Virus record (IMG/VR): IMGVR_UViG_3300033986_000215
Location: 1 to 43,456 of that record
DNA length: 43,456 nucleotides
Strand: one strand, 5' to 3'
Source: a virus
The position numbers and the translations under genes were made by a program. The notes below the pieces were generated by a model, which worked only from the letters and a program-made list of their open reading frames with translations, did not search any database and was not told the DNA's origin. Shown in pieces: positions 1 through 43,456 of the stretch. Numbering within the stretch: position 1 is the first letter of the stretch; every line of letters begins with the position of its first letter.

Positions 1-30
1 GGAAATCCCAACCACCACCAACCTCACCTT

Positions 31-60
31 TTGCCAACCAAAATGTACGGGGGGTATTAT
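31..60 (+). promoter_or_regulatory. Candidate sigma-70 promoter upstream of the solitary repeat
   Basis: TTGCCA at 31-36 and TATTAT at 55-60 are separated by 18 bases, close to a housekeeping promoter. Transcription would run rightward through the hairpin at 138-165 and the CRISPR-repeat-like unit at 174-203. The same elements occur in the right terminal copy (43265-43294). The spacer contains a run of six G. This is a motif match only. Confidence 0.35.
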
Positions 61-137
61 CGGCTTCATCTACCTTGAAAATTTTTTTGGCCGGGGACCG
101 ATAGCTGCTTTGCTTTTGCAAAAACAAATGTTTATCA

Positions 138-174
138 ATGCAATATAATATAGATTATATTGCATGTCGACATG
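138..174. promoter_or_regulatory. 12-bp hairpin followed by a perfect 12-bp palindrome
   Basis: Bases 138-149 and 154-165 are perfect 12-base reverse complements around the 4-base loop ATAG. They overlap CATGTCGACATG (163-174), itself a perfect palindrome whose last base is the first base of the CRISPR-repeat-like unit. The hairpin arms contain TATAAT on both strands. On the minus strand TATAAT (159 to 154) lies 15 bases downstream of TTGAAA, which is inside the repeat. It could be a regulator site, a bidirectional promoter element or an RNA-end-protecting hairpin. Confidence 0.6.
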
Positions 175-203
175 TTTCAATCGAATCTAAGAGGAATGGA
201 AAC
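174..203 (-). CRISPR. Solitary CRISPR-repeat-like unit
   Basis: This 30-base element begins GTTTCAAT and ends ATGGAAAC on the plus strand. Read on the minus strand it begins GTTTCCATTCCTCT and ends ATTGAAAC, the typical 8-nt crRNA 5' handle of type I-B and type III repeats in thermophiles. Against the Thermotoga repeat as I remember it, about 23 of 30 positions agree, including both 8-base ends. No second repeat lies within spacer distance on either side, so this is not an array; the only other copy is the circular duplicate at 43411-43440. Phages are known to carry solitary repeat units that act as RNA anti-CRISPRs, and viral mini-arrays are also known. Which, if either, applies here is inference. 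Confidence 0.65.
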
Positions 204-512
204 CGGACATGCGCACAGGACAGGTATACGCATGCGTACAGTATACAGTTGTGTATCACACACCTTGAGACTGCAAAAGCCGATTGATCCCACAGTTTTT
301 GCACACGAGTGTAGAAAATGAGCATGAACAACGGCTTTTCACTTACTCTGTTAGCCTTATCTAACTCTCTTTATCTTAACCTATTTTCTCCTATATCGTT
401 ACAATATCTGCCAAATATCTTCAAACAATCGCAAAAAAACGGGTGTACGATAGGGATGAAAAGTGAATAAAACTACTCGGCCTGAAAGCCGAGTAATAAG
501 GGGGGAGTAAAA
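204..512. other. Intergenic leader before the early operon
   Basis: No convincing gene is present. The stretch opens with a dyad: GTATAC near 224-229, the perfect 12-bp palindrome TACGCATGCGTA at 227-238, and GTATAC again at 241-246. Composition at 204-310 looks less AT-rich than the genes that follow. A 50-codon open frame at 318-470 has no ribosome binding site. A hairpin closes the region at 474-495. I found no strong promoter here for the early operon. Confidence 0.5.
474..495 (+). promoter_or_regulatory. 8-bp hairpin just upstream of the first early ribosome binding site
   Basis: TACTCGGC at 474-481 pairs perfectly with GCCGAGTA at 488-495 around a 6-base loop. It is followed by AATAAGGGGGGAG, a ribosome binding site, and not by a T run, so it is unlikely to be an intrinsic terminator. 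It may stabilise the 5' end of the early mRNA or control translation. Confidence 0.5.
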
Positions 513-593
513 ATGAAAATTTATTATTTTTTAGGTGCCAACGTTTTTGATCAAACGGAACCGAAAGTAGAACCTATTTGCGAACGTAGCTGA
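513..593 (+). CDS. Small early protein (26 aa), unknown
   Basis: The ATG follows a strong ribosome binding site (GGGGGGAG, 5 bases upstream) at the head of the early operon. The predicted 26-residue peptide starts MKIYYFLGANVFDQ and has no recognisable family. The clean spacing and its place behind the leader hairpin favour a real translated leader or small protein, but its size means it could be chance. The next gene starts 35 bases later. Confidence 0.4.
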   Translation: MKIYYFLGANVFDQTEPKVEPICERS

Positions 594-628
594 ACACATA
601 TAGCGGTATTCTGAAAGGAGGTTATAAT

Positions 629-781
629 ATGGGTTTTAAAATAGGCGATAGAGTTGAAGTAAATTATCCTGTAGATGATTTTCAAGGACATATAGGGATA
701 GTAAAAAAAATTATAACAGACACAGAACTAACTGAACAATCTTACCAAAACCTACCTAAGCAAGTACTATCTGCATCTTAA
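629..781 (+). CDS. Small KOW/SH3-like protein (50 aa)
   Basis: The ATG follows AAAGGAGG by 6 bases. The 50-residue product begins MGFKIGDRVEVNY and continues FQGHIGIVKKI. The pattern (GDRV, then G..G.V) is that of small KOW or SH3-like beta-barrels that bind nucleic acid or protein. The C-terminal half is polar and not recognised. Its stop codon overlaps the ribosome binding site of the next gene, so the two are probably translated together. Function is inference from the motif. Confidence 0.6.
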   Translation: MGFKIGDRVEVNYPVDDFQGHIGIVKKIITDTELTEQSYQNLPKQVLSAS

Positions 782-795
782 AGGAGGTGTCAAAA

Positions 796-1104
796 ATGCA
801 AAAATATAAGATAGTTCCAGACGGTAAACAGATAGAGAATGAAATCTGTAGACTTTCTAACAAGATCGCCGAGTTGTTTAATCCAAACGACGGCTGCCGT
901 GAAGGCGAGCGAGGTTGGCTGACTCCACACGGCAACGCATGGGAAATGTACATAGCAATGCAGATTTATAGCTATTTAGTAGATTTGGGAGTTGATCCCA
1001 ACATAGCGGAAGCGGTTGCCGATGAAGCAGTAGAGTTGTATCCTTGGAAAAACGCTGATATAGTAATTTACAATGACTTTTCAAAGTGGGAGGGATCGCT
1101 ATGA
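796..1104 (+). CDS. Hypothetical early protein (102 aa)
   Basis: The ATG at 796 is chosen over GTG at 787 because the GTG overlaps the AAAGGAGG ribosome binding site. The acidic protein has an N-terminal helix (KQIENEICRLSNKIAELF) and a C-terminal helical part with PNIAEAVADEAVELYPW. No enzyme motif is recognised. Its 3' end overlaps the next gene by 4 bases (1101-1104), indicating translational coupling in the early operon. Confidence 0.7.
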   Translation: MQKYKIVPDGKQIENEICRLSNKIAELFNPNDGCREGERGWLTPHGNAWEMYIAMQIYSYLVDLGVDPNIAEAVADEAVELYPWKNADIVIYNDFSKWEGSL

Positions 1105-1325
1105 AGAGAAGACACATAGACACTTTTGAGTATACACCTGTGATGAAGGAATGGGAGCACATACCACAGTCTAAGCAAATTGTTGAGACATGTTTTGAAG
1201 AAGAAGCGGAAGACGGTACTGTTTATTGGGTTGTGATGAGAAATGGTGTAGAAATTGAAAGAAAGAAAATAGATGAAGCTGATAGAATCTATTGGCTTCT
1301 ATATAGAGATTACAGGGAGGGATGA
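1101..1325 (+). CDS. Hypothetical early protein (74 aa)
   Basis: The ATG at 1101 follows GGGAGGG by 5 bases; an upstream in-frame GTG at 1086 lies before that site and is less likely. The product starts MKRRHIDTFEYTPVMK and has a central beta-like segment (GTVYWVVMRNGVEIERKK). It resembles many small phage early proteins of unknown function. The next gene begins 3 bases after the stop. Confidence 0.65.
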   Translation: MKRRHIDTFEYTPVMKEWEHIPQSKQIVETCFEEEAEDGTVYWVVMRNGVEIERKKIDEADRIYWLLYRDYREG

Positions 1326-1328
1326 AGG

Positions 1329-1685
1329 ATGAAACTGCATGTAGAGCTTAATGCTCTTACAAGCGTACCTGTTTTTGAGAAACATCAAAGGGGTAAAAAC
1401 TGGCTCGCCGAAATCAAGTTAGATCCAAAATCTCCCGGCGGTATTGCAAGAAGATTCTTTCCAAGATGCCGAGGTGACTACTATTATGAGATCCGAAGTC
1501 TGGCAGGAAGAATGGCTCCAGTTGAGTTTGGAGCTGATTATTACACATCAAGTGGTAAGAAGGTGCCGAAGCGAGCCTACGGAGTCTTGAAGTGGGATGG
1601 AGGTGAAGAAGCTGAATTCATTCAAACTGAAACTGCAAGACAAGCCATAGAACTATACGACAAAATGCGTTCAACCGAAGAATAG
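1329..1685 (+). CDS. Hypothetical early protein (118 aa)
   Basis: The start at 1329 follows AGGGAGGGATGA of the preceding gene's end. The basic protein begins MKLHVELNALTSVPVFEK and has a middle segment KVPKRAYGVLKWDGGEEAEF that looks beta-rich. I recognise no catalytic motif. Basic charge and operon position before the recombination genes are compatible with a DNA-associated role, but that is a guess. Confidence 0.65.
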   Translation: MKLHVELNALTSVPVFEKHQRGKNWLAEIKLDPKSPGGIARRFFPRCRGDYYYEIRSLAGRMAPVEFGADYYTSSGKKVPKRAYGVLKWDGGEEAEFIQTETARQAIELYDKMRSTEE

Positions 1686-1726
1686 TGCAAGTTGGTTAAC
1701 AAATATTACAATTAGGAGGGATTAGA

Positions 1727-1903
1727 ATGAACAATATGCTAACTTGGTTTGGGATTGGTTTTCTATGCGGTTTAGGGATGGGAATTTGGTTTATACTTAA
1801 AATCACGATTCAGAAGATGAACATAGAAAATGAGCTACTAAAAAAAGAAATAGAAGTTGAAAAATGGAAGAAAATAGCAAAGGCAATCGGGAGGGATGAG
1901 TAA
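1727..1903 (+). CDS. Small membrane-anchored coiled-coil protein (58 aa)
   Basis: The ATG follows AGGAGGG by 6 bases. Residues 5-26 form one hydrophobic segment (TWFGIGFLCGLGMGIWFILK), followed by a charged helix (IENELLKKEIEVEKWKK) to the end. This is the layout of a small inner-membrane protein with a cytoplasmic coiled coil, like the gene at 6273-6527. The role is unknown; superinfection exclusion or membrane tethering of replication are possible. Confidence 0.65.
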   Translation: MNNMLTWFGIGFLCGLGMGIWFILKITIQKMNIENELLKKEIEVEKWKKIAKAIGRDE

Positions 1904-1904
1904 G

Positions 1905-2116
1905 GTGGCGTTGAAAGGATATTTATCTTAGATGCTGACAAACATCTATACATAACAGTAGCCGAGAAGATGGCCGGCAAGGTCTATTACTATATCCCGC
2001 TTAAGGCAAGACACATGCAAGCAATCCAGAACCTTGTTAGCTTCAACCTTGTCATACCAAGAAATGAGACTTATCCATACATGTGCCGTCTAAAGGAGGT
2101 ATCAAGATGGAGATAG
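1905..2116 (+). pseudogene. Early gene interrupted by a frameshift near its start
   Basis: An open frame from 1904 to the TAG at 2114-2116 encodes RIFILDADKHLYITVAEK and further plausible protein (YYYIPLKARHMQAIQNLV) but has no start codon. GTG at 1905-1907 with an upstream GGGAGGG opens the neighbouring frame and hits a stop after eight codons. One extra A in the AAA at 1913-1915 would join the two into a protein of about 70 residues. Either a homopolymer sequencing error or a real mutation. The 3' end overlaps the next gene by 10 bases. Confidence 0.5.
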
Positions 2117-2433
2117 AAAGATACATATTCACAAGTGTCAATCCCGAAGATCCGAATCCGTTCAAGGTTAAGATCAAGATTAGGTGCATAACAGATGACC
2201 CAAAACTTGGAAGGTACATTCAGAATCAAATGTTGTGGTATGCAAAAGCATTTGGCTGTGAAGATGCGGTGATTTTTGATGACGATAATGAATATTGGAC
2301 AGTTCTAATATTTGCATATCCCGAGCCAAATCAAATGGCTTACACTGTACCACAAGCTATCTCAAACAAAGTTGAAGAGCTTCCAAGCAAGTATCAAAAG
2401 CTGATGGAACATATAAGAAAGGGGGTGGGATGA
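2107..2433 (+). CDS. Hypothetical early protein (108 aa)
   Basis: ATG at 2107 follows AAAGGAGG by 7 bases; an upstream in-frame GTG at 2083 lacks a site. The product begins MEIERYIFTSVNPEDP and has a mixed alpha-beta look with an acidic loop (DAVIFDDDNEYWTVLIF). No family recognised. It is the last gene before an intrinsic terminator whose stem contains the stop codon, so it ends the first early transcription unit. Confidence 0.65.
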   Translation: MEIERYIFTSVNPEDPNPFKVKIKIRCITDDPKLGRYIQNQMLWYAKAFGCEDAVIFDDDNEYWTVLIFAYPEPNQMAYTVPQAISNKVEELPSKYQKLMEHIRKGVG

Positions 2434-2460
2434 GCTCCCATCTCTTTTCTTATTTTTTTA
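2424..2460 (+). terminator. Rho-independent terminator ending the first early unit
   Basis: GGTGGGA (2424-2430) pairs with TCCCATC (2436-2442), seven pairs with one G-T, around the loop TGAGC that holds the TGA stop of the preceding gene. A T-rich tract follows (TCTTTTCTTATTTTTTTATT). It separates the small-protein block from the recombination and replication genes, which presumably have read-through or their own promoter. Confidence 0.7.
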
Positions 2461-2525
2461 TTTTATTTTTTTACCTTATTTTTTACCAAAATCGGAACGT
2501 AAGTTGAAAAGGAGGCGGGTATTTT

Positions 2526-3485
2526 ATGGCGGAAATCGTAAGGACTGAAAGGAGAGTAGTCATGACACCAGAGAGGATGGATCTTCTGAAGAAGACAATA
2601 GCTCCACAAAATGCAACAACTGAAGAGTTAGAACTATTTGCTCTACTGTGTGAAAAATACAATTTAGATCCATTTGCACGTGAAATCATCATGCAAAAGT
2701 TTGATACAAAATATGGTCAACGGATTAGCTTCATTACAACACGTGATGGGTATCTGAAGATAGCTATGCAGGATGAAAACTTTGATGGAATAATTTCATT
2801 TGTAGTCAGAGAAGGAGACGAGTTTGAGATTGACGCTTCAAAGTTGGAGGTTAAGCACAAATTTGGTTCCAAACGAGGTGCAATAATTGGAGCATGGGCT
2901 ATGGCAAGACACAAGACAAGACCACCTGTGATAGTGTTCGTAGACTTTAAAGAATATTATCAAGATACACCCGTGTGGAAGCAATATCCATCTGCTATGA
3001 TTCAGAAAGTAGCTGAAGTATCTGCACTAAGAAGGCAGTTTAATGTCTCGGGTTTGGTAGCTCAGGAAGAAATGGGAGTAAATCATTATGAAAAGGTAGA
3101 GGCTGAAAACATAACAGATGATATCCCAGAGAGTGTAGAATCAATAGAACCAGCAAATGTCTCAGAAAATCAGGTTAAAGAGGATGAACCCAAACAAGAA
3201 CAAACTAAAGAAGAGAAAATGGAGTATCAAACTGCATTACATCAAGTAAATAAGCCAGCGAGTAAAAGCCAAATAGGTCTAATAATGAAACTGATGAATG
3301 ACTTTTGCAGTTTAACAGGTGAAAATCCCAATCTGCTAAAACAAAAAATTAAGCACAATTATTCAGTAGAACATATTTCTAATTTAACGGTATCCCAAGC
3401 GTCAAATTTAATCGAGAATCTACAGGCTATGATAAAGAATGCAAAGGAGGCTGATAAAAATGTTAATGCTGATACTTCCAAATAG
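2526..3485 (+). CDS. bet: Bet/RecT-family single-strand annealing protein
   Basis: This 319-residue protein is a phage recombinase that anneals complementary single strands during recombination and replication restart. Residues about 30-185 carry the lambda Bet-type core: ELELFALLCEKYNLDPF (35-50), ISFITTRDGYLKIA (67-80), IIGAWAMARHK (120-130) and YPSAMIQKVAEVSALRRQF (154-172). An acidic, low-complexity linker (about 190-240) precedes a helical C-terminal domain (SKSQIGLIMKLMNDF) like the tail found on many Bet and RecT proteins. The ATG follows a GGAGG site. The Hjc-like resolvase at 6511-6816 is a plausible partner; no exonuclease partner is apparent. The next gene starts inside its 3' end. 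Confidence 0.88.
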   Translation: MAEIVRTERRVVMTPERMDLLKKTIAPQNATTEELELFALLCEKYNLDPFAREIIMQKFDTKYGQRISFITTRDGYLKIAMQDENFDGIISFVVREGDEFEIDASKLEVKHKFGSKRGAIIGAWAMARHKTRPPVIVFVDFKEYYQDTPVWKQYPSAMIQKVAEVSALRRQFNVSGLVAQEEMGVNHYEKVEAENITDDIPESVESIEPANVSENQVKEDEPKQEQTKEEKMEYQTALHQVNKPASKSQIGLIMKLMNDFCSLTGENPNLLKQKIKHNYSVEHISNLTVSQASNLIENLQAMIKNAKEADKNVNADTSK

Positions 3486-3753
3486 GGAAAAGATTAGAAT
3501 TAGAAAAGTCTACAGTAGTGAGCCTTCCAAAGATTTCAAAGTTAATAATTTTGAAGTTACAAAATCAGATGATAACGTGATACTTAACATTACTTCTGGA
3601 AGAGCAGATTTCTTAATGCTACTTAACCTGCTTTCCCGTAACCAAGGCGAATTAGTTGCAGTACATGATAAATCAAAGTTAATTGCAACTGGAGTAATAG
3701 AGAACGTCTCATTGAGAGATCGAACTATAACCGTTAATTTAGTTTGGCATTGA
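3460..3753 (+). CDS. Hypothetical protein coupled to bet (97 aa)
   Basis: ATG at 3460 follows AAAGGAGG by 8 bases, with the site inside the last codons of bet; an in-frame upstream start at 3439 lacks a site. The protein looks beta-rich (NNFEVTKSDDNVILNITSG, GVIENVSLRDRTITVNLVW), suggesting an OB-like or small barrel fold. A single-strand DNA-associated role beside bet would make sense but is not shown. Confidence 0.65.
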   Translation: MLMLILPNREKIRIRKVYSSEPSKDFKVNNFEVTKSDDNVILNITSGRADFLMLLNLLSRNQGELVAVHDKSKLIATGVIENVSLRDRTITVNLVWH

Positions 3754-3773
3754 TAAAAAGGGGAGATTGAATT

Positions 3774-4022
3774 ATGATGGATAATATGATTGATTTTCCA
3801 TGCAGCAATACGTGGTTGAAACACTATAGTAGACTAGGATTGACTCATTATGTTGAAGAAGAAAGAAGAAAACCATACGATGACAAAAAGATCGATGCAC
3901 TAATTGAAGAAATACGAAATCTACGCATGGATTTAAAAAGATTACTTTCAAAAGAGCCAAAGAAAGAATCTAAAAGGGAGGATGACTTGGGTATGAAAGA
4001 AAATTTGATTGATATGCTGTGA
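3774..4022 (+). CDS. Hypothetical protein with C-terminal basic helix (82 aa)
   Basis: The start follows AGGGGAG by 7 bases. The first 30 residues are mixed (FPCSNTWLKHYSRLGLTHY), then a long charged helix follows (KKIDALIEEIRNLRMDLKRL) rich in Lys and Glu. A short coiled-coil partner protein for the next gene, a RepA-like ATPase, is possible. No family recognised. Confidence 0.6.
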   Translation: MMDNMIDFPCSNTWLKHYSRLGLTHYVEEERRKPYDDKKIDALIEEIRNLRMDLKRLLSKEPKKESKREDDLGMKENLIDML

Positions 4023-4038
4023 AGGGGGAATTTAGACT

Positions 4039-5280
4039 ATGATACAAATAACTGAGTTTGTTAAAACCGAGGTTGGATATATTGCACAGTCAGATCAGAT
4101 ACCATACCAGTTTGAAATCCTGTATCCTAAGCTGAACACTAATGGAAATATAGTGGCGACATTGGGAATAAATTACATCAAGAACGGAAAACGAAAACCT
4201 GTATTCTACGCAACTGTGACGCTTACAAGCAGTTTGAGCAAATCTGAAGTTATAAAAGACATGAACGCAAAGGACAATACAATCCCCTGGGCTGAGGTGA
4301 TAAATGGCTTATTCCTGCTCACAATTTCCAAGTTTCTTGAACCGCCAGTCCCAGTCACTCTTCCATATGTTCAAGAAAGCACAGATAGGTTTTTCTTGTA
4401 TCCATTAATAGCTCGAAATGGAACGCTGATCTTTGCGCAAGGCGGGACTGGAAAAAGCTTCCTTGCTTTATTCATTGGGATACTAATCCAAAATGGACTC
4501 GGAAACATATATAACCTACCTGACTATAAAGGAAATGTACTGTATCTTGATTGGGAGGCTGATGAAAAAGAAACAGCATCACGAGCCACTCGGCTGGCTC
4601 GTGGTCTTTCTGGAGATATCCTTGAGCTACCTAAATATCTAAGAGTGCATACGCCATTAAAGATGATGCTTCCCGATCTTGTGCAAATAGTCAAAGAGGA
4701 AGATATCAAATTAGTCATAGTAGATAGCGTCATTCCAGCGCTTGGAGCTGATCCAAAAGAATCTCAGGAAGTTGTTGAATTCTTTCTTGCATTACGTAGA
4801 ATACAAAACATTGGAGCGTCTTATTTGTTACTAACTCACGTGCCTAAGCATGAACGCAATTCTCAATCGACATCTACACCGATCGGAAGTGTATTCTTTG
4901 AGAACTTTCCTCGCTTGACTTGGGAACTTAGATCTGTACCAACCGAAGAAATGATTAGCATGGCTTTGTTTCCAGCTAAAACAAATGTTGGTAAGGTAGA
5001 ACCACTGGGATTTGGCTTCTATTTCAGTCCAGAAGAGATAACCGTGATCAAGATCGATCCAACAGACATAGCACCTTCTGAAAATCAAGATAATATTGAA
5101 AAAGAAATACTTCAACTACTCGAAGAGAAGGGAACGGGATTACAGCTAAAAGAGATAGCCAAGGAGTTAGGTTGTGACAAAAATGCGATCTATCGTTCTC
5201 TACAAGTCTTGTGTACAAAGAAGCTCGTTAAGCAACCAAGGAGAGGCTACTATGAATTAAGAGAAACTGTACCGTTTTGA
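4039..5280 (+). CDS. RepA-like RecA-fold replication ATPase (AAA_25 type) with winged helix
   Basis: This 413-residue protein has an N-terminal beta-rich part (1-110), then a RecA/DnaB-type ATPase core: Walker A GGTGKS (135-140), Walker B LVIVDS (225-230), and a sensor segment LLLTHVPKHE (263-272) as in RSF1010 RepA-like helicases. A C-terminal winged helix-turn-helix (about 353-408: LKEIAKELGCDKNAIYRSLQ) would bind DNA. The ring-type ATPase core suggests a replicative helicase or helicase loader. It is the only replication-type ATPase in the window, and no primase or polymerase is present, so the host must supply those. It is the natural candidate to act at the AT-rich tract and repeats at 42.0-42.9 kb. 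Confidence 0.8.
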   Translation: MIQITEFVKTEVGYIAQSDQIPYQFEILYPKLNTNGNIVATLGINYIKNGKRKPVFYATVTLTSSLSKSEVIKDMNAKDNTIPWAEVINGLFLLTISKFLEPPVPVTLPYVQESTDRFFLYPLIARNGTLIFAQGGTGKSFLALFIGILIQNGLGNIYNLPDYKGNVLYLDWEADEKETASRATRLARGLSGDILELPKYLRVHTPLKMMLPDLVQIVKEEDIKLVIVDSVIPALGADPKESQEVVEFFLALRRIQNIGASYLLLTHVPKHERNSQSTSTPIGSVFFENFPRLTWELRSVPTEEMISMALFPAKTNVGKVEPLGFGFYFSPEEITVIKIDPTDIAPSENQDNIEKEILQLLEEKGTGLQLKEIAKELGCDKNAIYRSLQVLCTKKLVKQPRRGYYELRETVPF

Positions 5281-5306
5281 TACCTAAGAAGGGGAGGGAT
5301 GACAAG

Positions 5307-5639
5307 ATGATTGATATTTATCTTAAGACTTACAAGAACAGATACGAAAAAGATGACACATTGGTAGAAATCTGGAGTAATAGAAATCCTGATGATATCG
5401 AGTCAATGGAAATTTTTGTTTCATGTAATGACACAGATACAGTAAAAGACTGGATTATAAACGCTCTTGACGTGTTTCTCAATTATGCAGATGTAATTGG
5501 TTATGACGAGATCAAATATGCTATCTCTAAATTGGATATTGACAAAATAGCAAGTCAGATTATAAAACTGTCTAAGGAAGGCAAGACAGTAGCATTAGTC
5601 CTTGAAATAAAAGACACTGGAAGTGGTCAGAATGCGTAG
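5307..5639 (+). CDS. Hypothetical early protein (110 aa)
   Basis: ATG at 5307 follows GGGGAGGG by 7 bases; a TTG at 5277 lies ahead of that site. The acidic protein begins MIDIYLKTYKNRYEKDDT and contains VSCNDTDTVKDWIINALDV. No enzyme motif is seen. Its last 8 bases overlap the next gene, an exported lytic transglycosylase, implying translational coupling. Confidence 0.65.
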   Translation: MIDIYLKTYKNRYEKDDTLVEIWSNRNPDDIESMEIFVSCNDTDTVKDWIINALDVFLNYADVIGYDEIKYAISKLDIDKIASQIIKLSKEGKTVALVLEIKDTGSGQNA

Positions 5640-6144
5640 ATACCTTATATTAGTAATCTCTTGTATACTAATCCAAGCATTTCCCATCTCTCAAGAAGCT
5701 CTTATAAAAATATGTCAATATTACGGTATGGATTCAAAGATAGCTAAGAGATTCACAGCTGAATTAATTACTCAATGCACGTTGAGTAATATAAATCCAA
5801 TGATTCTATTTAATATCGCTATCGCTGAGACAGGACTAAAAAATAAAATAGGTGATGACGGTAAAGCAGTCGGGTATTTCCAGTTGCATATGGAAACAGT
5901 ATGGTTTGTAAAACAATATTATAAAATTGATAGAGTTCCAAAACAGCACACAGACCTTCTATATAATGTTGATCTTCAAATTGAAATCGCAACAAAATAT
6001 TTTGAATATCTTACCACAAAGTATACCTCAATTGAAGAGGCACTTAAATATTGGAATGGATCTGAACGTTATGTTAAATACTATCTTGACATATCTGAAT
6101 ACGTCAGTAAATTATATAATTGTTTTACCAGGGAGGGGATTTAA
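5632..6144 (+). CDS. Exported lytic transglycosylase-like protein encoded in the early arm
   Basis: The 170-residue protein starts with a signal peptide or membrane anchor (MRRYLILVISCILIQAFPIS, 1-20) and has an SLT-type lysozyme-like core: AIAETGLKNKIG (63-74; E66 is the likely catalytic acid), GYFQLH (81-86) and a late W-N-G region (EALKYWNGSERYVKYYL). Such enzymes cleave murein glycan strands in the periplasm. ATG at 5632 is preferred; GTG at 5623 is an alternative. It is odd because it lies in the early operon, far from the late lysis genes, and a second lytic transglycosylase exists at 10446-10934. It may locally remodel the wall or exclude superinfection, not lyse the cell. Confidence 0.75.
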   Translation: MRRYLILVISCILIQAFPISQEALIKICQYYGMDSKIAKRFTAELITQCTLSNINPMILFNIAIAETGLKNKIGDDGKAVGYFQLHMETVWFVKQYYKIDRVPKQHTDLLYNVDLQIEIATKYFEYLTTKYTSIEEALKYWNGSERYVKYYLDISEYVSKLYNCFTREGI

Positions 6145-6272
6145 ATGCCACGTTTATATGTTGTACTTCCTACGAAGATATTATTGATTTGGTTGGTTAG
6201 TTGAACAAAGAGGAACTATGCCGATTAATGAGTTATATTATCTCAATGCTAAAGAAAGGAAGATGAGTAGTA
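6145..6272 (+). other. Short gap with fragmentary open frames
   Basis: ATG at 6145 after GGGAGGGG opens a 19-codon peptide (MPRLYVVLPTKILLIWLVS, ends 6204). In another frame, YEDIIDLVG, a TAG and then LNKEELCRLMSYIISMLKK run continuously to a TGA just before the next gene. The good ribosome binding site plus protein-like text after the TAG suggests a small gene damaged by a frameshift or nonsense change, but this is uncertain. Confidence 0.3.
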
Positions 6273-6527
6273 ATGCTTCTTGTAGTAGGATTTGCAATTG
6301 GACATATCAGCTCGTTCCTGCTGTTATGCTTACTAAATATTGGAAATAGAAATGATTTAGACTTGCAAGCCAATATCTTAAGAACACAATTAGAATCTAC
6401 TCAAAAAGAGCTCGAATATTGGGAAGAAAAATATCGACAGCTGGCTAACGAGGTAAATCTAATAATTGCTGAATTAAAAGCTCAAAATATACTTGAAAGG
6501 GGAGATTGTGATGGGAAAGGAGAGTAG
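6273..6527 (+). CDS. Small membrane protein with coiled coil (84 aa)
   Basis: One N-terminal hydrophobic segment (about 1-22, LLVVGFAIGHISSFLLLCLL) is followed by a long charged coiled coil (about 33-75, QLESTQKELEYWEEKYRQL). It has the same layout as the gene at 1727-1903. It overlaps the start of the resolvase gene by 17 bases. Rz-like spanins share this architecture, but its early position argues against a lysis role. Unknown function. Confidence 0.6.
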   Translation: MLLVVGFAIGHISSFLLLCLLNIGNRNDLDLQANILRTQLESTQKELEYWEEKYRQLANEVNLIIAELKAQNILERGDCDGKGE

Positions 6528-6816
6528 GGATAAGGGTTACCGAGGGGAACACAATTTAGTCAATATGTTTAAGAGTGAAGATATCAATGCAGTCCGAGTT
6601 CCATTAAGTGGAGCTACTGAGTTTGCAAAAGGTGATATCATACTCGACAACAACTTACGTTGTGAAGTAAAAGTTAGAAAATCAGGTTTTAAACAGATTT
6701 ATGACTGGCTGGAAGATAAAGATCTACTCTTTGTAAAATCAGATAGACAAGAATACTTGTGTATAATGCCGATTTCTGTATTTATAAAACTTTTTAAAGG
6801 GAGGGATGATAGATGA
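6511..6816 (+). CDS. Hjc-like Holliday junction resolvase (PD-(D/E)XK nuclease)
   Basis: This 101-residue protein matches the short archaeal-Hjc-type resolvases also common in phages. It has SRDKGYRGEHNLV (5-17, with the first acidic residue E13), GATEFAKGDIIL (34-45, D42) and CEVKVRKSGF (51-60, the E52-V-K54 signature). It would cleave four-way junctions to resolve recombination intermediates and branched DNA before packaging, in line with the Bet protein in the same operon. ATG at 6511 follows AGGGGAG by 8 bases. It overlaps both neighbours by a few bases. Confidence 0.82.
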   Translation: MGKESRDKGYRGEHNLVNMFKSEDINAVRVPLSGATEFAKGDIILDNNLRCEVKVRKSGFKQIYDWLEDKDLLFVKSDRQEYLCIMPISVFIKLFKGRDDR

Positions 6817-7130
6817 CTGCAAAGATTAAACTAAGTAGAAATGTAGATAAAAAGTTATTTTTGAGAACACTTTTGAAGAAGATTCATGCTAAAGATCCAG
6901 ACATATGGTGTGATTCCGAACGAGCTTGGGTATGTGGATGTAATGAAAATGGCGATATCATAGAAATTGATGTCTTCGATAACTCCGTTATAATTAAATC
7001 AAAAGACAAATTGCTCAATTATCCACCTACATTCCAGTGTGACGCCGAAGAAATAGTAGAGCATGTTCTTGAATTAGATAAAAATCCTGCCATGATCGAG
7101 GTGAACCACGATGAAAAAGGCAATTCATGA
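6813..7130 (+). CDS. Hypothetical early protein (105 aa)
   Basis: ATG at 6813 overlaps the resolvase stop by 4 bases and follows AGGGAGGG. The product has a basic N-terminus (MTAKIKLSRNVDKKLFLRTL), a Cys-containing middle (DIWCDSERAWVCGCNENG, three Cys) and an acidic C-terminus. The Cys cluster is not a recognised zinc finger. Unknown function. Confidence 0.65.
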   Translation: MTAKIKLSRNVDKKLFLRTLLKKIHAKDPDIWCDSERAWVCGCNENGDIIEIDVFDNSVIIKSKDKLLNYPPTFQCDAEEIVEHVLELDKNPAMIEVNHDEKGNS

Positions 7131-7320
7131 TAATACAGCTTGTTTTGTACCTGAGGATGAGGCGGAGTTGAAAACATTCATCGAAACTCTAAAAACACAT
7201 AAACCAGTATATATAGAACATCAAGGTGAACTCTATAAGATAGTCCCAGATAGAATAGATGCAACTATAATACTAAATGGTAGAATAGAAACTGTGGAGA
7301 TAAATGGTGACCAAAATTGA
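7111..7320 (+). CDS. Hypothetical early protein (69 aa)
   Basis: ATG at 7111 lies within the last codons of the previous gene after GAGGTGAACC. The small protein (MKKAIHDNTACFVPEDEAEL) looks mixed alpha-beta, with alternating strands in its second half (YIEHQGELYKIVPDRIDATI). No family recognised. It overlaps the following frame by 4 bases. Confidence 0.6.
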   Translation: MKKAIHDNTACFVPEDEAELKTFIETLKTHKPVYIEHQGELYKIVPDRIDATIILNGRIETVEINGDQN

Positions 7321-7730
7321 TTGAATGTGTAAGGTCATATTTGAAGAGATTAGATGACTTCAAGTTTCAGAACTGGATTACTTCATATTATCCACATGTG
7401 GTAATAAATAAAGTCACAAACAAAGCTTATATACTTAATCGATATTTCATAGAAGGCTGGAAGAGAATTCAGTATGTGAGTAGCAAGCACCTTAGAGAAT
7501 TTAGTGAGAGAGAAGATTTAATACTCGCACCAGTATATAAAACGCAGAGACACATTTATATGGATTACATGCAAAATTATAAAATACTTAGAACACAAAA
7601 TCCAAATTGGGATGATGGATTATTACACCAAGTTGCATTAGAAGAAACGCTTAAAAATTGGAAGGTAAAATATATTGACATGATAATCAAAGAGGTGGTA
7701 TCATATGTACGGAATAATAATAAATTATGA
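7317..7730 (+). CDS. Hypothetical early protein (137 aa)
   Basis: The only convenient start is TTG at 7317, with a weak upstream site, overlapping the previous stop. The aromatic-rich, basic protein contains FKFQNWITSYYPHVVINK and RHIYMDYMQNYKILRT. It carries no motif I can name. It is the last gene before a strong terminator. Confidence 0.55.
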   Translation: MIECVRSYLKRLDDFKFQNWITSYYPHVVINKVTNKAYILNRYFIEGWKRIQYVSSKHLREFSEREDLILAPVYKTQRHIYMDYMQNYKILRTQNPNWDDGLLHQVALEETLKNWKVKYIDMIIKEVVSYVRNNNKL

Positions 7731-7776
7731 GAAAATAATCGCCCTACCATCCCCCCAAAACACGAGTATGCTTTAG

Positions 7777-7805
7777 CCACACGGCTGTGCCGTGTGGTCT
7801 TTTTT
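7777..7805 (+). terminator. Strong Rho-independent terminator
   Basis: CCACACGGC (7777-7785) pairs perfectly with GCCGTGTGG (7789-7797) around the loop TGT and is followed by TCTTTTTT. It closes the main early operon; the last plus-strand gene (7829-8170) lies beyond it and would need read-through or its own promoter, which I do not see. Confidence 0.85.
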
Positions 7806-7828
7806 AATTTTCTAAAGGAGGTCATATT

Positions 7829-8170
7829 ATGGTGAATCCCAAGGAAGTCGTTAAAAAAATGTTAGAGTTAGATACTGATTATATAGCAGATTGGCTGTTA
7901 AATTCTAAAACTCCTATTCTTCTTTATGATTCAACTGAAAAATCAATAAAACTATTAAGTGAACCGCCTACTAAGATAGAGGGAATAACTTTTGACATGG
8001 AATATCTTAAAGTCACTACATTGAGAAGAGCAAGCTCTATGACTAAAACAGGCAGCTTAGAAGAAATACGTGAGGCTATAAAGATGCTGATAGATGGAAG
8101 TAAAGATAGGAAGGATCCACGTTTTATCTCAGATGCGATCCATACTGTGATTGAGCAAATATTGTTCTAA
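7829..8170 (+). CDS. Hypothetical protein (113 aa), last plus-strand gene
   Basis: ATG follows AAAGGAGG by 7 bases. The alpha-helical protein begins MVNPKEVVKKMLELDTDY and contains a helix-rich C-terminus (SLEEIREAIKMLIDGSKD). No family recognised. Its stop lies 3 bases from the stop of the convergent holin gene, with no terminator between them, so transcripts of the two arms would overlap. Confidence 0.65.
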   Translation: MVNPKEVVKKMLELDTDYIADWLLNSKTPILLYDSTEKSIKLLSEPPTKIEGITFDMEYLKVTTLRRASSMTKTGSLEEIREAIKMLIDGSKDRKDPRFISDAIHTVIEQILF

Positions 8171-8173
8171 ATC

Positions 8174-8347
8174 TTATCTCTGAGTATATTTTGACACCAC
8201 ATTTGAACCACAATAGATTCCAAATAAAGCTATCAATAGATTAGCGAAATTATTATTATCTATTCTATCAAACCATCTTAATATGATGACTACCGCCATC
8301 AGAAGTAAGGCAAGTATAAACTTTCTGCTTTTCCATTTTTCTTCCAT
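8174..8347 (-). CDS. Small two-helix holin candidate (57 aa)
   Basis: The ATG at 8347 lies 8 bases after GGAGG; a closer ATG at 8352 opens a frame that stops after 17 codons. The N-terminus MEEKWKSRKFILALLL, a first membrane helix (about 9-25), a short polar turn (FDRIDNNNFAN) and a second helix (about 34-51) match the common phage holin layout KWKSRKF..L. Holins form membrane lesions that time lysis. It is the last late gene, next to the spanin-like pair and downstream of a lytic transglycosylase. Confidence 0.65.
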   Translation of the reverse strand: MEEKWKSRKFILALLLMAVVIILRWFDRIDNNNFANLLIALFGIYCGSNVVSKYTQR

Positions 8348-8396
8348 TTCATTAGCCTCCTTATTTATTCTTATATCCTCCTAATATCATAGTATA

Positions 8397-8774
8397 TCAC
8401 TTCACAAATAAGATTATGACAGCACCGATAGCTATCGCTGATACAACTACAAATGTGGTAGTTGCTGCTTTGTATTTTTCTACTTCTGCTTTCAGTTGTT
8501 CTACCTGAGATTTATATGCCTCAGTCTCAGATTTTTGTATAGTGAGTAAATCTTTAAGTGTAGCAACTTGACTTTCAAGGTTGCTAATCTGCAATTTGTA
8601 GTTACTATTTAAATCTTCAAGCTTGGCTATATAATTAGCAAGTGCAAGTACAGTTTCTTCATCGAGGTAATATCTTCCGTCTTCACTTTTTTGAATTATC
8701 TTGTAGCTTTCTGATGCGATCATTAAGGAAGTCAACAGCATCATCAGGATTACTAAACTTATCAGTCTTCTCAA
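8397..8774 (-). CDS. Signal-peptide coiled-coil protein with C-terminal membrane anchor (spanin-like)
   Basis: TTG at 8774 is chosen because AAAGGAGG lies 8 bases upstream and the resulting product opens with a textbook signal peptide (MRRLISLVILMMLLTSLMIA, 1-20). A longer in-frame ATG at 8816 lacks a site. A long coiled coil follows (about 40-100), then a C-terminal hydrophobic helix (about 103-124, VVVSAIAIGAVIILFV). The gene starts inside the preceding coiled-coil gene in another frame, overlapping by 92 bases, like Rz/Rz1 spanin pairs. No lipobox Cys is present, so it is not a classical o-spanin or u-spanin. Confidence 0.6.
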   Translation of the reverse strand: MRRLISLVILMMLLTSLMIASESYKIIQKSEDGRYYLDEETVLALANYIAKLEDLNSNYKLQISNLESQVATLKDLLTIQKSETEAYKSQVEQLKAEVEKYKAATTTFVVVSAIAIGAVIILFVK

Positions 8775-8988
8775 TTTTTTCAGCCTCCTTTTTGAGTTTT
8801 TCGAGTTCTTCTTCATCTTTTCGTAATTGCTCTTCCTTCTTTTGCTTCAGTTTCTCAAGATCTGTTTTTATGCTACCCTTGCTCCTACCTTTAAGTGCTA
8901 ATAGTCCTATTAGCACTCCAACAATAACATACCAATATTTTTTACACCACTCAAATATATTTTTAAACCACAAAACTACCTTTTTCAA
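8683..8988 (-). CDS. Membrane-anchored coiled-coil protein (i-spanin-like)
   Basis: TTG at 8988 has AAGGAGG 8 bases upstream; GTG at 8997 overlaps that site. One N-terminal membrane helix (WYVIVGVLIGLLAL) is followed by a highly charged coiled coil (KLKQKKEEQLRKDEEELEKL). This is the architecture of Rz-type inner-membrane spanins, which bridge inner and outer membranes at lysis. The partner would be the overlapping gene at 8397-8774. In a Thermotogota host, with its outer toga layer, a spanin-like function would make sense. Inference from architecture and position only. Confidence 0.6.
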   Translation of the reverse strand: MKKVVLWFKNIFEWCKKYWYVIVGVLIGLLALKGRSKGSIKTDLEKLKQKKEEQLRKDEEELEKLKKEAEKIEKTDKFSNPDDAVDFLNDRIRKLQDNSKK

Positions 8989-9039
8989 GTCAATCACCTC
9001 CTTATAATCAGCTAACTTATTTATATATGTATAAAGTGA

Positions 9040-9069
9040 ACTATATGCGCTTATTTATGCGATTATCAA
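9040..9069 (-). promoter_or_regulatory. Candidate promoter for the terminal lysis genes
   Basis: On the minus strand TTGATA (9069 to 9064) and TATAGT (9045 to 9040) are separated by 18 bases, within the 167-base intergenic gap 8998-9164, upstream of the spanin-like pair and holin. The gap also contains the dyad GGTACATAGTACC (near 9133-9145). Motif match only. Confidence 0.35.
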
Positions 9070-9164
9070 CACGTTCTATTTTTGGCTGTAAACCATCTAA
9101 CTTTTACTCATCCAATATTTTATATGTCAAGGTACTATGTACCTATCTCCTTGCCGATTTTAGT

Positions 9165-9437
9165 TCAAATAAGAACATCGTTTAGAAATTCAATTATGTC
9201 ATGAAACAACATTTCAAGTGCAGGGAGTTGATTCTTGTTTGCTTGTGCTTTGTGTGCTTCATATATTGACTTGAGTTCCTCTATAATATAGTCATATTCT
9301 TCTGCATAAACTTCTTCTTGTTCAGAATAATTGATTTCATCTATTAGTGTGTCTTTAATAAGGTCAAGCTCTGGATCGTCGTATTCCTCAAGGATCTCAA
9401 GTATTTTCTTGGCATCATCCAAAGGTATTACTACCAT
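9165..9437 (-). CDS. Acidic hypothetical protein (90 aa)
   Basis: ATG at 9437 follows GGAGG by about 9 bases; the open frame extends farther upstream without a site. The strongly acidic helical protein (MVVIPLDDAKKILEILEEYD, later EQEEVYAEEYDYIIEELK) has no recognised domain. Its start overlaps the end of the metallopeptidase-like gene by 23 bases, so the two are probably co-translated. Confidence 0.6.
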   Translation of the reverse strand: MVVIPLDDAKKILEILEEYDDPELDLIKDTLIDEINYSEQEEVYAEEYDYIIEELKSIYEAHKAQANKNQLPALEMLFHDIIEFLNDVLI

Positions 9438-9806
9438 CTCTATCAACCTCCTTCTTTCCATTTCCGTTGAATTTGAGAGCCTTACCGATGAAATCATAGA
9501 ATTCCTTATTTTTAAGTATGCTCAAAATTCCATTAGCAAGTGCGTCTACAAATAGTTCATTCTTGACTGTGCTATGTGCGAGTATTTCATGTCCTGTGAT
9601 TGATCCAATTGCATGCAAGGTCTCATGTAATACTGTTTGAAGAATTTGCTCTGAATCTATATCCGAGGCCACCAAGATTTGCCTTTCATATTTGCAAAAT
9701 AGACTTGAGTTACATCGGGATCATAATCCCAGTTTTCACATTCCGCTTTTAACTTCTTACTGTCTATTATCACCTTATGCTTATATCCTAATATTTCTAA
9801 TTCCAT
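9415..9806 (-). pseudogene. Zinc metallopeptidase-like gene (HEXXH) split by a frameshift
   Basis: ATG at 9806 opens MELEILGYKHKVIID, typical of the start of a common small phage metalloprotein, but the frame ends at a TAG near 9670. The neighbouring frame carries RQILVASDIDSEQILQTV, then the motif HETLHAIG, an ELFVDALANGILSIL helix, and ends at 9415. One extra T in the TTTT run (AAAA near 9696-9699 on the plus strand) would join them. HEXXH would bind zinc and catalyse peptide hydrolysis. Either a sequencing error or a real break; if intact, about 129 residues. Confidence 0.6.
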
Positions 9807-10439
9807 TATGAGCACCCTTCAAAGATATTGATGGCTTTCAGTGTATTTGGAGATAGCCAAATGGATTCTATCCGCTTTTGTTGTTCTAAGACCTTTCCAT
9901 CCCCAATTAGACCCGTAGCTCTTGTTCTACCAACCACGTTGCAAGTTTTTTGAGTATCTATTCTTTTCCACCCATTTTCTTCCAACCTTGTATAGATAGA
10001 ATTATTATATCCAGATAAGATTGCCATACCTTTAAGTTTCATGACCTTGTCAACAAGTTCTTCATGATCTGAGGCATCAAGTTCATTGTTATAGATTGTT
10101 CCCCTTCTAACTTCAAGTACATAAGGAGGATCAAGATAGAATAAAGTGTCGGGTGTATCATACCTATCTAATATCTTTCTAAAATCATCATGCTCTATAA
10201 TTACTCTCATAATTCTTTCATGAAACTTAGGAAGTGATTCTAATCTGCCAAGGTATTTAGAATTGCAAAGCGCCATTCCTCTTCCTGATATAGACTTCAA
10301 CATCAGATGGTCTTTTAGAAAATAGCAATGCAGCAGATCCCCCAAAAGCCTCAACATAAATTCTATGTTGAGGAAAGTACTTTAAGATTAGATTTTTCAT
10401 ATAGAATTTGCCTCCAACCCAAGGAAATATCTTGGACAA
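9806..10439 (-). pseudogene. dam: Dam-like adenine-N6 DNA methyltransferase, disrupted
   Basis: The N-terminal frame (10439 to 10257) has FPWVGGK and EAFGGSAALLF, the SAM-binding motifs of Dam-type enzymes. A second frame, ending at 9806, carries LPKFHERIMRVIIEHDDF, then TLFYLDPPYV with catalytic DPPY, and SGYNNSIYTRLEENGW. The reading frame changes near 10300, and the usual segment between these blocks appears shortened. This looks like an internal deletion plus frameshift and would not give an active enzyme as read; a sequencing error alone would not restore the missing part. Its TAA overlaps the next start (TAATG). Confidence 0.7.
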
Positions 10440-10445
10440 AGCTGT

Positions 10446-10934
10446 TCACATCCGTATTTTCGATTTATACCAGTTGCACCAAAAGATGTAATCCAAGATA
10501 TAGTTTTTTGTCTCATCTGGAACCGCTTCATCAATAAGTGAATTACAAGCCTTTTCTAACATCAACCATTTAGTGACATTCTTTATTCCCCAATTGTATG
10601 CCATAACAGTAAGAATAATTCTGTTCTCATATCCACTAAAAGCTTTATATAACCAACGTAGATACCTTATTCCAATCCAAGCATTGGCTTCCACATTAAA
10701 CATATCATCATATGTAAACTGAGTCTTATAGAGCTTATTTATAGTTTCAAGTGCACTCTTAGATATTTGCATTAAACCACGAGCATATGGTGATTCTGCT
10801 TTTGGATTCCAAGATGACTCAGTAGAAATGATAGCAAAAACGTCAAACAAGCGAGGATAATCATCAATTTTCCACTCATTGATGAACGAATCAAAAACCT
10901 TTTCTACCGTGTTTTCTATTTCCTTTTGGTTCAT
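10446..10934 (-). CDS. SLT-family lytic transglycosylase (endolysin)
   Basis: ATG at 10934 is favoured, about 7 bases after GGAAGG. The 162-residue protein has the lysozyme-like SLT core: IISTESSWNPKAESPYARG (35-53, catalytic E39), GLMQIS (53-58), and a later AYNWG motif. It has no signal peptide, so it needs a holin to reach the murein, in line with the XhlA-like gene just upstream and the holin candidate at 8174. It lies in the late arm and is the likely lysis enzyme. Confidence 0.8.
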   Translation of the reverse strand: MNQKEIENTVEKVFDSFINEWKIDDYPRLFDVFAIISTESSWNPKAESPYARGLMQISKSALETINKLYKTQFTYDDMFNVEANAWIGIRYLRWLYKAFSGYENRIILTVMAYNWGIKNVTKWLMLEKACNSLIDEAVPDETKNYILDYIFWCNWYKSKIRM

Positions 10935-10938
10935 GCGA

Positions 10939-11172
10939 TCACCTTCCGGTTCCCAAAAGCCAAGATATAAACAAAGACACAACTGCACTTGAAGTAATGA
11001 TCATAAGCAGCATTCTGCCAACCATGCTTTCAACTGTAATTTTTATTCTGTGTTCAAGATATCCATCTAATTTCTTTTGAATATCCTTGGTAATTTCTTT
11101 GGTTTCAGTCACATCTTCTTTTAACGCACAAATCTCAGCTTCTAACTTAGCAACTCTTTCCTCTATTTGCAT
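10939..11172 (-). CDS. XhlA-like holin or holin-associated protein (77 aa)
   Basis: Residues 1-45 form a charged coiled coil (EERVAKLEAEICALKEDVTE), and residues about 54-73 a single membrane helix (LLMIITSSAVVSLFISWLLG). This is the layout of the hemolysin XhlA family found beside endolysins in PBSX-like phages, where it assists lysis. It sits directly upstream of the lytic transglycosylase. ATG at 11172 overlaps the preceding gene by 10 bases. Confidence 0.65.
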   Translation of the reverse strand: MQIEERVAKLEAEICALKEDVTETKEITKDIQKKLDGYLEHRIKITVESMVGRMLLMIITSSAVVSLFISWLLGTGR

Positions 11173-11534
11173 TGCACATCATCTCTTTTCTCTATAAGAA
11201 TAGTAGATTCATCAATAATACAAACATTCTTTTCCACTACGCTTGGTGAATATCTAAAAAATAGCCCGGGTGGTAAAAACTTTGATATTGCATCTCTCAT
11301 TTCAGGTGATATATATATACCTTGCACATTAACCTTATGTTGCTCAGGATTATAGTAAGGTAGACACTTTCTTATAATATCGCTCCAAAAAACTCCATAT
11401 TCATTTAGAATCTCTTTAGCTATTTCATCATCATGCTCTGTGAATGACTCCTTCCACTTTCCTTTCCTCTTCAACGCCGAAGCTAACTGGATTAGTTTAT
11501 CCAATTCACTCGTATTTATTAGCGTCTTTATCAC
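11163..11534 (-). CDS. Hypothetical late protein (123 aa)
   Basis: GTG at 11534 is chosen because AAAGGAGGT lies 6 bases upstream and it avoids overlap with the metallophosphoesterase; longer in-frame starts reach 11615. The protein has an N-terminal helix (LDKLIQLASALKRKGKW), a middle with IAKEILNEYGVFWSDIIR and a beta-rich end. No family recognised. It lies between the phosphoesterase and the lysis genes. Confidence 0.55.
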   Translation of the reverse strand: MIKTLINTSELDKLIQLASALKRKGKWKESFTEHDDEIAKEILNEYGVFWSDIIRKCLPYYNPEQHKVNVQGIYISPEMRDAISKFLPPGLFFRYSPSVVEKNVCIIDESTILIEKRDDVQCK

Positions 11535-11548
11535 TGTTACCACCTCCT

Positions 11549-12355
11549 TTAGTGCACAACGATTGATATCTTCTTCTTCTTCTGAGCAACACTTAGAAAG
11601 ATATGTATCATACAACTACCTGAAGGTTGCATAAACTTCTTTGCTGCATACTCTTCATAATCAACAAAAGATGGGATGGTTAGAAGGTAATATGTATGTG
11701 CGGCTAATTGCCTATTTTGATGATCATATGCATATCTTTGGTGACACGTTACACTCGGCTGGTGTGTATGACCAGTAATATAAATATCGGCGTCCTCAAT
11801 TATTTCGGTTAATCTTCCATTAGCTGTTATCCTCCCACCAATAGTTCTTGCACCAGTATAGCCATGACTAACCGCAAGCTTAAACAATGCCTTTCCATGC
11901 CCATAGCCTTTTGTTGCAACATATAGTAAAATGAATCCTATATCCTTAGTATAAGGTACACCGTTTTCATAACACCAATCTGCAACATCTGAGATTCCAA
12001 CGTTTCTTCTTATTCGATACTCGTGGTTACCTTCCACAACAATTAGTGTTCGATCCTTATACTTATTTAAGAGCCGTTTTACTTCGCGCTTCTGCTGTTC
12101 AGGTGTCATACTTGCACTATAAACATCACCCTTCGATCCCAAGACAGCATAATCTGCAAGATCACCAAGAAATGCTATATATGTATTCTTGTTCTTGCAT
12201 TCCTTATCTAAGATTTCTTCGGCTTTCTTATATTTAGAATAAACTGAGCCTATATGCAAATCACCAACACAAATTATCTTTGTGCAATTATCAATATTTT
12301 TTTCAACTACAGTCAAATGTTCGGACACCGCGGCATCACTCCGATGCCGATGCAA
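11549..12355 (-). CDS. Calcineurin-like metallophosphoesterase
   Basis: The 268-residue protein has all five metal-binding blocks of the family in order: GDLHIG (31-36), GDLADYA (64-70), GNHE (109-112), SHGYTG (163-168) and GHTHQP (195-200). Two metal ions would be held for phosphoester hydrolysis; the substrate is unknown. Similar genes occur at the end of tail modules in many phages. The assigned start is TTG at 12355, overlapping the preceding gene by 20 bases; a later start is possible because the first 20 residues are not conserved family sequence. Confidence 0.85.
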   Translation of the reverse strand: MHRHRSDAAVSEHLTVVEKNIDNCTKIICVGDLHIGSVYSKYKKAEEILDKECKNKNTYIAFLGDLADYAVLGSKGDVYSASMTPEQQKREVKRLLNKYKDRTLIVVEGNHEYRIRRNVGISDVADWCYENGVPYTKDIGFILLYVATKGYGHGKALFKLAVSHGYTGARTIGGRITANGRLTEIIEDADIYITGHTHQPSVTCHQRYAYDHQNRQLAAHTYYLLTIPSFVDYEEYAAKKFMQPSGSCMIHIFLSVAQKKKKISIVVH

Positions 12356-12647
12356 GAATCTGCGCTAATTCTTGCAGCAGTTCCTTTGAAAGATTTTTTT
12401 CAAGTATATCTCTTATGGTGTTCACTGTTGCTTGTCTTACATAGTCTTGTCGCATCCGTTCGAGTCTCTCTTCTATTTTGCTAAGTGCTGCCGCTATCGC
12501 CTCCTTATATTCATCTGATGTGATTATCGAAAATAAGATTGAGTTGCTATCCAGGGCTACTTTGTCGCTTACAAACAAACTTGAAAATTCATCCAAAATC
12601 AAGCCTGGAAACTTTTCAGGTTCTTTTAAGAAGTTGGGATTAATCAA
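12336..12647 (-). CDS. Hypothetical late helical protein (103 aa)
   Basis: TTG at 12647 follows a GGGGGG site. The protein has a mixed N-terminus (INPNFLKEPEKFPGLILDEF) and a long C-terminal helix (AAALSKIEERLERMRQDYV). The short length and position after the tail fiber genes are typical of fiber chaperones or attachment adaptors, but nothing specific is recognised. Confidence 0.55.
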   Translation of the reverse strand: MINPNFLKEPEKFPGLILDEFSSLFVSDKVALDSNSILFSIITSDEYKEAIAAALSKIEERLERMRQDYVRQATVNTIRDILEKNLSKELLQELAQILASASE

Positions 12648-12670
12648 TTTTTATGCCCCCCTTTTGTACC

Positions 12671-13111
12671 TTAAGGTGTGGTAAATGTACAAATACCGCT
12701 TGTACTCCATTGAATGGTAAAATCGCCATTCGATGAGGATTTATCTTCACCAAAGTCAACGTATCCTATTAGTGGCTTGTCTGAATCCGTGGAACCTATA
12801 TCGGCATAGATAACAGCATATCTTGCGGTAATGGTTGAATTGGTCCACGTTACATCATCAGCATCAAAAGTTGTTGTGTTTGTAGAAGCAGTATATGTTA
12901 ATGTCTTGTTTGTAAGTGCTTTACCACCTGCAGTGTAACCCGTACCACTGACCTCACCAGTTACGTTTGCTTTTGTAGTATGGTTATCTTGGTCTGGTGT
13001 GTATGAGCTTGTGCACAGCATAACCTTAATTGTGTTGTTAAGAAGGTCGACTGGCTTTGTTGATAACGCAAGCTTAAGAAATTGACCATACCCTTTTGCA
13101 GTTACTGCCAT
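12671..13111 (-). CDS. Phage structural protein of a widespread tail or decoration family (146 aa)
   Basis: ATG at 13111 follows GGAAAGGAG by about 9 bases; a farther TTG at 13132 lies ahead of that site. The beta-rich protein begins MAVTAKGYGQFLKLAL and carries IKVMLCTSSYTPDQD, GEVSGTGYTAGGKAL, DADDVTWTNSTITARYAVIY and LIGYVDFGED, a pattern I know from many siphophage and prophage structural proteins of undefined role. It lies next to the fiber gene, so a tail-tip or fiber-associated role is likely. Confidence 0.65.
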   Translation of the reverse strand: MAVTAKGYGQFLKLALSTKPVDLLNNTIKVMLCTSSYTPDQDNHTTKANVTGEVSGTGYTAGGKALTNKTLTYTASTNTTTFDADDVTWTNSTITARYAVIYADIGSTDSDKPLIGYVDFGEDKSSSNGDFTIQWSTSGICTFTTP

Positions 13112-13137
13112 ATTTGATCCACTCCTTTCCAATTTTA

Positions 13138-14721
13138 TTATATATTAGATTTGAATTTTATCTTAGGTTTTTCAGGTGATTTCAAATTAGATTGTGTACG
13201 TCCAACAGATTTTATCATGATAACTGGCTCAATTTTTGAGAAACGTCTTTCAATCTTATCTATTTTAGCTAATCTAAGAACATTCATATAAAATTCAATG
13301 TAATTTTCTAAAACATTATCCACATTAACCAGTACCTCTGGAACGTTCACTTCGCCATTATACTGTATTGTCTCGAAAATAATGTTCGCCGGGAATAGTA
13401 TGCTTGGGTTGAGTAGCTCAAAATTAGTACTTATGGTATCAGAAATTACAAGTGAATCAAAGCAGAGATCTGGACTAAACATTTCAAATGCATTTTGCAT
13501 CAAGGTTGAATCCAGTTTCACACCACAACTAAGAACCGGATCGTTTACATTGCAAGAAAATTCAATCAATTCAGACTCACACACACAGAAAATTATAATT
13601 ATAGCCGGAGAAAAATCAAACTGAGTTTCGATACACTCTTGAATTTCTACTACACATCCACATATAAGATCTGGCTCAATCAAAGTCTTTTCATATTGAA
13701 TTTCTTCAGCAAATATTATTACACCCAATCCAATAATTATGGTTGGAGAGCTAAACTCTGTTGCTACATTTATTGTGTCGACTTCAACTGTTACTGATTT
13801 TTCACCTGTCACATTTGGTTCTAAAAATATGTTCTCCCACGAGATTGCATTACTACAATCGCAAATCATCGACACTACAACATCGGGTGGATCTAAAAAT
13901 AAAATGTTCTCTATACTATTAGCTACTAAATTCACTACAGAATAGTCAGTAATAACAGCGGGCGCTAACAGAATATGCTCATATTCTATAGCGGGTGTGT
14001 CAATTAATAATCCAACTGACACGCTCGGCACTTCATAGTAACTTATATACTCAACGATCCAAGCATCGATCACCGCAGGAATAATCTCTGTCGGTAAGTG
14101 TAAATCAAATATAAAGAAAATATCATCTGGCATTATAAGTGTATTAATTAATAAAGTAGCTTGTAGAATTTCAAATTGTGTTTCCCACGGCTCTAATTGA
14201 AGATTACAGCCAAAATTGACTTGTGGCTCAGCTAAGTAAAATGTGTTTTCAATTATGCCTGTAGATACCAAACAACTCGCAGTAAGACTGGGCTCTATAT
14301 ACTGGTAATCAAAGGCAAATAAGTTACTTTCAAGAACTGCAGGGAAAATAATTGCTGGCTCATAAAAAGTTTGGGACAATTGAATAGTTTCAGACAAGAT
14401 AATTACTGATTTATTTGCAATAATCGTTGGAGCGTTGATAGCAAAGGAATACGTAAATGCCGGCGTCGATACGATTACTGATTTATTTGCAATAATCGTT
14501 GGAACATTAGCACTGAACGTCCCGGTAATTACTGGTGGTGCTATAGATACAGCTTTATTAGCTATTACATTAGGTGCTATGACTGTCTGTGTGTATTTTA
14601 TTGTAGGGGCGCTGATCGTAACTGCTGTCTGGGTGACTTTATAGGAAATGAGCGTAAAGGGACAATTTCTATAGAACCTTAGTCCCGATTTTACAGTAAA
14701 GATAACATTTCTAAAGTACAT
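13138..14721 (-). CDS. Tail fiber-like protein made of about 18 tandem 22-26-residue repeats
   Basis: The 527-residue protein is almost entirely one repeat. Each unit has alternating hydrophobic residues, then an aromatic, and closes on Pro: for example TIIANKSVIVSTPAFTY, then SFAINAP. Units recur from about residue 28 to 480. Two adjacent units share PTIIANKSVI exactly, indicating recent duplication. Many units are acidic, and Cys recurs (GCN, CDC, GCV, CVC, SCG). Regular alternation suggests a beta-solenoid or stacked beta-sandwich fiber. The C-terminal 45 residues are basic (KIERRFSKIEP). Its ATG overlaps the spike gene stop (TAATG). I do not recognise a named family. Confidence 0.7.
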   Translation of the reverse strand: MYFRNVIFTVKSGLRFYRNCPFTLISYKVTQTAVTISAPTIKYTQTVIAPNVIANKAVSIAPPVITGTFSANVPTIIANKSVIVSTPAFTYSFAINAPTIIANKSVIILSETIQLSQTFYEPAIIFPAVLESNLFAFDYQYIEPSLTASCLVSTGIIENTFYLAEPQVNFGCNLQLEPWETQFEILQATLLINTLIMPDDIFFIFDLHLPTEIIPAVIDAWIVEYISYYEVPSVSVGLLIDTPAIEYEHILLAPAVITDYSVVNLVANSIENILFLDPPDVVVSMICDCSNAISWENIFLEPNVTGEKSVTVEVDTINVATEFSSPTIIIGLGVIIFAEEIQYEKTLIEPDLICGCVVEIQECIETQFDFSPAIIIIFCVCESELIEFSCNVNDPVLSCGVKLDSTLMQNAFEMFSPDLCFDSLVISDTISTNFELLNPSILFPANIIFETIQYNGEVNVPEVLVNVDNVLENYIEFYMNVLRLAKIDKIERRFSKIEPVIMIKSVGRTQSNLKSPEKPKIKFKSNI

Positions 14722-16046
14722 TATTCAAGATCACTCCACCAAGTATTGTGTGAGGATCCCATACGCGCTCTTAGAATCAAATAAACAAATCCATTGCTCG
14801 ATGCTGTAGCACTAACCTGTAATTGCTCCCAAGTGCTAGTGGTAGTTGCGGTTGCAGAACTCTCACTCACAACATTGCCAGTAAGTAAAATATATGGTCT
14901 CGAGCCATTATAGCCATTATGATAGCACCATATTTTTTTAGTTATAACCTCTTTCTTCTTTACAGGAAAAGTAAAATGGTGGTACACATAATAAGCTGTT
15001 GTTGTTATATAACATGGATTCATTTTTATTGACGGTGCCGTATTTTTATAAAAAGTATAATCAAGTTCTATTGCTGGTGTCGTAGCAGAGCTAGCTCTTT
15101 TTCCTAATTCATAGCCAAGACACCCGCCCGACGCACTCTCGGGTAGAATATTAAATGGGTTCTTTTCAGTAATAGAAGCCCCTAGTAAAGGAAAGGCTCT
15201 TGGATAAAGTTGAAAAGCCTCAAATAATAGTCTCATACTTTCATATGAGTGCCAAGTTAACATTTTTGTTATGCCACTAACCGATGGTCCATATGCCATT
15301 CCGTAACAACCTGAATATGTGCCAAGATAATTATCTGGCTTCATTGCCAAACAGAGTGAATTTTGTACTGATTCAGCATCCGTTCCCGTTGTGGTTACAC
15401 AATTAATCAACTCTCCACTTGCTGATGAGGATAATAAAAGCGAATAATAGGCCTTTCCACTTTGCACGTCGCCTTTGACTATGCAAAAATATATCGAGCC
15501 GCCAAGTGATGCTGTACTCTGACCTATTAAAATACTTCGATATACTGCTGCCGACTCAACACAAACATAAAACGAAAAAATAAAGCTATCATACACATTA
15601 CACTTTGTAACACCCTTATAGCTTGAGTATATTCCACAAGCACGAATTTCTCTAGTTGATGTATATAATATATCGTTTGCTAAGATAGCTGATGATGATG
15701 TATTATACGACATCACAAATATTATTTGTGTTACCACCCAATATCTAACATTTGCAGCAAACACCAAGACCGGGTTAGACTCAGAATCAACAACGACATC
15801 ATCTGGTTTTACATCAAGAAATACCTCAGAGTACGGATCACCAATAAGAGAGATTTTTGCAGATGATGTTCCAGAGGTCGTTATGCTGATATTGCTTTCA
15901 CTATATATTCCAGGTGCAACATATATTGTGTCGCCAGCACTAACTACAGACACAGCCTTAGCAATAGTTTTAAAAGCCTGAGAAGCCTGGTAGCCTGTAC
16001 CACTATTCGAGTCAGAACCATCTGACCTAACATAGTAAGTTGCCAT
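14721..16046 (-). CDS. Right-handed beta-helix tail spike with C-terminal carbohydrate-binding-like domain
   Basis: The N-terminus MATYYVRSDGSDSNSGTG and FKTIAKAVSVVSAGDTIYVA are the signature of DUF1565 / pectate-lyase-like parallel beta-helices, here filling residues about 1-260. Residues about 300-441 look like a jelly-roll carbohydrate-binding module ending WEQLQVSATASSNGFVYLIL. Such proteins bind or cleave surface glycans at adsorption. ATG follows AGGTGAT. It belongs to the adsorption cluster with the fiber and the BppU-like protein. Confidence 0.75.
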   Translation of the reverse strand: MATYYVRSDGSDSNSGTGYQASQAFKTIAKAVSVVSAGDTIYVAPGIYSESNISITTSGTSSAKISLIGDPYSEVFLDVKPDDVVVDSESNPVLVFAANVRYWVVTQIIFVMSYNTSSSAILANDILYTSTREIRACGIYSSYKGVTKCNVYDSFIFSFYVCVESAAVYRSILIGQSTASLGGSIYFCIVKGDVQSGKAYYSLLLSSSASGELINCVTTTGTDAESVQNSLCLAMKPDNYLGTYSGCYGMAYGPSVSGITKMLTWHSYESMRLLFEAFQLYPRAFPLLGASITEKNPFNILPESASGGCLGYELGKRASSATTPAIELDYTFYKNTAPSIKMNPCYITTTAYYVYHHFTFPVKKKEVITKKIWCYHNGYNGSRPYILLTGNVVSESSATATTTSTWEQLQVSATASSNGFVYLILRARMGSSHNTWWSDLE

Positions 16047-16052
16047 GAGACA

Positions 16053-16325
16053 TCACCTAACTCTTTCCATAACAGGTAAAACCGTCTTTCTACCTGTTAT
16101 GACGCTATCAAATGCTTGGATTTGAGCCTGGAGTGTCCACAGCCCAACCTCATCTATGTCATTTGGTTTTACAATATAAACCACTTCAGTTCCATCAATA
16201 TTAGCCGCCCATTCACCAGTTGCGCCAGAAGGTTTTTCGTATAGTATCTTAGCTGAATCAAAATCTTTAAGATCTATTTCTGTATCAAGTCGAATCTCAA
16301 CCCCGTAATCAAAAACATGGATCAT
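16053..16325 (-). CDS. BppU-like baseplate or fiber-attachment protein (90 aa)
   Basis: The small beta-sandwich pattern MIHVFDYGVEIRLDTEIDL, then ILYEKPSGATGEW, a Tyr-containing strand and VGLWTLQAQIQ, matches the N-terminal domain of phage upper-baseplate and fiber proteins. In many phages this domain is fused to fiber shafts; here it stands alone, just upstream of the spike. ATG follows AGGAGGTGACC. Confidence 0.6.
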   Translation of the reverse strand: MIHVFDYGVEIRLDTEIDLKDFDSAKILYEKPSGATGEWAANIDGTEVVYIVKPNDIDEVGLWTLQAQIQAFDSVITGRKTVLPVMERVR

Positions 16326-16331
16326 TGGCGG

Positions 16332-18302
16332 TCACCTCCTATAGATTACATAATCTCCACTTACAGCTGCGGCATGTGATGGCACCGTTATTTCACTTCC
16401 ATTGAATAGCTTTACCTTAATTTTGTCACCAATTGTTGCTATGTATCTACCTATTATTGGAGATCTCTTTTCCAATGCTATTTTAACATAGTCTGATGAT
16501 GTAATTGAACTTGAGGAATTGTATGAAAGATTTACAGGGCACTCAGCTGTGACTTGAAGAAACCCTTCAGAATAAGAAACATTATTAATAATATAAGTGT
16601 TCCATAACTGCATATTAGGAAAAATCTCAGTTTCTATAAGATTGGGGTCATACACATAAACACAATTTTCCTTAGGAAGACGGCTTATATATGTTTCTTC
16701 AGCAAGGTTTTGAGCAGCATTTTCATCTATTATATCTGAAACATTAATTGTTTCAGGAACCTCAAATGAGCCGTAATTTGATCCACTTGGTGGTAGAAGA
16801 CAATATTCAGGCTTGAGAATCTTAAATTGTACAGATGAAATTTTTGAAGCAAAATCGAAGTTACTCACGCAAGATGGTGGAGCTGGTGGGATCACACTTG
16901 TTCCATATACATCTATATACCATTGTTGAAATTCCCAAAATGTATATTGCATAGCAATTCTTATACCTGTGATAGTATTACCTTCATAGATAAATGCAAT
17001 AGAACGTTTAATGTATGGAATTCTACTGCCTATATTCAGCCATTTATAGAATTTAAAAGGCGTAGGATATTGTTTAGAGGTTCCATTCAAGATTGTAAAG
17101 AAGCTATATTTTGGATCTGTTTTAACTGAGTATACTTTTCCAGAGTAGACAACAGATGGATATGAAGGCATTTTAATGCTATCTTCAATATTTATAAGAG
17201 AACTGCTTGGCACCTCATTATTTTTGTCTTTTAGCGTGTTCATAATATTGGAACTGGAGTCTAAATACAAGGCAGACACATCACTCCAACTTGAAGTAAA
17301 TGCAGATGATCCAAGGCTTTTCATTGTCTCAAGATCATACCTATCCGTTAGATTGGCTTCACCTACAAAATACAGATCATGTCTTCTTATAAAATACATC
17401 ATCCAAGAGGTTGGATTTGAGGCCACTTTAGTCATTTTATCTGCAAGCTGGTATTCAATAGTAGACTGATGACCTACTTTCTCGAGTTTAACTGGTATAT
17501 AAACATATTTATCTTCATATTGTTTGGGAATTGCTAAATCATCCTTACCAAATGTAACTTCAAATTGACCATTTGTGATTATGATTGACCTAAAGGCTCC
17601 AGAAGAAACTGAGATGTTATCTACCGAGGCATTAGACGGATCTGGGATTTCAGGTGCTCCATTCAATAGAGCATTATAATTAATGATAGCTACCTTAATT
17701 GGCGCATTTACGTATTGATTAGCTGGTGACTGAGCTATTGGCATAACCTTAAAAGAATGATTTGTTGTTCCTATCATTCCTTGTGACCAAAACGTGCCAT
17801 CCTCAGTATCTGTCATGTTTGGGACAATTTCAACAACACAATCACCACTATAGTTCTTATATGTACTTGCTATATATAATTTTCCTTTATAGAACATCAT
17901 ATCTTCTATCCCAAAGTCATAATCTTGATATCTTATTACTGACAAATCCGACTTCGCAATTTGATATATTTTTTGACCTGTTGGAACATCAAGCATAACA
18001 AATACATAATTTTTACTGCATACTGGTGGAACTATAGGATAGGTTGGCAAAACCACATCATCAAAAACTTTATAAGTTTTATTTGAAACCGAGCCATATA
18101 CTTCTATTTTTAACAGGACAGTATAAGTATCCCAAGTATCCCAGCTAAAATAGCTGGTAGAGAGATATACTGTTCCATCCGAGTCAACACACGGTGCTGA
18201 ACAACCTGAAAGTTCATAATAATAATCGCCAATCTTGATAGTGGCTGGTATACCGCCACAACTTACAATTGACCCTTTTTTAGTCACTATTCTGAGTGCC
18301 AA
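16332..18302 (-). CDS. Large tail-tip protein (656 aa), hub-related C-terminus
   Basis: The first 480 residues form short repeated strands (for example DGTVYLSTSYFSWDTW, KNYVFVMLDVPTGQKIY) that could be propeller-like. The C-terminal third contains AAQNLAEETYISRLP and a following strand pattern resembling the last domain of phage hub proteins, plus a final KVKLFNGSEITVP strand. TTG start after AGGGGTGATT. It likely belongs to the tail tip that holds the spike and fibers. Specific assignment is inference. Confidence 0.55.
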   Translation of the reverse strand: MALRIVTKKGSIVSCGGIPATIKIGDYYYELSGCSAPCVDSDGTVYLSTSYFSWDTWDTYTVLLKIEVYGSVSNKTYKVFDDVVLPTYPIVPPVCSKNYVFVMLDVPTGQKIYQIAKSDLSVIRYQDYDFGIEDMMFYKGKLYIASTYKNYSGDCVVEIVPNMTDTEDGTFWSQGMIGTTNHSFKVMPIAQSPANQYVNAPIKVAIINYNALLNGAPEIPDPSNASVDNISVSSGAFRSIIITNGQFEVTFGKDDLAIPKQYEDKYVYIPVKLEKVGHQSTIEYQLADKMTKVASNPTSWMMYFIRRHDLYFVGEANLTDRYDLETMKSLGSSAFTSSWSDVSALYLDSSSNIMNTLKDKNNEVPSSSLINIEDSIKMPSYPSVVYSGKVYSVKTDPKYSFFTILNGTSKQYPTPFKFYKWLNIGSRIPYIKRSIAFIYEGNTITGIRIAMQYTFWEFQQWYIDVYGTSVIPPAPPSCVSNFDFASKISSVQFKILKPEYCLLPPSGSNYGSFEVPETINVSDIIDENAAQNLAEETYISRLPKENCVYVYDPNLIETEIFPNMQLWNTYIINNVSYSEGFLQVTAECPVNLSYNSSSSITSSDYVKIALEKRSPIIGRYIATIGDKIKVKLFNGSEITVPSHAAAVSGDYVIYRR

Positions 18303-18315
18303 GTCAAATCACCCC

Positions 18316-18981
18316 TTATGTAGAACCACCCACAAATTCAACAAAATAGCAATCGCCACTTGGAGTTGGAGCAAGAAACTCAGCTGAAGCCTGTACATAT
18401 GACACGAGCTCTAAATCAGTATAATCATTTATTATCTTAAACACCAAGATCCCCGAATAAGTTGCAACATAGACCATCTTTTCAATTTGAACTGCACATC
18501 TTGGAGCTCCATAATCTTCTGCATCAATTGTCTTAATGAAATTATATATATTAACTGAATCTGGCTTTCTAATGTAAATATAGATCTTTTCATCATAATA
18601 ACCAAATGCAGTATCCGCCGTCGCTACATTGTTAATTGTCATATAAAATGCGGTATACCAAATGTCATCCCGCATTGTATAATTTACTTTTCTGTTATAT
18701 AAAAAACGACTCTTCTTATCAGGAACAGCAGCTGAGGCAAATGAATCACTCAAAGCGAATCCAAATGTAGAGATAAGTGATTCATTACCAATAAATGAGT
18801 GCATTATCTTAGAACTATATCCACCATATGAAGATTGGTATGGATTTACGTGTGTTCTATATTTAATCCTTTTAGCACCAAGATCGTACATGTAAGTGGT
18901 AAATCTCGAATCACTAAAGCCATAGATCTTGTCCCCAAATGCAGATAAAATTTTAAAATGTGTTACATTAGCTATTGCCAT
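18316..18981 (-). CDS. Hypothetical tail-tip protein (221 aa)
   Basis: Beta-rich protein beginning MAIANVTHFKILSAFGDKIY, with Tyr- and Ser-rich strands and a central KIYIYIRKPDSVNIYNF. The repeated short strands (MVYVATYSGILVFKI) resemble the N-terminal part of the following 656-residue protein, suggesting related folds or a shared assembly. ATG follows TGAGGTGATAGA. No family recognised. Confidence 0.55.
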   Translation of the reverse strand: MAIANVTHFKILSAFGDKIYGFSDSRFTTYMYDLGAKRIKYRTHVNPYQSSYGGYSSKIMHSFIGNESLISTFGFALSDSFASAAVPDKKSRFLYNRKVNYTMRDDIWYTAFYMTINNVATADTAFGYYDEKIYIYIRKPDSVNIYNFIKTIDAEDYGAPRCAVQIEKMVYVATYSGILVFKIINDYTDLELVSYVQASAEFLAPTPSGDCYFVEFVGGST

Positions 18982-18985
18982 TCTA

Positions 18986-19471
18986 TCACCTCAAAATATC
19001 AACTGTAATCGCATAGGATGAGGCATAGATTGCAAGACATATTTGTGTACCAGTATCATTAAGCTGAGCATATTCCTGAAAGATTATCGGCATAATGAGT
19101 TTCCGGTTAGTGCTCTGACTTGATATACTCACCGTCTTGAATGGGTCAGTGTCCATGTGTACTATATAATTGTAGGAAATGCGTAAGGTGCCATTGATTG
19201 GAGTATCAAAGTATATTATTCCTCCAACTCCATCATAATCACTATAAGATATTTCGGTTGAATCAAGGTATACGTTCATAATCTCTGAGATATTAGGGTA
19301 AGTTAAATTGACATATGTGACATTGCTAACATTCTGAATTTCAGATATATTTTGAATATAATCGTAAGTATATAACTTCAATTGAGCAGATGCATCGGCT
19401 GGAATATCCATATATAACCTTGGCAATAATGAGCATGGTATAACCTTGGGTGTTGAAGTGCCAATTACCAT
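18986..19471 (-). CDS. Hypothetical tail protein with a beta-sandwich segment (161 aa)
   Basis: The middle region (VYLDSTEISYSDYDG, then GIIYFDTPINGTLRISYNY) follows the same strand pattern as the decoration-type domains in the head protein at 32397-32882 and the tail tube protein at 29081-30049. The N-terminal region is Asn- and Ser-rich with NISEIQNVSNVTYVN. ATG follows GGAGGTGTAATGG. Probably a tail-tip component. Confidence 0.55.
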   Translation of the reverse strand: MVIGTSTPKVIPCSLLPRLYMDIPADASAQLKLYTYDYIQNISEIQNVSNVTYVNLTYPNISEIMNVYLDSTEISYSDYDGVGGIIYFDTPINGTLRISYNYIVHMDTDPFKTVSISSQSTNRKLIMPIIFQEYAQLNDTGTQICLAIYASSYAITVDILR

Positions 19472-19487
19472 CCATTACACCTCCTAA

Positions 19488-19964
19488 TCATAAATACCAC
19501 CTTCGAATTGAAAAGCCGAACATTTGGCATATTTGATTCAATACCTGAGATAACTGACCTGATAGCGTCACGGGCTCACTACTTGGTATTGATGAATTTG
19601 TGTTATTAACGAATAGCACGTATTCAAAACCGACAAGATACTGAGATATAGTATCCATAACATTTGATATATTTCCGCTAACTGTTATATTAACCTCTTG
19701 CATTAATATGTCGCCTATTGCCTCCTGAAAATTACAGCTCAGTTGATATCCATTTTTTACTCTTACTGCATTTATTTGTGTAGTTACTATTGGAATTTCC
19801 ATAGAACCGTAGTATAATGTGCCACCCTTATGATTATATGGATAGGAGGAGGTAAAAGCGTTAAATGAGCCAGTTATAGGTTCGAGTCCATTTGGGATAG
19901 AGAATTTTAAGGAAGACTTATCTATAGAATAGTCATCAATATAAATGTCTATTGTTATCGCCAC
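19488..19964 (-). CDS. Tail-tip or hub N-domain-like protein (158 aa)
   Basis: GTG start after GGAGGGAATAATAA. The protein begins MAITIDIYIDDYSID and contains a segment (NISNVMDTISQYL) that resembles hub proteins, in which a barrel is followed by a small alpha-beta domain; GQLSQVLNQICQMFGFSIRR near the end supports this. It is short for a complete hub (usually over 350 residues), so hub functions may be divided among neighbouring genes. Confidence 0.5.
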   Translation of the reverse strand: MAITIDIYIDDYSIDKSSLKFSIPNGLEPITGSFNAFTSSYPYNHKGGTLYYGSMEIPIVTTQINAVRVKNGYQLSCNFQEAIGDILMQEVNITVSGNISNVMDTISQYLVGFEYVLFVNNTNSSIPSSEPVTLSGQLSQVLNQICQMFGFSIRRWYL

Positions 19965-19983
19965 TTATTATTCCCTCCTCACT

Positions 19984-20736
19984 CTATGATACCACTATAT
20001 CTGAAGCCTCAAACTCTATAGTTTGCTCACCATATTCATCCAATTCAAATGCATTATTAAGCACACTACAGTTAGTCATATTAAATATTATTGTTCTGCT
20101 TGAATTGGTAGAATCTGTTAACTTTAGTGAATAATTAGAAGCGAGTTCCCAATAAAATAGTTCATCCCAATTAACATTTGAGATTGTAACTGTAAACTTC
20201 TTTGTCCAATAATCGGCAATATAAGTATCAACCTTCATGTATTCAAATAAAAATTCATATCTTTCAAATATCGGTGTGACTGATCTTGTGTAATTTATTT
20301 CTATATTATCGAACTGAAGTATAGTTGAACCTCTCTTAAATTCAGCCTCTGCAAATGAAAACAAGTCATCAAATGTCTTTGAAGATGGAGCAGTTGAGTT
20401 CTCTACATCACCACATATAACATCAAAGTCTATAGAAGCCACATCGTCTGAACTAACTTGTATAGTTATATTATGACATATAGCATTCTTAATTTTTTTA
20501 TTTCCAATTTTTATATCAAATGGTGTGGCGCCGAGCAATGTATTTATCAAATTCTTATTTGTGATACAACCGCTAAAATGCGCATTGATGTATAACTTCC
20601 ATCTTCTTCCCACCCAATTATCAGATCCCGATACTGGACGCCTTTTAGATATATCATGAATCATTTCATGTCCATAACTTACTATGAATTCATTTTCCGG
20701 AAGTTCGAGCTCGATGGTATTCTTACTTACAATCAT
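19984..20736 (-). CDS. Tail tube paralog at the tail tip (distal tail or tube-cap candidate)
   Basis: This 250-residue protein is a clear paralog of the major tail tube protein at 29081-30049. Both begin with an E/K-L-x-LP-N-x-F block, share LLGATP versus LLGTTP, ITIQVSSDDVAS versus FSVSISSDDAVT, DLFSFAEAEF versus DLFSKAEATI, and NYTRSVTPIF versus SASRDVSPVY. In siphophages the first protein after the tape measure is usually the distal tail protein, which shares the tube fold. Its ATG overlaps the tape measure stop. A cap or adaptor joining the tube to the tip is the likely role. Confidence 0.7.
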   Translation of the reverse strand: MIVSKNTIELELPENEFIVSYGHEMIHDISKRRPVSGSDNWVGRRWKLYINAHFSGCITNKNLINTLLGATPFDIKIGNKKIKNAICHNITIQVSSDDVASIDFDVICGDVENSTAPSSKTFDDLFSFAEAEFKRGSTILQFDNIEINYTRSVTPIFERYEFLFEYMKVDTYIADYWTKKFTVTISNVNWDELFYWELASNYSLKLTDSTNSSRTIIFNMTNCSVLNNAFELDEYGEQTIEFEASDIVVS

Positions 20737-23700
20737 GGACTAAGAACCTCCCTCTTGAAGGTGTTGCTTGTTACATCACTTAGTGTAGTTGATGAAATAT
20801 AATAGTTATTGACTACAGTTGTTGTTGACCCAGTCTCTTCACCCGCTGCTCTTGAAGCTGAAGCAACTCTCGCCGCGGCTGCGAGTATTGCATTTATAGC
20901 AGCCACAACAACACTGGCTGCACGTTGACATGCCACGCCAAAATTAGTTGCACTGTTAGCTATGGTTTCAAGATTTAGAGTGATCGACTGAGATAAAGAA
21001 CTAAAGTTTTGTTGAGCGCTTACAAGCGATTCATTAAGAGTTGGGATGATTTCTACTACAACAGATAAGATCTTTGATACTGTTGACAGTGACTCAATGA
21101 GTTTTATCAGCAAGACAGTAGCTATAACCTCCAGAAGCTGTGAAATTTGCTGTAAGCCACTTAATGAAGCTGGGAGTAATGTTGACATTACTGCGTTTAT
21201 AGCAAGCAGTATTTCATTAAGCTGAGTAAAGTTTTGCACCAATGCAGGCAAGATCACACCAAGCTCCGAAGGAATTGGCAATCCGATTGTACTAATCTGC
21301 TCAGGCATAATTTGTTCAGGTATACCGCCGAGCTCCTGCAGTGATCCAAGTGGTATGCCGAGCTTATAGAGAGCTGATGCAAACCCATCCAAATTCTGTG
21401 TGACTTCTCGAGCTAAAATTCCTGTTTTCTGAATTTCCTGCGTCATATTACTCACAGAGCTGGCCGATTCTGTCATCCTATCGTATAGTTTTTTCAGTGA
21501 GATAGATACATTCTCAGATGACTCTGATATCTTTGTTAACTCCGTAGAGACATTTGAAGAAACTTGAGTTGTTGAAGTTGCTATTTCATCTATCATTGAT
21601 CCAAGCTCATTTGCAACATTTACCAGTTGCGATTGCACGTCTTCGAGTGTCTTATAAGCGCTTTCTGTTTCATCCATTTGCTTACTGATTCTCTCAAGAG
21701 CTTGAATAAATAATTCTGTATTTTCTACAGGAAATCCAGTTTCCTTTAACTGGCTTACTATTTTCACAAAATCTAAAAGTGGAATATTAAATTGTTCAGC
21801 TAATCTAACATAATCCAAAGACTTGCTTTCAAGTTCATTTATAGCTTTTGACCATTCGTATTTAACTTGGCTCATTTGTACAGCCATAGCATTAGTTGAA
21901 GCCCTAACCGAAGCGATCTGTTTTTCATATTGTTGAGCCATTGAATATAAATTTGTCAATATTGAATCAACGTCATACCCTGCTTTAGCAAACAGTTTTG
22001 CATTGGATTCAATATAAGTTATGGTTTTATTTATCGCAGCAAGAGCCGCCTTGTATTGTTCAAGGGTTACGCTACTGTCAACATATCTGCTGTTTAATTC
22101 GTTATATTTTTGAGCAAGGTAATCAACCTTTCCTGCATCCACCAATTTCATTAACACGGACTGAATATCTGCTAAACCGCTTTCAAATTTGCTTGTATCT
22201 ATTTCTGAAAGGTACTGAGACAGAGTCTGTAGCGGTTTTGAATTGCTCAACAAGGCGTTATTGTATGCTCTAACAGTTGCCGAAGATATAGCAAGATTTA
22301 TTCTAAACTCAAGGAGTGTATCGAGTGAGTTTTGAAACACTTCTTTTATTTTTGCAATTTCAGATCTATACTTAGACGCCATTACAGTATTATTATTTCT
22401 TTCTGCAGCGAGAGCCTTTTCCTCAAGCAATGCAAGATTATTTTGTTTAACAAATTCTGTTATAAATGATTCAATGTCAATCTTACTTAAGTCACTTAGT
22501 TTGTATGCTTTCTTTAATTTCTTTATAAACGTAACTATTGCAGATGAATATACTGATACCTCGGCTGCGGCGCCTGTAGCGGCTAATCTAAGATCAAGCT
22601 CTGATTTATACAGCTCCATTTCATAATCTATTCGAGATTTTATAAGGTCATTAGCATAAGACATCATAAATGTGTAATCATTTATCCGTACTATAGCTTC
22701 GTATACTTCACTCGCAAACTTATTCATTCCAACAGCCCAAGAATTCACTAATTTTTGTACGCTTCGGTCTACCAGTTCAGAAACATGATCAAGCTGGGTG
22801 CCGAGGTAGCCTAATACCTTCTTAAACTCATCTGCGCTTCTCCCATAATCTTCGAGCGCTTTTACTTGATCTTCTATATATGTATAGTATGACTTTACTC
22901 TCTCTAACTTACTGTACGTTCTTAAAAGATTTTGAGCGCCACTTATTAATTGATTTATAGCATCTTCTGTGTAAGTTCTTACAGCTGTAATATAGTCGCT
23001 AAAGACATCAGATAAACTTATGCCATATTTTCTTAGAGCTGTTTCAAGCGACTCAAGTTGACTTACATCCAAGTCGGCTATAGCTGTCTTTATATCAATC
23101 CCCGAATCGTATAGATAAGCAACGGTCTTGGTAAGTGATTTTCCCAAGGCGTACGAAATATCGTATACATCTGTATACATTTTCTTATATTGTTCAATGT
23201 CTAATCCAGTTGTGTACTTTCTATAGCCTTCCTGAAGTTTCTGTAGTAGAGCTGCTTGGCGATCAAGATCGCTTGTCACTTGATTGATATTTTGCTTTAT
23301 CAATCCACTACTTCTTACTACTTCTTCATGTCTCTGCACTATGTTGTTTAATTCACTGCTTAATCTCGCGTATTCTCCCGAGTTAGGATCCAGCTTAGCA
23401 AGTATGCTGGTTAATTCATTTATCTTAGCCTGATTAGCAAGAATGGTTAGTTGGAGCTCACTGTAAGTTATTAGCAGATCAGTCAGCTTTTGGAAGGAAG
23501 TCTGAATGTTCAGTAAAGATTTATTGTATTCATTTGGAACATCCTTAAGGCTATTCAAAATGTTTGAGACATCTTCTAAGGACGAGATAATCTTTTCAAG
23601 ATTTTGGGATTGATCAGTTGTTCTTAACTTCTTCAATCTTTCGAGTATACTCAGGATATTATTTAACTCGTTGGTTACCGAAGCAGTTTCGGAGTTAATC

Positions 23701-26700
23701 TTATATAAATCATAAGCCAATTTATTGAAAACATCACTTGGCAATGTGTCACCAATTGTTTGTAGGATGGTTTCTATCTTCTTAGCCTCAGCAGATCTCC
23801 TTTGCATTACACTAACTAATTGCATTTCTGTCATTAATGTTGCATATGAAATAGATTTAATGTTGCTTGCAGCCTTAGAATCTATTTCCATATTGGCATA
23901 TATATTGTTAAGCAGGTCGTTTATCTTGTATAGAGTGCTAAGAATGTTTAATCTATCCGATACAGTTTCGGCTGCTGAGCTAATTTGTTGTAGAGTAGTT
24001 AAGTTATCTTTGAGTTCATCTCCCAGACGATTAGCTTCCAATTTTTGTTTAGAAATTTCATCCAATAATTTTTTCTGATCATCAAGCGATAGTTTACCTG
24101 ATATTCTTCCAACTTCAAGTTCGGTATTAAGTTCATTTATTTTTCTCTTAGTCTGTTCATAATTTGCAAGCATGCTATAGAATACGCTTCTAAAGTCCTT
24201 GCCGAGTGATCCGATGCTACCATGAGCTACAGAGTAAATAGTCTCAAATTCATTCTTTATATCTGTTACATCAACAAATAAATCAAGCTCCAATTCAGTA
24301 TCTGAGAGGGTTTGTGATAGTTTTAGGATATCGGTCAAATTTTGTTTTACTTCCTCACTTTGTGCTGTTAAACTAACAATTTCAGCCAGATATTTTTCTT
24401 GTTCTTCTCTTGTTAGATTAGTAGACTCCTTAATTAACTCATATGTTGACTTAACTTTTTCAAGTTGGGTTTGAATTGACGTATACTGGTCAAATAAGGA
24501 TTCAGTAATGGTTACAAGATCACCGTATCCGGCTTCTGTAAACACTTTTGCTGAATTAATTATTTCGTTTTTTAGCTCACTAAAACCGCGAATTGCATCT
24601 TCTGAAATTTGAAATGAGATATTATACTTAGAGAGTTCTTTGAGTGTTTTATTAGTAGTATCAAGATCAATATTAGCTGCTCTAATAACCCGCAGGAATG
24701 CTTGAGCATTTTCGGATAGATTTATTTCGGCTTGTTCTTGTAACTTCTTAATTGTCTCATCTATATGCTCTTTTAGTTTATTGACTTCAACCTCAGATCT
24801 AATTATTTCTTCAACATATTTTCTTTGCTGTAATTCAGTAAGTTGTTGAGAGGATTTAATTAAGTCATAGGTGGATTTAAGTTTTTCAAGGTTTATAAGC
24901 GCTTTTTCATAAGAATCCACTAAACCAGCCAAATCTACTTGTGGTGTTTTACCAATAGCAGCCAATTTTTCTACCAAATCTTCTATAGTGACCCTATATT
25001 CCGCTGCGGATCTAAGAGCGGAATCTGGTATCATAAATGATACATTATACTTAGATAGCGAAGCCAATGTATTTCCAACAGCCTTCAGGGAAACATTCGC
25101 TTTTTCTAAAGCATTAATAAATCTCCAAGCATCAATAGATAGGTTACTAAATGCATCAATTTCAGTGATCTCTTTAAATCTTGCGATAAGTTGATCAAGT
25201 TCTTTCTTTGTACTATCACTTTTAAGCTTCAGTTCACTTATTCTTGTTATATATTGAGCCAGCACGCCAGAGGCAGATTCCATTTCTTCGGGTTTAAGGC
25301 CTTCTTTAAACTCGTTATATTCTTTTGTCAGAGCTTCAAGTTCAATTTTCGATTTAAGATAGCTGTTAGCGAGCTCAAGTATTCGGTCACGCATAGAGCT
25401 AAATTCTGAGCTTACAGTTGCTAATTTGATATTTTGGATTGAATTAATCAGATCTAAGAGCTCAGAATAGCCTGATATATCAAAGAGTATTTTAATTTTA
25501 TTATTCTTAGTTATCTCATTAAGTACATCAGAAGCACCACCAAGAATATCTACTATAGAGTATCCAATTCTGCTAAGTTCAGCTGAGAAATCCGATCTAA
25601 GTTCCGATAAGTACTTTGATTGTTTTTCATATTCCTGAGTGACCTCATCAAGTTTACCTTTTACCCGGTCATATTCCAGCTCTAATTGAGCGAGCTGAGT
25701 CACTATTTTTTCCTGTTCTTCAACTGGAAGACGATCCTTATATCTTTCGTAAGCCGCTTGTAGATAATTTAGTCTATTTTGTAAATCCTCATAGGTCTTA
25801 ACAAGCTCTGAGTATTGGCTGATGTCTAATTGTTTATTATATTTATTGAACAATGTAGCATCTTTAGTCATGGATTGGATATAATTCTTGTACTCAAGAA
25901 TGCTTTTAACATCTCCGACAGTTGGAACAATCTCAATTTTAGCTTTCCTATTAAGTATGGCATCAAGTTGTTCCTTGACCTGTTCAAAATTAATCTTTAT
26001 ACCAGCTTGTTTTGCTATAGAAGCAAATATTTTCATCAGAATCTCAGAAAGACTTTGAGCTTCTTTATTTGTTCTGTTAAATTCATCTGTAAATTTCTGT
26101 GTGGCTGCATAAGAGAGATTGAGATATGAGGCAAAATCCATGTTTTCTTTTGCAGTAATAGCTTCATCAGTTACTTTCTCATATGCTTTAGCAAGATCTT
26201 CAATCAGTTTCATTGTATCGCTTGGTATTTCAAATCCAGCTTCCTTGGAAGCTTCGGTTAGTTTGGTTATTACATTTTGAATATCTTCCACTATAGCATA
26301 ACCTTCAGCACTGATCCGGATATTTAGTTTAGTATCCAGATATGGAGCCAGCTCTTCTTTATATTTCTTTAGAATATTTGAGATGTCTATTGACTTAGGC
26401 TCAACGAGCTGCATCCTAAGATCAAGCAACTTTTGTCTTTGATATGCGGATAATTTGCTACTTATCTCCTTATCATTAAGAACCAAATCTATCTGCCATA
26501 CCTTAAACTTATTCTTAATTTCATCAGCCAGTACAAGCTGCTTATATGCAACTTGAGCCATCGCTTTTTCAAACTCTTCAACTCCAAATAAATCTTTTAT
26601 TTTGATACCTGCAAATATATTTTCCGCATTTATATTAGCTAAGCCAAGATTCTTAAAGAAGTCTGCATACTTCTTTGTGAATTCATCCCATTCGCTTTTT

Positions 26701-28640
26701 GGTATAATATCTTCCCAATTTAATCCAGATATAGCATCATACATTGATTTAGTATTAGATATGACTTCCAACTCTGAGGCTCCAAATTTGTCTATAAGTT
26801 GTTTACCATCGTTTATAGACTCAAATAGATATACAGCTGATGATCTAAGCTCATCAAATGCTCCTTTGGTATTAACTACTACTTTAAGTGTGTCTTTATT
26901 AATGGTCACATACTTAGCCATTGTTCCATAAGTTTCAGCAATTTGTTTACTAAGCTTTTGCAGTGCTTCTCCTTTTTCCATTTCAGCAAAGAGCTTTTCA
27001 ACTGCTTCCATTCCTATCTTGAACTGAAGTGCAAAGTTAGATGCAACTTCTGAATTTTCTTGCATTGCATCCCTAATTGCCTTAACTGCAGCTCCAGCAA
27101 GCGCAGAAGCTTTACTTGAGTCATACCCCATCTTAATTAAGCTTTCACGCCAACCTTCAAAATCCTTTACTATGTCACCAACTTGAACTATGCCTTCGGC
27201 TTTTATTTTTTTGAGCTCGCTAAGAGCGTTAGCTAATTTCCAAGCATTGTCAATTATGGAAGCAGTAAGAAGAGCGGCGATTGCTGCACCGAGAGCAGCA
27301 ACAAGTGGGGTTACAGTTATCAAAGTAGCTTTTAATCCAAGAAGGACTGCACCAAGCTGGCCAAACAACGCACCAATAGATTTAACTGCAACAGCTATTA
27401 AGCCTATAGTACCTGCAAGTTTTATGAACAATGAAATAGCTAATGATATTCCACCAGTTATAAGAGCAAAGGTGCCAATTACACTTAAAAATGTTCCTGC
27501 AAATGATTTTAGTTCAGGACTTACTGATTTAGCGAGGCTTGATATAGATCTAAGAAGTTCTATAAAAACTTGCAAAGCACCAGTTAGAGATGGAGATATA
27601 GATGCTACAAGTTCATCAAATGCAGCTTTTAATCTCCCAAGTTCAGCCCATAGAGATTTTATTTGCTCTTTATATGCGGTCTCAATAGATCCCTGAAGCT
27701 CATTCAGTTTATTCAGAAACTTCTCTACAGAGTCGAGATTTTGGAGCAATACGACTGCAGGTGCTCCAGCAACCGCATTGAATGCCTTAAATGCAATTGT
27801 TGAATCTCCTATTCCTGCTTTTAGGTTTCTAAGTGCATTATATAGTCCAACTACTTGTGGATTAATAGCAGTCACTGAAATACCAAAATTATCAAGTATT
27901 TCCTGAAATTCTTTGCTTGGATCTATTAAGTTCTGAAATAATGTTCTTAAAGCCCAACCAGCCCTTGAAGACCTATAACCAGCCTCATATAGTGCAGATA
28001 GCACAGCTACAACCTCATTAAATGCCACATTTGTGTTTTGTACTTGTGGAGCTATAAACTGGAATATATCGAATAATCTTGACAAAGCGGTTAATGAACC
28101 GCTTGTAGCCTCATATAATGCAGCGACCGCTTGGGACGACTGCTCGGCTGAAATACCAAATTCATGGAATACAGTTGCTACATTTCGACTTATATAAGAT
28201 AGGTCACCCCCAGTAGCAACTGCAAGCTTTAAAACAGAATCGAATGCTTTAATGGAATCCTCGGCACTATATCCGATTGCCGCGAGCTCATATAATGCTT
28301 TGGACATGTCCTTGAACCCATAAGCTGTTTTGTCTATGGAATCTGTTAAGGTGCTAAGAAATTTATCATACTCTTCAGCTGTAGCTTTAGTAATAACTTG
28401 AGTAGATCTCAGAGCTCTATCTATCTCAGAAAACTTAGTAGCTGCACCAATAAGAGCGGTTTCTATGGCACCGCCAATTTTAAGGAAGGTAAAAGCCATG
28501 TCCTGAACTTGTCTTCCGAGTGCAGTAAATTCTTTAGTTACATCACGTATTTGCTTAGTTATCCCCTGAAGGACATTGGAGGTCTTATCATTTGCGATTA
28601 TGTCGATTCCTATTGTGTTTTGGTTTGTGTTGGGAGGCAT
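20733..28640 (-). CDS. Tape measure protein, exceptionally long (2635 aa)
   Basis: It fixes tail length and is passed into the host at infection. Residues about 60-330 match the phage minor tail / TP901 core (IDRALRSTQVITKATAEEYD, AVLSALYEAGYRSSRAGWAL); residues about 385-495 are hydrophobic helices (ALITGGISLAISLFIKLAG); residues about 500-2300 are long coiled coils; the end has TVVNNYYIS. Internal tandem repeats of about 140 residues are visible: LEKLKSTYDLIK with a following RKYVEEI, and LEKVKSTYELIK with EKYLAEI, in adjacent units near 1165-1450. No peptidase or murein hydrolase motif is seen. At about 0.15 nm per residue it implies a tail near 0.4 micrometre. Confidence 0.92.
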   Translation of the reverse strand: MPPNTNQNTIGIDIIANDKTSNVLQGITKQIRDVTKEFTALGRQVQDMAFTFLKIGGAIETALIGAATKFSEIDRALRSTQVITKATAEEYDKFLSTLTDSIDKTAYGFKDMSKALYELAAIGYSAEDSIKAFDSVLKLAVATGGDLSYISRNVATVFHEFGISAEQSSQAVAALYEATSGSLTALSRLFDIFQFIAPQVQNTNVAFNEVVAVLSALYEAGYRSSRAGWALRTLFQNLIDPSKEFQEILDNFGISVTAINPQVVGLYNALRNLKAGIGDSTIAFKAFNAVAGAPAVVLLQNLDSVEKFLNKLNELQGSIETAYKEQIKSLWAELGRLKAAFDELVASISPSLTGALQVFIELLRSISSLAKSVSPELKSFAGTFLSVIGTFALITGGISLAISLFIKLAGTIGLIAVAVKSIGALFGQLGAVLLGLKATLITVTPLVAALGAAIAALLTASIIDNAWKLANALSELKKIKAEGIVQVGDIVKDFEGWRESLIKMGYDSSKASALAGAAVKAIRDAMQENSEVASNFALQFKIGMEAVEKLFAEMEKGEALQKLSKQIAETYGTMAKYVTINKDTLKVVVNTKGAFDELRSSAVYLFESINDGKQLIDKFGASELEVISNTKSMYDAISGLNWEDIIPKSEWDEFTKKYADFFKNLGLANINAENIFAGIKIKDLFGVEEFEKAMAQVAYKQLVLADEIKNKFKVWQIDLVLNDKEISSKLSAYQRQKLLDLRMQLVEPKSIDISNILKKYKEELAPYLDTKLNIRISAEGYAIVEDIQNVITKLTEASKEAGFEIPSDTMKLIEDLAKAYEKVTDEAITAKENMDFASYLNLSYAATQKFTDEFNRTNKEAQSLSEILMKIFASIAKQAGIKINFEQVKEQLDAILNRKAKIEIVPTVGDVKSILEYKNYIQSMTKDATLFNKYNKQLDISQYSELVKTYEDLQNRLNYLQAAYERYKDRLPVEEQEKIVTQLAQLELEYDRVKGKLDEVTQEYEKQSKYLSELRSDFSAELSRIGYSIVDILGGASDVLNEITKNNKIKILFDISGYSELLDLINSIQNIKLATVSSEFSSMRDRILELANSYLKSKIELEALTKEYNEFKEGLKPEEMESASGVLAQYITRISELKLKSDSTKKELDQLIARFKEITEIDAFSNLSIDAWRFINALEKANVSLKAVGNTLASLSKYNVSFMIPDSALRSAAEYRVTIEDLVEKLAAIGKTPQVDLAGLVDSYEKALINLEKLKSTYDLIKSSQQLTELQQRKYVEEIIRSEVEVNKLKEHIDETIKKLQEQAEINLSENAQAFLRVIRAANIDLDTTNKTLKELSKYNISFQISEDAIRGFSELKNEIINSAKVFTEAGYGDLVTITESLFDQYTSIQTQLEKVKSTYELIKESTNLTREEQEKYLAEIVSLTAQSEEVKQNLTDILKLSQTLSDTELELDLFVDVTDIKNEFETIYSVAHGSIGSLGKDFRSVFYSMLANYEQTKRKINELNTELEVGRISGKLSLDDQKKLLDEISKQKLEANRLGDELKDNLTTLQQISSAAETVSDRLNILSTLYKINDLLNNIYANMEIDSKAASNIKSISYATLMTEMQLVSVMQRRSAEAKKIETILQTIGDTLPSDVFNKLAYDLYKINSETASVTNELNNILSILERLKKLRTTDQSQNLEKIISSLEDVSNILNSLKDVPNEYNKSLLNIQTSFQKLTDLLITYSELQLTILANQAKINELTSILAKLDPNSGEYARLSSELNNIVQRHEEVVRSSGLIKQNINQVTSDLDRQAALLQKLQEGYRKYTTGLDIEQYKKMYTDVYDISYALGKSLTKTVAYLYDSGIDIKTAIADLDVSQLESLETALRKYGISLSDVFSDYITAVRTYTEDAINQLISGAQNLLRTYSKLERVKSYYTYIEDQVKALEDYGRSADEFKKVLGYLGTQLDHVSELVDRSVQKLVNSWAVGMNKFASEVYEAIVRINDYTFMMSYANDLIKSRIDYEMELYKSELDLRLAATGAAAEVSVYSSAIVTFIKKLKKAYKLSDLSKIDIESFITEFVKQNNLALLEEKALAAERNNNTVMASKYRSEIAKIKEVFQNSLDTLLEFRINLAISSATVRAYNNALLSNSKPLQTLSQYLSEIDTSKFESGLADIQSVLMKLVDAGKVDYLAQKYNELNSRYVDSSVTLEQYKAALAAINKTITYIESNAKLFAKAGYDVDSILTNLYSMAQQYEKQIASVRASTNAMAVQMSQVKYEWSKAINELESKSLDYVRLAEQFNIPLLDFVKIVSQLKETGFPVENTELFIQALERISKQMDETESAYKTLEDVQSQLVNVANELGSMIDEIATSTTQVSSNVSTELTKISESSENVSISLKKLYDRMTESASSVSNMTQEIQKTGILAREVTQNLDGFASALYKLGIPLGSLQELGGIPEQIMPEQISTIGLPIPSELGVILPALVQNFTQLNEILLAINAVMSTLLPASLSGLQQISQLLEVIATVLLIKLIESLSTVSKILSVVVEIIPTLNESLVSAQQNFSSLSQSITLNLETIANSATNFGVACQRAASVVVAAINAILAAAARVASASRAAGEETGSTTTVVNNYYISSTTLSDVTSNTFKREVLSP

Positions 28641-28774
28641 CTTCTAACACCCCCAATTCCGATTGTAATGTAGCTACCATAAGCCAGAAGGGAGATTCCC
28701 ACCCTTCTGGCAAACCAAATTTAGCACAAAGAGCCAAAAATAACTTATCAGTATCGGTCAATTTCTCACTTTTT
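28588..28774 (-). CDS. Frameshift extension of the tail assembly chaperone (T-type)
   Basis: The frame downstream of the first chaperone reads SEKLTDTDKLFLALCAKFGL, then PEGWESPFWLMVATLQSEL, and ends with TGA at 28588, overlapping the tape measure start by 53 bases. It has no ribosome binding site or plausible early start, as expected for the extension of a G-GT chaperone pair. Joining from the upstream frame needs +1 (or -2) at the A5 run (28770-28774 on the plus strand); with one more A it would be a standard -1 slip on AAAAAAG. Confidence 0.7.
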
Positions 28775-29050
28775 GCGAAATGAATTTAGTTCCATCACCT
28801 TGCCTGTTAACTCGATCAGTGTCGGCATATCTAACATCTCTATAACCGACGGGTCATAGACCACTCCATCAATGATTGCAGAGACAACACAAGCTTTTAG
28901 AAAATTAATTAAAACTTCAGGGTCAAGTTGTTGCAATTTTTCAAGTCCACCATTACCAAGGATTCTCAAAGCTTGTGTTCCGGTTAGTGGCTTTACCTTG
29001 AATATTGCATTTTCGATTTCAATATCAACAGGATCACATGTTACCAACAT
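28766..29050 (-). CDS. Tail assembly chaperone (G-type)
   Basis: This 94-residue helical protein (MLVTCDPVDIEIENAIFKV, TGTQALRILGNGGLEKLQQL) has the position, size and composition of siphophage tail chaperones, which coat the tape measure while the tube assembles. It is encoded between the tube and tape measure genes. ATG at 29050 follows GAGGAGGGG by 6 bases. It ends in NSFRKK at a TGA next to an A5 run, where a frameshift would add the T-type extension. Confidence 0.75.
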   Translation of the reverse strand: MLVTCDPVDIEIENAIFKVKPLTGTQALRILGNGGLEKLQQLDPEVLINFLKACVVSAIIDGVVYDPSVIEMLDMPTLIELTGKVMELNSFRKK

Positions 29051-29080
29051 CAAAATCCCCTCCTCTCAAAAAATTAACCT

Positions 29081-30049
29081 TTATGACTGTTTAATATACA
29101 TAACTGCTATAGACTTGTTATTATCTGGAGCTGTATCAAATGTTATTTTCTTTGTAGCTGAAGTATAGGTCCAATTTGAAACTACTTGGTTATCAATAGT
29201 CACAATAATAGATTCCACAACACCCGGAGTATTGGTTAGAGTAAACTCTGTAGTAGATCCATCACCTGTAAAGGTTTCCTTTCCTACCTCACCATAATAA
29301 AATGATTCGGCTGTAAGTGACCAGCTGCTTGAGACTTCTTCAGCGCTTATATCAGGTGAGGATTCGGTTACCATCATTCCAGTTAAGCAGAGACCAAGTG
29401 TATGAGATGCATTAACTGCATCTATAAACAGTATCGACAGAGACCATTTGTTGTCCGTAGGATTCCAAAGCTTAAAACCACTTGAAATATCTTCAGGTGC
29501 TATCTCCACATCTACAGAATATTCCCAAGTTCCAATTCTAAAGTCTGATGGATACATTCTTTGTACTATAGATCCAGTTCCACCATACACAGGACTCACA
29601 TCTCTTGAAGCAGATATATCGATACTATTAAATTCAGGTGCTTGCTTGTTCAGTGCTATAGTGGCTTCGGCTTTGGAGAAAAGGTCATTAGGAACTGTCG
29701 GAGTTCCCGGAGTGACGGTCTCAGTGTTTTTAACCTGTAAAGTAGAATCAAATGTAACCGCATCATCCGAAGAAATTGATACACTGAAATCAGAAGCTAT
29801 AGCTCCATTTAGTTGCAAGTCATGCACGCCAATAGTTAAAGGTGTGGTTCCAAGAAGCGACCCAATAATTTGGTGAGAAGTTAAAGCACCGCCAAGACCA
29901 ACCTCGATTTCATATGTTAGAAATTTCGATTTAGTATATCCGCCTATAGCCTTCTTTGTTATGGTATTTGTGGTACCAGTTGGTGTTACAGAATCAACGA
30001 ATGCATTGTTTGGTAAGACAAGCTTTATTTCACCGGAAGAAATTGCCAT
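29081..30049 (-). CDS. Major tail tube protein with C-terminal beta-sandwich
   Basis: The 322-residue protein begins MAISSGEIKLVLPNNAF and stacks in rings to form the tail tube. Residues about 1-250 form the tube core, with two matching halves (LLGTTPLTIG; DLFSKAEATI; SASRDVSPVY). Residues about 255-321 are an added domain (GDGSTTEFTLT; ATKKITFDTAPDNNKS), probably exposed on the tail surface; the same domain occurs on the head decoration protein. ATG follows AGGAGGTGTAGGT. Its paralog lies at 19984-20736. Confidence 0.82.
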   Translation of the reverse strand: MAISSGEIKLVLPNNAFVDSVTPTGTTNTITKKAIGGYTKSKFLTYEIEVGLGGALTSHQIIGSLLGTTPLTIGVHDLQLNGAIASDFSVSISSDDAVTFDSTLQVKNTETVTPGTPTVPNDLFSKAEATIALNKQAPEFNSIDISASRDVSPVYGGTGSIVQRMYPSDFRIGTWEYSVDVEIAPEDISSGFKLWNPTDNKWSLSILFIDAVNASHTLGLCLTGMMVTESSPDISAEEVSSSWSLTAESFYYGEVGKETFTGDGSTTEFTLTNTPGVVESIIVTIDNQVVSNWTYTSATKKITFDTAPDNNKSIAVMYIKQS

Positions 30050-30063
30050 ACCTACACCTCCTC

Positions 30064-30483
30064 TTATCTATAACTTACCGTATATATTTGACTTATTCTA
30101 ACCAATATATTTCCTGAATTGTTGTATAGATAATCTATACTTGCTCCCGCATAGCTTACTATACACTTAGTATCTTCTATAGCTATAACTCTCTCTGATA
30201 ATTTGTCAGCAACTGAATCTGAGATATCAAGTGCATCACTTAGCGTATCTGGCTCGATAGTCATCACTCTCTTTAGTATATCAACATTAATAGTAACACC
30301 TTTTATCATACCGTTGACTGCGTACTCTATAGATTCTTTAGAAATGTTAACCCATATAGTTGGAAAATTAGCTATCGCTTCTATATCAACCATACCAACC
30401 CTTATAGAGTAATCATTATCTTCAAATACGCTAAGCTTATCTAATACATGTTTTAAAATAGAACTCAGTTTCATTATACTCAA
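30064..30483 (-). CDS. Tail terminator or completion protein candidate (139 aa)
   Basis: The product starts MSIMKLSSILKHVLDKLSVF and has a following alpha-beta pattern (YSIRVGMVDIEAIANFPTIW, VSYAGASIDYLY). Position directly between the virion morphogenesis protein and the tail tube is the usual place of the terminator that caps the tube and joins it to the head. The function is inferred mainly from gene order and size. Confidence 0.6.
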   Translation of the reverse strand: MSIMKLSSILKHVLDKLSVFEDNDYSIRVGMVDIEAIANFPTIWVNISKESIEYAVNGMIKGVTINVDILKRVMTIEPDTLSDALDISDSVADKLSERVIAIEDTKCIVSYAGASIDYLYNNSGNILVRISQIYTVSYR

Positions 30484-30489
30484 CCCCTT

Positions 30490-30945
30490 TTATCTGATTA
30501 CTTCTTGATATCTTGCTCCACCTGTAGTTACAGCGTGTTTATTAAATATAGCAACTATATTCTTGATATTATCATCAGATAGAACAAATAATGGTCTTGC
30601 TGGAACTCGAACTGGTCTACCCCATATCCTTGTCGTATAACCAAAATGATGATAAATTGCGTATGGGACATTTGTATAAACACTACCCACATTTCGAGTA
30701 ATTGATTCCTTTATACTTTTCATTAATATTCCAGTTTTTTGCATTATTTTAGCTGGATATCCTTTTGAAGTTTTGTATTTAAGGTATTTAGGACTTAATG
30801 GAGCCCAAGGCGGTCTACCATCTGCCTCAAAGTTTTCATTTACCACCCTATGCACGTATCTTGTCGCCTCAGTTAAGGCTTGGGTCCAATCTTTTTGTAT
30901 TGTTTTCTTCATGTCTACATTTATATTCACTATAAGTTTTACCAT
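30490..30945 (-). CDS. Mu gpG / Phage_tail_S-like virion morphogenesis protein
   Basis: The 151-residue basic protein has the family pattern: RPPWAPLSPKYLKYK (44-58), then IMQKTGILMKSI (67-78), VPYAIYHHFGYTTRIWG and VPARPLFVLSDD. These proteins assist in joining tails to heads. Its ATG overlaps the preceding gene's stop by 7 bases. It is consistent with the Mu-like flavour of this head module (DUF935 portal and MuF protein). Confidence 0.75.
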   Translation of the reverse strand: MVKLIVNINVDMKKTIQKDWTQALTEATRYVHRVVNENFEADGRPPWAPLSPKYLKYKTSKGYPAKIMQKTGILMKSIKESITRNVGSVYTNVPYAIYHHFGYTTRIWGRPVRVPARPLFVLSDDNIKNIVAIFNKHAVTTGGARYQEVIR

Positions 30946-31289
30946 TTATCAAACTCCTCATCCGTAAAATACCTCGGATTGCTATGAACTGTAGTTGAAG
31001 GAGATATAGTTTCAACCTTTCTAAGTTGCTTTACGGATTCACTATATAACTGCCAAAAATACTGCGACATTGTGATATTTCCAACTCTTTCATATAAGCG
31101 AGCTGAGACATAATCAGTTATAACTGGAAGAACTACATCATCTGAGAGGTAAGAGAACACAGACGAATTGGTGCTATATGCTTCATTAATAAGCTCCTCA
31201 ATAAAATCTATGGAAAATCTTTTATCATCATTACTTACTTTTCTCAGGTCATCTGGCATTCTAAGAGTAACCATAGAAGCATTTATCAC
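30939..31289 (-). CDS. Head-tail connector (116 aa)
   Basis: GTG at 31289 is preferred because GGAGG lies 7 bases upstream (GGAGGTTATAAT); in-frame ATG at 31319 and an earlier TTG at 31343 are alternatives. The helical protein (TLRMPDDLRKVSNDDKRFS, EELINEAYSTNSSVFSYL) and its position right after the capsid gene fit the gp6-type connector ring under the portal. The family assignment rests mainly on context. Confidence 0.6.
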   Translation of the reverse strand: MINASMVTLRMPDDLRKVSNDDKRFSIDFIEELINEAYSTNSSVFSYLSDDVVLPVITDYVSARLYERVGNITMSQYFWQLYSESVKQLRKVETISPSTTVHSNPRYFTDEEFDKW

Positions 31290-31320
31290 ATTATAACCTC
31301 CAATCCACAATGCAATCATA

Positions 31321-31363
31321 ATTAACCCTCTCCCCAGAGCCAAGCTCCAGAGAGAGGATTAAT
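31321..31363 (-). promoter_or_regulatory. Long stem-loop between the capsid and connector genes
   Basis: Bases 31321-31332 and 31352-31363 pair over 12 positions with one G-T pair, enclosing a second short stem (AGAGC with GCTC). On the transcribed strand no T run follows, so it is not a simple terminator. Stem-loops after the capsid gene are known in phages to protect the abundant upstream mRNA or to reduce expression of following genes. It begins 12 bases after the capsid stop and overlaps alternative upstream starts of the connector. Confidence 0.65.
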
Positions 31364-31374
31364 CTATGTCAGGA

Positions 31375-32379
31375 TCAGGATACGGTTACATTGAAGATTT
31401 TCACTGCATCTGAAGAAACCACATATGGTAGCGGTCTTGATAGTAAGAATATAGCCTTTTCTGTACCTTCATTAACTACATTTTCCCATACAAATGCCTC
31501 ACCCATAACTGGTTTTTCAGAAATATTATAGTTCTGAATTGCAGCATACCCAAGTCTAAATGCTTTACTATCAGCAACAATTAGCTTGTCACCAGATCCA
31601 AGATAAGGCACCTGTGCTCCAGAGTCATCAGCATATGTTCCAAGGTAAACAGTAATTATTGGTAGAGCTGGGAGAGCAAGCAAATCTCTTGCATTATTGT
31701 AGGTCTTAAGTAGGACTTGTCCCATATTAAAACTTGACTTATTAACTATTGTTTGGATTTGCTTATTACCAAGAATTGCCGAGGCTACATTCTGAGTCAC
31801 AAGAATAGTATCTGGATTATGACCAGCTTTTCTTATCTCATCACATGCCTCAAGAATATCTTCATATGTCTTTGAGGTCTCAGATATAGTCATGTTTTCG
31901 GGGGTGATTCCAAAATTAACGTTATAAGACCTGACACCATCATTATAATTGATCTGTCCTGAAGACAAAATCTGAGCTATCATTAGTTCTTTTCTTCTCA
32001 TAGCTCTATTCTTCAGTTCTTGTACCTTTACAGCACGAATATAATCTTTATTTGAGACTACATCTTGGATTCCAGATACAGATATTAGTTCTGGATTTGC
32101 CTGAGTAAATACATCTTCTTCTGTAATTGAGTCATACTCGAATATCTGAGCTGGAGCAAGAGTGGTTTCAGTTACGGTTTTAGCAGCTTTAACTGAGCTT
32201 GGTGGATCACCTATTTTCCCCAATGTAGCAACAGTCATGCCGCCACTTTCAACTCTCACTACAATTTCAAGCATTGGACTATATTTTTTAATAGCACCAA
32301 ATTTATTAATAAGAAACATATCTTCTATAGGAGCTTTTTTATATAATTCAGTAAGGAAAGTCCAGTTTGTCATTGACAT
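31375..32379 (-). CDS. Major capsid protein (334 aa)
   Basis: The product begins MSMTNWTFLTELYKKAP and is the right size and position for the main shell protein: after decoration and scaffold, before connectors. It has an early helical and E-loop-like portion (VESGGMTVATLGKIGD, TVTETTLAPAQIFEYDSI), central ILVTQNVASAILGN typical of capsid domains that read like the phage major capsid E or DUF2184-like families, and a C-terminal core (GEAFVWENVVNEGTEKAI). ATG follows GGAGGTTAGAAAT. An HK97-type fold is expected but not proven from sequence. Confidence 0.78.
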   Translation of the reverse strand: MSMTNWTFLTELYKKAPIEDMFLINKFGAIKKYSPMLEIVVRVESGGMTVATLGKIGDPPSSVKAAKTVTETTLAPAQIFEYDSITEEDVFTQANPELISVSGIQDVVSNKDYIRAVKVQELKNRAMRRKELMIAQILSSGQINYNDGVRSYNVNFGITPENMTISETSKTYEDILEACDEIRKAGHNPDTILVTQNVASAILGNKQIQTIVNKSSFNMGQVLLKTYNNARDLLALPALPIITVYLGTYADDSGAQVPYLGSGDKLIVADSKAFRLGYAAIQNYNISEKPVMGEAFVWENVVNEGTEKAIFLLSRPLPYVVSSDAVKIFNVTVS

Positions 32380-32396
32380 ATTTCTAACCTCCTCTC

Positions 32397-32882
32397 TTAA
32401 GCTGTTTTAGGATCGAAGATGTATATGCCGTTTCTTTGGAGCCTATATCTTACATCAGCGAGTAATGAGAAGTTTGGATATTCACCCATAATCAAGCATA
32501 GTGCATAAGGTGGATTTTGACCTGCAGAGACATCTTCTATAAGAATAGCCGATGGATCTGCAGCAAAGTATGAGAAAGTAGCAGTCACAGGAACCGCATT
32601 TCCGGGTGCTGTTGCAAAAGTAATTTTACCATACTTATAATCAACAGTATAATCTGTACCTTCGGTCTTAGTGACATTATTTACTTTCACTACAAGCGTC
32701 CCATGCACTATATCTTCCTGACCAAGTGAAAAGGTTTTTGTTGAACCATCACCAGCGCCTGAAAAAGTTCCAGAAGCAACAGCAACTATATACTTATACC
32801 CATTCCAACCGAGAACCTTAGGAGCAGACAGATTGTTGCTTGTATCAACTGGCAGTAGCGATTTTCTAACATCCAATACCAT
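32397..32882 (-). CDS. Head decoration-like protein with beta-sandwich (161 aa)
   Basis: Between scaffold and capsid, as is typical for decoration or stabilising proteins. Residues about 38-105 form a domain (GAGDGSTKTFSLG, GTLVVKVNNVTKTEGTDY, GKITFATAPGNAVPV) that clearly resembles the C-terminal domain of the tail tube. The flanking parts (VLGWNGYKYIVAVASG, then VRYRLQRNGIYIFD) suggest a small barrel with the sandwich inserted. ATG follows GGAGGTGAATTATT. Confidence 0.65.
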   Translation of the reverse strand: MVLDVRKSLLPVDTSNNLSAPKVLGWNGYKYIVAVASGTFSGAGDGSTKTFSLGQEDIVHGTLVVKVNNVTKTEGTDYTVDYKYGKITFATAPGNAVPVTATFSYFAADPSAILIEDVSAGQNPPYALCLIMGEYPNFSLLADVRYRLQRNGIYIFDPKTA

Positions 32883-32895
32883 AATAATTCACCTC

Positions 32896-33546
32896 CTATT
32901 TCTTCCAATTCAATAATTCGGCTATTTTATCCACAATCTCATTCTGTTTTGTGCTTGTTTCAGTATCAACGGACACCTGTTTCATCACTATACTATTTGT
33001 AGCTTTTAGGACTTCGTCGAAGACGTCTGTTGTAGCCTTGCCTTCAAGTACCTTTTGTTTCATGACATTAATCAAAGCTGGTGGTTTTCCCTCAGAAATT
33101 CTATCTCTTGCCCACAATTCAACCTTAAGTTCCTCAAGTTCCTTCTTACTTTTCTGTAATTCTTGCATTAGTTCAGAATTTTGAGATTTCTCAACTGGTT
33201 CTGGATATGCTTCTGGATAGCCATAACCTTCAAGCGACTTTTTCAGATTCTCAAGAGCAGCAGCTATCGCATTTGGTATTTCCTTAAATTCCTCTTGCAC
33301 CTTATCTAAAAATTCCTTAACAAAAGCCACGATATCTTTTTGTTTCTCATTTTCTTTAATTACAACCTCATTAGCTACCTTTTGTTCTTCTGTTAGTTCA
33401 TTTATTATTTCGTTGTTGTCCATATTTAAACCTCCTTTCTCCTTCTTTATAATAAACCTCGCCTTCTCAACAGCTGGATCGCTAACAAAATGCACTGAAA
33501 AAACTGATAGATTCTTTAATTTATATTTTTTCTTATTTTCTCTCAT
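32896..33546 (-). CDS. Scaffold-like protein with nested internal start (216 or 175 aa)
   Basis: The full frame begins with a short XkdF-type N-segment (NLSVFSVHFVSDPAVEKARF) and then an acidic, helical body (VAFVKEFLDKVQEEF, ELMQELQKSKKELEELKVEL) typical of scaffolding proteins that guide capsid assembly and are removed by the protease. An internal ATG at 33423 follows a perfect AAAGGAGG by 7 bases and would give a 175-residue scaffold lacking the first 41 residues. Nested scaffolds are known in other phages. The start overlaps the end of the fused protease gene. Confidence 0.7.
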   Translation of the reverse strand: MRENKKKYKLKNLSVFSVHFVSDPAVEKARFIIKKEKGGLNMDNNEIINELTEEQKVANEVVIKENEKQKDIVAFVKEFLDKVQEEFKEIPNAIAAALENLKKSLEGYGYPEAYPEPVEKSQNSELMQELQKSKKELEELKVELWARDRISEGKPPALINVMKQKVLEGKATTDVFDEVLKATNSIVMKQVSVDTETSTKQNEIVDKIAELLNWKK

Positions 33547-36059
33547 TATCTCAACTCCTCTCTCATAGCCATTCCATCGATTGAAAATCCAGTTATATCC
33601 CCAGCTTCAATTAGTTTCCAAAGTTCATCTGAGAGGATTTTAACACCTAAAAGCCAAGTTCCTTTTTTGACCACAACGTTATCGAGCATTATATCTGTCG
33701 GAGCAACAAATGAATCTGTTACCACCACCTCATCATTAGATATCAATTCCTTATGTAAAATACCCAATTTTCTATAGTTATTCAGCCATTCTGATGCTGC
33801 ATTTCTAATTTCCTGCTCATCCACAATATCTCCATACCAATCTGGCTCATTTGGAACAAGCACAGGAGCGAGTACATAATGATCTACTGTTCCCTTTAAT
33901 ATTTTAACATATTTTGAGACGATAGATACAAGTTCGGGACTTTTGTTTTCATTTGGATTAGACCAGACTAAGTATTTTTGATGCTTTTCTCTAAGCTCAT
34001 TAACCACATCTTCCTTACTATTTTTCTCAGCATAAGGTGTCTGATCGCTTGGTTTTTCGATTAGCCATATTCTACCTTTTCCAATTGGAGCGTATTCTAT
34101 CAGGTACCTTCCTTTTAATTTACTTCCATACATGAATATTTCTATAAGATGCTGACGCCAAACACCTACTCTATATTCGCCTTCATCCACCTTAAAGAAT
34201 TTTGCATATTTCTTACTGGTGGATCCAACTTCATTTGGTTCAGATACATATGGTGGATCGCCAATCTTCAGCCACACATCAGGCTGTGCAAGCTTGAAAG
34301 CACCTTGTAGTTTGAAGTTGGCGTTCATATTAGTCAGGTTTTTTCCATTAAGGACATCAGAAGGATCGCCAAGGAAGACAGTAAATCCCCACAGTGTGTC
34401 ATCTCTTGCTGTAAATCTAAGATCGCCATGTACAGATCTTCCTTTTTTCAACAATTCTTCAATTCCAAGATCTATTTCACTCTCTTCAAGACCTCTAAAG
34501 TGCAACTGGTATACAAATTTTCCTTTCCCATTTTCAGGAAACATATTATACCAATTTTCTTGCCAGTATCTATCTGCTATTTCGCTTCTTGTATCTTGGT
34601 CTTCGCTTTTACCGATAGTCCTTTTTAGACATTTTTTTCTATCTGCGAGATCAATTATTTGATCTAAAGTATAACTTGGTCTAACATCACGTGACATTAC
34701 CTTTGGCTTTCCCCAAGAAATCGACCCGTCCTTGTTTAGTATGATCTCTTCTACCATAACGCTTATAGTGTCTCCAACATCAGCTATTTTTTCATCTGTG
34801 ACAAATGTTTTTCCAATGATTAAATATCCACCATCTTTCCTACACGAACAAGTATAAGTGTAACCATTCTTTGTGTGATCTACCTTTTCTACTCTGACTT
34901 TTATTTCACACCATAGCTTGTATTTTGCATAATCGTCTGTTGCACCAAATGTATATGGCATATCCAATTTTCTTGCTACAACCCCTTCTGTTTTGAAGTC
35001 ATGGTATTTCCAATTCACAGCTTTTTCACATGCATCAAAGAAGGAAGATTTATCAACAGCTATATACTGTGGCAGTGTAATAATATGTTCCGAAGAAAAC
35101 ACCTTCTTCAAGATTGCATACCTTTCCGAGAATGGTGATCTGCTTATATCCGATCCAAAGTACAATATGTCATACACAAACAAATATGGAGTTCCCTCAT
35201 ATTTTTCAGACAGGAAAGAAATTATTTCTGGTCTTGAATATGCGGTTCTTTCATCCTTTTCAACAAGCAGTTCACCTTCAATTATATAATCTTCATTTGT
35301 GAGTAATTTAGCTTCATCACTTATGATTTTTAGCTCATCTGAATAATCTTCTTCTTGGTCTTCGAAGTATATCTTAACTTTATCTCCACCCTTATGTACT
35401 ATAGTTCTGAATCCATCCATTTTTGGTGAAACTGCAATTTCAGATTTTTGCATTTTATCTTCAGCCCAATTTTTCCATAGTTCATCCGCTGAAAAGAATT
35501 CGGTATAACCAGCAAGGTATGGCTTCTGTAGGTTGTATCTTCTAAATGGAGTTATTCCTTTCTTGATTACCCCATAATCCTCATTTTGTACTAAGACGAG
35601 GTCGTATACTGGAATATATTCAGAATGTGCTCCTTGCGGATTTGGTATATAATGAAGCACACCATTTTTGTTGGGGTCAAACATATTACGTAATGGGAGC
35701 TCTATATTTTCGGATTTAATTACAAATCCATCAGTGGTCTTATCGGCTCGTATAAGTACATCTAAATCGCCAATGGTATCTTTCTCCTTAGTGTAAGATC
35801 CTACAAAACAGATAAAATCTTTGACTACAGTTACCATCTTCTTACTCAGTGGCAGGTAATCATCTATTTCATCCACTCTGTTATGAGTTAAGTTACGTCT
35901 AAGCATTTCAGCCACAACCAACGCATGTAAATTAGATATATCTTCCTTGGAATACTCCTTAGTTCTACCAAACAACTCATGCAATCTATGATGTAGACTG
36001 ATTAGCTCCTCGTTGTCTACCTTTCTAATAGAAACAGGATTAATCTCATTGAGTTTCAT
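33546..36059 (-). CDS. Fusion: nucleotidyltransferase, ATP-dependent ligase, LigD-phosphoesterase-like domain, XkdF prohead protease
   Basis: The 837-residue protein reads as four domains. Residues about 60-165: Pol-beta-type nucleotidyltransferase (GSYTKEKDTIGDLDVLI, 87-103; possible third Asp in YDLVLV). Residues about 205-455: ATP-dependent DNA ligase with motif I SPKMDG (K213), EGELL (261-265), LFVYDILYF, TEGVVARK (357-364) and KYKLWCEIKVRV (379-390), plus an OB-like part. Residues about 514-672: a segment like LigD 3'-phosphoesterase (RSVHGDLRFTA; KVDEGEYRVGVWR; GRIWLIEKP). Residues about 728-837: XkdF-type protease (EPDWYGDIVDEQEI; GILHKEL, H769; GFSIDG, S826). It lies where a prohead protease normally sits, before scaffold and capsid. 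Confidence 0.78.
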   Translation of the reverse strand: MKLNEINPVSIRKVDNEELISLHHRLHELFGRTKEYSKEDISNLHALVVAEMLRRNLTHNRVDEIDDYLPLSKKMVTVVKDFICFVGSYTKEKDTIGDLDVLIRADKTTDGFVIKSENIELPLRNMFDPNKNGVLHYIPNPQGAHSEYIPVYDLVLVQNEDYGVIKKGITPFRRYNLQKPYLAGYTEFFSADELWKNWAEDKMQKSEIAVSPKMDGFRTIVHKGGDKVKIYFEDQEEDYSDELKIISDEAKLLTNEDYIIEGELLVEKDERTAYSRPEIISFLSEKYEGTPYLFVYDILYFGSDISRSPFSERYAILKKVFSSEHIITLPQYIAVDKSSFFDACEKAVNWKYHDFKTEGVVARKLDMPYTFGATDDYAKYKLWCEIKVRVEKVDHTKNGYTYTCSCRKDGGYLIIGKTFVTDEKIADVGDTISVMVEEIILNKDGSISWGKPKVMSRDVRPSYTLDQIIDLADRKKCLKRTIGKSEDQDTRSEIADRYWQENWYNMFPENGKGKFVYQLHFRGLEESEIDLGIEELLKKGRSVHGDLRFTARDDTLWGFTVFLGDPSDVLNGKNLTNMNANFKLQGAFKLAQPDVWLKIGDPPYVSEPNEVGSTSKKYAKFFKVDEGEYRVGVWRQHLIEIFMYGSKLKGRYLIEYAPIGKGRIWLIEKPSDQTPYAEKNSKEDVVNELREKHQKYLVWSNPNENKSPELVSIVSKYVKILKGTVDHYVLAPVLVPNEPDWYGDIVDEQEIRNAASEWLNNYRKLGILHKELISNDEVVVTDSFVAPTDIMLDNVVVKKGTWLLGVKILSDELWKLIEAGDITGFSIDGMAMREELR

Positions 36060-36060
36060 A

Positions 36061-36987
36061 TTAACCGCCTCCAGATAATAGATTTAATATCATAGTTCTA
36101 TCTTCATCCCGTACATCTGAAGGATAACGCATCATAATATTAGGAGTAATTTTGTTTGGTATATTTTTATCATAAATAGTGATTACTTCTAAGGAGGACC
36201 TGCAATTGACATGCAAAGGTGGAGTATTTTCAGCGAGTGTGCCGACATCATCTTTTGGTATAAACAATCCATTTCTCACTCTACACATTTCGGTTGTTCT
36301 ATCATCAAGAACAGCCACAAATTTATATCCAATAACTTCATCTGAGCTATAAGTTTTTTCAAGCACACCAAGGTTGAAAGCTCTTGTAAATTCTGTTCTA
36401 TATATTTTTCTTAATTTAGTCTCTTTCAATGCATCAAACAATGCATCTATGTTATTTCTTATTTCTTCTGGAGTCAATTTTTCACAAGACTGATTAATAT
36501 AAGTCACTATTGAGTTTGTTAGATCGTTAGCCACATTTTTCAGAATATACTTAGTGTAATCACTTGGCGACATATAAAAATCATCATAGTCAACTTCCTG
36601 AGTACTAATGCCAAATGTGAGCAATAGTATTATGATGTCTCTATACTTATTCCATATGTACTTAAGCACATTATTCCATTTATTATCGAGATTCTCTATA
36701 TTTGGAGCTGACTCAATTCCTTTCTCAACTTTCATTGATAAGATTTTTCCATTAGCCCAAGTATACCCAAGAACATAATTTACCACAATTCCAGTTAGAA
36801 TGCTCTTGTTTATATTACCAATAGAACTTTCTGGAATTTGTCCAGTTTCAGAAAAATAGTCCAAATTAGACACAATTATACTTTTTAGAGAATTCAATTC
36901 TTTATCTATATAATTTCCAACAAAAGATATAGTTTGATTGAATATATTAATTCTATTCCTTTTCAAAATAATCTTTGACAGATTCAA
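36061..36987 (-). CDS. Mu gpF-like head morphogenesis protein (MuF)
   Basis: The 308-residue protein ends with the MuF domain: IYRTEFTRAFNLGVLEK (195-211), FVAVLDDRTTEMCRVRNG (223-240), FIPKDDV and PPLHVNCRSSLEVIT (256-270). MuF proteins are minor head components injected or placed inside the capsid. The N-terminal half is helical. TTG at 36987 after GAAAGGGAG is used, overlapping the portal gene by 35 bases. No toxin domain is fused to it. Confidence 0.82.
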   Translation of the reverse strand: MNLSKIILKRNRINIFNQTISFVGNYIDKELNSLKSIIVSNLDYFSETGQIPESSIGNINKSILTGIVVNYVLGYTWANGKILSMKVEKGIESAPNIENLDNKWNNVLKYIWNKYRDIIILLLTFGISTQEVDYDDFYMSPSDYTKYILKNVANDLTNSIVTYINQSCEKLTPEEIRNNIDALFDALKETKLRKIYRTEFTRAFNLGVLEKTYSSDEVIGYKFVAVLDDRTTEMCRVRNGLFIPKDDVGTLAENTPPLHVNCRSSLEVITIYDKNIPNKITPNIMMRYPSDVRDEDRTMILNLLSGGG

Positions 36988-38149
36988 TCAACTCCCTTTC
37001 ATCTAATCCTGAAGCCGTACTCGTTTCAGATGTGTACTTATATAATGGAAAATTCAGCATATCTCTTACCCACTGTTTATCTGTAATTGGATCTATTATA
37101 CCTGCAGATATCAATGTAGAAATCGTGGCGGATAGCAGTTGCCTATCTGAAGCTGACAATTCTGTTTTATACTCAAATTCACCATAATACTCCATACTGC
37201 CATAATTATATTCGATAATTTTAGAAATAACTTGGTCTACAAATTCATCGGCGACTAAGGTAGCCTTACTCTTAATAACAGACATGAACAGATCAAGGTG
37301 TATCTTTCCGAGCGCGTAGCTTCCAGTACTAACGCTACCGAGGAGCATCTTTGGCAACAACAATCCTCTATATATGAGTTCATCAAGGTATTGAATCGAT
37401 TCGACAAACGTCGACGCTATAGAACCTTGAGGTTCAAGAAGCTGTAAGTCTGCATCTGTGGCTATAACTCCAGCACTCCAAAGCTGTTTTAGCTTATCTA
37501 CAAGTGTTTCTGTATCGCCTATGGTTTTGGCATAAATAACAGGGATCGCATATCTTTCCATAGCTATAGCCCAAAATTTGAAAATAACATTTTTTGCTTT
37601 CCATACTCGATAAATTGGCTCTAATGAGCTTGTACCATAAATTTCAGAACTATTTCTAAGTATAAATAACTTATCTGCAGGTATTTCTACCTTACCACTA
37701 TTAGTATACTGATATGCCGATACAATCTTCCCGCTATTTAGGTTAAATGTTATATACTTTGGATCCAATGGCAATATATTTTTCAGGTATACCTTATCAT
37801 TTATAACCTGCCAAATAATTTCAGCTACAGAATAACCATATAAAAGCATGTTATATACCATTTTATATAAGCTAATTCGGAAGGATACATCAAGTGTCTC
37901 AAAATTTTCATTTATAAAAGTTTGCAAATCTTTGTTGTCATTTTTATAGTCTCCAATCATATTAACCATATTCATAGCCAAGAATGTAAGACCAGAGAAT
38001 ATAGTTTCATCATGTTCCATATGTGAAATAGTTTCATTATCCAGTTTAGATGAGTAATTGAAGATTTCCCCGATCTCTGTAGAAAGATTTGGAAAGTTAT
38101 AAGCGATCTGCTTTAATGCTTCGGATTTAGGAATTGGCATTCCTATCAT
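36953..38149 (-). CDS. DUF935-family portal protein (Mu gp29-like)
   Basis: The 398-residue protein forms the ring through which DNA enters and leaves the head. It has the family's central motif YGYSVAEIIW (104-113), PLDPKYITFNL (127-137) and FWAIAMERYAIPVIYAK. Position after the terminase and before MuF is standard. ATG at 38149 is close to AGAAGGG; an in-frame ATG at 38140 has better spacing and may be the true start. Confidence 0.85.
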   Translation of the reverse strand: MIGMPIPKSEALKQIAYNFPNLSTEIGEIFNYSSKLDNETISHMEHDETIFSGLTFLAMNMVNMIGDYKNDNKDLQTFINENFETLDVSFRISLYKMVYNMLLYGYSVAEIIWQVINDKVYLKNILPLDPKYITFNLNSGKIVSAYQYTNSGKVEIPADKLFILRNSSEIYGTSSLEPIYRVWKAKNVIFKFWAIAMERYAIPVIYAKTIGDTETLVDKLKQLWSAGVIATDADLQLLEPQGSIASTFVESIQYLDELIYRGLLLPKMLLGSVSTGSYALGKIHLDLFMSVIKSKATLVADEFVDQVISKIIEYNYGSMEYYGEFEYKTELSASDRQLLSATISTLISAGIIDPITDKQWVRDMLNFPLYKYTSETSTASGLDERELIESVKDYFEKE

Positions 38150-38154
38150 CCCTT

Positions 38155-39336
38155 CTAATAAGAAGTATTTATAACATGTTTTCCAATCGATGCATCGGAT
38201 CTTGATGTAATACTTACCACGGCATATCTAAGTGCATCTATAGCATGATCATTAAATTTTATAGGCTCATCTAAGACAAGATCTCCCTTCTTCTTCCATG
38301 AATATGTCTTCAGTTCACGTATAATATTTGCACAATTTGATCTAACATGTATTCTATATCTCTTTAGCATGTCTATTCCTTGACACACATCTCTACTCAT
38401 AGCGGGATACACTCTTATTCCATTTCTCTGTAGCTCTTCTATTCTTGCTGGCTCTGCAGGATCTGCATAAACATTAATTACATTTATAGCTTTAACGAAC
38501 TTCTTTAATTCCAAAGCCACCTCAGAGTTAGTTAGTTTAGTCCTATAAAACTCATCAAGAACATATAGGTCTTTGCCTATGATGCCGATTCTAACAAACG
38601 CAGTCGGATTATTGTATCCAAAATCAACTCCTACGGCTACTGAATCAAATCTGTCTGGTATGTTACTTACAATATCCCAATTGGTAAATATCAAATTCTG
38701 TGGTATAGCAAATTCACCTTTAGCGTATATCTTATATAGCTCTTCACTATAATCTCTCAAAGACTCAAGCTGAATCGCATAGTCCTTAGACACAAATGGA
38801 TTATCCTTATATGAGGTCTTAATCATAGCGGTATCTTCATCCATATTGTTAACAAGTTCAACAAGCCAATCTACATATTCTGGATTGAAGGATAATATTT
38901 TCTGATTTCTACCGTATGGATTTCTTCTTCTCAATCGCATACTTAAAAAGTGATATTCTTCATTTGAAAACTCGGTAGCCTCTTCTAACCATATTATATT
39001 ATATTCACTTGATTTAATTTTATCTGGATCATCTAATCCCCTGAATAGTATATCACTCTGTCCTATCAAAATCCTATTTTCAGATCTCCTAAACATATAT
39101 TTTAGGTTCATATCTCTGAGATTTTCTATAAAAAGCGGGATGACAGAGTCCTTAGTTGATCTTTGAGTCTTTCTAACAACCAAAGTCCACATATGTGGTC
39201 TTTCAAGTGATAATTTTATCAACCACTGTATTATAGCATAAGTTTTACCTGCACCTGCTCCACCGCATAGGATAAGCAAGGTTTTATCTTTGTTTTTATT
39301 AAAAAAATCCCAATACAGCCCATTAACTTTAAGCAC
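38155..39336 (-). CDS. terL: Terminase large subunit (PBSX / Terminase_3 type)
   Basis: This 393-residue packaging motor has an ATPase with Walker A GGAGAGKT (25-32) and Walker B IIWLEEA (114-120), and an RNase H-like nuclease with Asp motifs GVDFGYN (236-242), YADPAEP (290-296) and NDHAIDALRY (362-371). It cuts concatemers and pumps DNA into the prohead. GTG at 39336 follows GGAGG. The family commonly uses headful packaging, in line with a circularly permuted genome, as suggested by the terminal overlap of this contig. Confidence 0.93.
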   Translation of the reverse strand: MLKVNGLYWDFFNKNKDKTLLILCGGAGAGKTYAIIQWLIKLSLERPHMWTLVVRKTQRSTKDSVIPLFIENLRDMNLKYMFRRSENRILIGQSDILFRGLDDPDKIKSSEYNIIWLEEATEFSNEEYHFLSMRLRRRNPYGRNQKILSFNPEYVDWLVELVNNMDEDTAMIKTSYKDNPFVSKDYAIQLESLRDYSEELYKIYAKGEFAIPQNLIFTNWDIVSNIPDRFDSVAVGVDFGYNNPTAFVRIGIIGKDLYVLDEFYRTKLTNSEVALELKKFVKAINVINVYADPAEPARIEELQRNGIRVYPAMSRDVCQGIDMLKRYRIHVRSNCANIIRELKTYSWKKKGDLVLDEPIKFNDHAIDALRYAVVSITSRSDASIGKHVINTSY

Positions 39337-39338
39337 AA

Positions 39339-39740
39339 TTATCCTCCAGTCGCTACTTTATCTACACGTATAATCTTCTCTTCACCTTCATTCTCTTGCT
39401 CATTTTTATTTTCAGGATACACCACTTCGATTTTTGGATTTTCTTCTACTTTAACTTCCGCATTAGGTCTATCTACCTGACCCAAGTATTGTTTGCCAAG
39501 CCAGATTAGCATAACTATATTTCCTTCCATCGCCTTTTGCCATTGCACCTTTTTTAGACTTGCTTTTCCATTTTCTCTACCTCTTCTAAACGCCTCATCT
39601 GCTCTTTTATTCTTTTCAAACACAACGGGATGTATGCCAAGAATGGATGCTATTTCTTCTTGTGTACAGAATATAGCCGCCATTTTCTCTATAGTTTCAT
39701 AATCCTTTTCTGTGAGTTTATCTCCTTTCTTTCTACCCAT
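39339..39740 (-). CDS. terS: Terminase small subunit
   Basis: The 133-residue protein has a helix-turn-helix (TEKDYETIEKMAAIFCTQEE, IASILGIHPVVF) that would recognise the packaging start, a basic linker (RRGRENGKASLKKVQWQKAM) and MLIWLGKQYLGQ, a motif usual in this family. The tail is acidic. It ends 2 bases before terL. ATG at 39740 follows GGAGGGATAAGTAG. Confidence 0.85.
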   Translation of the reverse strand: MGRKKGDKLTEKDYETIEKMAAIFCTQEEIASILGIHPVVFEKNKRADEAFRRGRENGKASLKKVQWQKAMEGNIVMLIWLGKQYLGQVDRPNAEVKVEENPKIEVVYPENKNEQENEGEEKIIRVDKVATGG

Positions 39741-39744
39741 CTAC

Positions 39745-40326
39745 TTATCCCTCCAATCTAATTTTAATGCTTCTTTCTTCCTCACTAATTCTCTTGTTAT
39801 ATCCATGTTCTTCAAGCCAGTCATTAGCACTTTCTCTTGACTTAAATACCAGTTTAATTGTATATTCGTTTTTTCTTTCAACAGGAGAATTTGGAATTGA
39901 ATTCATTTGTACATCAACCTTAATCTCATTTAGGTCATCAGCACGCAAGACATTTATTTCGTCTATGGAAAATCCAGTAAACGAAGACAGATTTGTATCG
40001 AGACTCTTAAATATTTCACTCAATTTATTCAAATCCCATTCACCACCTATCTTGTTCAACGCGATGTTTAGTGCTTTTTCTTCTTCAAGAGACATATCGA
40101 CAATTACTGCATCTACTTCCTGAATGTTTAAATCTCTAAGTACTTTCAGTCTCTGGTTCCCACCTACTACATTTTTTGTTCTAAGGTTTACTATTATAGG
40201 TTGGACTAATCCCCAGCGTTTAATTGAATTAACAAGCTTATTATATGTTTCTTTATCTATTTTTCTTGGATTGTATGGTGCATAATTAATTTCATCTGTT
40301 TTTATCTTTCTTATAACCATCTCCAT
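39745..40326 (-). CDS. ParB/Srx-like domain protein next to the terminase
   Basis: The 193-residue protein has the ParB N-terminal fold: APYNPRKID (16-24), SIKRWGLVQPIIVN (34-47), VVGGNQRLKVLRDL (53-66) and ALNIALNKIGGEWD. The GGNQR block is the ParB/sulfiredoxin nucleotide-binding motif. Such phage proteins often sit by terminases or base-modification genes, where DNA-binding, CTPase or nuclease roles are proposed. The C-terminal part (about 130-193) is unassigned. ATG follows GAGGTGATATAATT. Confidence 0.82.
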   Translation of the reverse strand: MEMVIRKIKTDEINYAPYNPRKIDKETYNKLVNSIKRWGLVQPIIVNLRTKNVVGGNQRLKVLRDLNIQEVDAVIVDMSLEEEKALNIALNKIGGEWDLNKLSEIFKSLDTNLSSFTGFSIDEINVLRADDLNEIKVDVQMNSIPNSPVERKNEYTIKLVFKSRESANDWLEEHGYNKRISEEERSIKIRLEG

Positions 40327-40328
40327 AA

Positions 40329-41117
40329 TTATATCACCTCTGACTTATCCAATTTTCCAAGATATTTTTCTATTGCATGAGTTTTTAACTCGACATCATA
40401 CATTTTTCTTCTATGTGGCATTAGTATATCCCTGTGCTTGGTCAATAATAGATTCATATATGCACGTTTTACTTGCACATTGTTTCTAACTTCCGATCTT
40501 CCTCCTCTTAGAAACTCAGGTGATCCTATAGCTATACTGTTTATTCGAATTACTTTTCCATATTTCTTAAGCACAATACAACTCAGTTCCACATCCTCAT
40601 ATAGCTGGAAAAAGTCATTAAACATCACAGTACCATTGTTGATTAGACCAAAAAATTTGCCATTTATCAGTGATACCTCTGAATAGTTATACATAAGAAA
40701 AAATGGATCTGGAATTGGATACACGCTCCAAAGTATAGTGTTGTGCTGTTTACACAGACTATACCCGAGGTCTATATACCTATCAAGAACCTGCCTGTCG
40801 GTTATTGGAACCATATACTTTTTGCCACCCATCATTTCTAACCTATTGATAGCATAGATATCGTCATCTAAAAAGACCACATATTCTTCCTTTCCTAATA
40901 GATCGCTTAAGATGTTGTTTCTATTCTGTGCTACATTATCTGCTTTCTTATAACATACCGTACACCTATCACTATAGATCTTCTGATACTTTTCATAGTC
41001 TTCTTCATCCTGTGTGTATAGCATTATTTCATCTTTGCCATAGCCTAAATAAGCCAAATAATCTACTGTGAGTATACAATTGGCACGTCTATAACTCGGA
41101 ATACACAATTTCATCAT
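40329..41117 (-). CDS. TAGT-like GT-A glycosyltransferase (DNA base modification candidate)
   Basis: The 262-residue protein has a GT-A-type start MMKLCIPSYRRANCI, NVAQNRNNIL (61-70), a metal-binding DDD in EYVVFLDDDIYAINR (78-92) and a downstream acidic motif YEDVELS (173-179). This arrangement is that of TET-associated glycosyltransferases (TAGT) and their relatives, which attach sugars to hydroxylated DNA bases in phages. ATG at 41117 follows GGAGG by 5 bases. The neighbours are ParB-like and Nmad1-like genes, the usual company. No TET/JBP hydroxylase or hydroxymethylase was found, so the acceptor base is unknown. Confidence 0.72.
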   Translation of the reverse strand: MMKLCIPSYRRANCILTVDYLAYLGYGKDEIMLYTQDEEDYEKYQKIYSDRCTVCYKKADNVAQNRNNILSDLLGKEEYVVFLDDDIYAINRLEMMGGKKYMVPITDRQVLDRYIDLGYSLCKQHNTILWSVYPIPDPFFLMYNYSEVSLINGKFFGLINNGTVMFNDFFQLYEDVELSCIVLKKYGKVIRINSIAIGSPEFLRGGRSEVRNNVQVKRAYMNLLLTKHRDILMPHRRKMYDVELKTHAIEKYLGKLDKSEVI

Positions 41118-41133
41118 ATTCACCTCCATTTAT

Positions 41134-41139
41134 ATTATA
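41134..41139 (-). promoter_or_regulatory. Possible -10 element ahead of the glycosyltransferase gene
   Basis: TATAAT occurs on the minus strand at 41139 to 41134, preceded by GTG, in the 44-base gap between the Nmad1-like and glycosyltransferase genes. There is no good -35 at 16-19 bases, so this would be a weak or activator-dependent promoter for the packaging genes. Confidence 0.25.
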
Positions 41140-41161
41140 CACCGAACATGTATTTTTTTAT

Positions 41162-41506
41162 CTAAGGTTTAGTAGGAGTATCTGGAAGTGCAAATGGATT
41201 TACTGGCTTAGGCCATTCGCCTTTTAGATACAATAGCCAAATCAGCGCGTAGTTAGCGATATCCTTAAGTGTGTCCTCTATGGACTCATTCTTGGGTTCT
41301 TTGGCTTCAAACAACAGATTTCGAAGCCGCCAAATTTTATCGCACATACGAATATACAGTCCAACATTGCCAAATAGTGCGACATTTCCTGGGCCATAAT
41401 CGTTATGCTTCTTGGCAAATAGCGTTGCACACTCAGAAACTAAATCTACAAATTTTACCACGAGCTCGTCATTGCAAATTTCCAGGCATTTTTCTTTTAG
41501 ATCCAT
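41162..41506 (-). CDS. Nmad1 (DUF1599)-like nucleotide-modification-associated protein
   Basis: The 114-residue helical protein has the family blocks: AKKHNDYGPGNVALFG (31-46), RMCDKIWRLRNLL (53-65) and ESIEDTLKDIANYALIW (74-90). DUF1599 proteins are MazG-related in look and recur next to phage base-modification genes (nucleotide modification associated domain 1); they may hydrolyse or sense modified dNTPs. Its ATG overlaps the stop of the small upstream gene. Confidence 0.8.
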   Translation of the reverse strand: MDLKEKCLEICNDELVVKFVDLVSECATLFAKKHNDYGPGNVALFGNVGLYIRMCDKIWRLRNLLFEAKEPKNESIEDTLKDIANYALIWLLYLKGEWPKPVNPFALPDTPTKP

Positions 41507-41631
41507 AGTTTTAGCCTCCTATTCAGTGCTTTCTGAATTTGGTCTACTCCTCGCACTTCAGTGTGGGGGAGTAGGTCAGTATTAACAAACGGTTCAGCTT
41601 CAACAAATATTGGCTTTTGGACGTACTTCAA
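41497..41631 (-). CDS. Small protein with a KYxxKPxxVEA start (44 aa)
   Basis: TTG at 41631 follows GGAGGTG by 6 bases. The product starts MKYVQKPIFVEAEPFV, which resembles the first strand (K-Y-x-K-P-x-x-V-E-A) common to many small phage proteins, but stops after 44 residues where relatives are about 80-100. It may be a truncated copy or a short version. It overlaps the Nmad1 start by 10 bases and is the first gene of the late arm. A GC-rich dyad (CTACTCC / GGAGTAG) lies within it. Confidence 0.5.
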   Translation of the reverse strand: MKYVQKPIFVEAEPFVNTDLLPHTEVRGVDQIQKALNRRLKLWI

Positions 41632-41686
41632 CTTAAACACCTCCAAAACAATTTAACTGCTTTGCTTCTTTTTCAATCCTCATTAT

Positions 41687-41890
41687 ACAAGCAAGACCTG
41701 TCCTGTCTGTGGACACGTAAGTTCCGATAACAGACCAGACAATGGCGAGCTCTTTGTGTGCCAGAACTGTGGTTACAGCGAACACGCTGACATCGTTGGA
41801 GCAATAAACATAGCTCTAAGAGAACTTATCAAAGACCAAAACATGAATCTTAAGTGGCTGCTTGTCAACCAGCCTAATGCTCCCCGTTAG
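41687..41890 (+). pseudogene. tnpB: C-terminal remnant of IS200/IS605 TnpB
   Basis: The 67-codon fragment reads TSKTCPVCGHVSSDN, then ELFVCQNCGYSEHAD and IVGAINIALREL. These are the four-Cys zinc finger and the last RuvC block (catalytic Asp in HADIVGA) of TnpB, an RNA-guided nuclease of IS605 elements. Everything upstream is missing: no frame before 41687 continues the family, so the element was cut when it entered or later. Codon use and GC are unlike the neighbouring phage genes. Transposon family inference is strong; activity is not expected. Confidence 0.85.
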
Positions 41891-41932
41891 GGTTGAGCAA
41901 GCTCTCCTCCTTTAGGGGGAGAGTAGTTGACC
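41891..41932 (+). mobile_element. IS605 right-end / omegaRNA terminal hairpin
   Basis: Directly after the TnpB stop, CTCTCCTCC (41902-41910) pairs with GGGGGAGAG (41915-41923) around TTTA, followed by TAGTTGACC. In IS605 elements this is where the right-end hairpin lies and where the omegaRNA scaffold ends, just before its guide. The segment after 41932 (beginning ATTGCATATC) would be the guide if it were ever transcribed. The left end is not found. Confidence 0.65.
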
Positions 41933-41996
41933 ATTGCATATCTTAGCATTCTTCCTTTAAATCTATAATTCCAACCTCCTCCACCAATAAAATTTT

Positions 41997-42192
41997 TGTT
42001 TAGTACATCTATACCACTGTTTAGAACATCTTACATTTTAGCTTTCACGCTCCACATCTGTGTTTGTGTTAATTTTGTATAGATGTTTAAAACACTTGTT
42101 TAGAACATCTATACAAAAAATCGCTAATGCAGAATACAAGCCATTCTCAATATAATGTGAGATGTTCTAAACAAATGTTTAGTACATCTATA
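41997..42192. repeat. Six-copy 17-bp iteron or operator array
   Basis: Consensus TGTTTAGWACATCTATA occurs at 41997-42013 and 42018-42034 (direct), 42078-42094 (inverted), 42097-42113 (direct), 42157-42173 (inverted) and 42176-42192 (direct). Copies 3-4 and 5-6 form two back-to-back palindromes, each with a 2-base centre. Copies 1-2 are head to tail, 21 bases apart (two helical turns). Each site contains the smaller dyad TAGA-ACA-TCTA. Regular geometry indicates a dimeric DNA-binding protein. The array lies between the late genes and the AT-rich tract, so a replication origin or late-promoter operator is likely. Confidence 0.85.
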
Positions 42193-42281
42193 ATTACCAG
42201 CCATATGTGCTTATTTCATTAACGCTCGTTCAAACGCGAATATCCCCGAATATCCCGATTTCAGCCAATTTTACCTATTTT
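42193..42281. other. Short repeats in the control region
   Basis: A perfect tandem 10-mer, CGAATATCCC, occurs twice at 42237-42256. CTCGTTCAA (42225-42233) has its exact inverted copy TTGAACGAG at 42380-42388. No gene is seen. Confidence 0.5.
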
Positions 42282-42401
42282 CTATAACGTAAGAAAAATG
42301 CATTCTTTTGCGATTATAATCATATTTTGCTGCACATAGTCCATATCTAAACACCTTCCGTATTCGGAGTTATTCGTACTTGAACGAGGTTTTGCTTGCA
42401 T
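42282..42401 (-). CDS. Doubtful small protein (39 aa) in the control region
   Basis: ATG at 42401 lies 2 bases from GGAGG, too close, though an in-frame ATG at 42410 exists. The predicted product starts MQAKPRSSTNNSEYGR and has no family. It lies downstream of the candidate late promoter. Weak spacing and its length make it uncertain. Confidence 0.25.
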   Translation of the reverse strand: MQAKPRSSTNNSEYGRCLDMDYVQQNMIIIAKECIFLTL

Positions 42402-42431
42402 TTCCTCCATCCCACATTATAGACCACATAC

Positions 42432-42460
42432 ATAAAAATGCGGAGTTTACACCATGTCAA
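42432..42460 (-). promoter_or_regulatory. Candidate leftward (late-arm) promoter
   Basis: On the minus strand, TTGACA (42460 to 42455) is followed after 17 bases by TTTTAT (42437 to 42432). A second, perfect TATAAT is at 42421 to 42416 without its own -35. Transcription would run leftward through the iteron array into the late arm. If the array is an operator, a protein bound there would block or pause this transcription. Confidence 0.4.
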
Positions 42461-42527
42461 ACTTTTGGGGGAATGACTTTTAACAATCGTAAGTAAAACG
42501 TCATGCACAAAATTACATGCGATATTA

Positions 42528-42537
42528 ACGCGCGCGT
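42528..42537. other. GC palindrome at the edge of the AT-rich tract
   Basis: ACGCGCGCGT is a perfect 10-bp palindrome, a marked GC island in AT-rich DNA, with another GCGCG nearby (CTCGCGC, about 42548). It may mark a protein site beside the origin-like tract. Confidence 0.35.
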
Positions 42538-42599
42538 AAAGTTCAGCTCGCGCATTTATTGGAAAACGGATGTTTAAACCAAGATTTTTATAAGGTTTT

Positions 42600-42880
42600 C
42601 AGCTCTTTTTTTCAATTAAAACCGAAAAGATTTTAAAGATTTAAATCTTTTAAATCTTTATTCTCTTTATTATTTATATTTATTATTTATATTTATTATT
42701 TATATTATTTATTATTTAAATCTTTATTCTCTTTATTATTTTTATTATTTATATATTTATTTACTCTATAAACTATATTTATTCTCTTTACTAAGTACTA
42801 TATTATTTATTCTTTTAAATCTTTTAGATCTTTAAATCTTTTAAATCTTTAAATCTTTTAAATCTTTAAATCTTTTCCCA
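42600..42880. repeat. AT-rich tract with many TTAAATCTT repeats (origin-like)
   Basis: Nearly 300 bases of A/T-dominated DNA contain a perfect 16-bp palindrome (42635-42650) and at least eight copies of TTAAATCTT in two clusters (about 42640-42660 and 42813-42875), separated by TATTTATTATTTATA-type runs. Easily melted DNA with repeated short sites next to an iteron array is the classical layout of a replication origin. No gene fits. The plus-strand RepA-like ATPase is the natural partner. Confidence 0.6.
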
Positions 42881-43234
42881 CAATCAACTATAAATTTTAT
42901 TTATAACTACTACTCTTCCCATTAATTATTTTTATATATACACCGTAATTTTTTAATTTTTTACCATATCTGTACCATTTTATTATTTGAAGCAATCTCC
43001 CATAACCTTTCTAATCCTATTATACAAAATGTAAGTCGGGTTCTAAAATGACGAAAAGAGTTAGCTTAATATAACTTATAGCTCTGAACTCAAGTATAGG
43101 AGTGGTGCATCAAAGCATTTGACCTATAACATGTGTCTGAATACCTGCATAAGTATTTTATACTTACCACCGTCTTAAAATTCAACCTTGCCGATTTTAC
43201 GAGCTCTGAGAGGCATCCTTTTTACCACCAAGGG
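42881..43234. other. Intergenic stretch up to the terminal repeat
   Basis: No convincing gene. AT-rich at first, less so from about 43060. AAGTAT (43152-43157) and ATACTT form a short hairpin near 43152-43166. A TTGACC near 43119 lacks a clear -10. A 53-codon minus-strand frame (43358 to 43197) is discussed under rejected items. Confidence 0.4.
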
Positions 43235-43456
43235 GGAAATCCCAACCACCACCAACCTCACCTTTTGCCAACCAAAATGTACGGGGGGTATTATCGGCTT
43301 CATCTACCTTGAAAATTTTTTTGGCCGGGGGGGACCGATAGCTGCTTTGCTTTTGCAAAAACAAATGTTTATCAATGCAATATAATATAGATTATATTGC
43401 ATGTCGACATGTTTCAATCGAATCTAAGAGGAATGGAAACCGGACATGCGCACAGG
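43235..43456. repeat. Right copy of the terminal redundancy
   Basis: Matches 1-219 except for 7 instead of 4 G in the run at about 43327-43333. It repeats the promoter-like sites (43265-43294), hairpin and palindrome (about 43375-43411) and the CRISPR-repeat-like unit (43411-43440). Confidence 0.95.

Follow-up and report, generated by a model that had tools for sequence, protein, structure and literature searches.

A solitary CRISPR repeat of Pseudothermotoga type in a siphovirus-like phage genome, a candidate RNA anti-CRISPR

The window, by which we mean the whole 43,456-nucleotide stretch of DNA analysed here (positions 1 to 43,456 of IMG/VR record IMGVR_UViG_3300033986_000215), comes from a tailed, siphovirus-like phage whose terminase, portal, major head protein, head protease and tape measure are encoded on the minus strand and whose RecT-like early region lies on the plus strand. 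A CRISPR repeat at positions 174-203, which reads GTTTCAATCGAATCTAAGAGGAATGGAAAC on the plus strand and GTTTCCATTCCTCTTAGATTCGATTGAAAC on the minus strand, is located upstream of the early RecT region and is co-directed with it. No open reading frame of at least 60 amino acids overlaps positions 1-755 (the first ones are found from 756 on), and the repeat region is non-coding and intergenic, as the initial annotation of this DNA had held. The features of the locus, and those elsewhere in the window that bear on it, are as follows.

132-161, plus strand: weak promoter-like match TTATCA-18-TATATT, from which the transcription start would fall just upstream of the repeat
138-165: dif/Xer-like palindrome ATGCAATATAA-TATAGA-TTATATTGCAT (11-6-11), 8 nt upstream of the repeat
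138-173, plus strand: 36-nt stretch of spacer length that abuts the repeat and overlaps the match to a spacer of genome G009 at 136-171
169-174, plus strand: left copy of the direct repeat GACATG; the right copy is at 206-211, plus strand, and the CRISPR repeat unit lies between them
174-203, plus strand: lone CRISPR repeat unit that matches the type I-B repeat of Pseudothermotoga at 30/30 positions
3' end of 174-203, plus strand: handle AUGGAAAC of the predicted Cas6 product
204-239, plus strand: pseudo-spacer, which in a Cas6 product would come directly after the handle
41506-41541, plus strand: protospacer of a host spacer from array contig L007 (29/36, 26/27 in the core, PAM CCA)
43235-43456: terminal overlap with window 1-219 (222/219 bp, 98.6%, one 3-nt indel in a G-run)
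43411-43440, plus strand: second assembled copy of the repeat unit, same locus, inside the terminal overlap

Since the two ends of the contig overlap, the second copy at 43411-43440 is the same single repeat locus, and the phage genome, either circular or terminally redundant, has a single repeat locus. The double assembly also bears on whether host array DNA was joined to a phage contig by mis-assembly, an outcome that the initial annotation had named as fatal to its own interpretation. We consider such an artefact extremely improbable. Although contig L007 (see below) resembles just such a chimera of an array and a targeted phage, the phage DNA on either side of the present repeat is single-copy, the assembly recovered the locus at each end of the contig, in copies that differ by an indel, and no spacer or second repeat follows the unit.

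The proposal that the 30-base element is a CRISPR repeat was borne out by 30/30 identity to the repeats of two Pseudothermotoga genomes. When 84,980 species genomes were scanned with a version of the 30-mer that carried three Ns, the only genome among them to match was an uncultured Pseudothermotoga MAG (G001; loci L005 and L006), where five repeats terminate one contig and another contig begins with one more, all 30/30 identical to that of the phage. Genome G010, of the same family as the MAG, has 89 exact copies of the phage repeat in one array. The repeats that were read in other members of the family differ from the phage repeat by 2-3 bases, and the 30/30 match is therefore host-specific. 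It exceeds the identity of at least 27/30 to a Thermotogota repeat that had been proposed in advance as sufficient to name the host, and it assigns this uncultivated phage to Pseudothermotoga. The Thermotoga repeat is about 23/30 identical to the phage 30-mer, in agreement with the earlier estimate; the true host-type match is the complete one. In 20 Markov-1 genomes of the same composition the best matches to the 30-mer were 19-21/30, and the second-best site within the phage genome is 19/30; a chance match is therefore excluded.

The putative host carries the CRISPR-Cas subtype to which this repeat belongs. A complete type I-B operon, cas6-cas4-cas1-cas2-cas8b-cas7-cas5-cas3, is present in the MAG with all of its genes reading toward the array, and a leader of about 450 bp, containing TTGACA-16-TAGAAT placed 18 nt ahead of the repeat, precedes the array start. 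In G010, cas8b-cas7-cas5-cas3 adjoin the array and are 63-74% identical to their MAG counterparts; type I-B genes thus lie beside the array in both genomes. The cognate Cas6 encoded by the host resembles solved Cas6 proteins. Decayed repeats are found in the MAG array at the end opposite the leader, and from these and from the order of leader and cas genes it follows that GTTTCAAT...ATGGAAAC is the crRNA-sense strand. This sense most likely corresponds to the phage plus strand and so points into the early genes, which moves the handle from the minus strand, where it had first been placed, to the plus strand. The 8-nt handle itself, AUGGAAAC, we take from general knowledge of type I-B processing.

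The repeat stands alone in the phage genome, as had been claimed. Apart from the 19/30 site mentioned above, the best other ungapped match within 250 bp of the repeat is 16/30, and the 100-bp flanks of 174-203 contain no partial repeat (gapped flank alignments score 8-10). Solitary repeats have been called by SRUFinder-type criteria that, as set out in PMC10651486, demand identity and coverage of 90% or more relative to a known repeat, a bit score of at least 41.1, an intergenic position, and the absence of any other repeat, whole or partial, from the nearest 100 bp; the phage unit passes on every count, with 100% identity, 100% coverage, 60.0 bits, an intergenic location and clean flanks. A mini-CRISPR array, with at least two repeats around a spacer, is not present at 174-203 because a second repeat is absent, and the suggestion of such an array is dropped. 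Nor does the phage flank resemble a host leader. The leaders of G001, G010 and G009 have TTGACA and a -10-like hexamer that ends 18-21 nt before the repeat, whereas the phage flank does not align to any of the three and is without this arrangement. An Rfam search returned nothing, and a search of IMG/VR with the exact 30-mer and with a looser pattern recovered array contig L007 only and no further phage with such a unit.

These observations also affect the idea that the unit is a guide-producing fragment, in which Cas6 would release an RNA that carries the AUGGAAAC handle and whose guide, 204-239, would be directed at a competitor or at a host gene, a form of superinfection exclusion similar to that of a mini-array. 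Virus-borne mini-arrays with host-type repeats do exist (PMC6858448), but the phage has only one repeat, and its downstream sequence, 204-239 included, is unmatched in 11 family genomes, in viral contigs, and in phage and plasmid collections; we therefore regard a guide function as very improbable. As for expression of the unit, the promoter that had been proposed upstream of it corresponds to a weak match at 132-161, which agrees with the consensus at only 9 of 12 positions; a match of this quality arises here by chance with a frequency of 3.9% in Markov-simulated sequence. No plus-strand terminator was found downstream of the repeat.

The palindrome at 138-165 is built of two 11-bp arms and a central 6 bp. 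Of 103 genomes of the class, 14 carry the phage arms around other 6-bp centres, usually at a single site; among the 14 are 7 of the 11 genomes of the host family, with one site each, and a few other genomes have 2-3. Both the layout and the presence of one copy per chromosome are those of dif/Xer sites, and they suggest that the palindrome is a chromosomal-type dif (Xer) site. Given the 11-6-11 form and the once-per-genome occurrence, dif fits better than a simple operator, which we had also considered. In the phage the centre is TATAGA, unlike those of the chromosomal sites. The GC skew of G010, examined for the position of the dif-like site relative to the replication terminus, was too noisy to place it. 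Phages that exploit Xer/dif recombination are known, as are plasmid resolution sites of this kind; the present phage resembles them in its 11-6-11 palindrome, close to the host chromosomal site, and in that none of its scanned proteins was recognised as an integrase. It may make a similar use of Xer; its centre sets it apart from the chromosomal sites.

The dif-like site and the repeat might together form an attachment region, through which the phage would integrate either via host Xer at dif or into CRISPR arrays. This reading is consistent with the match of the palindrome to a once-per-chromosome Pseudothermotoga site and with the lack of a recognised integrase; in addition, PMC10651486 mentions that viruses integrate into CRISPR arrays by way of repeat-like sequences, and in G009 a serine-recombinase element entered an array at a spacer of this type (below). 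However, no integrated relative of the phage was found, the phage centre is unlike the chromosomal ones, a 30-bp repeat is by itself short for homologous recombination, and a dif-like site would suffice without any repeat. We find an attachment role for the pair doubtful. The recombination dock that the initial annotation had offered as an alternative is made somewhat more plausible by the dif-like site next to the repeat, but the repeat itself is not needed for it.

Two further occurrences of dif-like sites may be recorded here. Viral contig L136 (IMGVR_UViG_3300035661_000134, near 9326) has one with the same arms and the centre GAAATG in a repeat-rich non-coding region; the portion of this contig that was compared shows no tblastx similarity to the window. 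Loci L071 and L072 (G078:C24 and G079:C5) have two or three dif-like sites within about 12 kb of one contig, a pattern expected of elements that integrate by way of Xer.

The dif-like site also occurs as a spacer in a host array. Rebuilt by joining its two flanks, a 36-nt spacer of G009 has as its central 27 nt the phage palindrome; it matches phage positions 136-171 at 30/36, with 27 nt contiguous (blastn, E 6e-11), and its dif-like core immediately precedes a repeat, oriented as in the phage. The spacer is interrupted by a large-serine-recombinase element of about 10.8 kb (L060/L061/L046; G009:C1, about 1135250-1146015), which sits at the centre of the dif-like palindrome with a 3-bp flank overlap (ATA), and we rejected the possibility that the match represents a prophage copy.

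This arrangement in G009 is relevant to the possibility that the phage acquired a spacer-repeat unit from a host array, neutrally or recently, by recombination at a dif-like spacer or at the repeat, and that the repeat has as yet no function. Exact repeat identity is also expected from such a capture if it is recent. The stretch 138-173 that abuts the repeat is exactly one spacer length (36), the G009 spacer supplies the same 27-nt core in the same position and orientation, and the unit is flanked by a 6-bp direct repeat, GACATG, which is possibly a junction scar and possibly chance. Single-repeat relics occur as well: a lone chromosomal repeat in G009 (L062; G009:C1:1686711-1686739), 29/30 identical to the phage unit, occupies the place of the 89-repeat array of G010, with 80.5% identity of the flank over 3 kb. 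We had considered this repeat as a further solitary unit and rejected it, as synteny identifies it as the relic of a lost G010-type array. On the other side, where a palindrome and a repeat already lie side by side, a spacer boundary to within 2 nt of this place is not rare, the phage unit has neither a leader nor a further spacer, and phage non-coding DNA is under pressure toward compactness. We judge functionless capture to be rather unlikely. There is, finally, a slim chance that the dif-like site and the repeat are one composite, captured from a CRISPR array via an Xer-type site stored as a spacer, and that the adjoining repeat then came to act as an RNA anti-CRISPR; if so, an immune memory would have been both a docking site and a source of counter-defence. 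The neighbouring dif-like site and the same-core spacer of G009 make the question of how phages acquire solitary repeats testable.

A second host spacer that matches the phage is found in array contig L007, the repeat of which is 27/30 identical to the phage unit. The CCA PAM of its protospacer at 41506-41541 fits the T. maritima type I-B PAM, YYD (PMC13199841). The G009 and L007 matches indicate that these hosts direct spacers against relatives of this phage, and hence that there is pressure to counter CRISPR. L007 itself (IMGVR_UViG_3300033985_000110) consists of a 24-repeat Pseudothermotoga-type array joined to phage DNA; the phage part is related to the terminase region of the present phage, and two L007 spacers, with PAMs CCA and TTA, are identical to that part. 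It is probably an assembly chimera of an array and its target.

We favour, with moderate confidence, the idea that the solitary repeat acts as an RNA anti-CRISPR, a decoy of Racr type directed against the host type I-B system. The first element of this model, one perfect Pseudothermotoga I-B repeat in the phage, is present in the DNA; the steps that follow are predictions. Early in infection the repeat would be transcribed rightward (plus strand), as the 5' part of an early transcript or as a short RNA, from a promoter that may overlap the palindrome or lie further upstream. Host Cas6 would recognise the repeat RNA and cut before AUGGAAAC, and the products, which would have no proper guide between two repeat ends, would occupy Cas6 and/or Cas5-Cas7-Cas8b and so lower the amount of working Cascade. 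At high phage copy number the decoy would be expected to outcompete genuine pre-crRNA. A transcript that starts near 168, driven by the weak TTATCA-18-TATATT, would be cut into a very short 5' piece and a 3' piece that bears the handle, and one that starts further upstream would give a longer 5' product, similar to RacrIF1. RacrIF1 sequesters Cas6f and Cas7f, and nine Racr candidates that were tested are reported to inhibit their cognate systems (PMC10651486).

As characterised by Camara-Wilpert et al. 2023 (PMC10651486), Racr solitary units are single, host-type, intergenic and phage-borne repeats that are cognate to the subtype of the host and pass bioinformatic cut-offs, and in these respects the present unit is like them; it differs in being cognate to Pseudothermotoga I-B, in having a dif-like site 8 nt upstream, and in that inhibition is here a prediction. 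It is also like the stand-alone repeats of thermophile viruses (2019, PMC6858448) in being a leader-less single host repeat, but it belongs to a siphovirus-like phage of a bacterium and matches its host at 30/30. With the virus-borne mini-CRISPR arrays of PMC6858448 it shares a host-type repeat in a viral genome, and it lacks their second repeat as well as a host-like leader and a spacer to process. Solitary viral repeats, RNA anti-CRISPR function and stand-alone repeats of hyperthermophile viruses are known (PMC10651486, PMC6858448, PMC11656645). The claim that such a repeat in a phage of a thermophile would be new is weakened by the stand-alone repeats already reported in hyperthermophilic archaeal viruses (PMC6858448) and by the approximately 2,100 solitary repeats in viral sequences of PMC10651486, but we found no report for a Thermotogota phage or for type I-B in the portions of the literature considered. 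Of PMC10651486 this covers the main text, which mentions neither; its supplementary list of viral solitary repeats was compiled from an older version of the viral database used here. Type I-B has been described as the most abundant subtype (PMC13199841). If the prediction holds, the unit would be an RNA anti-CRISPR directed at a type I-B system that is thermostable, and the phage, its host lineage and purified T. maritima I-B components offer a setting in which decoy inhibition could be tested.

Relatives of the phage were sought by TerL, RecT and an AAA/HTH protein. Among viral contigs these searches returned only L008, which is the same phage outside the repeat region; Thermotogota genomes gave distant TerL matches and two genomes that share RecT alone, none with the repeat unit. 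No close relative spanning this region was found in which conservation of the repeat could show purifying selection. No known anti-CRISPR neighbour of the repeat was identifiable.

Several other features of the window deserve mention. Near a ParB-like protein, the minus strand encodes a TET-associated glycosyltransferase-like protein (40329-41129) and a DUF1599 nucleotide-modification-associated protein (41162-41506), and it is possible that the phage DNA is modified. At about 41690-41890 the plus strand encodes what, read by eye, appears to be all that is left of a TnpB-type protein, a C-terminal part with zinc finger and RuvC-like portion (CPVCG...CQNCGYSEHADIVGAINIA). Positions 41990-42200 contain several copies and inversions of TGTTTAGAACATCTATA, which are iteron- or operator-like, and an AT-rich stretch with AAATCTTT repeats comes after them, at 42600-42900; the whole is a candidate origin region.
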